A stretch of 64,000 nt of DNA from Eublepharis macularius (lineage: Eukaryota; Chordata; Lepidosauria; Squamata; Eublepharidae). The notes beneath the pieces are model-generated. The model was given only the letters and a program-made list of their open reading frames with translations. It searched no databases and was not told the DNA's origin. The stretch is taken from assembly GCF_028583425.1 (NCBI RefSeq), contig NC_072796.1, positions 86,914,464 through 86,978,463 on the forward strand. The letters are read 5' to 3'. This document shows positions 1 through 64,000 of the stretch, piece after piece (the first letter of the stretch is position 1; every line of letters begins with the position of its first letter). The position numbers and the translations under genes are program-made.

Positions 1-1197
1 AATACTTTCAAAACTCTTCAGTTTGACTTTGTATTCCTATCATGTTGTAAAATGGTGACGCCTTCCCCCACAAGAGGGGAGTGGGGAGTGGGGGAGGGCT
101 CAGGCTGCTGCTGGGTGAAGCTTCCTACGAGAGAGACTTCGAATATAGAGAATGAAAGTATGCCAACAGGCCTTAATTAAGGTTATAAAACTGCATAGAA
201 GGTGGTGAGACAAATTCAGGAAGCCAAGAAATTACACAGCACTGAAATTTATTGCCAGTAGACAGTTCTGAGCTAAATGGCCTCGTGGTTTAACACAGCA
301 TTATATTACTTTGAATATTGACTGAACAAACATAATCACCTGACAAGTAGGGGTATATACAAAAAACTACAAAAAATTGGTGTTATTTGGAATACCATAT
401 ATATTTATTATTCCCAATATTCAGTTCCAAACATACCGGTATGCAACTTACAACCTAGTTTCTGTAAATAAATCTTTGGTTGTTCTGGTACATCGGTGTG
501 TTGTCTGTCAGTCAAAATAGCTGTGGGAACAGGGTTTCTAATCACCGCACTATCAAGTGCCACCTTGTTAGCAACACAAATCAAAGCACTTTAAGGAACA
601 CAAAGCTACACATTACCATTCAGTTAATAGAAGCTTGTGCCCCCCCCCCTTTATAGATATTGTGGTGGCTAGGGTTTAAGCAGAAGGCAAGTAGAGGCCA
701 GAAAGCAGAGAGAATAGGGCAGCATTCAATCCAGAGAGCCTTTTACTTTAGAGGCCTCCCCCCCCCACGAGCTTACCCTTCTTTTCCTTCTCCCCATCGT
801 ATCAGGGCTGTCCCTCAAAATCAGTGGCAACCCAACCCGTGCAGTCACAATATATGGAAAAAGTGGTGACAACTGGGCACGAAGCATCACAATGCTCTGA
901 CAGATTCAGTGCAAAGTCTCCTCCAGATACTTTACATCACCTAACTCCATGGTAAACCACAAGGGTGGTTTCCACTACAGGGGCAGAAGAGGTTGACAAG
1001 GAACAATTTTGTCAACAGCTTTCAAAGGTTAAAGCCAGCACCTTGAACTGTGCCTGATGCAAATTAGCAATTAGTGCACATAATCTGCAGAGTACTAGTA
1101 CGCCATCCAATAACAGAGTAGCAGTACACCATCCAATAGTACACCCAAATGGAGACCTGCTTTCAGTTAGACGTTTCAGAGTTTTGTCTTGACAAAA
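1..1197. other. Intergenic sequence beyond the ATP6V1H 3' end
   Basis: No exon or recognisable repeat. It contains short C runs near 640 and 760 and AT-rich sequence. The short open frames show no known domain and no splice context. Confidence 0.5.
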
Positions 1198-1209
1198 GTA
1201 GATAATTTC

Positions 1210-1459
1210 GATGGTTGTTGTGGGTTTTCCGGGCTGTATTGCCGTGGTCTTGGCATTGTAGGGCCTGACGTTTCGCCAGCAGCTGTGGCTGGCATCTTCA
1301 GAGGTGTAGCACCAAAAGTCTTTTGGTGCTACACCTCTGAAGATGCCAGCCACAGCTGCTGGCGAAACATCAGGACCTACAATGCCAAGGCCACGGCAAT
1401 ACAGCCCGGAAAACCCACAACAACCATCATTCTCCAGCCGTGAAAGCCTTCGACAATAC
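1210..1459 (+). mobile_element. Penelope-like foldback element, copy 1, with hammerhead-like motifs
   Basis: Two inverted arms of about 108 bp (1211-1318 and 1321-1428) meet at a 2-bp centre. An unpaired right tail (TTCTCCAGCCGTGAAAGCC..., 1429-1459) follows. It is flanked by the 12-bp direct repeat GTAGATAATTTC (1198-1209, 1460-1471). Each arm holds a hammerhead-like core: CTGAAGA, a GCCAGC/GCTGGC stem, GAAAC, then an NUH triplet (AUC in the right arm, GUC in the left). The right-arm motif is 1323-1388 on the plus strand and the left-arm motif 1250-1315 on the minus strand. Family assignment to Penelope-like elements is inferred from the inverted-copy structure, target duplication length and hammerhead. 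Confidence 0.7.
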
Positions 1460-1471
1460 GTAGATAATTTC

Positions 1472-2225
1472 CTTTGGAATCTGCAAGTAGTAGATATTTG
1501 CAAAAACGCTATTCACAGGTTTCTGTCCTTTTATTTTTTAAGAGACATCCATGACAGCAGCGTCATTGTCTTTACTCAGCAGAGCTGCTAGTAAGTTGCA
1601 CATTCAGTGTTACCACATCATGCACTGATACAGGCTCAAGGCTTACAGACCGCTACTGATACATAATCACCTACTTCTCATTTCCTTACCAGGTTTCTGT
1701 CCAAACATACTTTATTAATTTGTATTGCAAAGGCATGCTGACTTGTACTTGCTTCTTTTTAAAATCCTTCTTTTATAAGTGAGTGATCTCAACTGCACAA
1801 AAAAAATCATTTAAATGAACACGGATTTTGTATTATTCGCTACATAGAATCTAGGTCAATGCACAATACTGGAGCATGTGGAGTAGACCTTTTAAAATAG
1901 ACCATGAAAAAGTCACACACCAAACTATAGACATCATGTAACTATCTACCGACTTGAAGTGATATTAAACCACAGGTGACATTGATTTCCATAGAGCCCT
2001 AGCTCTAGCCAGCTACTGTGAAAGTGTCCTCAGTTTCAATTAGGGTAGCTTGTTTTAATAGTGTCCAGTGTTTGCCTTTAAGACTCATTTGATGTGAAGA
2101 TGTTAACATCACTACCAATCCCTTACCTTGATATTTTCATATGCCCTTAAGAGTAATCCTGCAAGAAAAATTATTTAAATTGTAGCTTTTCAAAATAAAT
2201 CTGTGGAGAACAGGGAACAGTGAGA
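1472..2225. other. Intergenic sequence between copy 1 and the ATP6V1H poly(A) site
   Basis: AT-rich, with no exon or repeat I can name. If the gene uses a distal poly(A) site, part of this would be 3' UTR. Confidence 0.45.
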
Positions 2226-2538
2226 CAATTGACGATATGGAATGATTATTCTTTATTGTTTTACATTTGAAGACAATAAATACATAAAGGCAGCACATAT
2301 CAGCTATATTTAGAATATTTTCTTAATACAGAAAGATACCGGAAAGCAATCTGGTCTCTAGACACCATGCTTGACTCCAGGCAATAGTGGAAGAACTGTT
2401 GGGAAGAAAGCTACACGACAGCAGAACAGGTTGTGAGGACTGCAACCACATCATTTTCTCACTTGTATTTCAAGGTAGCTTCACAGTTACTGCAGTACAT
2501 CCAGCGAAGGAGAGAGTTCAGCAAGTAGACGGAAAGGT
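2226..2538 (-). other. ATP6V1H: ATP6V1H 3' UTR with poly(A) signal
   Basis: The stop codon is followed by non-coding sequence to a canonical AATAAA on the minus strand at 2257-2252, 282-287 nt past the stop. The true cleavage point is not visible; about 15-30 nt beyond the hexamer is typical. A 3' UTR near 300 nt is inferred from this first good signal. Confidence 0.65.
2252..2257 (-). promoter_or_regulatory. AATAAA polyadenylation signal
   Basis: Exact AATAAA on the minus strand, the first one downstream of the ATP6V1H stop codon, in an AT-rich setting and followed by a T- and GT-containing stretch. A distal site cannot be excluded. Confidence 0.65.
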
Positions 2539-2599
2539 TTAGCTCCGTGCCGTGGCAGTTTGAGGTTGTTCTGACTGTAGTTGCTTCCCAAGATATTCC
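2539..2599 (-). CDS. ATP6V1H: ATP6V1H exon 14 coding part (residues 457-476, stop)
   Basis: Encodes [19 protein letters not shown] followed by TAA at 2541-2539. The acceptor is GTCTCTTTCAG. Human ends QTAAARS, so the C-terminus is conserved with a single change. Another frame runs through this exon for 67 codons but has no support. Confidence 0.97.
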
Positions 2600-5500
2600 C
2601 TGAAAGAGACCGGAGGAAGGAAAATAAGTGTCAAAGAATATTTCAGGAGATTTCAAAAACAAGCAGTCACATAAATCCTAGACTTGTTCCTCAAATGATA
2701 GGAAAAGGCATTCCCAGGTGGCAGCATGGGTTTGTAAAAAAGGAAACAGAATGTGGGAAAGAACCTGAGAGGCAGAAGAGAGTTAATAAATGGGCCTCTC
2801 TCCTTCCTTAACAAATGTAATGGTTAGTCACAACAAAGCAAACGTATTCAGAATTATTGAGCAAAGCTCTCTGCTCATGGCATCAAAATTTCCTGTATCC
2901 CTCTCCTCTCCTCTTCCACAGCACCCACTATGAAGCTGGGGATCCAAGATACACATGAACTTAACTGCGCATGATTTGGGAGCCTACAATAGGAGGGGGA
3001 AAGCAGCAAAAAACTGCCCTCTCCTTTGCAGCACAAACAGAAGAAAACTGATCCCCCAGCTGATGCATCTTAGATAAAGATTAAGTTCATGATACAAAAT
3101 TAGCAAGGGAAACACAGGCCTAGGTAATGCTTCACAGTTCCCTGCGTTTTTGTACACTTGGAGATATTGTTTGAAAAACAGGTTGTATAACATGGCCAAT
3201 AGTCATGATCTAGTTCAAGGTGGAATTATGGGAGGCCAATAAGAAATAAGAAAGAACTAATAGCTTCTAAATTTTACAACCCATACATTAAGGCTATTCA
3301 ACCTCAATTGCCCATAGAAACTAGTGTTTGAATTATATAAAGCTGCATCCATTTAGGTAAAACAAAATGGTCTTGATTCCAGCCAGTCACCATGCAAAAG
3401 TCAAATGCATCTGTGCAAGAAGTCCACAATTAGCTGATCTTTTCTCTGTTCAAGTAGAAAGCTGCCACAGTGCATCCTACATTGTTTCCAAAGGTCTACT
3501 GATTCTCAGTAACTACTTTGTAAAGGGTGCAGCTAACTACAACAGGAAGAGATGGTGGGAAATAGACATTCTGAAAGTGGAGGTTGGTTCACAATCCCCA
3601 GAATTCATCCCAGCACATATAAGGGAACCCTCCTAATAAGAGAAAGCACTTTTATGGCTTATGGATGTCACTTGGAGAGAAAACATGTATTTTAAGTCCC
3701 CCTGATAGCAATAAAAAAGTTAAAAGTATTAGATTTTGGCTCAGTGATGCCCCAAGTTAATTTTTACTAGAGATGTTCAAAATGTTCCCTTTCTATTCAA
3801 TAGCAAAATAATGTTAAGATGTTGGGCTAAAAACCATGAGATTGACTGAACCTTAATGAGACTCCATGTCACCAAAGTTTAAAGCACCATTTGCTTTAAA
3901 GAAAATCAGAGAACAAATTACTGTCCTCCACAAACAAATGCCACTTCAGTTATCAGGCACAATATGCTGAAATGCTAACTGAAAAAAACAAAAGAAAAAT
4001 AAATTGAGAAGACATACAGATCAGGATTGCAAAGTGAAACCCTGGAGCCACCCAAGTACAAACTGCATATTTCAGCAGGGTAGATAACCATGTTCCATTA
4101 AGCTCACTAGTAGAGACATAAACAGAATACTAATACCTGACGTAAAATATATTTATGTAGCTCTGCATGATCGCAGTGCTATTTGTTAGCAGCAAAGCAG
4201 ACATCTACAAGCTTGTTAATGTGCACCAATAGTGCAATCCTAAGCAGAGTTAAACCCTTCTAAGACCATTTAAGTCAATCAGCTTAGAAGGGTGCAGATC
4301 TGCTTAGAATGGCACTGTAAATTTCTTGATCACCAGGGATGCTCATTCATTACTTAATTGTTACTAAGACAGTTCTTTAATGACTTTTTAAAACCAGCTA
4401 AATGTATAGTTCTCTTTAAAAAGCATTTTCCTTTTCAGAGTTCAAAACAAAAGCTGTGCAAAGCCTGGCTGAATCAATATTTAACACCACCAGATGGGCT
4501 GCATTATATGAGGCAGAATCATATAATGTGACTCTGTCACATAAATATAAGTTAGGAAGGGAAAGGTGACTTGATGATGCTGCCAACCACCACAGAACCA
4601 AGGCAAGCCACTCTGGTGGGAGATTTATTGACCGAGGGTTAATCAGCACTCTGGGTCTCCGATGTCCAGATTTCCGTGATAAAACAGAATGAAATAGGCA
4701 TCCACCAAGGAGGGCTTGAGAAGCAAAGTGTGAGATAAGATAACATAAAAAAACCCTAAAGGATTAGGAAGTTCTACTGAATAATAAAGGCTCACTGTAT
4801 AAAATGCAATTTTTCAGGCCACCGTTCATTTTTCAGGAGAAAAATGTGCTGATGTGCAAGGAGCATGGACTGACAAGAGAAGCATGGCTACTGCAGACAA
4901 GCCCCAAAGATTGAAATATCCTACAGGGTCTGTAAGGGGAAAGGTTTGAAGCCACGGGTAGGATAGTTAGCTGCATTTCCCACCATTTATAGGTCTCACA
5001 AAGCCTAATTATACATGGAGGGAGTGCATGAAAGGAGTAGGCTACTAATGATTTTGTATTAAATGGAGAAACATTTCAGAATGCTCTGTCTGAACTACTA
5101 TTGATTAAACTGCTAAAGATGAAAAGCCTAATACTCCATCATTAACCTGGAAGGTGTGCGTCATTCGCCTTATCCAAAAGCCGTGCTGCAGCCAATGTAT
5201 TAAAATTCCTAGCTGCCAGTCTCAAAGAAAAATAGACACAAGCATATGATAAAAGGCAGAAAAAACATGTCCTCCTAGAATCAGGATGAAGAATATGCCT
5301 TAGGACTAGATGCAGCAGAGATATGTACTGATCTCATTATATTTTTTAAAAAATTACTGAACAAGTTCTCTCTAGACCAGAGTACAAAGCCTTGCAAGAC
5401 ATTGCCCTCCAGTTCTAATATATCGATTTACTTCTTATAAGCAAGTCAAACAATCCTACCGGCACATGAACAGAGCTTGTGCATGAATGAAGAGAAGGAA

Positions 5501-8500
5501 GGGAATGGGTTTTAAATTTTCCTGCCATCAAATATTTCATGAGAGTTTTAGACCAAATGCAAACTTTGTGGCAGCCTGCACTTTTCCCGTGTGCTATATT
5601 AGGTGCTCTGTGCAAACTCACACACTTCTTTCCCTACCTTAATGCATCACTGTTCTTACCCTAGAAAACACAAATCATTTAACAAGTCTCTTGCTTTATC
5701 TGCTGCATCACTGCAGCCTTTTAAAATGAAAATTCTATTCAGAGTTATTGAACTAACAAATGACTAAATAAGGGGCGGGGGGATGACAGCATTCATAACC
5801 CCATGCTCTTTTCCAAATAACTTTTGGGCTTCTGAATTAGAAACAAAGGTTTGTTTTATATTCTTCAAGGCCATTTATGGAGGGGAGGATGAGATGCTGT
5901 CAGACATGCCAAAGCTACCTAACACTCAAAGGGTTGGGAGCCCAATGGCTTTCTACACTGAGTCACACAGGTCTGTCTTGGAATACAAACTGCAGTACCG
6001 ATGAAGTCTTCCTTTAGTTTGTTGTCTTTTAATCTACTTTTTTGAGAGGCAGAAGGATATTCTTTATCCTACACAATACGGTATGAGAAAAAAGTCATAC
6101 CCAAATACATATTAACACTTGCAGACCCAAAATGCCAATAATCCCTTACAATGGGAGTCTACTAAACAGCTAGTATACACGTGATGTAGTGGTTAGAATT
6201 TTAAGATTAGGATCTGGGAGACCCAAGTTTGAATCCCTGCTCTTCCATGGATGTTCAATGGGTGGCTCTGGGCTGGTTACTATCACAGCTTAATCTACTT
6301 CTACCTCTATCTTGCTGTTTAAAGGATAAAATAAGAGGGCAGAAGGGTGCTATAAGATTCTCTGAGTCCCCATTGAGAAGTAAAGCAGGGTATAAATAAA
6401 CAAATTTAAAATGGTACATGGAGAATTGGATAGGTTCACAGATATGCTGGACTAATTGAACTGCTACAAAATAAGTCATTTAGGGAAGTCATTCACCTGG
6501 GACTGGCTTTCTACATACCTACAGAACTTTATTGGGGGGAGGAGGATGTGAAAATGCCACTGGACCAGTTATCATGGGATGTACATTCCAGATGTTTCTG
6601 CAAAATGGAAGTTATTTTTTGCAAAACCCGCATTACAGCAGCAACACCTGATCAACCCATGCTTATTTCTAGTCTCGTTACCATCTGTAAAATGTGGATA
6701 ATATAACATACCTTACTAAACATACGTAGCATTACACTGTTAACTGACTGCCATTAGCCAACCTATTTTCTATTGATTAATGGATATTAATCAATTTCTC
6801 CTTGGTTCAGATAAGACCTGCTTTTGTGTATTTATTTTGGCTTAGTATTGCAAGTGCAAGAATAAAGCCAGATAAATGAGGAAGAAATTTCTCCAGTTCA
6901 TAATACTACAAAGGCAACCGGGTAGCAAGTGCATGATCAGAACAACAGAGGAAAATAAAAGTCTAAGACAAATGCATCAATCAGGCTCCATGCTTTGAAA
7001 CAATAAATGAGCTCACTTTCAAGAACTGCAGCACATCAGTTTGAAAAGAATCTTGTCAGAGTACTCTGTGCTCCAAACAGCTGGAACTAAGGAATTTAAA
7101 TACAAAATCAGAATAAAAGTACTTATTCCAGAGAACCAGCCATGGCAGTCTGCAGCCAAAGTACTTCTGTGCTATTATACTATTGGAGCAAAAATACCAA
7201 CAATTTACTTTAATCATCTATCATTTGAGAAAACTGTCCTTTTGACTCCACCTGGAAACAGCTCAGAGGCATCACCAGGTGTGAGCTATGCAAATTCTCT
7301 GGTCAGGAAAACCAAATGGGAGAAGTCTCAGATCCCCCTGCTGTTAGTTACTTGGGTTCAACAATGAAGGAATTCGGCTGTTTGTTCTGCCATTAACTCA
7401 TCCTAACCTAAGGGAGGAAAATGTGGCTCCATCACCTGAGAACTAACTGGAGAATTTTTTCCCCTCTCCATCCAATTCTTCCTTCTCCCCAGCTCATACA
7501 ACTGACGTTTTCTGCCCTCCTGGAATATTCTCCTGCCTTCAAAAAGCAATGGATTAAAAGGTGCTGGCAGTGGCAGTTTGGAGGAGTGGGGAGGATGAGT
7601 TCACATCCTCCAGATCCCTCCTGGATTCTTTACATCACTCATGTTATATCAGGTAGAATCCTAAAGGTGCCAGTTTTTCTTTAAATGAAATATAGGTAAC
7701 TGTTTAGGTCACATGCATGCCGATAGAAAATAAGATCCCAATGCTTATTTTGCACTCATTACCCCTGGGAAACCTCATACTATAATTAAGGAATATATTG
7801 GATATATTTAAAAAAATAATTATATATGGACAATTTAAAAGGAGCTCTTATTGGGCATCTTTTTCAACTGTTATGATTTATTTGTTTACAATTTCCTTCT
7901 GAGAACCATTTTGAATGGGCACTTGTGCCACATGGGAGAGAGATGGCTGGACAATTTTTACCAGTTCTCACTGTAGACTCTCAGCACTATTCTTGGGGAG
8001 TTATGTGGGGATCCAAGGGTCTTCAGCGAGTGAGAGAGCCAAGAAAAGTTCTATTCCTCTTGCTGCATTCTGCTTGTGCTACTCTGGATCCAAGCCAAAA
8101 CATCAACCGATGGTAGTCAGATTTCTAGCATGCTTATGGAAACAATACTTATGTTATACTAATACACTGTCAAGACAATAATACATAGGATAGCCACAGC
8201 ACTCCTGCTTATGATCTACTTCCAACATGATACACAGTAGTCTATTAAAAAGCAAAAAAGAGCAGTGAACATGACTCAGGTTTCCTAACTCTCAAAAGCC
8301 CTTGTTCCATAAAAGTGCATTGGAAATCAAATCACTTCAGCAGAGATGTAAAAAAAGAGTAGCACTAAGACAGTACCTAATATATGCTTGCTTGCCTAGC
8401 ACAAGCAGCAATCGCTCCTATGTAAGAAAGTATCTCTTCCTAATCACTGCAATAACAACCCCTAAAAAGAATGAAATGCTGGTTGTTTGAGACTGAGAAA

Positions 8501-11500
8501 GGTGCAGCACTATGACAGCCGCATGAGCTGCCTATTCTGACCATTTAAAACTGGAAAATGCAGCTACAAAAGTGCTGCAGTACTCAGTTTAGTTCAGGCT
8601 CCATACAGCTGAAGTAATGAATTCTACTTCAGCGGCTTCTTCAGGCTCTAGAGGCTGCAAAACAGTGCCTACTTTTCTTATAATGGCAGCATGGAGTAAC
8701 ACTTCACAGGGTGTTTTTGTTGTGGGGATAATAATGACATACTTTGTAAACGGCTCTGAGTGGGCATTAGGTTGTCCTGAAGGGCAGTATATAAATCAAA
8801 TGTTGTTATTATTATTATATTATAAGAAAGTGGAAGAAGCAGGGAAGGGAAATAGTGGGTAACAGCCTGGAAGATGAATGGACAAGGGGCACAAAAATTT
8901 GCTTGGAAATTTGCAAGGGTGCAGAACCTATATCTCCTAATTTTTAAAAAGAAAAATACTTTTAAGAGTTCTATAATCTATCATTCTATAATTTTACATG
9001 AAGACATTTTTCTGTTAAACATCTGATAAACGTCCACAGTATAGATGAATACAAAGATGTTATATTTTTATTCACTGAAAGTTTGCTGGCCATGTTATTG
9101 GATTTTGCCGTGAGCTATTCCAGCGGAAACACATCTAAAATCAACAAACGGGGGCATTCTAAGAGCCAAAGGAGGAGTGAGGGCAATCAAAATAAGTTTA
9201 AAGCCCAATTCAACACCATTCACTTAAATTTTAATTCTAAAAAGAAAAGAAAAACCATCAAGAGAGCCTGATAATTTTAGTCAGTAGCAACACTGCTGCC
9301 ATTTGCTGAGCCTACTCTGAAAATTAAAGCCCATTACAGCTCCCAATTCAGTGGGGGAAGGTACAAAGCCATATTTTACTTCACAATGGCACACATCGTA
9401 CTTAAGTACTGGCACTTTATGCATCACAAACAGTTCATGTTAGCAATGCAGACCCAGAACAGAGTCTTTACATACCAGTTGTGGACCATCAGCTTCTGCA
9501 CAGCAAGCAAGGCATTATAGCGAACCTGCTGATCTTCATGATGCATATGGTTCATTACAAGCTGTTTTCCACCAAGCTGTTCAATCACTCTGTTAAAAAA
9601 GGGAGGTGGGGTGGAAAATTATGGAGAAAAGAAAGATAACACATTATTTCAGGGGTAACGTTTCCTTCTGTTTTGATTAACAGGCAGAAACCTCCACATC
9701 ACTTGATTGTCCTCCAATCCCAGTATGAAGAACATGTGAATGTCTCATTGGTCCATTTAGTTTTTGAACTCTCTCCCTTAGGGGGCTGCATCTGGAATTT
9801 TGTGCCCAGGTTCACATAGCTTTGGTTCTGCTGGCCCAAGACCCACTGGCAGAGCATTCTTCCTTTTCTTGCTTTGATTATATGCTGGAAGCAACAAGCT
9901 ATATTTAAGGAAGCCACCCAGGATGCATTTGAAAATCCTGCTCTTTTAAAACCATATCAGCCCAACTAGAAGCTCAAGAATGGCTTTTGACGCCAGGGCA
10001 AGGTGAATGTTTTTAAATATTATTATTATTTGTCTGGAAGCAATACTGAATATTCTCACTTTCACAGCAGGAACATTAAAAAGACATTCTTGCCAGAGGC
10101 TCCATCCAGCATTCTTGAAGGAAAATTAAATCCGGAGTATGCAAAATGAAATACTCCAAACTTATGGTACTAGTTCATACAAGATACCATATGGCATTCA
10201 ATAGAGATAGAAGACAAGAGAGTTTCTTCCAGGAAGCAAGGAAGGAAATTGAAGTGCCTGATTCTTAATGCCATACTAGGGCTAGCCACAAAAAGTAGTG
10301 AGGTTAAACTTGCTTCAAGAGATTTGTTTTGCTTGGAGTTCAAGGGGGTTGCCAGAAGAATTTTACAATTTTAGCAGACAAATGATCAACTAACCGAGAT
10401 GGTGAATTTGACCATAGGGAGCAGAAGAAGGGGGGAAAGGGCTTGGAGAGAGAAAGACACTGCTGTGCTCTGTTTAAAGGTAAAGGTAGTCCCCTGTGCA
10501 AGCACTGAGTCATTACTGACCCATGGGGGGACATCCCATCACGATGTTTTCTTACAAAGTTTTTATTTATCTTAATTATTACTATCTCTATTTTTTCTCT
10601 CTTTTTGGCTTTCTTTGCTGGCAGCTTATCTTTTTAGTCTTTTATTTTAACTGGGTTTTTAGACATGGAAGGGAAGGGAAGACAAAGGGACGTGCAGAGT
10701 GTTTTGCTATTTTACCTAACTATTGAGTATTTATTTTAACCTATCAGTTCCCTATTAGTCCCTGGAGTATAAGAGCTCATAAGCAGTAGTGAGCATTTAT
10801 ACCATCGGGATTTACACTCCTTGGGACTTTATCGTATTATGTAGATAAGGCTAATGCTGAATTTGCAGTTAATTGCTTCATCTCTTCAGCATTATGTCTG
10901 AGTGAGGAGGAATAGTTAGTAACTGAATGATTGATTGGTTTTGGTAGGAGGTTGCAGGGTTTGATGAGATGGTTCTACTACTGGTTCCTACTCTTTATAT
11001 TTTATATAAATTAGTAAGAATGTAAATAAGCTTGGTACTGAATTGTGTGACTTGGGAAATTGGGAATGGAGAATTGTGACAAAGAAGTTATTTACTCCTC
11101 GTATGGCTATGAGATTTGTTTTTGATTCTTCCAAGGGATAGGTTTCATTAAATTAACAATTTTTAATTGCAGTTTGAACCTATGTGTTATAATAGACTGA
11201 ACTGACGAGACTGATAGAGACCTCTTATATTTTATTATGAGTTGATACCATATTATGTTTCTACCTGCTGATATTATATTTTGATTCTTGATTTCCCCAG
11301 TATTCAATAATGATATTGACACAAATACTGATATTGTAAATTTGGGAAAGATTATTAGTAGGAACACAGAAAAACTAAAACGCACAAAAAAATCATTCAG
11401 GAAATTTAATTCTATTGGCCAGTCAGACTCTACTATTTGCTGACACCTAATTGGACGAACTTTCTTCCCAAATAAAATTTATGATCTATAACAGAGAGGA

Positions 11501-14500
11501 TGGGATTCACAAGGGTGACTCAAAGAAGAATCTATTAACTGAGGGCAATGAGCTGGTAGACATATGTAAGGAACCTCAATTTTCCCACCTCTCTTTTTAT
11601 CTCTAGGAGGATTTGATGGTTTCTGAGGTCATTAGCAAAAAAAATTGGAGCTTTTTGCTCAATTTACATTATAACTCAGTTGATCTGAAATTATTGATAA
11701 ATTTCCAAATCCTCACGGTAATGATCACAATTTACTTCAATTTTATTCATCAAGATTTCCTCAGTGGATTATGTCACATTCTATTTGAATAGTTATGGAA
11801 TATTTTGTGTTAGACCTACAAACAAACCAAGAGTCTGCCTCTGTTGCATCTGAAGAAGTCTGCTCAGCAGGAAAGCACCTCAAATACCAGATTTAGACTA
11901 AAGAAATTATCAAGAGGGGACAAAAGAATTAATTCCCCCCCCCCCACTGCCAAAATGTAAAATGGAACACAAGAGAAACAGATCAATTAATCTCTATGAG
12001 GGAAGATAAAATAAAGGGTTTTCCTGAAAGTCATCAGCAAGTATAGAACAAATTATTGACATCATTTAGACATCTTCCGTGGTCTGAGCAAGAACATCTT
12101 ATTAACCGGCTACAGGGACTGAGTGACACCCTCGAGTGTAATACTGATCCATCCTTTCTGATGAGAAACAGCGCTACTGGCCACACTACTGGCACTTCTA
12201 GGAGGGGTTCTCTCATAATATTAAAGTTCCACCATTGACAATGCCAGTCAAAGGATTAAATATCAAACCTCTGACTGCGAGACCAGTAGATCTTTTAGAT
12301 TCAGATATGCCACCCCAGGCATTATATCCCCTACTGACTGACAGGAGAGGGGAGACAAGGTTAGGCACTCAACTGGAACCAAATAAGATGAAGTTTGAGG
12401 AATGGGCGCAACCAAAAAATCACTCAGATAATATTACTGACTTATTCTTGCATCCAGAATGACTCAATACTACCTAAAAAAAGATTATTTTAAAATATTA
12501 TCATGGAATGCGGCAGGATGGATTAACAAGAGCAAGGAGTTTCGATATAATATTATTACAAGAGACCTGGTAGACCTCTGAATTTTTTCTTTCAGGCTTT
12601 AGTGACTATTTCAAACAGGTGGTTAGAATTAATAAGATAGGTTGTCCATCTGCAGGCTTGGCTACAGCGATTTCTTCATTACAGCAGGTCAGAGTTGTCA
12701 AAATACTTTCTAAATCTATTTATGGTCCTTCTTTTGGAGTTTGCTGTACAGAAAATTGTTTTAGTTAATCTTTATCAGGACAATTTAAACAGGAATTGGC
12801 AGAAACTGGACTCACTAATACTACAACTAGTTCACCAGTATCCTGAAGCATCAATTATGATTGTAGGTGATTGTAATGCTCTACCAGGGACTATTTTAGA
12901 CTAACCATAAAAGATGGGAATTCCTTTGGTACCCCTTGTGTGAGTGTGTATAGACACTTATCTACATGTTCTATTTGATATTAAAGGCCAATGACATGCT
13001 ATTGCAAGTCTAAACTAACAGCAGCAGCATTCGATTTATATACTGCCCTTCAGGACAACTTAATGCCCACTCAGAGCAGTTTACGAAGTACATTATTATT
13101 ATCCCCACAACAAAACACCTGATGAGGTGGGTGGGGCTGAGAGAGCGCCTAGAAGCTGTGACTGACCCAAGGTCACCCAGCCGACTTCACGTGGAGGAAT
13201 GAGGAATCAAACCTGGTTCTCCAGAATAGAATCCCACGTTCTTAACCACTATGCCAAACTGGCTCTCACTCAGTAGCTCACTTTCCAAATAAGGTTTATA
13301 TACCATGAAGCTGGAACTTCTCCCAAGTCTACATGTGTACTGACAAAGCTTGACTTTTTATCTACAAGTATAAAACAAGATAATATTCCTAAACCTAGTT
13401 CTTCAGCTAGTTAAAAGGTTTTCTACTACATCTTTGAGTTAATTTGCAAATATGCTGTTCAGCTGGTATTTCTGGACTTCTTGCTTCTATTTCTTTTCTG
13501 ACTTTTCCATTGAACTCTGCAAAAAAGATTCTTTAAAAAGAAATCTGAATTAAATGTTATTCACATTTAGGCAACTGAACACCAACACAGCCTGCTACAT
13601 ATAGAAATTATCAGCTTGTTTTCTGCAACCTCAAAATGCAATTTTAATAGGTAATCTGAAAAGCTGTATCACACAATCATAACACAAATGTTCTCTGGGA
13701 AGAAGTCCTTTTAATAAACTAAGCAAGATCATCAATAGCATAGGACTATTTGCTTCTCCTTGTGTCTGCCTTCAATAAGGAAGAAACCTTGTAGTTGAAG
13801 ACCAGGAGGCCTAAAGGACCCAAGTATATGTTTACAGAGACCATTAGCGGCTAGTCTCATTTCAACAAGGTACAAGAAAAGGTGACAAAGCTCAACCTGA
13901 GAAATAATGGATTATGTAGTCTGACAGAAACAGCATATTTGGATTGCTACATCTAAATGGAACAGCAGATTTGGAGAGGTTTGAGAGCAGCCAGAAAACA
14001 TTTGAAGTGAGAGAATACTACAGTAAAATTCAAGCACTGACAAAGTGTCAACAACTTCAGGTGGAAGAAATAGTCCACCTGCTACAGAGGTCTAAATTAT
14101 TCTTAACCAAACCTGCCCGCCCCGGCCCCCCCACAGGGATTTTTCCCTATCGGGAAGGCAGGAAACCCCTGAATTGAATGGGAGCATCCACATGACACTG
14201 TGCTCAGTTTCAGCATAACTCATAGGCCTCATGGGGTTCTCCCACTTCAATCAGTTCATTTTTTAAAAAAAATTTATTGGATGGGTTTACAAACAAACAT
14301 AAAAATCGTTATCAATTTCTACCCCATTGCATTTTCCCCATCCTCCCCCCCCCCCTTTTTCTGGTGACTCCCAGCAGTTTTCCATAACCAACTTAAGCTA
14401 AAGAATATATCATATAAATTCTTAAAGTCTATAATATATATCTATGTTATACATACTAATCTAACATCTTTACTTATCTTAACTATCTACGCTTAATATA

Positions 14501-17500
14501 CTACTTATCTTAATTAAAAGTATAAAAATTATATAAGTATATAGTAAGTACATATACTAACTAAAAAAAATACATATATATGTGTAATATACTATTCCTT
14601 AGATACCTATTATCTATATTATAGATCTAATCTTTCCATTACATCACTAAAATATCATATATACTCGCTATAACCTATTCAACCTTATTATTCAATCTTA
14701 TACTTTTCCCTATGAATATACTAACTCTTACCCTTTTAATACTATAGTACTATAACTCTATACTAATCCAATAGGATACAGTAAAATATACCCCCTTTTG
14801 ACCTTAAGTAAGTTTCTATCTCCCCTTTAATTTTCCAAAGACCACAATTTCCCCTTCATGTCCCACTTTTTCTCCACATATTTCTTGAATTTTTCCCAGC
14901 TTGATGTATAGTCCAATTCTTCTTGTTCTTTCAATTTTCTTGTTAACTTGTCCATTTCTGCCATATTCAGAACTTTCAGAATCCAATCTTCCATAGATGG
15001 TATCTCCTGAGTCTTCCACAACTGTGCATAATACATTCTGGCTGCCGTGATCATATAAAACACCATAACTCTGTCCATTTTATCAAGATCTTCTAGGTTC
15101 ATGCATAATAACAGCAATTCTGGGGTTTTATTTATATTCCTTTGTAAAATATCCGACATAACTTTTACTATATCCCCCCAGAACTGCCTTGCCTTATCAC
15201 AAGTCCACCACATATGATAGAATGAACCTTCATGCTGTTTACATTTCCAACATTTATCAGACATCTGACTATTACCATTGGCCAACTTCTTCGGTGTTAA
15301 ATACCATCTATACATCATTTTATAAACATTTTCTCGCACCGAGGTACATGCTGAAATTTTAACTGTATTTTTCCATACCTTTTCCCAAGCTTCCATTGGA
15401 ATTTCCCTATTACAATTTATTGCCCATTTAACCATCTGAACTTTAACGACCTCCTCCTCTGTAAACCATTTCAATAATATCTTATATATTTTAGAAATTA
15501 TTTTCTTCCCCCCCTGAAGCAAACAATTCTCAATCTCAGAGTTTTGTAAACTTAAACCATTTTTCCCTTTGTCTTTCTCATACAGGTCTTTTATCTGCAT
15601 ATATTGAAACCATCCATATTGGAATGGCAATTCATCATTGCCTTTGAGCAAATAGTTGTTCTGCTTTATCTCAAGAATCGCTTTATATATCAACCAGTCT
15701 TCCCCTGCATATTCTGTTCTTGGGTTTACTACTTCTACAGGGATAATCCACATTGGTATAGTCTCTTCCATATATTTCTTGTATTTAGTCCATACAACAA
15801 ACAAGCTTCTTCTTATATAATGATGTAGAAACATAGAATCTGCTTTTACTTTATCATACCATAGATATACATGCCATCCAAATAATTTATTGTATCCTTC
15901 CAATGCTAATAACTTCAAATGCTTCAGTGACAACCATTCCCTTAACCAGTCTAAACATACCGCATCATGGTATAGTTTAAAATTTGGTAATTGTAAACCT
16001 CCTCTTTCTTTTGCATCATAAAGTACTTTCGTTTTAACTCTGGGTTTCTTTCCGGCCCAAACAAAGTTTAACATCATTCTCTGCCACTTTTCAAATTGTT
16101 TACTATCCTTAACAACAGGTATTGTCATTTCAATACGTTTCAATCAGTTCAAAGGAAAACCTCCTTTGATTCAATTCCCAGAAGTATTGTGAGGTGGAGC
16201 TGGTACACTCAACTCAACTCAAACCAATATGGGAAGGAGGGAAGAGCTAAGCTAAAATAAGCTCAACCTTCAAAATGGTAGAGCTAAGCTACAAGTGACA
16301 CCAGACACATTTTTTAATGTGCTGGGAATGCAATGTTACCTTGGAAATGTAGTTGAAAATAGCACTATGTCCCTAGCGTGGGGAGGTAGGGGAGGGAAGA
16401 GCGTAATATATAAATACACACATCTGTCAAGAAGTCAAATAAACCCAATCAGGCAAGCATGTGGTCTAACCATTAACTGTGATATGAGACTAAGGCTTCC
16501 ATACCGTTTCCCTCGAGGATAGTGTCGGACATATTCTCCCACATCATGAGCAGCTACAGCCAGGACTTGGGGGTCATCCGATACCTCCAGAATCTTTGTC
16601 AGAATTCTACAGGAAGATTTTAAACAGATAGTAAGATGCCCATTCTCTAAAAAGTGCTAGTTTTTTAAAAACTCTCAAATCAGCACCAGTATAAGTAGCA
16701 TAGAAGTGATCTATTTCAATGAGTATCTTTTTGGACTTTCTTACTGATCACTGACCAGCATTTTTTATTCATGAAACACATACAAAGCTAAAGTGCCCAA
16801 AAGACACAAAACCTGTAGTAAATAAACAGAAAAGAAGAAGAGAACGGCAAGCCTGTGTGGTAGATTGCTTAGAGAGTGAAATTAGAACTGGGGAATCAAA
16901 GACTACAAATCCTTACTCTGCCATGAAGCTCCCTAGATGATCCTGGGCCAGCCACACATATTCTCATCCTAACCACAGGGTAGTTGAGAAGCAAAATTGG
17001 GAAGAAAAAAACCCATGTAGGCTGCCCTGAACTTTTAGAAGCAAATGTAAAATGAAAACAAAACAAAATAGCAAAATGTAAGAGTTTTGCTGATGCCACT
17101 CCCAAGAGGACAATATGAACGCATCTAATAGGATGATGAACTTTGTTTCCAAAGAAATTCTTAATTCTGTTAGTAACCAAAGAATCTGTTTGTATACAAC
17201 ACAACGATACAAAACAAACCTATTGAATGTTATTTAAGCTCTTTAAATGAATCTAATACTCAGCTTTCCTAAACAGTCACATATTTTGAAACAGAAGCTA
17301 AGTAATTAGCAGTGATAACAAGTCACAGGACCTCAGTGTCAGCGTCATCAGTGTTCAGAACACAATAATGATTTTTTTTGGCTAGGCAGAGTTCAAAGCA
17401 GCTAAGTTTTACATGCAAAAATCCGGATACACTCAGGACCAGGGAAAGATAATTGCTTTGTTTGTCATATCTCTTTTCATCATATGTACCTGGATGGATA

Positions 17501-20500
17501 TAGAGTTGGTCCTTTTCTTATTAAGCTAGTTCATGTTTGAACGAGGGCAAATCAACGTTATCTAGAATAAGTCATTTACTTCATTCTCAGCAAAGCCCTT
17601 TGATCTTTAAGGCAATTTATATATCTCCACAGTCACTTTATTTCAAAGCAGAGTTACTAATGCACCGATTAAAACATTATGGATAGCGGAATGAGTGTCT
17701 TCTTTTGAAAAGACAATATTTGACTTTCCGAGGAGATCTATTAAACTTCACTAAACACACAGGCTACATTCAAAAGTTTTGAGAGTGATATGGTTACTGA
17801 TGAAAATCACATTTGCATGGAAGCTCCGTGCTAAGCCATTACCTTAGACAAATGTTGCTCAGAATTCAAGCATTCTTGAAAGACACAAAAATGCTAAACA
17901 GAGACTCTTCAATTGTTTCCAGCAGGTTCCTGAATGTACATATTCTTATATGCATTTCAAATTCTAGCATCACAAACTTTTGGTTTAAGTATGTAAGTAT
18001 GATTCTTACATGACTTCTTCCGACTCATGCTCCAAAATGCTGTGGAGTGGCATAGACTGAGATTGACAGATCTTGGGGTTGTAGTGCATAGCTTGAAGGA
18101 AAATATCAACTCAGTGTGTGGCTCAGTGTTGGGTATTATTAAATAATATAACAGCCACTATTGTAATGCCCTCCTATAGAACTATGTTGCAACCCAGTTC
18201 TGGTCTTTCTACCCTCAAAGACATGGCAGAACTTTAAAAAGGGTGTGAGAGAGCAACCAAGTGGCTGGAGCACCTTCCTATGAGGGAAGGCTGAAAAGTA
18301 TGAGACTTCGCTGTTTCAAAAAAGATGTCAAAGGGGAGACATGACAAGAGGTTTATAAAAATTATGCAAGGGATTAAGAAAGTAGATGGAGAGAAATTTC
18401 CTCCCTCTTCCATAATACAAGAAATGGGGCAGCGGGGAGGGTGGGGGGGATATAGTTGATGGGCAATAGATTCAGGAGGGACATAAAGAAATAATTATTT
18501 ACTTAATGAGTAATTAACTGTTGAGTTCACTGCCAGCAGCCACGGTGAGCATAAATGGCTCTAAAATGAGGACAGACAGATTGATGGAGGATAGATCCAT
18601 CAGTGTCTACTAGCAATAGTGACTAAAAGGAAAATCCAGATGCAAAGGCAGTAAAGCTCTAAATACTACTGCTAAGAGGTAACAGATTCTGTGCCTTGTT
18701 TGTCAGCTACTGAGAAACTGGATGCTGGAGTAGATGGGTCCCAGTCAGATCCGGCAGGGCTCTTACATTCTAGTAAGAAGTTCCATATGGAAGGGGGGAG
18801 ATGGTGGAAATGCACAACACAAAGAAGTCACACTGGGAGTCAGTAAAGAACTTAGAGCAACTCTTGGTCTCATCATGAACCAATGTACAGGTCATCCAGG
18901 AAAAAAAGGAGTGAGTGAATTCAACATTTATGAATGAATGTAAATGAAATTGAGTTTTACACAGGATGGCTGTGATGGGTTATAACTAAATCTTTAGAAC
19001 TAGATCCAGATATTCTGATGTCTGAAAAAACTACTTTGCTTAAGATAAATTTCTGGCAACCTGCATAGGATGTAGCTCCGCAGATTAAGACAAATTTGCA
19101 AGAGACTTGTCAGATTTAAAATTTTTGAATTTACGTCTTATTAAACATTGATGCATTAGTTACTCTGGTTTCATTTTTGCTCCTAACACACATGGGAAGA
19201 AGACTGGTGCTTCAAGAACATGCGGGAGCATTCAGCATAACTTGGAAGGAAGGACAATATGTCAGACAGGAATATTCTTTTGCTGCTTACATGGAGTATA
19301 AGGTAACAGAGCAGGTGCAGCTTATACATGGACTTGGGACAAAAGTTTCTCTTTGAGTTAGCAGAAGACCCCACCATTCGAAGAACAGAAACATCTGATC
19401 CAACCCCAGGATGTCTTATTGCACCATCAAGTAGCAACAGGCTAGGGCATTTTACATACAAAACTCAGACGCATGACAGCATGTGGTTTAAAGGAAAGCA
19501 ATCAAGTGTTTCACTAGGCATGAATAAAGCCTTGGAGTCATTTTTTGGCTCTGAAAGTAAAACTGCAGGTCCTCTACCTAGTGATGTACCTGTTAGTACC
19601 CAACTGCACTTTTGTTATTATGAACAATACAGCCATTCCAAATGATTTTTTTTTAATTGGGCAAAAAAAAACCCCACAAAAGTTTTTGAAATCCAGAAGA
19701 TCTTACTTCAACAGTTCATAGTTCTTTTCATTTAATCTTACAGCATTCTCTCGCCAGAATTTTTCAGATTTGTGCACAGGACTCCACTCTAGTCTTCCTG
19801 ACTTTAGTTCTGAACTGTACTCATCAAATGAGCTGCAAGACAATGAGAACACAAAAGACAAAGAAATAAATCTGATGCTCATAAATTCAACAATAAAATA
19901 TGTTAGGATGTGAAATATGTTAGGTGACCCAGAGTTCTAGAACTTTTTGCTCTGAGAGGATTGTTTTCCTCCATCTATACACTGTTCTACCAACGAAGAA
20001 AACCTGATCAACAGGGTTTCTAAGTGAATTTGATATGTCAGATGTGTTCGTTGACCTTGCCTGTCAACTGTCATCTGACTAACTGAACTCTTAATTATTA
20101 TTGTGTGTCCGGGGCCGATAATGGAGCACAGGCCAGATTAAGCACCTTTGGGCAAGGACTCCCCCAACCCAAAGAATCTTGCCATGACAACAGCATCAGG
20201 GCCTGGGAGCTGCATTTACCCAATCTGGCAACCAGCAGCAGCATCAATGCCTCTAGGAGTGCTGGCAGCAGCAAAGAGGCATGGGAGGTGGCAAACAGCA
20301 AATTCTGGCTGACTCAGAGATGCAGCTAGGCCCGAAACGCTAGATGATAATGTCAGCAACAGGCATCCTGAGGCAGCTGACATCAACAGCCTCAGGATGG
20401 AGGCTGACAAGGCAGCCAGGCCCTCCAACAGTTTCTGCCCCACAATCAACATTAAGGACGAGACTGCCTTGAGGAGGTGGACACAAACCAGGTAGAGCCA

Positions 20501-23500
20501 GTACTGAAGGAGCAGAGGAAGGGCTGGTGCAAGGCAATCCTGCAGCCCTAGGCTAGTTGCTCAGCCTCACCATCAGGGCAGGATCATGGAGAGTGGGGTG
20601 GTTGGCATCACATGTGGGGTGTAAAAGGGAAGATAAATGAAGGCCCTACCAGGGCAGAGTGGAAACTTGTAGGTGACGCAATCCTGTCACTCTCCCTCTC
20701 CCACAGCTGAGGTTGAGGGGGCCCTCAAGCACAGATGCCACCATGGTGGGTAGCTGGGAGGCAGCCCCACATCGGGAGGAACCTCACATTGTAACTTTAA
20801 CATTGGTACATTGGTTTAATGGTGTTACAATTGCTACATATTTGTTATATGCCATGTTGAAGTTTTTGAAAAGCAACTAAGAAATCTAATTTTAAAAAAT
20901 GAATTTGCGTACAGATTGTTACAAGACACCACAGATAAATTTACCTGAGGTCCTGGACACTCTCTCCAAGTTTCTCCAGTAGAAACTTGATATCCTCACT
21001 TATATCTTCATCGTCATATTTCTGTTGCTCCAAGTTCTCCAGCTGCTTTAGAACTTTGCACTGGATCATGGCAAGGGCATGCTCTTGCCGGGTTTCTCTT
21101 TCAGTGGACTTCTCTAGAAGATTCTGGAAAGAAGACAATAAATTTCTTCATCAAAACCCTGACTACCATCATTGAAGAAGCCTTGTTAATTTCTCTGCAT
21201 TAACACAATCAAAAGGATTATATATGTGAGTTTTTCCAACCACTACCTACTAGTGTATTTCAAAATGCTCTATCAAAAGATGATGTGCAAACAGATGGAA
21301 GGAGCTGAGACAGAGTGGTAGACTGCAATTCAAGAAGGGGAGACCACTCTTCAAGGCATTATCTGTAACACTGATATATATGTGTGTATGTATGTATGTA
21401 TATTTTACAATTTCAGTGAATGAGCTCAAGAAGATATTAGGGCAATGGTACTCACTCCACAGGTCACAGACAGCCACATTAGCAGGTACTTCCATCCCTG
21501 GCTTGAGGCCTACACCTTGGGGAGGCCAGTTCTTCTGGTGGCGGCTGATTAAAAGTGGGAACCACTCATCAAGGACAAGCCTATTGGCCAAGGGCCTTGC
21601 TTGCTTTTCTGAAAGATGGGGTATGTGCCAAACTGGGGGACAGTGCTCAAAAGATCCACAAGTGGCATGCCAAAGAGCCACATGGGGCCCTGAACCATTC
21701 AGTCTCATTAGTATTGTCCAGATAAAAACCAGTTCTGTTGTTTGGCATCTGAATGAAATCATTTCAAAACACGAAAGCATGAAGGTACATTATAATGAAT
21801 GACACTATAGGTTCACCCAGTCAGTATTGTCTATTCTGACTGACAGCAGCTCTCAACAGTCTCGAGAAATGTCCATTCCCACACCTGCTATCTGAGATCT
21901 TTTAACTGGAGGTGTTAGGAATTGAACTTGGGACTTTCTGAATACAAAACATATGTTCTACCACTGAGCTATAGCCCTTTTACAGCAAGAATGACTTTTT
22001 GTTTAAAGGCTTTCTAGTTTGCACCTGGAACTCACCCGAAATGCTGCAAGAATGATCCTGGTTACTTTCTCCTTCACAGATTCCTGAAGAATGTCTGACA
22101 GGACTGGGACAATATTATAACGTCGCAAATATTCACACATTTGAGGACTAAATGCCAATAGCCAGATACAGAAAATCATCTGATACTGAAGCTGGAAACC
22201 ACATTTGTTGCTCAACACACCCATGATACTGGAGGGAGGAAAAAGGTCACATGAAAATATATCACTTTTTAGAAAAAAACACCCTTCATTTGTGACCTTG
22301 ACCTTAAGGGTCCATGTTTCCAGCACACAAAGCCACTTACCACAAAAATCCCTGAAAAACTAAAATATCACAAAGGGTAATGCTATTCTTATTTCTAAGC
22401 CCATTTGGAAGCACTTCAGTCATAAGTACCAGTTTATTCAGCATTGAAATGTCCACATCCAGACTCAGTGCCCTTGTGAAAAAACTCCCTTATGATTCAG
22501 CAGACAGACTATAAACAGAGCCAAATGGTAGACTATCATTCAGTCCAGAATGTCATGGGAAGTTTTCGAGGACTGCAGCTGTTCCAAGAGCTTTGAAATT
22601 TCAACAAGTGCAAATTAAGTAAGTTGCCTCTATTTCAGGGCTTCATGTTATTGCGCACTCAACATATAGCAAGTGGGGAAACAGAAGTTCTGAAACAGGC
22701 AACAAACTTCTACATTGCGTTCCACATACAGATTTTATTAGATTTTATAGGAACAATAGATTTCCTATGTAAACTATAATTTATCTGCTGTGCAAACCTA
22801 AGCATTTACACAAAAGTAAGTAAATTGAAACGGACATACCCTCTAATTAGTGCACAAGTATGTAAGAATTTGTTCCTATGACTGCAACTGAAGTGGTAGG
22901 TGCACTACAAACAGTTCCTAAAATTATCATGGCTTCCAGTAATGGGATCTGTGAATTGTTTAGAAAGGCTATTGGAAATTCTGTTCAAGATGCCTAGTTC
23001 CTATACAGGCTATGAATATGGATCACTCTGATGCAAAAATAATACAAGCTCATTTGCCAGAATGGGTAAACCAGATCCTCAGTGGCAATAAAGGGGCAGA
23101 GTGGAAGTTTTAGGTGATACATGATTTGGGAAATCCCAGTCAGGCAATGGGGCATCCACTAATCTAAATAAAACACATAAATAAGCATCCCATAAGCTAT
23201 CACTTTACTTCTGATGGAAAATCAGTCATCTGCCCCCAAAGTGACAAGCAAAAAATTGTCCCAAACACAGACTTGTGAAGTGGGTACGACAGAAAGCCTC
23301 TGATCTTAACAGGAAACATTTATTTTATCATATTTATATTCCGCCCTCCACGCAAGCAGGCTCAGGGCGGATTATTAGTGAGTTGGTTTGTGGGAGAACT
23401 AAAAAGTAAGCCCCACATTTTCATAGGTTGGACTCAGAACCAAGGAAAACTCTCCAGTCTTCAATCACAGAAAAAGAGGTGCACAGTGAGGTACCCCCTT

Positions 23501-26500
23501 GTCTATTCTTTGTCCTTTCCTGGAACTATGAGGGGATGAATGTCAGCAAGCTTATTCAGAGAGGGGCAGAGAGTGACCCATCCCTCAACCAAGGGAAATG
23601 GGAGGACATTCAGTAAAGTGCAAGTTAACTCTAGCTTGCTTGTTTTATGTTTGTTTTTCTCTAGTGAATCCTGCTATTTTAATTTAATTTATTTCATTTT
23701 TATTCCGCCCTCCCCACTTTCGCAGGCTCAGGGTGGATAACAAAATTACAAGTATCAAATACCATTAAAACTTTAAAACACTACATCTAATCGATTAAAT
23801 TATAACTATACAAGCATATAAATGTATGCTTGTATGTATATTTTTTCTTCGTTGTAAAATATTTCCTAGCTATTTGTGCTTCCTGCTTAATTAGACCTTT
23901 AGGGGAAGAAAGCTTTTGGAAACTAAAATGTTTGAAGAGAGTAAGCTGGTTGTTAGGGAAGACTGAAATTATGACAACTATAGTACCCACAATTATCTGA
24001 GAAACTTGAGTTTTACATTGTTTTAGAATACACATGTAAACATGGTTCTGAAGCTGAACTCAACAGTCTGAAGCACCATCGATCAGAAAACAAGTGGTTC
24101 ATATATCAGACATTTAACTCTATCTGGGCATCAAGTACTCACCAGTTCACTCCATCAGATTCTACCCATGCAAAACGGTATTCATTGACCCTCAGCATCA
24201 GCTGCAGACATCCAGCAACACACTGAACATATTGTGAACTCTAAATGAAAGATTGTAGAATACAGTAAGAAACCTTACCCTGCTACCCTGCTAAAAGAGA
24301 GAGAACAGTGTCTATGCCTCCCTCATGGTAATATAAAATGAGCCTATGATTGCTAGTGCCTGATGTTCTTCCCAAAGTTGGATCCAGCTGTTACTGCAAA
24401 AAGGATCCTCAGTCTTATTTACCAAATCATGCAACTGGGGCATTAACAAGCTTATTTATTAGTACTCTAGCCTTCAACAGCTGCAGCGATCTCAGTGCAT
24501 CAGAATTAGCACAGACAAATGTATTTCAAAGGGTGGGATGCATCCTGAACACCTCAAAAAGCAGAGGGAGATCACTGCCACATCCAAGCTTGACTAATTT
24601 TACAGTATTTTTTCTGAGTGAGATTCTACTAGCTTTTAAACTGGAAACAAATTGAAGGTGGGCCCCTTCTGACAGCCAAAAAGGTTATGCCCAGAATTGT
24701 GGAGCCCGCTGGACAAAAGCCACAGGACAGGGGCTGCAGTGAGGAAGGAACTGGGTGAGATTGTGGGAAAGCTGGTAGGATCTAATCCTTTGATCTCTTC
24801 AGATTCCCCCTTTCCCAGGTCAGGCTGTTTTATAAAAAAATGATAAAAAACATACTACAGTTGATCAGTACGCTGGGCAACTTCTTGAAAGATAATTACT
24901 GGAGTAACAACATTTATTTGCAAAACATGTGTTGACTGAAATGTTAGTAAATGAAATGATAACAAATAAATTTAAGATACTATTGAAGGCAGTCTGGATC
25001 AGTCTCTCCTGCCCTTAAAGAAATAGCATAAAAACTAAAAAGTACAGCTATCAGGAATACTGCAGAAAAACATCGGTACTGCGTCCCGCATGACTAGCTT
25101 GCAAGTGTGAAACTCCAGCAAACACGGGAAGCAGAACAGGTACTGAAATGTTTTAAAATTCCAGTGCAAAAAGAGATGTCAGAGGGAAGACTAGATTGAC
25201 TCCCTGCAGAAAGTTTTGCAACATTCTTGATTAATTAAGAAACACAAGCCAACAGCTTACAATCCTGCTTCCTTTTCCAAATTCAAGAAAAAAGAATACT
25301 AGAAGGATGCTCTGAATTATCCAATAATAATATTCATGAGCAATGAGCCCACCACCACCATTCCAAGAACATATTATGCTGCTTGTATTTGATTAAGTAC
25401 TTTTACTTCTTGAAGACATCCAGTGACAACACTGAGTACTACAGCTTTAAGACAAATGACACATCTCTATCTGAAGGAGGCCTTAGCAGTTTTTAGGTTT
25501 TTACAACAGCTGATTCATATGCATTACAGTTAGCACGTACCTGGTAAATGACAACAATGCTAAAAGAGTAGTTTTTATGAAATGCAAGATTTGCACAAAC
25601 GTAACTCTTACGTTCTTTGCAGAACATTTCCCCAAAATTAATTATAGGGATTAACTACAGAAATGTGTATGGATTTTTACTGTATTTTAATATGATGTTT
25701 TTATTGTGTTTTGTATTTTAATATGTTGTTATCCACCCTGAGCCCGCTCGCAGGGAGGGCGGAATAGAAATTTGAAAAAAAAAATTAAATAAATGGCTTT
25801 TTAAACATCAGTATTGTTTCTGCTATGCCCTTAAAGACAGAATAAGTGATCTGTGAAGCTCAGTGGTTTGTTCTCTAAAAGAAAGAATTAAGGTGCAAGA
25901 AAAACTTGTGCCTGGGCCAAAATCCTAAAAAAACCAAAACAAACAAACAAAAAAACCTGTTGCTCTCCATTTCATTCTCAGGTTCCTATGCAAACTGAAA
26001 AGGGAAGAAAAATATTCAGGCTATATCCCTAATCTATGGAAATGCATGCCAAATAAAATTAAGATTTTTCACAAAGAAAAAGCATTCTCCTGCTTTATTT
26101 TGTCTCCTGAAGTCCTTGAGGTACAGCAGCAAAAGGCTAGGTCCCAACATTGGCAGAGCCTCCACCCAGATCACCCGAGTCACCTTGAAAACAACTATGT
26201 GATTATTGCTCAGAAAGCTGGTCGCAAAGCTTTAAGAGACAGACATGTGGTTCACAGGAACCAAACCTCAGAGTAAAACTGGATTTGATTTGTGGAAAAG
26301 GTTATTTCAAATGCAAGAGCTCTGAATCTATACTTAAATATGGGTTTCTTAAGAGTATTCCTAGCATCAGTTTCCACTATTTGCAAAATGCCCACAAACA
26401 TATTTCAAAAGAAACTTATCAAAATATATAAGATACTTACATCAGTTCCAGTTTCGTTAGCACTTCCGATACCACGTAGTTTCTAGCATATAAGGAAAAG

Positions 26501-29500
26501 GTTAGTTTCAGGTTGGGTAGCCGTGTTGGTCTGTAGTGGAAGAGCAAGATTAAAGTCTAGTAGCACCTTAGAGACCAACAAGTATCTGGTATCTAAAGAC
26601 TCCATTTCTGCTTATACTTTGACTCCATTTTTGCTTACACTTTTGCTTATACTCTAGAAATATTGTTGGTCTCTAATGTCCTATTGCACTCAAATCTTGC
26701 TCAAGGAAAAGGTTAGAGTCTAAAGATTCTCAGTGAAGTACATTAGGAGATAATTCTGTATGTATACATGCATAGCCTAACAGACACACAAAAGATGGAG
26801 CATTTTTGCCTTTTCTCCCATCTATACTGACAGTAGCGCCACCTCAATACAGCTGAATTACACATCAGATGGTCTACATATTGCTTCCACATAGACTGAC
26901 TTGGCATCGTGAGTGACTCCAAATGAGCCTGGATTTAGACTTGGTCTGCCAGGAGCAGAGCTCTAACCACACTCTCATAATGCATTATAAAGTGTTGGAA
27001 AATTTTCAGTAATTAAAGCTGTTACTGAGTATAAATCCTAGCAGTTGGTTATGTAGTACAAAAATACAATATCACTACAATATTGTCATCTACCTGTGAA
27101 CTCAGTTGGGTTTTAATCCAATTGAAATAGTAATTTAAGTCACTGCCTTCCATCAGTTCTCTTCCCCAAGCTGCCAGTTTAGCAATAATTCTGGCTGCCT
27201 GAAAGAAAATGCAGAAAACAAGAACTTCAGACTCACACAACCACAGACATTGAGATAAAGAATCCTGATAGACATAAAGTCAAGGTTTGGTTTTTCAGAT
27301 TTCTGAACCATAGGGTCTATGCATGAACCTGCATGGTCTAGGACAAAACCACGTGGCAAGCAGTCTCCAACTTCTCCCACTCAGTGTTCTGCACCGTCAG
27401 CAGAGAGGACAGAGAATTTTCTTGACACGTTCAACCATGACATGCTTTAAAGAATGCAACTAATAGTGAAATCCTACATAGAGTTACTCCAGTCTAAGCC
27501 CACTGAAATCAATAGGCTTAGGCAGGAGTTGCTCTGTTAAGGATTTCACTGTAAGTATCCTATCAGCCATGGCATCTCCTTTGCCAGTATAATCAAGAGT
27601 TGTTCACTTGTTTACATTATTTATAGTCTGCTCTCCTTAGAGAGACTCAAGACAGAGGGCATAAGAACTATTGTGTATTTCTGTTCCAAAGTTCTCAAAC
27701 ACCTCTCAACAACCTAAGTGCAACACTGTGAAAAAGAAGAGCAAAAGGGATAAGAATAAAAAAAGTGAAATGCTTTTACAGCTGGAAAGGGTCCAAATCA
27801 TACAGTCAGGTCCTTCAAGAGGCTGTTCAACCAAGGTTACTCAAAAATTAATTGTTGGTTTAAAGCCAATGACTGTAAAAGTCTGTAAAGGCTTAGTTTG
27901 GGAAAAAATTATCACTCTCTTTTTCTATTAAAACTATCAAATGAGAATATAATGGTTTAACTCCAAACATCTCAAGCCAGACCAAACAACACTTCCAGAA
28001 GGGACTCAGGCTTAGACTTTAATCATTCTTCAGAGGCAGAGTTATAAATGGTGGGAAGCCATTAAAAAGGCTTCTCTTTCCTCAGAAACTATGTCTGAGG
28101 CTGTGTTATCATATGATTCTTTTAATATAACCCTTAGTTATATTCTCAAGGACTGACAAAACAAGCTTCACAGTTTTGCAGCACTGGCAGACCAGAGACT
28201 TCCTGCACTGCTTTAAAGCTCCACACGTATGAATCTTTCAGTAGCATAACCTTGAATGCTAAAAAATCATACTTTATAACATGTTATGCACTTGTATAGG
28301 AAGTTTAGGCCAAGAATATGGGGGGGGGGAATGGCAACACGCAATAGGACATGAGGTCAGAAAGAGTATGGAAATTTCTGATGTCGAGGTTTACCTTTTT
28401 CTATTAGCCTTAGTTTAAGAGAGAATACTACCAAAATGCTTCACTACTGTACTAGCACTGCTCTCCAGTTAGATTAGCAAGAATATATGGTGGCATTAGT
28501 AATTGCTGCTGGTCTTATATATGGATTTTATGCCCTGACCCGGAGAGCCAGGTGAGCCTGATCTCGTCAGATCTCAGAAGCTAAGAAGGGTTGGCCTTGG
28601 TTAGTAACTGGATGGGAGACCTCCAACAAAGACCAAGTCTGCAGAGGCAGGCAATGGCAAACCACCTCTCTTGGCATGAAAACCCCACCACGGGTCGCCA
28701 AAAGTCAACTCTGACTTGAGTGCACTCTCCACCACCACATGGATTTTATACACATGTGGTGGTAGTGTACCAGAGCAATAAAATATTTGAAAGTGGTAAC
28801 TATAATGCTTTCAAAAGCAATTGAACATAATACAGAAAGTACATAAGACTTATTTTTGTTAAATTATATAACCACCATTCCAAAGAAGTTTTGTGTAATA
28901 AAATAGGGTTGCACTTACCTGTAACTGTTGTTCACTGAGGATCTTCTGTGCAGGCTCAGATAGGAACTGCACATACGCAGGCCAGCAATGGACGTTCTAA
29001 AGCTCCTAGAGATGCAAGATGCTTGCCTAGCCTTTTTGTGTGCTCCCCTGCCCCCGGGCACAGCTATAAAAGGCAGGGCGAGTAGCTCCCTCCCTCAGTT
29101 CTCTATGCAGAAGGAAGGTAAGAATAAGAGCTGACAGTGGGGAAGGAGGGAGGAATGTGTGCCTGGCACAGAAGACCACTCAATGAACAACAGTTACAAG
29201 TAAGTTCAACCCTGTTTTTATCATCATGTCTTGTGTGCATCCCACATGGGAGATTAGTGAGCTAATTTACCAAGGGGGAGGATGTGAAGGTCTTTAATGG
29301 AAAAGAGGCTTCATCAAGACCACCTTGCTAATAGCTGTGTCCCATCTGGAGTCCACGTCAATGGCATAACGTTTGATGAATGTAGATGGTGTTGACTAGG
29401 AGGCCACTTTGCACAAGTCAACTAGTGACAAATTTTCAGTTGACGAGGTGGACTGAGCCCTTGTGAAATGAGCCCTTATATGTAATGGGCATGGTTGCTT

Positions 29501-32500
29501 ACACTGGTCTTAATGAGCCACACTATCCATTTTGAAATATTCTGTGCAGAGACTTTCTGGCCCTTTCGCTCCCTTTAAATGACACAAAGAGATTAGAAAA
29601 GGGCTGTCCTGTCTATATAGAAACAGCAGGCATATTTAACATCTAGAGTGTGCAAAAATCTCTCTGTGTCGTCCTGACGTATTGGAAAGAAGACATGTCG
29701 GACAATACCCTAGTTCATGAGAAAATCAACTCAGCTCAATAGAACCAGTGTCATTCACAGAAGCCAGGCACTTGGTCTAGCCAGTGGGGGAACAACACAG
29801 AATGGAACCAAGCAGTACCCAGCCACAAGCATAAAGGATTCCTTTGCTTCAGTTGGACTACGTTGCCACAGTGTCCCTTGCTTCAGTTTGGTTTGGTGGA
29901 ATGGATGTGATTCTCTAACGTGATGTTGGTCTCCTTTGGTCCTGGGGGCATTCCATTCCCGTGCTTCAGTTTGGTTAGGCTGTCTCTGGAATGAGCTCAG
30001 TTTGCATTTGGGAGTGTGCCTTAGCCATGGCAGTCCTGCCCCAGTGTGTTCCTGCAGTGGAAGTCAGCTTTGACTTTTTCCCTATAGGAAACAATGAGGG
30101 GTTGGAGGCACCTTGGGGACTATAGAATTGGTCCTGAGGGTTCAATCTTCCTGAAACTGGGAGGTCCTTAGAGGACAGATAGGAGTAGGTCCCTTGAAAA
30201 CCTGGTGGAGTTTGCCTGGAAAATGCAACTCCTGGCCTTCCCAGTTAGCCCCCAGATATTTTCCCTATAGGGAATAATGGAGAGTGGGTGGGGAGACCTT
30301 CTTTAGGGACCCATAAGATTGGCTCCCGGGGTCCAATATTCAGGAAACTTGGGGTGGCCTTTAGAGGACAGTTAGGAGTAGGTTCCCTCGAAATTTGGTG
30401 AAGTTTGGTTGAAAAATGACACCCCCACACCCCCACCCCCACCCCCACCAGATAGCTCCCAGAGTGATTTTCTCATAGGAAAAAATGGCTGAATATTATC
30501 AATTTTTTTCTGAAAATTCAGTAAAAATTGAGAATACTATTTTTTTTTAATTAGGAATACTTGGCTTTTACCAAAGCATCCAAAATTCAGTATTTTAATC
30601 CAAATTCCAAACCGAACTGCACAACCCTAGTCTGAATGGATTTGGGTAGAGAGGTGTGATACCGAGGATCTAACTGTGATCTTACTGTCTTTTATCTTCC
30701 TCAATACATCATCTGTAGTAGATGAGAACATGTCTGAGCCTTCAAAGGAAAGGTCTTCTTCTCTTATCCTATGGTGAGGGGTAGTGCTGTGGTTCTAAGC
30801 CATGCTATAGCAGAGGCTATAACTCTGGAAGAGCAATCACCAACATGCCCAGCTGTGCTGATTTGTTGTTTCAAAAACCTTAGGGCTTCTCCCTATGTCT
30901 TAGCTAGCTTTTGTTTGTCATCAGGGATTAGATTTAAGTATGGCTCTATCTTTTCCCATAAGAACAATTGGTAGTGGACCATAATAGCCTCATAATTCCC
31001 AATCCGAAAGGTTACTGCTACAAAGGCATACTTTTTTACCTGGTATGTTGAGCTTACTCCCTTCTTTATTAATCGAGTCTATTGGACCATACTTTTCTGT
31101 ACACCTTTCTCTTGGAGGGACTCTGTAACAATGGAATTAGTTGATGGATTAATAGAAAGGAAACCTGACCCTTCTTGCTTGGTTTTATACATGTTATCCA
31201 GCTTTTTAGACAATGCTGGAGCCGAACCTGGTTTGGTCCGAGCATCTTTTGTCACAACAAGCATTTCCGGTATGATTGGAAACACTACAGGAAACACTGC
31301 CTCTGAGTGCAGCACCTTGAAGAACGGATCCGAGCAGGTTGGAGCAGAGCAGTTCACTTCAGTTTCCAAGGACCATCTGAACCAACTGTTGTATAGTCGA
31401 AGGTCTTCATCAGTAGAGTCCTCAGGAAGGAATTCTAGTGGGGATGGTTCCGATGCAACTGACATCGGAGTCATCATCCAACTGGGTGGAAGGGTTCAAC
31501 ACCAGTTCCAGTGGTGCATTATTTTCTGGAAGTGTATTGGGAACCAATAAAGATTTTGATTTTCGCTTTCGTTCCAAGTGGACAGGATATATGGATCTTC
31601 CTCGTGGAAGAAATAATGAGGAAATGGGTACATTCCCAGTGAACCTTCATACTCATAAGTATAATAATGATGGTAGTATGAACTATACAGTGAGTAATAG
31701 AACCGCTGGTGACTTCAGTAGTAAGCCAGTTCCAGTTGATGGTTATTGTCAGATGGACCGAAGAATCTCTACGGATCTTGGACGGACATATAAAAGATAG
31801 TGGTGGTGAGGAAACAGCTGTGGACAGTTCAATGAATTAAAGAATTTCCCCTTCAGAAAGAGATGGAACCATAGTGGGATGATGTCTCGGTGTCAGGGAA
31901 GGTGCTCTCAGAACCTTGGATGGACTCAGAGGATCTGAGATGGCTGAGTTAGACGATGATTTCTTCTCCTTGTGGCTGTTCAAAGTTGAAGGCTTGTCCA
32001 CATGTTTGGGCTTAGGGTCTGCCTTCTTAGAAGGCAGTTCTGACTGGCATCTAAGTGGAAGTAACACTGATGCATCAGGGACCGACTGGTCCTTAACAGT
32101 GGAACCAGGAACTGAAGAGGCAGGCGGAACCAAGGAGGCCTGTCCTGGATGCTGCGGTTCTTTATCTGCGGCAGTGTGATCAGAGTCAATGCAGCCCTTC
32201 AGGCCCAACTCCCAAAGAGCTGCTTTCAGCCGCAACACCCTTTCATGGCGAGCTTTGGGCATAAATTGTTTGTGGACTGCACACCACAAGGGGTTGTATC
32301 CTTCTCTTAGACAGAAGAAGCATTTGTCATGCCCATCCAACTGGGCCAACTTCATCCCACAACGGGAACACTTCTTGAAGAGGACCTTCAGTGCTATGGA
32401 ACCGAAGGTCCTGACTCGCACTCAACATGATGAATCCAAGAAGGAGAGAAAGAAGACGTACTTCTTCAGTGGTGGCAAAAGAAGAACTGAGGGAGGGAGC

Positions 32501-35500
32501 CACTCACCCTGCCTTTTATAGCTGCACCTGTGGAAAAAGTGCGTGAAAAGGCTAGACGAGCATCTCATGCCTCAATGAGCATTAGAACATCCATGGCTGG
32601 CCTGTGAATGTGCAGATCCCACTGGGGACTGCACAGAAGACACAACGATGAACACTGTATGCTGTAACAACTGCTACTTAACATTAGCCACACAGTGAAA
32701 GAGGAGTAAATACTAATGAGAAGAGCCTTCTTAGATAAGGTTAGAAATTTTTATTTACATGTAAAGCTTTTGACTCTTCAAAAAGGTGAGGGTATGGCTA
32801 AGATTGACTTGGTATAGCAGGAAGTTCTATTCCATGAAAGACTCAGCTTTTATTGCTTTTGTTAAATATAATAGTTCTGCATTGTATTATATTAATACTG
32901 AGCCTCCTCCAGCATGTGTGTATTTAAGTTTAGGAAGAGTATACGGACTTAAAGATTCTGATACAGATGCTTTTTTCTTTTCCATTTGTAGTTAACTTTC
33001 TCTTTGACTACTGTGTAAACAATTTGACTTGATGTGCTTTCTTATTTATATTCTGCCTGACTAACTGTGAATGCAATTACTTTGTTTTTCTTTGGAAAAG
33101 AAATTTGAAAAAAAAGAGTCTCCAGCCTCCTCTCACATTGACGGTGCTGATCAACTGAAAACTTACCATATGCACTGTGAAAAGATCTTGACGATTCAAC
33201 ATTGGCAGGAAGTAAGACCATGCAGTGTTCTTGCCTCGTTTTGCATAGTCAAAGAAAATACTAACACGTTGGTGATTTTCCTGTAAGAAGTATAAGACAA
33301 AGAAGTTTGTAGTTGTTGTTACTATACTATGTAGGACTGCCAAATACAGCAAAGGGCTTCACAACGATAAAGAAAATTGAGGAAAGCTGTATAAATAGAG
33401 GAATGCTTTCTGGATCTCATCAGTGAAGACAATATTCTTCTGTGCAATGGACTATGCTGCCAATTCATAGATAAACATGCTATTGAGTTACATTGATAGA
33501 AGAACTCAAATTAAATCAGAGATATGATTTGCCTGTTCTCCTCAGCATGGATTACTCCACTTCTGGAGTATTATGTCGCATCCTCACAGTTCAAGAAAAA
33601 GCGAGGAAAAAACCAAGTGGAGGGGGGAAAAGATCTGAGGTTTGGAGAAAATTACATATGATAAAAGACTAGAGGGGTTTGATTAACTTACTGGAAATTA
33701 TACCAGGCAAGACTCGATAAAGGTTAATCCATATCAAGCTGTCTTATGAAAGATAATGCTTGGCTCCCCTTGTCAGTGATATGCAGCACCAAAACAATGG
33801 GTAGAACCTCCAGCTGATGAGAGGCATGAATGACTGGGCAAATGGCATGGAGCATTAGAATACATGCGTGGGACGTACAGGTATATTCAACCATGCCCAT
33901 CCCATGACAGCACATGATACTTGCTGGGAAAGGTTACCACCTCCAATGCCCTAGTTGCAAGACTCCCAGAGGTATCTAACTGGATGCTAGCAAAACAGGA
34001 TGATGGATTAAATGGACCTTGGTGTGATTCAGAAAGCTGTTTCCCACGTCCTAATTCATGGTAGGATTCCTGCTCTGGGCAAGAGACCCAAGAACTCAAA
34101 TGAACCAAAATTTGCGTTGGTATTCTTGTCTAGAACAAACCCAAGATATTATGTAGTTATTTTGGTCTTAAGATTGGCCTTTAAGTGCTCTTATATCATC
34201 CCAGATTCTCCTGTTAATCACCATGATTTACGTCAAGAATTTAACAAGCACAATCCTAAGCATGTATACTCAGAAGTAGATGGTACTGAGTTCCATGGAC
34301 CTCAGTAAGTTTGCTTAGGACTGCAGCCAATGTTATTTATGTGAAGAAACATGACAATACATGTACCATGTAGCTTACATCATAAACCGGGCTGCTAAAT
34401 TCTGGACCAGGAAAAGTTTCTGAATAGTCTTTAAAGGCTGCCCCATATAAAGTATATTACAGTCATCAAAACTAAAGACGACAATAAGCATGGTACGATG
34501 GAAGGCAGGTCAAGGCAGTTGCTCTCATAAACTTGTACAACACTTTTAGAATTGGATTCCTGAGACAAATGGATACTTAGAAGATTATGGCTTAATTATT
34601 TGCATTCGACTATGATTACGTACTAGTGACCAAGCCCGTTAATTAAAAAAAAAAACGGGCTCTACAAACAGCTCCTGTGCTCCGCAGGGGGACGATTTTG
34701 GCCCATTTGGGGTTGAAATCAGGCCACTGTGGAGCACAGGATCACTGCCAGGGTGGCATGATGGACCCTGGACTGCTCCTGAGCTCCACAGTGGACTGAT
34801 TTCGGCCCCAAACATGCCAAAATCAGGCCATTGTGGAGCATAGAAGCACTCCAGGGCCTGATGAGCCACCCCAGCCTGCTCAGGGCCACCACCATACCGG
34901 GCCTTCCCGCTGGAAGGGCTGCGCTGGCCTAGTGGGCCTCACTGCTGCCTCAGCAGCTGCATCAGCGCAAACCTCTGGAGTCCCTGAGTAGGCTGCCGCA
35001 GCAATGGAGAAGGCCAGCGCAGTGGTGCAGCCCTCCCTGCTGCCACACCGGGCCTTCGCAGGCCTCCGGAAGCCCCGAGGCAGCGGGAAGGCAAACCATG
35101 TTGCTGCCGACTCAATTCTTATCCCTGCAGAGTGCGCCTGTATGGGGATAAACAGTGAGTCAGCAGCAACATGGTTTGCCTTTTATGTCTTAGGACTATA
35201 TTAAGACTATTATACTACTTTATATTACACATACTTAAGTTTAGTCTGTTCAGCAGGTTGTGACTTAAACATGTGAATAAATACACATCACTTTAAAAAA
35301 AATGAAAAAGGTTAACTAATTCATCTATTAACTATTCAAGCCACTCTCATTTGCAGCTGCCAGTTTAAACTTATTTCACCGAGCATACTGCTAGTACATT
35401 CTACAGATATTTTTGTACACAGTCCAATAGTAAAACGCAGATCTGCATACAACATACTGTGGAAGTAGAAACAAGCAGCTGTTGTCCAAAAAAGTTTATT

Positions 35501-38500
35501 CCACTGCTGCTATGCATCATTCAGAAACTTCAGAAGAGAAGGGAAAGAAGTTCCACACGAATCCCATTAAAATCAAATAAGGCTGCTTGCCAGGTAGCAT
35601 CAAGCCTTTTAAAACAATATTAAGCAGAGAGCAAGTGAAAAGCCACCTACGTCAAAGTAAGACACCCACATATCAAGAGTTAAATGTTAAAAAGGTTAAT
35701 TAACTTACCTGCAGCATATCATCAACCATAGTTAAGATGTACTGAACTGTCTGTTCCTTGGAAATATGAGTCATCAGGTTTATGAATGTTTTAGCACACT
35801 AGAAAAAACATTTCAAGAAATTAAAGTATTAGCAACTGTTTTCCTTCTCATTTTACCATATAATTTCAAAAATGCAGGTGGCATGGAAAACTCTTTTAAA
35901 AACCTCAGCTTGTTTGACTGCACTATGTATTTATTTACTGTGACTTATACCCCACTTTTCTATTGTAATACACCTGAGTAAGCTTACAAGCAAAATTATA
36001 TAAACACTTCAAAGCATTAAAAATGTATAATCTCTAAAATAAAAACACACAATCTAAAGCAACAAGAAAACAGCAACAATATGCATTTCAAAACAGTAGC
36101 AGTAGGAAACCCCAGTAGTTCAAAATTCATTCCAGGAATTAGAATTTATGCAGAAAGGGTAACTCTAGCCATACTTCAGAGTTTTTCATGGTCCGGTGAT
36201 AGCAGTGGAACACTGTCTCCCCCAGACCCCTGCTAGCTTCACATCCTGTTGTGAGTAGGTTTCTCAGCATGGAGCCATCATCTAAACTCAGGCCCTGGGA
36301 AGCTCATACAGAAAGATGTGATTCTTCAGTTATTGTGGACCCGTGTCATTCAAGTAATTACCTCAGTACAAGTATCGAATATATTGGGCATTTCCAAACA
36401 AGTGACTACTGCAGGCTCCATTAATTTGATTAGTTTTCCCAGTGGAATGTACACAGAGTAGTAATAATGGTTGCACAATTTATACATCAGTAGGAGGCGG
36501 GGGGGAGAGAAACAAAGAACATACTGTGTTGAATTCATGCCCTGCAGCCAAAAGATAACAGGTTTTACAGGACCAGATTCTGACTGGTGGAACAATGTGG
36601 ACATTTTGTGAATGACACCATTTATATCTATTTTGATTTATAAAGGGGAAGCAGCTAGGAGACAATTCCCAAGGCAGCAAAACTAAACATGCTGAATTCC
36701 CAGGTTGCTTCTTAAATAAACTAATGTGAGAAATAAAGTCAGGGTCATTCCTAGCTCAACCTACAGTAAGTGTATTTAACATATAAGTGAGCTAGCATGG
36801 CTGTTTCTCCTCTGCTTTTCACAAGACTGGTTTCTAACAATGGACAGCGTAGTAGGAAGAGACAAGACAGCACATATTTGTGCAACAGGTAAGTGGAAGG
36901 AGTTTGTGGAAGTAGATTTTTTCTACCTTCCCACTACAGCCCCTCCCCTCCTTGAGGGTTGAGCAAAATTACCCTCTTTACTTTGGCCCAAACAGAGCAA
37001 GTCTCAAAGACAAGCTTGCTTCATTCCTGCAATGGGGTGACAGACATACATGCATGATTGTTTTATTAACTATGATTATTTTTACAGGGTAGCTAAGAGT
37101 TTTGGGGAAATCACAGTTGACATTTGAACATACTGTGTTCAGAATATCTTTTTGTCATGTCTTGCCTCTCTTTCAATCACCTTGAAAATTTGTTCACAGA
37201 AAGCAGTCTTGCATAGTATGCACAGTGGCAGCAGTTAGCAAGGCAGTTGGGAACTGTTGATTATGCATGCTAGTTTGTTATATCTCAGATCATTACGGGT
37301 GTCTCTTTTAAAATCAGCTCAGTTAGGCTGCACAGGCTGTTCTTACTACCTGCACATCTTGCAGGAGTTGTCCTGCTCTCCCTTCTCCCTTGCTTCCTAA
37401 CCCTTTCATTTCCTTTCTTGTTTGTTTTATATATCCTGAAGATACATACCTCCATGGCTAAAAAGTTTTGGTCAATTTCATTTCATGGTTGTTGGGGGTT
37501 TTCCGGGCTGTATTGCCGTGGTCTTGGCATTGTAGTTCCTGACGTTTCGCCAGCAGTCAGGAACTACAATGCCAAGACCACGGCAATACAGCCCGGAAAA
37601 CCCCCAACAACCATCGTTCTCCGGCCGTGAAAGCCTTCGACAATACAATTTCATTTCAGCTTCCTCAGACAGGAGCTGCACAGCTTCAAACTAATATTCT
37701 AGCTATGCAATCCTGTTCAGTGATTCCAGTCTAAACCATTGAAATCGCTTAGGCTGGAGTAAGTCTGCATAAGATAGCACTTTAAGAATTCTGACCCAGT
37801 GAATCAAAGATGAAACTGAAGGAGGCTTTCTTAGCCACACTTGGTCAGTGTCAAGAACCAGGCTTGCTTCTTGGCCAAACATATGCTAAGGTAAGCCTGC
37901 CTGGCTAGGCCCAAACGAGAATCCTGTGTAACTTGGTAAAACTCAGTGAACAGCAGTTCCGACCAGAGAGGTACACCTGGACATGTCTGCAGAACACAGG
38001 TGCATGTGAGATCATGCAAGCACTAAGGCTGAGCAGCCACAGTTTTCTCTCCTGCATTCCATCTCACTATCAGAGCCCAAGCTGGGAATAACTGCCCTGA
38101 TATGTAATGTGACTCAGCTGCAGAGGGCCACATTAAGTAGTCTCGTAAGGTCCTGATAGATTCCTAGAGTCTGCCCATGTCTCTGGCAAATATGGGATAA
38201 AAATGAAGTTTTCAGTATGATTCTTTGTTTATGGACCAACAGACAGGTTGTTGGCCTTTGGCCACTGTGTTCTGTTTGGATCTTTGTTGGTAACTGTGGC
38301 TTACCCTTTGCAAGGCAACATCTTGTTTAGTGGGAACAGGATCCTGTCAGGTATGTTAGGTTTTTAGTTTAAGTAATCTATTGTTTCATTTAGCTGGTCT
38401 TGCACATTTTCTCTATATGTAATCTTCTAAACAACTCTTAATAAACATTTTTTTCTTTAATACTCTGTGCTGTTACTGGGTCTTGGGCTTCAATCTGATT

Positions 38501-41500
38501 CCACTACCTTGGCCCATTGGTCTGGGTACAGGTAACTGTTTTGCTGGTACTCAGCAGGCAAGTAGTTTACCTTGCAGGGCTGATTTCCAGGTAAGAACCC
38601 AGTACAGTTGAGTTGCCTTGGTCTCTGAGCTAAGGGTTAGCTAGAGGAAATGAGTGGCAGAGATCTTCCTTGGGGTGTAAAGATTTCTTGACCCCCAGAG
38701 CATGTTTGTTTTGATAACCACCATTTGGAACCTGGCCCAGGGGACATGGCATTGATAGTAAGACAGCTGTACGGGACAGAGCAAACCTCGTATCTGTCAG
38801 TCACTCTCTCACTGATGTAAATGGCTCATGTACTTAAAGAACTTGGTTCACTGCAGGTGTGAAGGGCAGGTGGCAATGGCAGACAGAGCAGGAAAGCAGT
38901 ATCAGAATGTACGCATGCAATCAACTTTTATGCACCATCGCTAACTGCTCAGACACAAATGAAGAGTATTCAGCTCCGAAGAGCATTCAACTCAATATTC
39001 AACTTTGCTAATTGCAACTTGCAGACAATTTGTGAATCAAACCCTGTGGATAATGAAGCATTATCTTTACCCTGCTTTCATGCAAAAAATTGATGTCCAA
39101 AGCAGCTTATATAAGTTTAATACCAATGTTAATTAAAATATAATGAAACAGGTGCTTCAGAAAGGAGTCCCAGTGAGGCACAGGGAAGAGGTGCCCACCT
39201 GCTGTCTCTTCTCCCTCTGGCCTTGCTGATGGCAGTGGGGAGCTGGAAAAAAGGAGCTCTGAGCTGGAGCTCTACCCAAGTATGATGGAAGTGCACCTTG
39301 TTGCCTCTACTATATAAGCAGTCATTTCCAACAACCTAGTACAAAGCTAGAGTTAATTACATTTTTTGTATTTTTAAATAAATCATAATTATACAGATAT
39401 TGGTGTTTACGCCAGTAGCCAACAATGCCTCTATGCCATGGTTCACTTGGCAGCTATGACCTGGCTCTGTGGTTAAACACTTCAATTCCAATGGGGCATA
39501 TATCCTGTTCCCTGGATTTTACCCCTATTTCATGAAGAAGCACACACAAAAGTCTCTCTAAATGACTCTAACACATCACAAGACAGCTGCGACATATCAT
39601 TAGAAGGACACATTTTTTTTGCAATCAGGATGCCAAAGACAAAACTTTAAAAATGCTGGACTTCTATAACAGGAATCTCCTTGCAAGGAATGTCAAATTA
39701 CCTGGTGGCCTTCAGTTTGTAACAACTCTTGTTTCTCTTCTGGGCTTCTTTTCTTTTCAAACTTTTGAATAAACTCACAGTCATCGGCTGAAATCATCTG
39801 CCCCCTGGAAAAAAAATAAGCAGCTAAGAGAACTGCATTAAGTTTAAACAGTTAAGTTTAAACAACCAAGTACAGGCAAATTCAAAAGGAAGCAGAAAGC
39901 ACAGCAGGAACATCTCTGTCTACCTGGACAGGCAACCCGTATGTGTAGACTCAGGGTAGACAGAAAAAAAGATTTTATTCAGATACAGATATCAGGAATT
40001 CCATAAATACTGAATATTCCTGATATTTTCTCAATTCAGATCTGGTTTATTTGGGAATTCCAACTGTATAGGGCCATTATTCCCTGTGGGGAAACTAGGA
40101 GGGGGCATTTTTCAAGTAAACTCCACAAAAATTGCAGGGAACCCAGACCTTCCTGTTCAGTAAAGATCCTTCAAATTTCAGGAAGAGAGGGAAAACTCAC
40201 TCTGACCCTCCCCTGGGGTAAAAATGCCCAGAAATATTCCAGAAAGAAGAAAAAAGAGCTTGCAGAAGAAGCCAGTCAGCTTTAAAGCTGCTGGAGTACT
40301 GTTTCCAGATTGATGCTTATCTGGCATTAAATTATTTGATATTCCTGAATATACTGAGGATTATGGTTGTTGGGGGTTTTCCGGGCTGTATTGCCGTGGT
40401 CTTGGCATTGTAGTTCCTGACGTTTCGCCAGCAGCTGTGGCTGGCATCTTCAGAGGCGTAGCACCAAAAGACAGAGATCTCTCAGTTTTTTGACACTGAG
40501 AGATCTCTGTCTTTTGGTGCTACGCCTCTGAAGATGCCAGCCACAGCTGCTGGCGAAACGTCAGGAACTACAATGCCAAGACCACGGCAATACAGCCCGG
40601 AAAACCCCCAACAACCATCGTTCTCCGGCCGTGAAAGCCTTCGACAATACATCATACTGAGGATTCTCTAATGTTATTCGGTATACCTGCATAATGTTAT
40701 TAAGGCATTATTTGGGTATATATTTAGTATACAAATACTGAATCGCACACCCCTAGAACAGCAGTAATTTGTTTACCACTCTGAGTGGGGCACTAATCTG
40801 TCTAGAAGAGCGTTATACAAGTGCAGTTATTCTTATAATTCTTATTCATAACAATTAAAATTTAAATAATTAAACAAGTTTTACACTTAACAAGAATTAA
40901 GCTTCCTCAAATCATAAGATCTGCTGATTAAGAACTTCCTCCTGAAGTATGGCAGGGTTTGGGGTTTTGTTTTTTAATTTGTAAACATTTGTTTTGATGT
41001 TAGTTAATGGATTTATTTCACTGCCTGGGTCTACTTCACCTGGGTGAATCAGATTTCCGCTTGTTTTCAAATTTCTGCAATCTATATCATAATGTATTGT
41101 TTACTGAATGTCCCTGTTGTTGACTGTATGAATTGCACTATGCAATCTGCCTTTCATGCCAAACAACCACTAAGCTGCACTAGAGGAAATACAATGAAAT
41201 CAAATAAGATGTTCACATGGGCTCTCAAATATTTCAAGAGAGATACCTAAAAGCCTACCAAGATGAGCCAAGTCAAGCAAACCATACTACAGCAACCAAA
41301 AAACTGTAAGTGCTAGCCAACAGGGACCACCATCCTGAGCTATGTTCATTTGTCCAAGAAAGGAAAATGCTTTGCATATTTTCTTTGTAGACATAGGTCA
41401 GTTTGGATTTGTGGGTGCAGCTTATGGAACAGGGAGATGCTGTGCAGCAAATTCTGGACAGGGATCACAGCTTGGACTGGGAGAAGTACGGGACACCGCA

Positions 41501-44500
41501 TGGCTGGGCCAAACAACATGCAGCTGGGAACACCTGATGCCAACCTTTGCTGCTGAATACCATAGCCATCCATATATTATATTCATTTGCTGACTTGGGT
41601 AAAAAGTCAAGCATCACTCCATGGTGCCAATCTGGATCAATGCCTGTAGTGCTTTCCAAATGTCCAGATCATTAGGTTGGAGCTGCTGTAGAGGGAACAT
41701 TGCTCAGAGAAAATTCAGTGAAGACTCCAGACCTTTGGTTTTAGCCCATGATAGCAAAGCAATAGGGCAGCCAGACATTTCCCATGAAGAGAGCAGCCTC
41801 TACAGGTCAGAAGGCATGCACCTATCTGTAGAGAGCAAAGTCATGTTGGTTGACATGGGCAGAGAAGTTGCTGAGAAGCACCTAGCTGCACAGGAAGATT
41901 ACAAATCCCCTGGGCCAAATGAGGTGTGCTGGAAAACACTTAAAGAACTTTCAGAAGAGCTTGCAGACTCTTAATCATCTTCCAGGCTTCTTGGAGGACA
42001 GGTGATGTGCCAGAAGACTGGAGAAGGGTAAATGTTATCCTGATTTAAAAGAAAGGGAAGAAGAACAATCCAGGGAGCTACAGGCCAGTCAGACCAACCT
42101 CTGTACCAGGGAAGATACTGGTGGAGATATTAAAGACATCAATCTGCAAGCATCTGCAGAGAACATGGTGATATGGGGAAGTCAGCATGGATTTATCCCC
42201 AGCAGGTCCTGCCAGACCAACCTCATCTCCTTCTATGACTGAGTGACAGGCTTACTAGATTGCAGGAATGCTGTTGATGTAGTTTATATGGAATTCAGTA
42301 AGGCTTTTGGCAAGGTTCCTCATGCTGTTTGGACAGGTAAACTGGAAGATTGTAGACTAGACTCTAGGGTGGTTAGATGGACAGAGAACTGGTTGGATAA
42401 CAGCACCCAAAGAGTAATTGCCAACAGCATCTCGACTGATTGGAGGGAGGTGTCCAGTGGAGTGTCACAGGATTTATGGATTAATAAATCATTTAAAACA
42501 TTTGAAGACAAGATGGCTCCCATGTTGTGAGAAACGGGTTACTAAAAAAACGGTTTCAAGACAGAAAAAGATTAAATCTGCCAATTTCACCACTGAAATC
42601 ACTGATAGATGCCTATTATGATATCATTACAAGACATAAAATTGACTATGTTAATTATGAATATATGATAGACAAACAAGGAAAAATAAAAACATGGGAA
42701 TAAATTCAAGCCCAAGGGAAAATATTCCATGGTTGATGTATTATCAAATAATGACTAAACTTAAAGAACAACTATCCAAAGAAGGAGGGCAATTAAGAAA
42801 TAAAACAGTGTTTGAAAACTAATCTGTAGAGAGCCAAAGTGCCTGTTAGGAAAAATATATACAATTTTATTGTAATATGATGCAGAATTGCAACAGATCA
42901 AAAATTACATGATTAAATGGATGCAAAACTTTAGCAAAAATATTTCAATGAGTCAATGGAAAAAATTAAGGACTAAAGGATTCGGTTTCGTTTTCCCAGC
43001 CATGTCGGACGCTCCTCTCTGCAGGTCCGGGAGGAACCGTCTGAGCAGCCTGACCAGGCAGTTGACCCGCGAGGGTTAACTCCCAGGACTCCCAGTGAGG
43101 GAGGCAGGGTCCGGGGCACCGCGGGAAGAACCCCCTGGAAGCAATGCAGGGGGTAAATTGCCCGTTTGCTCCAACGGAGGCCGGCAGACTTGCGCAGCAC
43201 TCCGTGTGCTGCCGGGCCATGGAGAACGGCAATAAGCAGATTTAAGGTGAAAACCTGTAAGTAAGCGAATCCCTTCTGATTTTCAAGCGTATGCGAAGGA
43301 TTGGTGGGAGTTGAAGCTAAAAAGGTGCGGATTTCTTCCCCTGCACCGAGTTTTGGAACTTAGTTGGTGCCCCCCCCCCCAAGATGGCAACGAGAAAGCA
43401 GAGCCCAGCAATGAGTAAATCGGTGATGGTGATGTTACAGGGGAAGGGGGAAATTTTGAAGAGATGGTGAGACGAGCAGTTTTTGATGCTGTGCAGCCCT
43501 TTGTTGCGAAACTGAATGAAATGGGGCAAAAGGTTGATTCAGTGGAGAGCGAAGTGAAAGCCATTAAAGAAATAGCGACTGGAGCAGAGCAGTCTGCACA
43601 CGAGAACGCAGTACTCATGAAAGCAACAAGTAAGGAAGAGAAGCTTTTGGAGAATCAAATAATAGGATTACAAGTGGACCATGCCCCAACGGTACTGCGT
43701 CTTCAAAATGTAAAAGAAAAGCAAAGTGAAAATTTAAAAGATTTGGTGTCTGGACTTTTGGCGCCATTCGCAAAGGCAACTAAAGAAGAGCTAAAAAGCG
43801 TTATTTTGGAAGTCCGGCGGACATCTTCAAAGTATGTAATGAAGCGTCAGCTGCCTCGCAAGATTATAATTGACTTTTCATCTAAGAAGATTCGGGACAC
43901 CATCTTATATAATTCGTACAATGTGGACTTGGATTATTTGGGCAATAAGGTTAAAATATTGAAGGATGTTCCATTTTTGGTTCGTAAAAGAAGATTCAAG
44001 TATAAAGGACTTGCGGCTTTCTTGAGGAAATGTGATGTAAAATATAAATGGCTGTTTCCAGAAGGCGTCTGGTTCAGATATAAGGATCAAACCTACAAGA
44101 TTACATCGGACGCGCAGCTGACAGACTTTTTGTTCAACCATCAGGAGTTTCAGCAAGAAGAAAGTTCGAAGTCTGAAGGGGAAAGTGGGGGGGAGGAAAG
44201 AGCGGGCGCAGCTGCTCCAGCTGCGCAGAGAGAACTGAGACTGAGACGCAAGGGGGGGGGGGGGGAGAAGTCCTGATCCTGAATATAGTCTGTATTGTAT
44301 AAGATCTACCAACCTGATAGCATATTAGAAAGTTAACTTTTAAGAAAAATTGCAGCATGAAGGGAATACAAGACATGTAGTGTAGCGTTTGTTGTTTGTA
44401 TGTTGTTTTTCCCTTTTCCCAGTCCTCCCCTCCCTTTTTTTTCCTCCCCATTATATTTTTGTAGTCTTTTGTAGTTTTTTATGTTAGACATTAAAAAATA

Positions 44501-47500
44501 AAAATAAAAATAAAAAATTAAGGACTAAAGAAATTAAATTTACAGACTGTCAAATGTTAAGATAAAATTGGTATAAAATGTTTTTAGATGCTATATTACT
44601 CCTAAGGATATTGCAAAAATCAGTAAGGATTATAGTGGAAAGTGTTGGAAATGTCAATGTATGAATGCAACTTTCTATCATATGTGGTGGACATCTAAGA
44701 TGACAAGAAGGAACTTGTAAGCAATAAAACTTTGACCTGATTTTCCCGTCAAAAGTACCCATGTTGTTCTCTCTCCCTTTCAGGCTCCTCCCAATCCAAA
44801 GTCCAAACATAAGGACAAGATATAAATGTTAGGAAAGAAACGTAAGCCACCATGAAGCAACCCAGCTCTTCAGAACCCTGCCAGAGTTTGTGCCAGGGAA
44901 GCATGAGATAGCTAGCTCCTGGAACATCGTCTCCCACAACAGAAAATAAAAAGCAGGCCGATCAATGCACTGTGTATTCCCTAGAACACACAAGCTAGTA
45001 TATAGCAGACAGAGGTATGTGAAAATGTAGGAAGTTTGAAAATAATAATGATATACAGATTAATACTGAGATCTTACTTTTCAAAGTTCCTTTTTCTGAA
45101 TGTTTGTAGGATTAAAGAAAGTTCAACATATTTATACAGTAATTTCATACTGTATAAATATACTGTATAACACACACTTGTAGAATTCAGAGCGGCTTAT
45201 CCAGACTCATCTAAGCTTAAGTTTTTGTGCAAATGGTGTTGGAAGCAAGTTACTGAAAAACAGGGGAAAATGTTTCAACAAATGAATAAGCGAGCAAGCG
45301 AAGTATGAAGCTGGAATGGGGTGAGCCTGATCAGTAGCCTGCATGCAGAAGTACCCCTGTTCTATCACTGGCACCTCCAGCCAAAGGATCTCAGGTTGAG
45401 AAAGACCTCTCTGCCTAGTCCTGAAAAGCTGCTTCCGATCAGAATAAATATTACTGACTGACTAGTATTTACTTGATATAAAACAGTTTGACTTTGATGA
45501 AAGAATAGACTGGATGTTCATTAAATCTGCAGACGATAATAAACTGGAAGGGGTAGCCAATACAGTAGAAGATAGAGTCAAGATTCAGGATGATCTTTAC
45601 AAGCTGGAAAACTGTGCTAAAACTAACAAAGTGACAAAAGTCAGGTGGTAGCAAGTTGCTCAGTGGTTGCTAGAAGTCCTGGTCCCAATGAATCTTCCAT
45701 CAAATACCCAAACAGCCCTGAAAAGGACTCTTTCACCTCTCCCTGTCTTTTACTAACAAAAATGAAACCTTAAAGCCTGGTGATATCCGTGCTGGCACCT
45801 AGCAACCGTCAAAATGGCAACTGAGAAGGCATTTTTTTAAAGCAGCAGGCACAGCTTCTCTTATGGGAGGTTAATGCCCACTGTTTTTGTTTTTTGTTTT
45901 TGTTTTAGATTTCAGATATTACTGCAAACCTTGGGCTATTTTCAGATATGTAGAAAAATCTGTCTTGTCTGTTCATGGCTCCAATGTCTGGATTTAAGAA
46001 TCCACAGATTTGGCCATGCTGAGAATGAGATATATTAACAAGTGGGGAACCCACAAGGACTTGGGGGGAGGGATCTCAGTTTCCACTGTATCCCCTTTCT
46101 CATTACTTCTTCCCCCCCCCCCTCTTCCTGGCAGTTTGCATATCCACTCTCCTTTTGCTCCTCCTTTCTCTCTTTTCCAGCCACCAGCAGCCCACCTACT
46201 TAATATCTGGCCCCATCTTCAACTATATTTATTTATTTACTATATATATACCCTACTTTTCTCCCCAATAGGGACTCAAAGCAGCTTACACAGTTCCCCT
46301 GTCCTCCTTTTTATCTTCACAACAATCCTGTGAAGTTGGAAGTGTATGACCGGCCCAAAGTGAGCTTCCACGGCACAGTAGGGATTCAAACCCTGTGGCT
46401 CCCAGACTCTAGTCTGAAACTCTAACCACTACATCCCACTGGCTTTCATTGGGTGAATAGCAGCAAGCAGCCAGGCTTTCCAGAGGTTGTTGCAGGGCCT
46501 GGCCGCAATGTGTCCTCTCTCAAAAGCCAAGTAAGGCCTTGAAAAGGGCCCCTCCCTCCATCTTTCACTGCTGAAAGGCTTGAAGACTGGCAATACTGTT
46601 TTGGTTGCCTAGCAAACCCCACAACAGCCACTGCAGACAGCATTTGTTTCTTAAAGGTACAGGTGCTAGTTCTATCATTTTTGATGGTTTTAAACACACA
46701 CACACACACACACACACACGAGTGTCCTTTTTTTAAAACATTTTTATGCAAACCTGGAGCTTTTCTCAGGTTTGTAGAAAGATCTGTCTTGTCTACTCAT
46801 GGCTCCAGGAATTGGATTTAAGTATGCACAAATGGGGCCATGTTGAGAATTACCTATACTGACAGTACATGTTTACATAGTAACTAAGTCATAAATAATG
46901 CATTTTATGTTGTTTAAACAATAAAATAAATGTAAGCTTTACAAGAAAATAAGTATTGCATACATTTCAATTTCCACCAAAATGTCATTTTTTTCATGGA
47001 CCAATTTTACATCTTTATCTGTAAGCCTATCACCCTGCAGTTCCAGCATCAAACAGAAGACAAGGAATCACCTCATTGTTTTGCCCAGTGGGATATGGAA
47101 GGATTGATGTTAGCAGCAAAATTCAGCAAATTTGCACAGTATCCCACTAACATGGGTGACAGCTTTCCTTCTAACTTCTTGGCAGGCCTGACTGACTACT
47201 CACTTTTCCATGATGGTTGCTCTGCTTCTTCCTTCTTCTCTGAGGAGGTTTTTTAAGCCTGTTCTGTTTAATCCTGCATCAGGACCTTGGCAATGCCATA
47301 TTTATTTCCAACCAGGCCACAGTGATCCAGAAAGCCAAGAGCAGCACGGCACCCACCATAAACATTGCTGCTTCATTTGGTAAATGGCTACCACATATAA
47401 TGTTGTCCCAGATGTCTCATGTAAAATAAAACTACTGGACATACTGCACACACACACACAAAACCCTGTAACAGTTTCATGATAAAAAACTGTGACCCAT

Positions 47501-50500
47501 ACTTTATAAGTTTTCATACTTTATACTTGGGATTACTTTTGGACTATCCAGAAGCTTCAGCTGACTCAAAAAGCATCAGCCAGGCTGCAGGCAAAAGCAA
47601 ACTGCAGAGACCTATTTCACCAGTTCTACTGGCTGCCAGTTAAATTCTGAACCCAATTCAAAGGACTGGTTATTACCTATTAAGCCAGTCTGGGGCAGAA
47701 TACCTTAAGAACCATCTCCTCCTGTATAAGCGTGTCCACCAGTTCTGCATGCCCCGACTGGCTGAGGAAAGGTAGGTAAGCACCAAAGACAAGGCCTTCT
47801 TTGTTATAGCACCAAGACTGTAGAACTCCATTCATACAAAGCCTCACCTGGGGCCCAATTTTCTGTCTTTTAGGTGTCAGGCAAAGATATTTTTATTCTT
47901 ACAGGCTTGTGGCTCCACCCCAAACGCACACACAGTAATATATCTCTATTAATACATAACTACAACCATTTCAATTACACATGCACCACTGCACACATAG
48001 GGCTGGCTGTCTCCCCTCATCCCTGTTGATCCTTAGCTAGCCTTTGTGTATTTGAAGTGAGGGGAAGGGCTTCCCTCTTACCTTCTTGCTCTCTCCTCAG
48101 CATGAGTCACAGGAGCTTACAGAGTAAGACTGTCAAGATGCCCAGAGGAAGACCAGCTGGCTGTGGAGAAAGGGGAGTAAAACTGCCACCACTCCACTTT
48201 GGGCAGCCCGCTCTTTTCCTGAATGGCTGCCGTGGTATTAGTAGAAGTCACCCGCTTGCTTTCCTCCCAGCAGGCACCTGGGTGCTGGGATGAGAGTATA
48301 GAGAGCCAGTCTGGTGTAGTAGTTAAGAGTGGTGGGACTCTAATCCAGAGACTTGGGTTTGATTCCCCACTCCTCCACTTGAAGCCAGTAGGGCAACCTT
48401 GGGTCAGTCACAGCTCTTCCAGACCTCTCTCAGCCCTGCCCACCTCACAGGGTGATTGTTGTACAGATACTAATAACATACTTTGTAAACCACTCTGAGT
48501 GGGTGTTAAGTTGCTCTGAAAGGTGGTATATAAATCAAATGCTATATTATTGTATTATTGAAGCTGCAAAGAAGGGGTGCTGGCTGGAGAGGATGGGCCC
48601 TTGACTACCATTCCCCTGGAACAAGGCCTGCAGTTCAGAGATGCTTGCAGCATCCTTTATCCCCCATAGCAGTGGCTGTTTCAAGATGTAAACCAGTTTC
48701 CAATCAGAAGCCCTACCAGGCAATGGCCTTGCTCACTCTGGAACATGGGGTAGGTGTCACATTGGGAAACAGTGCTCAGAAGAGCCACAGGTGGCATGTC
48801 AAAGAATCACAAGTGGTCTTTGAGCCACTGAATGAATATCACTTTGAGCTACTGAATGAATATCTACACGATAGACCTGTTACAGGAAGATTTCTGTATT
48901 CATGCAATATATCAGTTCATTTTGAAAGGTTATCACATACATTTGGCATAACGAGGTGATGCTTCGCCGCTTCTGGGATCCACTTCAAGAATTCCTTAAA
49001 ATTTTCATGTGACTTTTTAAGCCCATTGCAATTAGAATATTTGTCCCTGGGAACGAGGTTTTTGGTATCTTCCACTACTGAGTTGATTCCAAACTCTCTG
49101 AAAGAACAGGAAGTACCTAGCCACCTGTGACCATGATTCTCCTTAGAAGTGCTGAAGCTTTTGTAACTTCCTGCATAGAACTTGCAAGGATTTATGGTAT
49201 GTGAAATCTCTAGAGCTCTGGGAAAAGTTTTTTTTCAATCAATCCTTCACCCTACATAATGCAATGACCAACAACACTCATTGGCAGGAATCATGTCATG
49301 ACCTAGAATGTAGCAAGTATATAATTTAGATCAGGCCTGAGTGACAACATATTGTGCTGACAGTTTCAGGTAGGTAGCCATGTTTGCCTGTAGCAGAACA
49401 GCAGAATTGGGGTCCAGTGGCACCTTAGAGACCAACAAGATTTTCAGGGTATAAGCTTTCATCAGCCAGAGCTCCCTTTTTCAGATACCGTATCTCAAGA
49501 AGGGAGCTCTGACTTTCAAATGCTTATACCCTGAAAATCTTGTAGATCTCTAAGGTGCCACTGGACCCAAATTCTGCATATCGTGCTCTTAATCTTAGCT
49601 CTAAACAAAGTTTTTTAAAAACAAAAACTCCAAGATAACCTTTCATTCCATATTTCTTATCAGCACAGAGAGAAAGCTTTTTCAGAGTTAAATGAACCAG
49701 TCCCGCTCAGAAGTGGGAAAAAATTAAAAAATAATAATACTGTTGTCTAGGAATTGATGTGGTTATCTTTCCATCCACAGTAAGTCAGAGGCACAGAATT
49801 ACAGCACTAGGACAGAAAGAAGCAGCCACTGATTACAGATGAAATACAGTTCTCAGAGCTGTTTATTTTTCAAGAACTCTTTCCCTAAGCAACACAGCAC
49901 ACAGCACCCAATGATTCAGTTTTCCTTTTGTTACACATTTCCTTACAGTAAGCATAGTTCCTCTTCTGTGCACACGGCATGGCAAGGGCTACTTTACTTC
50001 CCTGAAATGTTGCATTTTGTCAGAACTCATCTCATTGTTAGTCACTGTTGTTAGCAGCATTGCTCCCATTCTGTAATTCTAGGAAACAAGGGAGAGGCCT
50101 TGGAGGCCTGAACTTCTGGCCATCTAAACTATCTGAACTGGCTTTTTAATTTTATTTTCCTTGTCAATTAAAAACAGCTAGAGGAAATTTTTGGAAGGGC
50201 TATAAATAGATAAACTTTGGCTCTTGCAAGCTAGGGGAGATCCTCTGTGGAGTAAGTTACTGCTTATTGATTCTTTTGTTTACCTCTGGTGGACAACATA
50301 CGCTTAGTGGCAAGGCAGGATTTTGCTCTGTAGCTCCTTAGACTCTGAAACAGAGTTTGATTCCTAGAATTCTATAACTGTCACAGAATAATCTCACAGG
50401 ATTTTACAAATATAATTTTATTTCCACAATTCCTGTTAAAAGTGTTTTGCACTAACATTTATTCAAAATCACTGACTTCAAACACTCCATAGCTAAATGT

Positions 50501-51586
50501 GCTGCTTTATAAATTACTGATAAAATGTATATTTTCATTTTTCTGGAGAATAATAAAAACTAAGATCTTCTAAATGCAACTGAAGCATTTCCAAATTCTG
50601 GAAGGGAAAAAAGGATGATTAAAGTCCATGTGGAGTGATAGAAACCCTTTGGCGGGAATTTCCTACTAATAGAAAGGAAAACCACTATTGCTGTGTGATC
50701 GTTTAAAAAATTGTTCACACAACATCTGAAAGGGAAAGGTAGAAGGTTCCAATGGTCTCCCGTATATGGCTTTAATTGGAGAAGGCCGCTAAGGCATATA
50801 ATGGAGGGAAAGTACATTGGGACTGGGAAGGAGAACTATGCCAGAGCCAAAAGGAAATCCTTAGAAGCGGGACTGCTTCTGTGAACCAATTATTGTGTAC
50901 ACCTATGCTATGTCCAAAGTTGGGCCTCAACCACTGTCTTGTTAATTGTCAGGTGCTGAAGTGTGGAAAGACCTGGGAATACTAAAATACTATGAACAGA
51001 AGAAAGAAAAGAATAGGAAGATTCTAACAGTGGTTGATAAACAAAAAATCTAGTTATCTAGGGTCTGCAAAATAGGTGTATTCTGATTGCATCAAGTCAC
51101 CCTACTAAGGAACTTGTTCAGTGCACACACATAGTGCAATCTAACTTGTTTGCCCAGAATTAAGACTCACCAAGTTCAGTGACATTTACTTCTTATTCAG
51201 TATGCCGAAATAGCAATCATAATCTACTAAAATGACAGAATTACCAAACAAATTGGTACTTTGGATTCTGCCAGACTTTGAACAATTTTACTAACATTAA
51301 GTAAAATTTTCCAGTCTATACAAGTAAAACAAGTTACTTTTCTAAAAAGTTCCATATTGCCATAACAATCCATTTCCACTGACTCAGGATTTTTTCCAGT
51401 TCTCATATCGGTTAAAATCTGTAACAAGTCTCTCAGCCTACAGAAAAGCATCTCCTAACAATTTGATCAGTTCATTACTTACTGGAGATATGATTGCCAA
51501 ATAACCTTGTTAGCTCGAACCTCAGCAGCTTTGGCAGCCACAATGTTGGTGGGGACAGCAGCATCCACAGCTCCACGGATGTCCAT
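2539..51586 (-). CDS. ATP6V1H: V-type proton ATPase subunit H, complete 13-coding-exon gene
   Basis: Subunit H belongs to the peripheral V1 sector of the vacuolar proton pump. It bridges V1 and the membrane Vo sector and silences ATP hydrolysis by free V1 (yeast orthologue Vma13); it is cytosolic-face, on endosomes, lysosomes and plasma membrane. Seen here: coding exons at 51586-51483, 39804-39702, 35798-35709, 33280-33167, 27198-27094, 26482-26441, 24240-24143, 22228-22036, 21123-20945, 19832-19707, 16606-16505, 9589-9476 and 2599-2539. All introns are GT-AG. The exons sum to 1431 nt, 476 residues plus stop, in one frame. The residues match the human protein from [12 protein letters not shown] to TARS, recalled from memory rather than aligned by a tool. 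The family is an all-helical HEAT/armadillo-like repeat protein without membrane segments. Human has 483 residues; the deficit is 3 at the N-terminus and 4 in alternative exon 7. Transcript structure is inferred from conservation and splice signals. Confidence 0.97.
4231..4320. repeat. Short palindromic interspersed repeat (about 90 bp)
   Basis: The left half starts AGTGCAATCCTAAGCAG and its imperfect inverse complement ends the unit (CTGCTTAGAATGGCACTG), with CTTCTAAG/CTTAGAAG inside. The same unit recurs at 27465-27554 and 37705-37785. It looks like a snapback MITE-type repeat of squamates; the class is not determined. Confidence 0.6.
6180..6405 (+). mobile_element. tRNA-derived SINE (Sauria type)
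   Basis: The 5' part reads GTGATGTAGTGGTTAGA (A-box-like) and then GTTTGAATCCCTGC (B-box-like). The middle GGCTCTGGGCTGGTTAC and the tail CAGGGTATAAATAAAC are typical of the group. It is old and diverged. Confidence 0.7.
8695..8822 (+). mobile_element. SINE 3' fragment
   Basis: CACAGGGTG..., TGTAAACGGCTCTGAGTGG and GGGCAGTATATAAATC match the 3' half of the SINEs at 48300 and 13018 (minus). It ends in an ATT repeat tail. The tRNA-like head is absent. Confidence 0.7.
9476..9589 (-). CDS. ATP6V1H: ATP6V1H exon 13 (residues 419-457)
   Basis: A 114-nt exon encoding [19 protein letters not shown] and [13 protein letters not shown], ending in the first two bases of Trp (TG|G). The acceptor is TTTTTTAACAG and the donor GTATGT. 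It is identical to human wherever I can compare. Confidence 0.97.
10481..10563 (+). mobile_element. SINE fragment
   Basis: GTAAAGGTAGTCCCCTGTGC, then GAGTCATTACTGACCCATGG and CACGATGTTTTCTTAC: a repeat head very common in squamate genomes, here cut off after about 80 bp. Confidence 0.55.
12056..12905 (+). mobile_element. Decayed non-LTR retrotransposon, AP-endonuclease region
   Basis: From about 12490 a translation reads [17 protein letters not shown]; after a frame change it reads DIILLQETW, then [15 protein letters not shown] and [12 protein letters not shown], and a further frame carries [14 protein letters not shown]. These are the start, QETW and GD(F/C)NA motifs of the apurinic-type endonuclease of non-LTR elements. 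The open stretch before it (12056-12462) may be the end of ORF1 or a linker. At least two frameshifts and several stops separate the pieces and no reverse transcriptase follows. Clade not determined. Confidence 0.6.
13018..13267 (-). mobile_element. Full-length-looking Sauria-type SINE
   Basis: Read on the minus strand: GAGCCAGTTTGGCATAGTGG head with A-box-like sequence, ATTCCTCATTCCTCC middle, CACAGCTTCTAGGCGCTC, CCCACCCACCTCATCAGG, then GCAGTATATAAATCGAATGC tail. Same subfamily as the SINE at 48300, opposite orientation. Confidence 0.75.
14259..16138 (-). mobile_element. Young 5'-truncated L1 with target-site duplication
   Basis: The insert is bounded by the exact 13-bp direct repeat TTCAATCAGTTCA (14246-14258 and 16139-16151). 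On the minus strand it begins inside ORF2, keeps the frame open to its stop at 14827, then has a 568-bp 3' UTR with a G-rich run (14346-14357) and an A-rich end. Exact duplications and an uninterrupted frame indicate a recent insertion. Confidence 0.92.
14827..16138 (-). CDS. L1 ORF2 protein, C-terminal part (5'-truncated)
   Basis: About 437 codons open from the 5' truncation to the stop, with no authentic start codon. It contains the [17 protein letters not shown] and [18 protein letters not shown] signature that follows the reverse transcriptase in L1, and near the end a cysteine-rich [18 protein letters not shown] segment (C-x2-C-x8-H-x4-C). The endonuclease and reverse transcriptase catalytic parts are absent, so it encodes no active enzyme. 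Confidence 0.9.
16505..16606 (-). CDS. ATP6V1H: ATP6V1H exon 12 (residues 385-419)
   Basis: A 102-nt exon encoding [17 protein letters not shown] and [15 protein letters not shown], ending CG|A for Arg. The acceptor is CTTCCTGTAG and the donor GTATGG. One conservative change from human (KLLEV to KILEV). The young L1 insertion lies about 350 bp away in the downstream intron. Confidence 0.97.
16852..17060 (+). mobile_element. Diverged tRNA-derived SINE
   Basis: GTGTGGTAGATTGCTTAGA, CTTACTCTGCCATGAAGC, CCTGGGCCAGCCACACA and CACAGGGTAGTTG follow the order of the SINE at 6180. The 3' tail is lost. Confidence 0.5.
18030..18770 (+). mobile_element. CR1-clade LINE fragment (after the RT domain, to near the 3' end)
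   Basis: Pieces in order: CTTGGGGTTGTAGTGCATAG, GCAACCAAGTGGCTGGAGC, GAAGGCTGAAAAGTATGAGA, GGGGAGACATGACAAGAGG and GAGTTCACTGCCAGCAGCC. These match the C-terminal ORF2 region of squamate CR1-like elements (RLRCFKK..RGDMTRG). Several stops; an old copy. Confidence 0.65.
19707..19832 (-). CDS. ATP6V1H: ATP6V1H exon 11 (residues 343-385)
   Basis: Encodes [18 protein letters not shown] and [18 protein letters not shown], with acceptor TGTCTTGCAG and donor GTAAGA. It starts the C-terminal helical domain, with both splice phases fitting its neighbours (AG|C and AA|A). Confidence 0.97.
19833..20944 (-). other. ATP6V1H intron 10 with GC-rich block
   Basis: Positions 20105-20780 are clearly richer in GC than the surroundings, with overlapping short open frames on both strands (Ala/Ser/Leu-rich, no domain). 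This looks like an unclassified interspersed repeat, similar in texture to 57140-57860, rather than coding sequence. Confidence 0.4.
20945..21123 (-). CDS. ATP6V1H: ATP6V1H exon 10 (residues 284-343)
   Basis: A 179-nt exon: [19 protein letters not shown], an acidic stretch [12 protein letters not shown], and KLGESVQDL, ending in the first two bases of a Ser codon (AG|C). The acceptor is CTTTCCAG and the donor GTAAAT. The acidic run links the N-terminal helical domain to the C-terminal domain. Confidence 0.97.
21590..21720 (+). repeat. Unclassified interspersed repeat, copy A
   Basis: GGCCTTGCTTGC, ATGGGGTATGTGCCA, ACAGTGCTCAAAAG, CCACAAGTGGCATGCC and AAAGAGCCACATG recur in the same order and orientation at 48715-48835. 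Class unknown. Confidence 0.55.
21786..21977 (-). mobile_element. tRNA-derived SINE (Ala-like head)
   Basis: The minus strand begins GGGCTATAGCTCAGTGGTAG (A-box) and continues AAGTCCCAAGTTCAATTCC (B-box), like a tRNA-Ala head. It then has CTCCAGTTAAAAGATCTC and the characteristic GAATAGACAATACTGACTGG. The anticodon arm is not conserved and there is an SINE body, so it is not a functional tRNA. Confidence 0.8.
22036..22228 (-). CDS. ATP6V1H: ATP6V1H exon 9 (residues 219-283)
   Basis: The largest exon, 193 nt: [35 protein letters not shown], ending IILAAFR. The acceptor is CCCTCCAG and the donor GTGAGT. This segment is almost invariant among vertebrates and is the strongest single match in the window. 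Confidence 0.97.
23318..23378 (-). repeat. LINE/SINE 3' tail
   Basis: On the minus strand: CCGCCCTGAGCCTGCTTGCG and GAGGGCGGAATATAAATA, a common 3' end of squamate retroposons. Confidence 0.55.
23680..23760 (-). repeat. LINE/SINE 3' tail
   Basis: On the minus strand: ATCCACCCTGAGCCTGCGAA and GAGGGCGGAATAAAAATG, same family of tail as 23318-23378. Confidence 0.55.
24143..24240 (-). CDS. ATP6V1H: ATP6V1H exon 8 (residues 187-219)
   Basis: Encodes [17 protein letters not shown] and then [12 protein letters not shown], ending in the first two bases of a Cys codon (TG|T). The acceptor is CATTTAG and the donor GTGAGT. The start after TTTAG was chosen over TAGAG because it gives phase 0, matching exons 6 and 7. 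Confidence 0.95.
24241..26440 (-). other. ATP6V1H intron 7
   Basis: A 2.2-kb intron downstream of alternative exon 7. It contains one retroposon tail (25685-25795) and otherwise unassigned sequence. No conserved cryptic exon was recognised. Confidence 0.55.
25685..25795 (+). repeat. LINE/SINE 3' tail
   Basis: TTATCCACCCTGAGCCCGC and GGGAGGGCGGAATAGAAAT followed by an A-rich tail. Plus-strand version of the tails at 23318 and 23680. Confidence 0.6.
26441..26482 (-). CDS. ATP6V1H: ATP6V1H alternative exon 7 (residues 173-186)
   Basis: A 42-nt phase-0 exon encoding [14 protein letters not shown], flanked by TATATGCTAG and GTAAGT. It corresponds to the 18-residue human cassette beginning KLRGSG that separates the longer and shorter SFD forms, but is 4 codons shorter here (the end is TGTD instead of TGTVSSSD). 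Length divisible by three and phase 0 on both sides fit a cassette exon. A foldback retroelement lies immediately upstream of its splice acceptor. Whether it is included in transcripts cannot be read from the DNA. Confidence 0.88.
26497..26505 (-). promoter_or_regulatory. Candidate branch point and pyrimidine tract of exon 7
   Basis: The minus strand reads CTAACCTTTTCCTTATATGC before the acceptor AG. CTAAC (26505-26501) fits the branch-point consensus with the A at 26502, 20 nt before the exon. It lies wholly inside the target duplication of the foldback insertion, so a second copy sits at 26703-26716. Confidence 0.5.
26506..26702 (-). mobile_element. Second-type Penelope-like foldback at alternative exon 7
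   Basis: Flanked by the exact 14-bp repeat AAGGAAAAGGTTAG (26492-26505, 26703-26716). The outer left part, read on the minus strand, ends GACCAACACGGCTACCCAACC, the 3' end of a repeat common in squamates and turtles. Inverted arms run 26532-26579 and 26665-26702 (GAGCAAGATT.../...AATCTTGCTC). The centre holds about three imperfect units of TCCATTTTTGCTTATACTT. The full family has a hammerhead-like CTGAAGA...GAAAGC region; it is missing in this copy. Confidence 0.7.
27094..27198 (-). CDS. ATP6V1H: ATP6V1H exon 6 (residues 138-172)
   Basis: A 105-nt phase-0 exon: [18 protein letters not shown], then [14 protein letters not shown]. The acceptor is TTTCTTTCAG and the donor GTAGA. Because it ends on a complete codon, it can splice to exon 7 or skip directly to exon 8 without changing frame. 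That is the arrangement known for the two mammalian SFD isoforms. Confidence 0.96.
27465..27554. repeat. Short palindromic interspersed repeat (about 90 bp)
   Basis: Starts AGTGAAATCCTACATAGAG and ends CTCTGTTAAGGATTTCACTG; the core CCAGTCTAAGCCCACTGAAA faces its inverse TCAATAGGCTTAGGCAGG. Better preserved than the copy at 4231. Confidence 0.65.
28532..28738 (+). mobile_element. 5S rRNA-derived SINE with 11-bp target duplication
   Basis: The head follows vertebrate 5S rRNA: GATCTCGTCAGATCTC, AGAAGCTAAGAAGGGT, CTTGGTTAGTAACTGG and GGATGGGAGACC. The SINE body GCAGAGGCAGGCAATGGC, AAACCACCTCTC and GGGTCGCCAAAAGTC follows. It is flanked by ATGGATTTTAT at 28521-28531 and 28739-28749. The 5S part has changes in the conserved core, so it is not a 5S gene. 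Confidence 0.88.
28906..32685 (-). mobile_element. DIRS-type tyrosine-recombinase retroelement, broken fossil
   Basis: Terminal inverted repeats of roughly 210 bp (28906-29120 and about 32460-32685) share GGCCAGC-ATGG, CTAGCCTTTT, AGCTATAAAAGGCAGG and CTCCCTCCCTCAGTTCT. An extra inverse copy of the outer end lies at 29163-29218, where DIRS elements carry an internal complementary region. Parts on the minus strand: gag-like region (about 32421-30720) with a cysteine/histidine segment and a GHDKCFFCL motif, and a tyrosine-recombinase remnant (about 29740-29225). Reverse transcriptase is not recognisable, and an unrelated repeat sits at 29930-30630. It is broken, with several interruptions; arm divergence suggests moderate to old age. 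Confidence 0.75.
29930..30630 (+). repeat. Unclassified squamate repeat nested in the DIRS element
   Basis: Two related units (about 30075-30240 and 30250-30470) share TTTTCCCTATAGG-AA-AATG, a GGACC/GGACT...ATTGG segment, ATTCAGGAAACTTGG and TTAGGAGTAGGT. A CCCCCAC run (30421-30448) and an AT-rich part follow, ending GCACAACCCTAG. The ending and texture match the repeat at 39955-40757. Class unknown. Confidence 0.55.
33167..33280 (-). CDS. ATP6V1H: ATP6V1H exon 5 (residues 100-137)
   Basis: A 114-nt phase-0 exon, from [14 protein letters not shown] to [10 protein letters not shown], with acceptor CTTCTTACAG and donor GTAAGT. Two prolines of the human sequence are replaced here (W-P-Y to W-S-Y and D-P-F to D-L-F) and ARCS is AKRG, so this is the most divergent constitutive exon. 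It ends with the Met before AARIIAK of exon 6. Confidence 0.96.
34375..34560 (+). repeat. LINE-like degenerate repeat
   Basis: GGGCTGCTAAATTCTGGACC, AAAGGCTGCCCCATATAAAG and TACAGTCATCAAAACTAAAG resemble a widespread squamate LINE segment (GC...AATTCTG-ACCAG, TTACAGTAATCC). Too short to assign a clade. Confidence 0.4.
34640..35190. repeat. GC-rich block ending in a 27-bp-stem hairpin
   Basis: An isolated GC-rich stretch in AT-rich intron, with related segments around 34690-34735 and 34797-34838 (CAGGCCACTGTGGAGC type). At its right end AAGGCAAACCATGTTGCTG...GACTCA (35088-35114) pairs with TGAGTC...GCAACATGGTTTGCCTT (35156-35182); TTATCCC/GGGATAA pairs inside. Probably an unclassified interspersed repeat. 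Confidence 0.5.
35709..35798 (-). CDS. ATP6V1H: ATP6V1H exon 4 (residues 70-99)
   Basis: A 90-nt phase-0 exon of 30 codons, starting [14 protein letters not shown] and ending TMVDDMLQ. The acceptor is TTTTTTCTAG and the donor GTAAGT. It is part of the helical-repeat N-terminal domain. Near identity to human makes the assignment secure. Confidence 0.96.
35928..36000 (-). mobile_element. SINE 3' fragment
   Basis: TTTATTTACTGTGACTTATA, CCCCACTTTTCTATTG and AGTAAGCTTACAAG match the inverse of a Sauria-type SINE tail (GCTTACA...GGGTATAAA). Confidence 0.4.
37486..37645 (+). mobile_element. Penelope-like foldback element, copy 2 (short)
   Basis: Flanked by the 13-bp repeat CAATTTCATTTCA (37473-37485, 37646-37658). 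The left inverted arm extends through GTTTCGCCAGCAG. The right arm begins at TCAGGAACTAC, so the hammerhead-like core is incomplete here. The 3' tail TTCTCCGGCCGTGAAAGCC is intact. Arms are nearly identical, suggesting a younger copy than copy 1. Confidence 0.72.
37705..37785. repeat. Short palindromic interspersed repeat (about 80 bp)
   Basis: ATGCAATCCTGTTCAG, TTCCAGTCTAAACCATTG, then the inverse GCTTAGGCTGGAGTAAG and CTGCATAAGATAGCAC. Third copy of the unit at 4231 and 27465, 60 bp from a Penelope-like foldback. Confidence 0.6.
39702..39804 (-). CDS. ATP6V1H: ATP6V1H exon 3 (residues 36-69)
   Basis: Encodes [18 protein letters not shown] and ends in LLQTEGHQ. It has a pyrimidine-rich acceptor (T8 run then CCAG) and donor GTAAT. 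The phase joins exactly to exon 2 (CA|G). Differences from human are conservative (e.g. EKKRS for EMKRS). The upstream intron, about 11.7 kb, is the longest in the gene and the richest in repeats. Confidence 0.96.
40363..40653 (+). mobile_element. Penelope-like foldback element, copy 3, two complete hammerhead-like motifs
   Basis: Flanked by the 12-bp repeat ATACTGAGGATT (40351-40362, 40654-40665). The inverted arms meet around a 10-nt loop (40486-40495). The right tail TTCTCCGGCCGTGAAAGCC continues to 40653. The arms look identical by eye, including CCGGGCTGTATTGCCGTGG. Each carries a full hammerhead-like motif, at 40514-40579 on the plus strand and 40402-40467 on the minus strand. It is the best preserved of the three copies, and it sits inside another repeat. 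Confidence 0.78.
40514..40579 (+). ncRNA. Hammerhead-ribozyme-like motif (type I)
   Basis: Stem I outer part TTGGTG (40514-40519) pairs with TGCCAA (40574-40579), including two G-U pairs. After an internal loop, CCT (40525-40527) pairs with AGG (40563-40565). Core CTGAAGA (40528-40534) fits C-U-G-A-N-G-A. Stem II is GCCAGC (40536-40541) with GCTGGC (40549-40554) around a 7-nt loop, followed by GAAAC and cleavage triplet GTC (40560-40562). Stem III is almost absent, as described for Penelope-type hammerheads. One extra T (40535) between the core and stem II is unusual. Catalysis is not shown. Confidence 0.55.
41660..42475 (+). mobile_element. CR1-clade LINE fragment, reverse transcriptase part
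   Basis: Translations in several frames give [18 protein letters not shown], then [37 protein letters not shown], and [19 protein letters not shown] with SGVSQD. These are the order and motifs of the CR1 reverse transcriptase (consensus DFSKAFDKVPH). Frameshifts and stops break it; an old copy. It stops abruptly at about 42475 against L1-like sequence. Confidence 0.75.
42540..42960 (+). mobile_element. Older L1 ORF2 fragment, left part
   Basis: Decayed ORF2 C-terminal sequence; [19 protein letters not shown] at 42900-42960 is the best conserved piece. It continues past the half-LINE insertion at 44531-44715. Many stops. Confidence 0.65.
42980..44511 (+). mobile_element. Half-LINE: L1-like element with ORF1 only
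   Basis: Flanked by the exact 19-bp repeat AAAAAATTAAGGACTAAAG (42961-42979, 44512-44530; the A run makes the edge slightly ambiguous). In order: a GC-rich 5' leader with CpG (42980-43380), ORF1 (43384/43464-44276), a 235-bp 3' tail with a pyrimidine-rich run (44405-44450), and an A-rich repeat end (TAAAAA units). ORF2 is completely absent, so this resembles the mammalian HAL1 plan. It is inserted in an older L1 ORF2 fragment in the same orientation. Confidence 0.85.
43464..44276 (+). CDS. L1-type ORF1 protein (RNA-binding, coiled coil), near intact
   Basis: 270 codons. Residues about 1-75 look like a heptad coiled coil ([20 protein letters not shown] type). The central part (about 75-190) matches the L1 ORF1 RRM and C-terminal domain, with [18 protein letters not shown] and [18 protein letters not shown]. 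The C-terminus is acidic then Ala/Arg-rich, running into a G tract. A better L1-like start, [14 protein letters not shown] at 43384, lies in another frame, so one frameshift near 43440 appears to separate the N-terminal leader. L1 ORF1p binds RNA as a trimer and acts as chaperone in retrotransposition. Confidence 0.82.
   Translation: MVRRAVFDAVQPFVAKLNEMGQKVDSVESEVKAIKEIATGAEQSAHENAVLMKATSKEEKLLENQIIGLQVDHAPTVLRLQNVKEKQSENLKDLVSGLLAPFAKATKEELKSVILEVRRTSSKYVMKRQLPRKIIIDFSSKKIRDTILYNSYNVDLDYLGNKVKILKDVPFLVRKRRFKYKGLAAFLRKCDVKYKWLFPEGVWFRYKDQTYKITSDAQLTDFLFNHQEFQQEESSKSEGESGGEERAGAAAPAAQRELRLRRKGGGGEKS
44531..44715 (+). mobile_element. Older L1 ORF2 fragment, right part
   Basis: Continues the fragment at 42540-42960: ITPKDIAKI-like and KCWKCQC...TFYHMWWT pieces, the cysteine-rich tail of L1 ORF2, in decayed form (GTGTTGGAAATGTCAATG, TATCATATGTGGTGGAC). 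Confidence 0.65.
45320..45461 (+). mobile_element. tRNA-derived SINE (Ala-like group), 5'-truncated
   Basis: GCCTGCATGCAGAAGTACCC, CTGGCACCTCCAGCC, AAAGGATCTCAGGTTGAG, AAAGACCTCTCTGCCTAG and CGATCAGAATAAATATTACTG follow the order of the SINE at 21786-21977. The A-box head is weak or missing. Confidence 0.65.
45470..45650 (+). mobile_element. CR1-clade LINE fragment, RT catalytic motif region
   Basis: Translation gives [19 protein letters not shown] and [26 protein letters not shown] is the decayed FADDTKL box of the CR1 reverse transcriptase. About 60 residues, then lost. Confidence 0.7.
46210..46446 (-). mobile_element. Sauria-type SINE
   Basis: On the minus strand: GAAAGCCAGTGGGATGTAGT head, ACTAGAGTCTGGGAGCC, CACAGGGTTTGAATCCCTAC (B-box), GTGGAAGCTCACTTTGGG, GGATTGTTGTGAAGA and TAAGCTGCTTTGAGTCCC, then GGGTATATATATAG tail. 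Confidence 0.72.
46692..46720. repeat. (CA)n microsatellite
   Basis: About 14 perfect CA units within intron 2. Confidence 0.9.
47530..47905 (+). mobile_element. L2-clade LINE 3' fragment
   Basis: GCATCAGCCAGGCTGCAGGC, TACTGGCTGCCAGTTAAATT, ACCCAATTCAAAGGACTGG, CTTAAGAACCATCTCCTCC and GACAAGGCCTTCTTTGTTAT match the C-terminal region of L2 ORF2 (HWLPV..RI.FK.. and ..F.VAAP..WN). Old and diverged. Confidence 0.65.
48300..48560 (+). mobile_element. Sauria-type SINE, full length
   Basis: Head GAGCCAGTCTGGTGTAGTAG; B-box GGGTTTGATTCCCCACTCC; body CCTTGGGTCAGTCACAGC and CCTGCCCACCTCACAGGG; tail ATATAAATCAAATGC with an ATT run. Same subfamily as 13018-13267 and 8695-8822. Confidence 0.82.
48715..48835 (+). 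repeat. Unclassified interspersed repeat, copy B
   Basis: CAGGCAATGGCCTTGCT, ACATGGGGTAGGTGTCAC, ACAGTGCTCAGAAG, CCACAGGTGGCATGTC and AAAGAATCACAAGTGG match copy A at 21590-21720. Confidence 0.55.
49364..49577 (-). mobile_element. Second-type Penelope-like foldback, copy B
   Basis: Arms at about 49400-49484 and 49493-49577 are inverse complements (GGTCCAGTGGCACCTTAGAG.../...CTAAGGTGCCACTGGACC). The outer left piece TTTCAGGTAGGTAGCCATG is the inverse of the family 3' end. Each arm holds a decayed hammerhead-like core (GAAAAAGGGAGCTC...GAAAGC on the minus strand; TCAAGAAGGGAGCTC...TCAAATGC on the plus). Target duplications are not clear. Related to the element at 26506-26702. Confidence 0.65.
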
Positions 51587-51605
51587 TTTGATCTTGAATC
51601 AGAGC
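51483..51605 (-). CDS. ATP6V1H: ATP6V1H exon 2 (start codon; residues 1-35)
   Basis: First coding exon. The acceptor AG is at 51607-51606 and the donor GT at 51482-51481. The start codon is 51586-51584, giving [16 protein letters not shown] and ending inside codon 35 (CA|G). The start context AAAATGG has A at -3 and G at +4. Human begins three codons earlier (MTK-MDIRG); here those codons read AAG ATC AAA, so the first human ATG is absent and the second conserved Met must be used. The 19 nt before it are 5' UTR. Confidence 0.96.
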
Positions 51606-52090
51606 CTGCAAATAAAAGAAAGGTAATCAATATCAGTTTTTTTAAACATTGGACACTGCTTCAGGCAGTTCACTTTCATTAAAATCCTAATTTGTTCCAG
51701 TGAAATCAACAAGCTTAGATAAATTTATGCAATTTGTGGTTCACACAGTTAAGCTCCAGAACTTCCCAACCTACCCAAAAGCAGCAACTTCCAGTAGGAC
51801 TGGATGCAAAAATGTAAAAACCTGGGCATTTCTTTTTGAACATCACACCAAGTATCTCATTAACTGTATTCAAAATCCTACCATTATATGTAAAAGATTC
51901 AGCACAAAACACCAAAAGAGTGGGCCAAAGCAAGAGATGGAAAATTGCATCTCTCAGCCTTGAGTTGATCAAGCTCAATAGAAGCTCAGTTCAGAAGAAA
52001 ATACCTTCAAACATATGTCTCTCAACACTTTCTCTTTATTTCAGTCCAGTAATGCATGGAGCAATATTCTCCATAATGCTATTCTGAGAA

Positions 52091-52092
<2 letters not shown>

Positions 52093-52127
<35 letters not shown>

Positions 52128-52150
52128 CTGTGTGTGTGTGCGTGCGTGCG
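52093..52150. repeat. (TC)n(TG)n compound microsatellite
   Basis: About 15 TC units run into TG/CG alternation (TGTGTGTGTGCGTGCGTGCG). Confidence 0.9.
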
Positions 52151-52165
52151 CTCACGTTAAAATCA

Positions 52166-52240
52166 CTTCATAGAATCATAGAGTTGGAAGGGGCCATACA
52201 GACCATCTAGTCCAACCCCCTTCTCAGTGCAGGATCACCT
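52166..52240 (+). mobile_element. CR1 LINE 3' end fragment
   Basis: ATAGAATCATAGAGTTGGAA, GGGGCCATACAGACCATC and TAGTCCAACCCCCTTCTCAG: the well-known 3' end sequence of sauropsid CR1 elements. Confidence 0.8.
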
Positions 52241-53865
52241 TATTTAGGAAGGTGGTCCCAGTGGGAAAACTATTTAACAATTGTAGCTTTTCCACTGGTG
52301 AATGTTAGCAGAGTGATTAAAAACTTAAGTGCATTTATTGTTTTTATTTTATAATTTTATTTTGACTTTTTCATATAAGTAACTTAGAATAATTCATTTT
52401 AGAAAAACAACTAATAAGCAGTTATTACTGTGTAACGTGCCTTTAGTTTACTTCAGAGTAGCCATTGCTGTCCCACATGAAGCGCTGTTTGAAGAAAACT
52501 AAGTTCCTCTTTTCTTTTCCATTTGTATCAGACAAATTCTAGGCACATGACAACAGATCTTTAACTTCACACTTCAGAATGTGGATTAGTTGCCAAATAG
52601 TGTTGGAGCTGTTGCACAGAATTCAAACCCCCTTTGAGGAAAGGGTTTGCTGTGTATGTTGTTTCTGCGGCTCATACCGCAAATATAGTTCTGCTCAGGT
52701 ACTACTGACGAGCTTCTACTTTCTATGGCCTTTGAACAAAGACTTCCCAATTTCAGGGGAAAAGGTTTTTTAAATTTAATCTGTCCTACACAGCAAGTAG
52801 TAGCAATTGGTTGTGCTTATTTACAAGGAAAACCAAAAACAAAGAACACAACTTACATACTGAAACCACTGACCTTGAGCATTTCTGCTTTCAGCTTCTT
52901 AAACATTACTTCTGGCCTATTCTGAATCTTTGATGCCAAAACAAGTTGTTTGTTTTTAAAACATCAAATCATGGTTGGGGCAGCAACTTCAGCCTTTTCT
53001 TCCTGTCCAAACCAGCAACTTCAGCCTTTTCTACCTGTCCAAACCAGCCCAAACTCCACCTCAACCATCCATCCACACACACAAACCAGCTGGATCCTTT
53101 ACTTGCTCCCATTAATGTGATCCAATCATATCTGCCATTGAGGGACACAAGCACTCAACCCTCAAACAGCAGCAACAAGAACAGATTTCCCGTCAGCGAA
53201 AGACAGCTACGCGCCATTTAACATTCTGACAATGTACTTGAACAAGCTGACCAAGTTTATCCATATCTAACAAACTATTAGGGGTAATGAGATCTTAATT
53301 TTACAAAAAACAGCACGGCGTGGGCAAACCCAAACTAGAGAGTCAGATCCTTCCTACTATTTAATCAGATTGACCCAGTGGGGTGTTCTTACCTTGCACA
53401 GCAAAAAGCATCTTAGTTCACTTCCTTGAGATAGTTGTTACATTCAATACCTATTCTAACTTTAACAAAAAAAACCCCACTGCAGATTAATCAATTTATG
53501 GAAAGCAAGCTAAACAATAGCTGTTCCCCACGAGAAAGCACAAGGGTGATGCAAGTTGCCTGGTTTACTGTGGGGACAAGCAACAGGACAGCTACGTTTA
53601 TCCTCCCTTGCTTGTGAGGCCTTCCCAGCCACTATCGGAGATAGGATACTGGATCAGATGCCCTGACCACGCCAGGTCATTCCCCTATGAGCGGACGGAA
53701 TTCTGGGTCCTCTCCGGTTCTGCCATTCTGTGGCCCCACCAGTCTCCCCTCAAAATCGCCGCAGAGGACAAACGGGCACATCCACCCCCTTCTGTGACCC
53801 AGGCGCCTCCCTCTCGCTTCCCGGCGGCGACACAGGCCACTGAGGGGCTTGCCTTGTCTGCTTAC

Positions 53866-53965
53866 CTCGCTGGCCCGCTCTCACCAGCAATGAGTGGGAT
53901 CCGCAGCGGCAGGTGACCCAGCCTCAGGCGCTGCGGGTCGAAGCGGCGCCTCCGGATCACATGAC
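53866..53965 (-). other. ATP6V1H: ATP6V1H exon 1 (non-coding), approximate 5' end
   Basis: A strong donor GAG|GTAAGC on the minus strand at 53866/53865 lies in the CpG-rich region. It is the only convincing donor upstream of exon 2 in a promoter-like setting. No ATG opens a frame into exon 2, so exon 1 is taken as 5' UTR, as in human. The transcription start is not visible and the upstream limit given is only a guess. Confidence 0.6.
53956..53965 (-). promoter_or_regulatory. M-box / CLEAR-like E-box
   Basis: The minus strand reads GTCATGTGAT, containing TCATGTGA, an M-box-type E-box bound by MITF/TFEB/TFE3. It matches the CLEAR palindrome GTCACGTGAC at 8 of 10 positions. It sits about 90 bp upstream of the exon 1 donor, inside the CpG island. 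CLEAR elements are known in V-ATPase gene promoters; use of this one is inferred. Confidence 0.55.
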
Positions 53966-54094
53966 ACAGCGCGCAGCTGACTCGATGGTGCTACGGGGCC
54001 CGCAGCGGCTCAGATCGCCTCAGAAGGCGGAGGGAAAGTCGGGCGTGCGCGCGGTGCTAGCTAAGCCAGCCTTAGCAGATGAGGGATCTCCGTA

Positions 54095-54100
54095 CACGTG
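54095..54100. promoter_or_regulatory. CACGTG E-box upstream of the promoter
   Basis: A perfect palindromic CACGTG about 130 bp upstream of the M-box. It suits bHLH-zip factors of the MYC/USF/TFE type. A single hexamer can occur by chance, so this is only supportive. Confidence 0.35.
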
Positions 54101-54109
54101 CAGAGTGTA

Positions 54110-56700
54110 GTTCATTCCCTTGGTGCATCGTGTCGATTCGTTTATTTCCCAAACGCAATATTAAAGTTTGGGAAGGAAGACAGAGGAGATGGTGAATGCT
54201 GGCAAGTTATTTAAAAGAAATCAGCTACTGAGTATTGCACCAAGGATCCCGCCATCACTAACTGCACTTTCCCCCCTTGAAAATGCAACCGTTGGACAGA
54301 GTTGGGGGTACGGCAATTTTTTTTCTCCCCCCAAACAAAGTTTGCTCAAGTAGTTGTAGCCCTCTTGTATGATTCCCGTTTTCCCACGTTGCTGCTCCAG
54401 AAACAAGGAGGAAAGCCAACGAGGGTTCGTTGGTTTACTTTTTAAAGAAAATGAGACGGAACAACAATCCTAGGCACCTTTTTATTTCATCACGTTGTGT
54501 TGCCTAATTATCAGATTAAATGGAAAATGGGTACTGTAAAGCAATACACTGAAAACTTATAGAAATTATTCTTGCTGATAAAAGTTTTGGGGAAGTTGTA
54601 AAGAAAAAATGGTGTCTTTCCTTTTCTGTAACAAATATTAAAGACCTCTGTTTTAAATGTTCTGGAAACTACAGTTACTTCAGTCAGTCAACATTTATTT
54701 CAATACAAGATCAGCTCCAGAGAGTCAGGGAAAAGTAAAATAAAAAATAGGGAAGTTACATACAGTGTGACTAGTAAAGAACAGTGATTGTAAATTGTGA
54801 GGGAGACAGAAAGATGATACCTTCCCCTCAGACAAGGAAGTAAGGTTATTAAGGCTCAGTCAGCTGCTTGAGTATCCTGCCTGCCCAAAGGCAAAATTGA
54901 GCAACTTTATTCATTTTCTTGGAAAAATCTGCAAGAAGGAGGGAGACATAAAGTTGTTCAGATCTTCCTGGTAAAGTTGACAAGATTGGAGCTATATATT
55001 GAGATTGGATGTTGTTGTAGGATGTGCAGTGCAGCCTGTGCAGAGCTATTGAGGGAGTGGGACACAGTGGTATCTGCCTTCCAGGAGGGCTGAAGGTAGA
55101 ACATTGAAGTGTGCAAGGGTAAAGATTCTCAGATATTTGGAGATCTTGAGGAATCTAAAATAATCTGGTTGAAAACATTTGGCATACACTGCAGTTACTT
55201 GCTTAATTGCTACCTGCTAACCTTTCAAATCCTTCGACCTAACTAAATTTTATTATTTTTCTTCTACAGTGTAATTCTCGTAAAAGACACAGAATGGAAG
55301 TCTTCTGAAAGTAAAGAATATGCAAAAGGTTAGGCTAATATAGAGTGCTCATATAATTCACATAATATACTTGACATTAAAAAAGAAATCAAACATGGGA
55401 AAGCTCATGTCCAGTTGCATACCAGACAGAATTTAAAGTCAGCACAAAATCAATTTAAGTCATTCCAAATTCAGTCTAGATTGTAAGAGCATTAGGAAAA
55501 TGAAAAGATGGTGAGCTTTTCATAATCTAAACAGGTGATAGGGAGAAAGAAAATCACATACGCACCCGCCTACATGGGAGTGCTACCAAATTTTGGAATT
55601 GGGTTGGGGATTAACAAACACTCCACTTTGGAAATGGAATGCTTGTTATACACCACTGAAAATACTGGAATGTGTAGTTTTTAATTAAGTTGGGCTAGAC
55701 AGTGCTCATAGGAAATAAAAACGATGTGTTCCAGTTTTCTTAATGATCAGAAATGAAAGCAGCAAGAACACCAACTAGGGGGAAAGTCTGTAACACCTCT
55801 AAGTTCTCTCTTAACAGCTAAGAGGTGAGCCAAGAGTCATGTTCCATCTTACCTGGTTGAGAAGCATCACTCATTATAGACAGTAAAACCGGATATCTCA
55901 TTGGACTCATTGCAGCCGCTACAAGCACAGCAACAGGGATACAAAAGAGCTAGTCAAAGACTTGGATATTGTGTGCCCTCCATGTTTTCCTTAGCTGCTG
56001 TGCTACAAAGAGTGGAGCCAGGAATACCTGGACCTAGTCTATCCAAGATTTTGAGCATTCTCAGCAAAACATGATTGTGTTTCATCCATATCTACCTGGA
56101 AGGCTATCATTTTCCTTCATTTTTTGCTAACACTTTGTGCCAGTGCAAATTGGCCAACATCCAAAGCTGGAGTTACATTTCAGAGCTTTTGTTTCATCAC
56201 TCAATACCACCAAAGTTCCTTGTCTTTTCAGCAGTAGTACCTCCTATGGCTATGCCTTAAATCTGCTAGAGAGTTGGAGGATTTGTTTTGTTCTACAGGA
56301 GTGGATATTTGCTTCCACTATGCTCTCCCCTCCAATATAAAATATACCCTGCAATGCCGCTTCTGAACTTCTCACTGCCTGGGGAAACAGAGAGTGCTCA
56401 GAAAGACCATCCTTTGTCTTTGCTGTGGGTTTAACTAGCCAGCAAAATACGAAGGACTCTAGCAGTCTGCATTTATGCTCTCATTCAAAAAGTAATGGAT
56501 ATACATTTTTACCATACAAACTTGAATATAAAAGGAATACGCCATGCTTGCAAATGACTCTACCACAGCTACAGCTCCTAACCTGGAGCTAAGAATTGGG
56601 ACACAGTTACTGCACGGGTGAGGTGTTCCTTGGAGTACAGTCACTTCTGATTTAAACTAGTATTGTGCTTCTAGAAAGCCAAAGTCTTCCACCAAGAATT
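54110..56700. other. Upstream flank of ATP6V1H, no gene seen
   Basis: AT-rich sequence with short frames of no recognised content. In mammals the next gene upstream is RGS20 on the opposite strand; I see none of its conserved residues here. Confidence 0.5.
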
Positions 56701-56714
56701 CAAAACTATTATGT

Positions 56715-56885
56715 TTTGCCATCAAATCACAGCTGATTTATGGTGACCTCCCCCCCCCCCGCCCCAGGGTTTTCAAGGCAAGAGATGTTCAGAGGAGATT
56801 TGCCAATGCCTGCCTCTGGCATAACAACCTGGACTTTGTTGGTGGTCTCCCAGCCAAGTTCTAATCAGGGATGACCCTGTTTTGT
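56715..56885 (-). mobile_element. 5S rRNA-derived SINE, 5'-truncated
   Basis: On the minus strand: CAGGGTCATCCCTGATTAG, ACTTGGCTGGGAGACCACC (5S part), then CCAGAGGCAGGCATTGGC, AAATCTCCTCTGAACATCTC, TTGCCTTGAAAACCCT and GTCACCATAAATCAGCTG. A C-run (56751-56760) interrupts it. Same family as 28532-28738. Confidence 0.75.
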
Positions 56886-57139
56886 TTCCAAAATCTGATG
56901 TAGACCTGGCAAAAGGACTTGTCCACAGAAAATTCTTCTGAGTTAATATAAACTGGGTGGCAAGAATGGATTTGTTGAAATAGTATGCAGCCAGATAGCT
57001 GAAACAGCTACTGCTTGCTTATAGCCAACCTCCATGTTCCAAGGCAGTTTGCCTCTGAAGATCAGTTACTGGGAGAGCTACAACAGAGAAACTTTGGCCT
57101 CTATGCTGTTGCTTGTGGACCTTCTAGAGCATCTGGTTT

Positions 57140-57860
57140 CCAGTGACACAAACAGGATTGTCCGGTGATGCTAGCCTTCTGTCCACCTCCACCACCAGCC
57201 CTGCAGCAGCAGACATCATCTTCAGGCCCTGCAGCACAGCCTCTGGCAGTACCTCAGTTGCAGGAGCCTCTATAGGTCCCCAAGCCTCTCTCACCCTTAG
57301 GCCAGTTGCAGCCGACGCCCAGGCACAACTCTGGGAAACAGCCTGCAGCCACTCAGCAGACTCACCCTTCTGCAGTTGCCCAGATGGCTCCACCTCATCC
57401 AGGCCCACAGGAGATTGCCATCAGCACAGCCCAGACAGGCACAGGCCCCAAGATGCCAAGGGAGCCACTGGGGAGAGTTAAGAAGCAGCAGGGGCAAGCC
57501 AGGCAGAGAGCGGACCAAATGCCCCACCCTAGGCTGGGATGGAGTGGGAGGGGCCAGGAGACTGCAGAATCTACCCAGCCCTCCTATCAGATAGGGTGGG
57601 AGCAGGGTCAGTCAGGGAGACTTGGTGGTGATTGGGGGCAGAGCCAGGGAGGTGGGGCAAGGGGAGGCCTTTAAATTCAGGTTCCTGTGCTAGCTGAGGA
57701 GGATTTTGCAGGGAGAGACAGCTGGTGTGTGCTGCTGCTCCCAAGGCAGGAGAAGGAACAAGGTGGTACAACCCCCTTCCCTGCCCATCTGAGGTTGGAG
57801 GACATCTGCCTGGAGAGCTGCTAGGATGGCAGGCCATCAGGTGAGGGCACTAGTGAGGGA
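57140..57860. repeat. GC-rich block, unclassified
   Basis: Sharply GC-richer than the flanks, with overlapping open frames in all phases (Ala/Ser/Pro/Gln-rich, no domain, no splice context). Resembles the block at 20105-20780 in texture. More likely an interspersed repeat than a gene. Confidence 0.4.
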
Positions 57861-57897
57861 GGAGCCTCACGAAGCTCCTAGATTAAGGGCTACTCTG

Positions 57898-58258
57898 CTT
57901 CTTTTGCAAGTTCTCCATGGAGCCAACTCATGCTTTGCACAGACACACATCAGCTCCATGGATTGGTGTCTATAAAAAAAGAGAGTGCAAATGGGCTCAG
58001 AAAGCTGCCACCAGGACAGGGAATGCTCTTGCCTCTCTCTCAAGCTCCCCCCTCCCCCATGCAAACAATGCAGAAGGGAGACATTTCCCCATTTCTGCTG
58101 CTCCATGTGGAGGTATTGTGTTCACATGTGGCAGCAGAAAGAGGACAACCCCCCCCCTACCCGCCCATTTGCATTCTGTTTTTTATTGATGCCAATCCCC
58201 AGAGCTGATGTGTGTCTGTGCAGAGCACAGGTTGGCTCTGTGGAAAATTTGTAAAAGT
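57898..58258. mobile_element. Inverted-repeat (MITE-like) element
   Basis: Left arm about 57905-57997 (GCAAGTTCTCCATGGAGCC, TTGCACAGACACACATCAGC, GGATTGGTGTCTATAAAAAA) pairs with right arm about 58165-58250 (the inverse: GCATTCTG, TTTTTTATTGATGCCAATCC, GCTGATGTGTGTCTGTGCAG, GGTTGGCTCTGTGG). Interior of about 165 bp without a coding frame of note. Target duplication not clear; superfamily unknown. Confidence 0.65.
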
Positions 58259-58259
58259 A

Positions 58260-61200
58260 GTAACATGTAGAGTGACCATTAATGGTGATCTGATGCATGA
58301 GGACCCCTGTTTTCTTACAAGTGTTAAGGTACTGTTCAGCACATAGAAGTAATTTGTGCCCTGCCTGTAAAATTTATTTCCTGTATTAAATAGAATGGCA
58401 GGCACAGGGTCAGACACCAGCAAATGAGAAAGGAAGAGGGGTTGGGATGAGTTTGATGGCAGGAGAATCCAGATAAGATGGAAAGTGCTGCTAAGAAAGT
58501 GAGTATTGAGGAGAAAGTGGCAAAGAAGCAAATGACGGCCTAGCAGAAGAATTCTCTCAGGTCTAAACCTATTCAAATGCTGAGAGTTGCAGGATAGGGG
58601 CTCCCAGCTTTTTAAAATAAATGCAGTTATCAGGTATGTGGGGATTTGATTCTAATCAGGACCGCAGGAATAAGCTTTCTGCTCCATGTCGTTTTCCTGA
58701 TCTGAGAACTGGGGAGCCAACATTGGGGAGGTTTTGAATGCATGGTTCCCCGAGAGAATGAATATTAGCTCCCGGGGGAAATGGCTCACAAGAGAAGAGC
58801 CTGAAACCTTGCTCTCTGTGGTCCTGAATTACCCATGGCCGTGCACCTCATAAGTGCATTTTTTTTTAAAGCTCAGTGCTCTGATCATAGAACTCCCAGC
58901 ATCTCATATGCTTTATCCCTCACACAAGCTACTTATTATTCGGGGGGGGGGGGATCAAGTCTTCTAAAATTAGCTCACCCCATTGCAGGAGATTCCAGGC
59001 TTAACACCATGTGAGAAAGGTACATGTTTGTTCTGTAGCCAAATCCAAAGTGCTTCCAAGCCTCAGACTCCCTGAATACTTCTGCCTAAAACTCCAATAT
59101 GCTGAAACTTTTGAGGCATCGTCCAAGAGGGCAAGTATCATATTGAAATTACAAGAAAATGAAAGACCATTTTGTTAATAATCAAAATTGCTAATTGCAC
59201 AAAGCATGTTCACAAAATAACCATGGGAATGTGAACAAATGATGGAGTTAAAACTTTCAGCTGGAACGTCACATAAGCAGAATTGTTGGCCTTTGTAAAA
59301 CAGCACTGGAATGTTGCATATGAATATAAGAGCCGTCTTATATTCAATATCTTATAAATGTAAGATCCCCTTTGTGGGAAACAAAAGAGGAACCATTGCC
59401 CCAATGTAATAGAATATGCACATGTATTAGTTAGTCTCAAAAGCTGATCTGAAAGTAATTGCACTCAACAAAATGTGAAATCTGTGAAATGTGAAATTCT
59501 CTACCGTAATTGGATTACAGCAAGTGTAGAACAGGGTGAAACCAAAGGGCAACAATTTGTCACAAATATAATTATGAAAGTATTGCTAGCAGTCTGAAGT
59601 GGCCATATTATTAACAGGATTTAATGAATGAATCAGTAACAACAATTTAGCCTCCAGTTTCACTCTGTATTCTTCAGCTCCCACCTTTATTTCAGGAGGC
59701 TGAATGAATGATGAATACATATAATCTAAATGGTGCTGTTTAACATAACCTGTTAATCAATTCTTATGAGAGAAACTGTGTTCTATTTAAGCAAAGATCA
59801 AAGGTCTATTAATAACCTACCTGAAGTCTCTGTGTGTCCATTGGTAATATGGAATTTTCATTTAGATTGGACGGATTAACTGAAGACCATCTGTTCAATT
59901 TCCTACTCTGATTGACAAATACCACCAGCCTAAGTTGGACTCATCAGTTCAGTGGTATGTGCCCAATGGAACTGTCGTCCTGCGCCTAATCTTTTCTGTA
60001 CAAGGCAACATGTAAAACCAATTAACTGTATGCTGCTAATTTGCACTCTGTCTTATTGGAGACAGTTCCAAGGAGTTCAGGTATCCTCCTATGTGCTTCA
60101 TCATAGATGCAAAATCAGAATGCACATTTTTTAAAAAAATAAAAACCTGTACCAACATATCAAGACATACAAGAGAGAACTAGCAAAAAATTAATATTGC
60201 GTGGACTGGAAAGGAATTGCTACTCAGTGAACGGATAATCCTGTTTGCCTTCCCAGCCATCAGCACTGCAGGAAAGATTTAACAAACTTCACTTGCCTTG
60301 ATGCAAGAAGTTAATCTTATGCTGCTTTAATTTACTTCAGTATCTGAATTTTGGCCGTGTTTCTTAAAAAATGGGGTCATTTCCCCAAGAAAACTACATG
60401 TGGATTTGAATTCCAAAGCATGCCCTTCTGTGATCTGTTAAGGTGGGGGCAGTATTTATTTTCCTTTAGGAAACAGAGCTGTACTGTGAAAGAAGAAAAT
60501 GAAGACACCTCAAAGAAAACTCAGCCATTTTTCAAGGTAAGGAAAAGTCCAGGATACACAAATAAGAAGAGGGATGGATTCAGGTATTATAGAATCATTC
60601 AGAAATCTCTAATCATTCATGCAGGGAGTGGGTGCAGAGCTCCAGAGTGATTTCTGTTGGCAAAGTAATAGCAATACAAGCCAAATTGAAGAACTGCTGT
60701 AAAATCACACTCTATGTCTAAATGTATTACTTGGTACTTTACAAACAATGCGTCTGCCTTCTTCAGTCGCTTAGGACTGTTTCATAAATACATTTTTTAT
60801 GGGGGGGAATGTGTGCCTGATATTTGGTGATTGAATATTTTCTCTGATCTCAAATGGTCTTAGAAATACTTCTAAAATATTTTTTCAGGTAATCCCCAGG
60901 TAGGAAATGAAATGAGCTAATGTATCATAGTGGCTAAGGGACTATGAGCCAGCAAATACCTTACTGTTGCCACAGACTAATAAAATAGCTTTGGACAGGT
61001 CATCTACATACTGATCTACCTTACAGAGTTGCTAAGTGTTGTTACCAGGTGATTGATGGTGGTGACCTGCATCTCCCGGTAATCTCTAATAAGAATTTTA
61101 CATGCAGAGTATGAAATTATTGATGGGAGACCATGGTTTACCTCATTCAGATGTCACAGAAAACTATGGTTTCCACAAACCAAGACACTGAGAGAATCAA

Positions 61201-62800
61201 CCTGCCCAAAGGAGGGTGAAGGGAGCACAGGAATCCATTAGACTTTTACAGTGGCCACAGCCTTTACCTCATGAAATTTAAACACAGTAACTGGTCTAGA
61301 AACCGCTTCAGAAGGCCTGTAAGTTTTGAACATTTGTGTGGTTTGTGCCCTAATTGAACTGGAACACCTGCTAAGCTGGAACTGCTAAATGGTCAGGCAG
61401 TGAAAGCCTGATCACATGGTGTGTCATCATGAATTCATTCTACGCATTCAGGAAGTCTATGGCTGCATTTGATGGGAGTTTCCTTCAGACGTTCATCAGA
61501 ACATCCATTGGATGTGCATAGAAGAGAGCCACAGGACCTACCACAGTGTCCCGTTTCAACCATTGGGCTGCACCTTTTCTTAAGACACTGCTGGCACTGT
61601 GCGAACACACTTGTATGTACATAGAATTCTTGATGTGATTGTGCCAGCTTGTGTGCACCCTTCATGATTGTGCGAAGGAGTTTACATCCCTATACTTGTG
61701 TGCACATAGGGGTTGCTGAAATTGTTTGGCTGAACATGTGGACATTGGAAAGTAGGGGAAGTATCTCATTCCCCTGTATGCTTTCAGTGAATATATGGAT
61801 GAATGTCTGAACAGAGTGATAGTTCTGAACTTCATAGAGTCCCGGCCAACTGCTCATCATGCAGCGGCCAGTGACCTAGTTATCTGGATGGTTTCATCCA
61901 TGCCTTGGACCATGATCACTGGCTTCCAGCCAAGAAAAGTTCCTGAGAATTTCAGTTTTTATTTTTAAACCACGTATCTCCAGCCTTCTTACGGAGAACA
62001 GCTTAAAAATTTAGAAGAAGTGTTGCTGAAGTGATATTGCTGGGGTTTCCAATTGCCAGAAGGCAGAACTAATGTTTCCCTAAGTTTATAAAAGCACTCC
62101 CTCCTTCACAGACTGCTCTGAAAGAAATCCCATCTTTTCTTCCCCTCTGCTAATATTTTCTAGGAAAAGGTACAACACATGAATGTTAATTTACTACTTT
62201 TGCATATTGTTTTGTTACATAGTTAGAGAAAAGCAGGTTACTAAGTACAGAATTTTTGTGCAACTTATTTACTTTCTTCTGGGCATTGCAAGCCAGTTTC
62301 AGCTCATGAATCCTGCATACGTGACTTTCATGAATCCGGCGGGGCCTTTGACTGCCTGTTGTCTTTCTACTTGGTTGCCTGGAGTTTAAGACCATGTCAA
62401 GACCTTGGATGTTTATTCTGAACATAGTTGCCTGAATCTGCTTTTGCTCCAACCTTTCATTTTTTTAATCCTCCTGATGTGATTTGTTTGTTTTCTGACA
62501 CTGGCCTTACTCTGAGTTTATTGGTTTCTGGACTAATCCTCTCCAGCACTGAACCTTGGCCAGGTTCCTATGGGAAATTAATCCTTCCCCGGACTTGTAT
62601 TTCTCCCTCTTAATACCCAGTTCATAGATATACCATAGCTGGATCCTTAGGCTTAAATCTATATATTTCTGGTCTTTTCATTAGGTAAAATTTATATAGT
62701 ATCACCTGTGTGTCCACAAATCATTTTAATTACTAGGCAGCATTTAAAAACTGTTTAAAATATTCATCATGACACTCAGATTAGCCCTGTGAGCTGTTTA
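58260..62800. other. Right flank, unassigned
   Basis: AT-rich with a G run (58941-58950). I find no exon, SINE or LINE with confidence. A 99-codon frame at 60351-60650 has no recognisable domain. Confidence 0.45.
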
Positions 62801-62810
62801 TTTCTAGCTT

Positions 62811-62832
62811 CTTTTTTTTTTTTTTTTTTTTG
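62811..62832. repeat. Poly(T) run
   Basis: About 22 T residues; could be the A tail of a minus-strand retroposon, but no body can be identified next to it. Confidence 0.7.
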
Positions 62833-63410
62833 CAAATGCCAGAAAGGTTGAAATAGGTCAGTTTAAGTGGTTCTGGCTGTATTGTTTAGTCTAATTCATC
62901 TTAAGTAGAGCTTATCGTCACAAGGGAGAATCCATGAAAGGTGAATTTTGAAAAGCTGGCAAGCAGACAAGCCGCTAATATTTGCTCCATTGAATATGAA
63001 TAGGTAAGCTTGCTTTGTATTTGTTTTCTATTTATCATATAAGTCAGTGCATAATTCTGGGAATTCAGCTCAATAAGAACATTATGCCTGTTTTTAAGAG
63101 GCAAACTACACATGACTCTGGAACTTGGGTATGTAAAGCAGCCCTCAAAAGCAAATTTGGGACAGCCTGATTTGAAGTCTGTGTAATATCCCCCTTTGGC
63201 TGTGGGTTCCAGGTTAGAGTACTCAGGCGCTCATCCTCAGGTCTATTCAGCAGGGACAAGCTGGCTCAAAACATCAGCCTTTCAGTTGCAAGAAGACAAC
63301 ACCGACAACCAACAACTTCAGCTAACGCACAAAACTGGGAACTGAAAAAAGAACTCCACCAAGTAGGATGAAACTAAATCACACAGATATTAGGGGAGGA
63401 GCAGACTGTT

Positions 63411-63413
63411 CCA

Positions 63414-63444
<31 letters not shown>

Positions 63445-63466
63445 CATACATACATACATACATACC
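63411..63466. repeat. (TACA)n microsatellite
   Basis: About 13 tandem ACAT units without interruption. Confidence 0.95.
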
Positions 63467-63800
63467 ACAGACAGCAACATTGTGATGTTTGGAGACCATG
63501 CCAGTAAAGACAAGGCATCCGTTTGATTTCTTTGTGTCACAGTTCACAAGGCCCCAGCCAGTAGTGTTCCTAGCCCCCTAGTCGGGCTGTCGGCTGATGG
63601 CCACCCCTACCTCCTATGTCCCTGCCCCCTCCCTGGTCTCCCACTGGTTGCCAGGCGTCCATCTTTGAAGAATCCCAAAGCCCTACCTCTCTGAGGAACA
63701 TGCCTTGTCTGCCTTTCTAAAAGAAAAACAAACATAACCCCTGTTGACACTGAGGATATGAAGAATGGCTCTTCGCACAGTATTGTTTGCTAATTTAAAA

Positions 63801-63823
63801 GACACACACACACACACACACAC
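63801..63823. repeat. (CA)n microsatellite
   Basis: About 11 CA units. Confidence 0.9.
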
Positions 63824-64000
63824 CGCCATCACTGCTTGCATAGAAAAAAGGAAACTCGTGTACTGAACCAAGGAAAGAGATTTGCCTTGTTGGGTGTGGG
63901 GGTGCGTAATTTTCACTTCTGTTTTTAAGAGTGACCTACGAGGCAGAATAGCTCATTTATTAACATGGTAAAAAATACCCCAGGCAATGACACTCTGCAG

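Follow-up and report, generated by a model that had tools for sequence, protein, structure and literature searches.

Minimal hammerheads of Penelope-like elements (PLEs), which Cervera and de la Pena in 2014 and Lunse et al. in 2017 are said to have described, reportedly have a CUGANGA/GAAA core, stems I and II and hardly any stem III. In L1 twin priming, both target strands prime on the element RNA, which leaves an inverted segment. In the PLE Poseidon_Ac (PAc) of Anolis carolinensis, the ORF is described as beginning at stem II of a hammerhead: its AUG overlaps the core and stem II, and the cut falls 26 bp past this codon (PMC11167929). Reverse transcription starts 111–118 into the ORF, and what lies between two start sites is called the 'tail'. 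According to the same paper, the enzyme acts in vitro on both strands, which it cuts and extends, with AT-rich targeting; no difference between the strands was seen in the start site of reverse transcription. The Anolis ribozyme needed the PLE protein, ribozyme mutants left in vitro insertion unaffected, and RNA-seq showed no reads that begin or end at the cut (PMC11167929). Penelope families of the bdelloid Adineta vaga have a head-to-head inverted pseudo-LTR (pLTR), a one-sided tail of 31 bp, a TSD of 8–10 bp and junction palindromes, and self-priming was proposed for them (PMC3846280).

The window analysed here is a 64,000-nucleotide stretch of the Eublepharis macularius genome, in which a sequence-only reading had located a foldback retroelement at 40363–40653, with a complete hammerhead-like ribozyme on each strand. 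These coordinates proved exact, and the arms, the filler and the flanking TSDs were all located. The region is a single insertion and a near-perfect foldback. After the left TSD (ATACTGAGGATT, 12 bp, 40351–40362) comes the left arm (40363–40486, minus strand), which carries the pLTR and ORF start antisense on the plus strand, has no tail and ends at the inferred RT initiation site 1 (reference base 1624 of the relative L064). The arm joint holds a 4-nt filler, TTTT (40487–40490), which does not match the continuation of either arm in the reference copy. The right arm (40491–40653, plus strand) begins at reference base 1497, close to where the RNA 5' end is predicted, and carries the pLTR, the ORF start and a tail; by sequence comparison, this tail (40619–40653, plus strand) lies between the inferred RT initiation sites 1 and 2 and is present on the right arm only. 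The right TSD (ATACTGAGGATT, 12 bp) occupies 40654–40665. The two inverted arms are identical across 124 nt, and they consist of the PLE pLTR and the first 28 (untailed) or 39–40 (tailed) codons of the ORF. The placement of the foldback in an ATP6V1H intron was consistent with tblastn, in which residues 3–38 were found at 51589–51482 and residues 36–72 at 39812–39702 on the minus strand, on either side of the foldback, with a human ATP6V1H protein sequence as the query.

All residues of a type I hammerhead core (CUGANGA, GAAA, NUH) are present on both strands as CTGAAGA, GAAA and GTC, and the minimal layout that had been read there is supported by the letters. On the plus strand, the motif spans 40514–40579, with CTGAAGA at 40528–40534, stem II at 40536–40541/40549–40554, GAAAC at 40555–40559, GTC at 40560–40562 and the predicted cut after 40562. 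On the minus strand, it spans 40402–40467, with the core at 40453–40447 and the predicted cut after base 40419, and the same CTGAAGA, GCCAGC/GCTGGC stem, GAAAC and GTC run from 40453 to 40419. Complementary letters allow a stem II of 6 bp and a stem I of 3 + 6 bp with an internal loop, and the stem I pairs CCT/AGG and TTGGTG/TGCCAA are present as described, the latter including two G–U pairs. The extra U noted before stem II is there, but it is no oddity: it is the U of the PLE start codon AUG (40534–40536, plus strand), between A9 and G10.1, an arrangement like that described for Anolis Poseidon (PMC11167929). As far as that description goes, both elements have a hammerhead over the ORF start and a cut 26 nt after the start codon.

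The reference coordinates used here are those of L064, with the AUG at 1540–1542, the predicted cut after 1568, site 1 at about 1624 and site 2 at about 1657. In L064, an open frame of at least 486 codons, which reaches the end of the locus, contains an RT domain (PF00078/RVT_1, E=1.4e-12). The frame stops with TGA at 1460; downstream come a TATA-like box, the same pLTR leader with the ribozyme motif and the new AUG. An RT ORF is thus joined directly to a downstream pLTR, as in PLEs, and the inverted pLTR, the one-arm tail and the TSD of PLEs were also found. Because of this layout of RT frame, stop, leader with motif and AUG, the arms were assigned to a Penelope-like element, and the retroelement origin and Penelope link of the earlier reading were borne out. 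A GIY-YIG-like motif was seen in L064 by eye; the Pfam match was to T5orf172 (E=0.0055, 17.6 bits, below the 20-bit cut-off), which we take to be a member of the GIY-YIG superfamily. The window arm recurs letter for letter (131/131) in at least 4 other genomic places, and the family is therefore regarded as young. It is quite probable that 40363–40653 is a solo head-to-head pseudo-LTR pair left by a young Penelope-like (Poseidon-type) retrotransposon, which was inserted by twin-primed synthesis from two sites. What had been called a foldback retroelement with a ribozyme is accordingly kept as a retroelement, but not as a stand-alone ribozyme device; it looks like a PLE insertion product. L064 together with L106 (near 254.17 Mb of contig C1 in genome G000) forms a giant foldback of the same family, with arms of about 1.85 kb; its self-complementary stretch of 3,692 bases is 99.7% identical to its own complement and includes RT frame.

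Two further foldbacks of the same family, overlooked in the sequence-only reading, lie in the window at 1209–1459 and 37485–37647, each with a separate TSD and a separate joint. Foldback B (1198–1471 with its TSD GTAGATAATTTC, plus strand) has arms at 1209–1318 and 1318–1459; the ribozyme of its right arm is altered (GAAACATC), and the minimal motif is intact on the left arm only. Foldback C (37474–37658 with its TSD AATTTCATTTCA, plus strand) has arms at 37485–37556 and 37556–37647, and the joint falls within the ribozyme, leaving no complete motif. Foldback B is located about 1.1 kb beyond the ATP6V1H stop codon, past possible polyadenylation signals at 2257, 2059, 1716 and 1535, and two more possible signals (409 and 253) are further on than the foldback; it may lie within a long ATP6V1H 3' UTR. 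The other self-complementary stretches (49401–49577, 34671–34847, 35088–35182, 27459–27556 and 4231–4316) showed no match to the foldback family in the window self-comparison.

The exact tail was found at 18,418 places and the ribozyme core pattern at 29,485 places in the 2.24-Gb genome, with 0 matches for the reversed control of each; the window locus thus stands out neither by its motif nor by its foldback. Three sets of copies were used. The similarity-ranked set was built from 55 matches (40 of 308 candidates being scored), which were reduced to 40 copies and made 42 with foldbacks B and C; L076 was left out as the second arm of L061. The tail-picked set was taken from the first 100 of the 18,418 tail places, at one end of one contig, and required the exact tail. 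Two tails fell in one stretch in three cases, which gave 97 loci (L108–L204), and leaving out 11 segmental duplicates and L139 (the mirror of L140) gave 85 copies, the composite loci L112/L113 and L183/L184 being counted once per tail. Since the tail-picked sample would miss foldbacks without any tail, a motif-picked set was also examined, from the first 100 listed of the 29,485 motif places, with segmental duplicates kept (2 of 15 pairs). Arm ends given by blast may be imprecise by a few bases at microhomology, and inverted arms that are very short escape it.

The tail is almost always on one arm only. Among the 85 tail-bearing copies, the inverted arm was untailed in 48, tailed in 2, not found by blast in 16, beyond the examined stretch in 15 and complex in 4; the last two groups are uninformative, so that 50 inverted arms were resolved. 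The 48 untailed inverted arms end at reference 1618–1632, and 39/50 left ends fall at 1623–1627. In ORF coordinates, tailed arms end at +115 to +120 and most untailed arms at +84 to +89. TSDs of 7 nt or longer were found in 45/48 untailed copies, versus 11/491 unrelated flank pairs. Neither of the two copies with tails on both arms (L140 and L196) has a TSD of at least 7 nt, and they may be of different origin. The similarity-ranked set had given an inverted arm in 37 of the 42 copies, all 37 untailed, ending within 1618–1632 and none past 1630; an absolute asymmetry (37/37) was assumed at first, and the tail-picked sample then gave the 2/50 exceptions. In the motif-picked set, neighbours less than 700 bp apart among the first 100 listed motif places were head-to-head in 15 cases, direct in 0 and tail-to-tail in 0. 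All 15 head-to-head pairs have one tailed and one untailed arm; the tail is exact in 12 (also in the tail sample) and altered in 3, and always on one arm only. At least two of the 16 copies without a blast-detected inverted arm (L151 and L159) show inverted element sequence on inspection. Those 16/85 copies indicate that the second arm is not always made. Likened through its published description (PMC11167929), Poseidon_Ac also has insertion ends near ORF +111 to +120 and a tail of about 30–40 nt between two initiation sites. No strand difference in the RT start was seen for it in vitro, whereas here the tailed and untailed ends are split between the arms of TSD-flanked copies.

The outer asymmetry and the orientation of the pairs also bear on other classes of element. 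A MITE or DNA-transposon foldback was rejected, as flush TIRs are absent and the outer ends differ by the tail in 48/50 copies. A non-LTR, metazoan retrozyme was rejected as well, direct tandem hammerheads being absent (0 direct pairs among the first 100 listed motif places). Pattern scans of viral and bacterial contigs gave 4 viral and 55 bacterial loci, which were treated as chance: 22 of the 59 match the element by blastn (E ≤0.01), but only over 18–32 bases around the searched pattern, and tblastn of the 39-residue ORF head against the 59 loci gave nothing below E 0.05. The phage records searched held no match to the element.

The two arms of a copy share template variants. In the tail-picked set, the variant at site 1614 agreed between the arms in 45/46 copies, and the divergence between arms within a copy was 1.99% versus 2.84% after permutation (p=1e-4, n=37 copies). 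The arms of L064 differ at 3/1,623 positions, versus 2.39% to the sole other copy comparable over that length. In several short copies, such as L079, L088 and L099, the left arm resembles other arms at least as closely as its own right arm. An origin of the arms from different templates was considered for the many pairs of the similarity-ranked set that mismatch at position 1530, and the mismatch was put down to the ranking of right arms by likeness to the window; in the tail-picked set, this position is below the 12% minor-variant mark.

Many arms begin at reference 1490–1502 (17/50 left arms and 20/78 resolved right arms), which is 22–34 nt after the start of the TATA-like box. This box reads TATAAA in 14/34 and TACAAA in 18/34 aligned stretches. 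Some copies in which no inverted arm was found, such as L150 and L179, also begin there. From the DNA alone, we infer that 1490–1502 would be an RNA 5' end, that is, a putative transcription start. The inner ends of the two arms fall within 3 nt of each other in 19/50 copies, versus 3.9 expected by permutation. This excess is more than two fully independent truncations would give and calls for an RNA 5' end or RT stops common to both arms, or for annealing at palindromes; in our reading, the arms were copied from a single RNA or from RNAs that share a 5' end. In 12/50 pairs, the arm lengths differ by more than 40 nt, and many copies extend into the PLE ORF at one side or at both. Among the 50 joints, 20 overlap by 1–11 nt (8 of these by at least 7), 2 are blunt and 28 have inserted bases; some inserts derive from nearby sequence, and two are longer than 100 nt.

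A mechanism in which both target ends prime would combine these features. The element endonuclease would make a staggered cut at the target, and each of the two target 3' ends would then serve as a primer on the element RNA. The tailed arm would come from priming by one end at site 2 (ORF about +115 to +120), and the untailed arm from priming by the other at site 1 (ORF about +84 to +89); the strands would prime separately, and the enzyme would set the two sites. Both cDNAs would extend toward the RNA 5' end, often reaching 1490–1502, and would be joined 3' end to 3' end through short complementary stretches or filler. The ribozyme would be cargo that overlaps the start codon of the parent and, in the foldback, is trapped with its own antisense. 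Compared with L1 twin priming, the second priming position is here fixed rather than scattered, and the arms cover the same RNA stretch. Weighing against this mechanism are the two copies with tails on both arms, the 16/85 copies without a blast-detected second arm, the excess of coincident arm ends, the short copies whose own arms are no closer than others, the box that reads TATAAA in a minority of stretches and the GIY-YIG match below the cut-off. We lean slightly towards polar twin priming as the general rule, in which the target strands prime one RNA (or sister RNAs) at two fixed positions, the presence or absence of the tail marks the sides, and the start-codon hammerhead has no part in the insertion template. 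No literature linking twin priming with Penelope insertions was found among works containing both terms, as judged by titles and the starts of abstracts.

One rival is self-priming, in which a single cDNA or antisense RNA, folded back on itself, is extended from its own 3' end into a hairpin. The 19/50 foldbacks with arms equal within 3 nt would suit it, and the inverted-junction palindromes of the bdelloid element are interpreted in this way in PMC3846280. However, self-priming should copy the tail to both arms and give equal ends, which was seen in 2/50, the tail being missing from 48/50 inverted arms. The pairs that differ by more than 40 nt also argue against it, as do fillers such as the TTTT of the window copy, which continue neither arm, and the loopless joints of L142 and L152, which are unlike a single-strand hairpin. 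Twin target-primed reverse transcription from two fixed sites therefore suits the arm data better, and self-priming is considered unlikely. The gecko copies share the head-to-head inverted pLTR, the one-sided tail, the TSD and the junction palindromes with Adineta vaga Penelope as described in PMC3846280, but many of them are solo pLTR pairs or 5'-truncated, and their arms speak against the self-priming proposed there.

Alternatively, the foldback itself could be the master of a non-autonomous family, spreading through its own transcription and retrotransposition with deletions at the hairpin tip. Fixed outer ends would be expected from such a fixed master. L180 and L181, which are 7.5 kb apart, have the same junction (a 9-nt shared stretch) with different TSDs; either this microhomology served in two separate events or the foldback itself was copied. 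This pair, which would favour a master, is the only common junction noticed by eye among the listed joints after removal of duplicates, and a joint at a 9-nt shared stretch may have arisen twice. The concordance of the arms within copies at site 1614 and the one-sided or two-sided extension of many copies into the PLE ORF also stand against it, so a foldback master is hardly probable.

A ribozyme descriptor that required CTGANGA, 0–1 nt, 4 bp or more in stem II, GAAA and then a cleavable triplet gave 4 matches in the window, every one in the foldback family. Three of these have a minimal stem III (C-G-T-H), versus 0 in 60 dinucleotide shuffles, and the relaxed descriptor gave 6 matches summed over the 60 shuffles versus 4 in the window; the motif matches in the window are more than chance. 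No Rfam hammerhead match was found up to E=10 for the window or the motif alone, which is a weak test for a stem III of one C–G pair. Rfam microRNA matches in the window were taken as the long hairpin itself. The core and stems are the same as those of minimal PLE hammerheads, with nothing that defines a new class, and the base between A9 and G10.1 belongs to the start codon; by its letters, the putative ribozyme is a PLE hammerhead, of a kind already known.

Loss of the core from most genomic copies had been named beforehand as evidence against a hammerhead, and it was not seen. Among the arms spanning the core, it is intact in 49/63 right and 29/35 left arms, and 20/50 foldbacks with a resolved inverted arm have an intact core on both arms. 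Damage to the core is mostly at one CpG (reference 1565/1566, 18/22 core changes). Because the stretch is also coding, the copies are young and the changes are mostly at this CpG, conservation of the core was not taken as proof of selection on the RNA.

Insertion ends at the predicted cut (reference 1569) were found in 0/128 resolved arm ends, and 1 lies within 1567–1571. Cleaved RNA is therefore unlikely to be the usual insertion template, for arms would then end at 1569. The right-arm start of foldback C (reference 1566) was considered as a mark of ribozyme cleavage and ruled out on the same count. A second cluster of arm ends was observed at 1579–1586, on the 3' strand of the outer stem I (L126, L130, L142, L152, L188 and L203); here the reverse transcriptase may stop at the folded ribozyme.

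Folding was predicted thermodynamically rather than co-transcriptionally, and in these predictions each position of the 38-nt core stretch pairs with the antisense arm with a probability of at least 0.997 on both strands. In the isolated 72-nt segment, a core-breaking fold is favoured (−18.5 versus −15.1 kcal/mol), the inner stem I pairs have probabilities of 0.01–0.02, and the best predicted fold is without inner stem I. This misfolding is in line with what is reported for the Anolis ribozyme, namely its need for the PLE protein, the unaffected insertion with ribozyme mutants and the lack of reads ending at the cut (PMC11167929). The letters of the motif would indeed be present in a transcript of either strand, as the sequence-only reading held, but the motif lies 3' of its own antisense arm in each transcript and is predicted to be sequestered. 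These models suggest that the ribozyme of the window foldback is probably held in the duplex and silent, and the ribozyme in the parent element RNA may act there. Although the core residues are intact on both strands and minimal PLE hammerheads are said, as cited in PMC7761336, to cleave as dimers, the least probable account is that the foldback supplies a working hammerhead per strand that cleaves ATP6V1H pre-mRNA or its antisense, given the predicted duplex, the other fold preferred by the isolated segment, the inactivity of the related Anolis ribozyme without the PLE protein and the weak but negative Rfam search.

The ribozyme is thus ordinary, a known PLE motif with tens of thousands of matches in the genome, and the interest of the locus is in how the arms end. 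The large set of young copies makes the origin of the inverted pLTRs and of the one-sided tail in PLEs testable, and exact predictions follow for the in vitro system of the Anolis element. If polar twin priming is true, the tail and the inverted pLTR, which have long been called optional oddities, would directly record the order of the strands.
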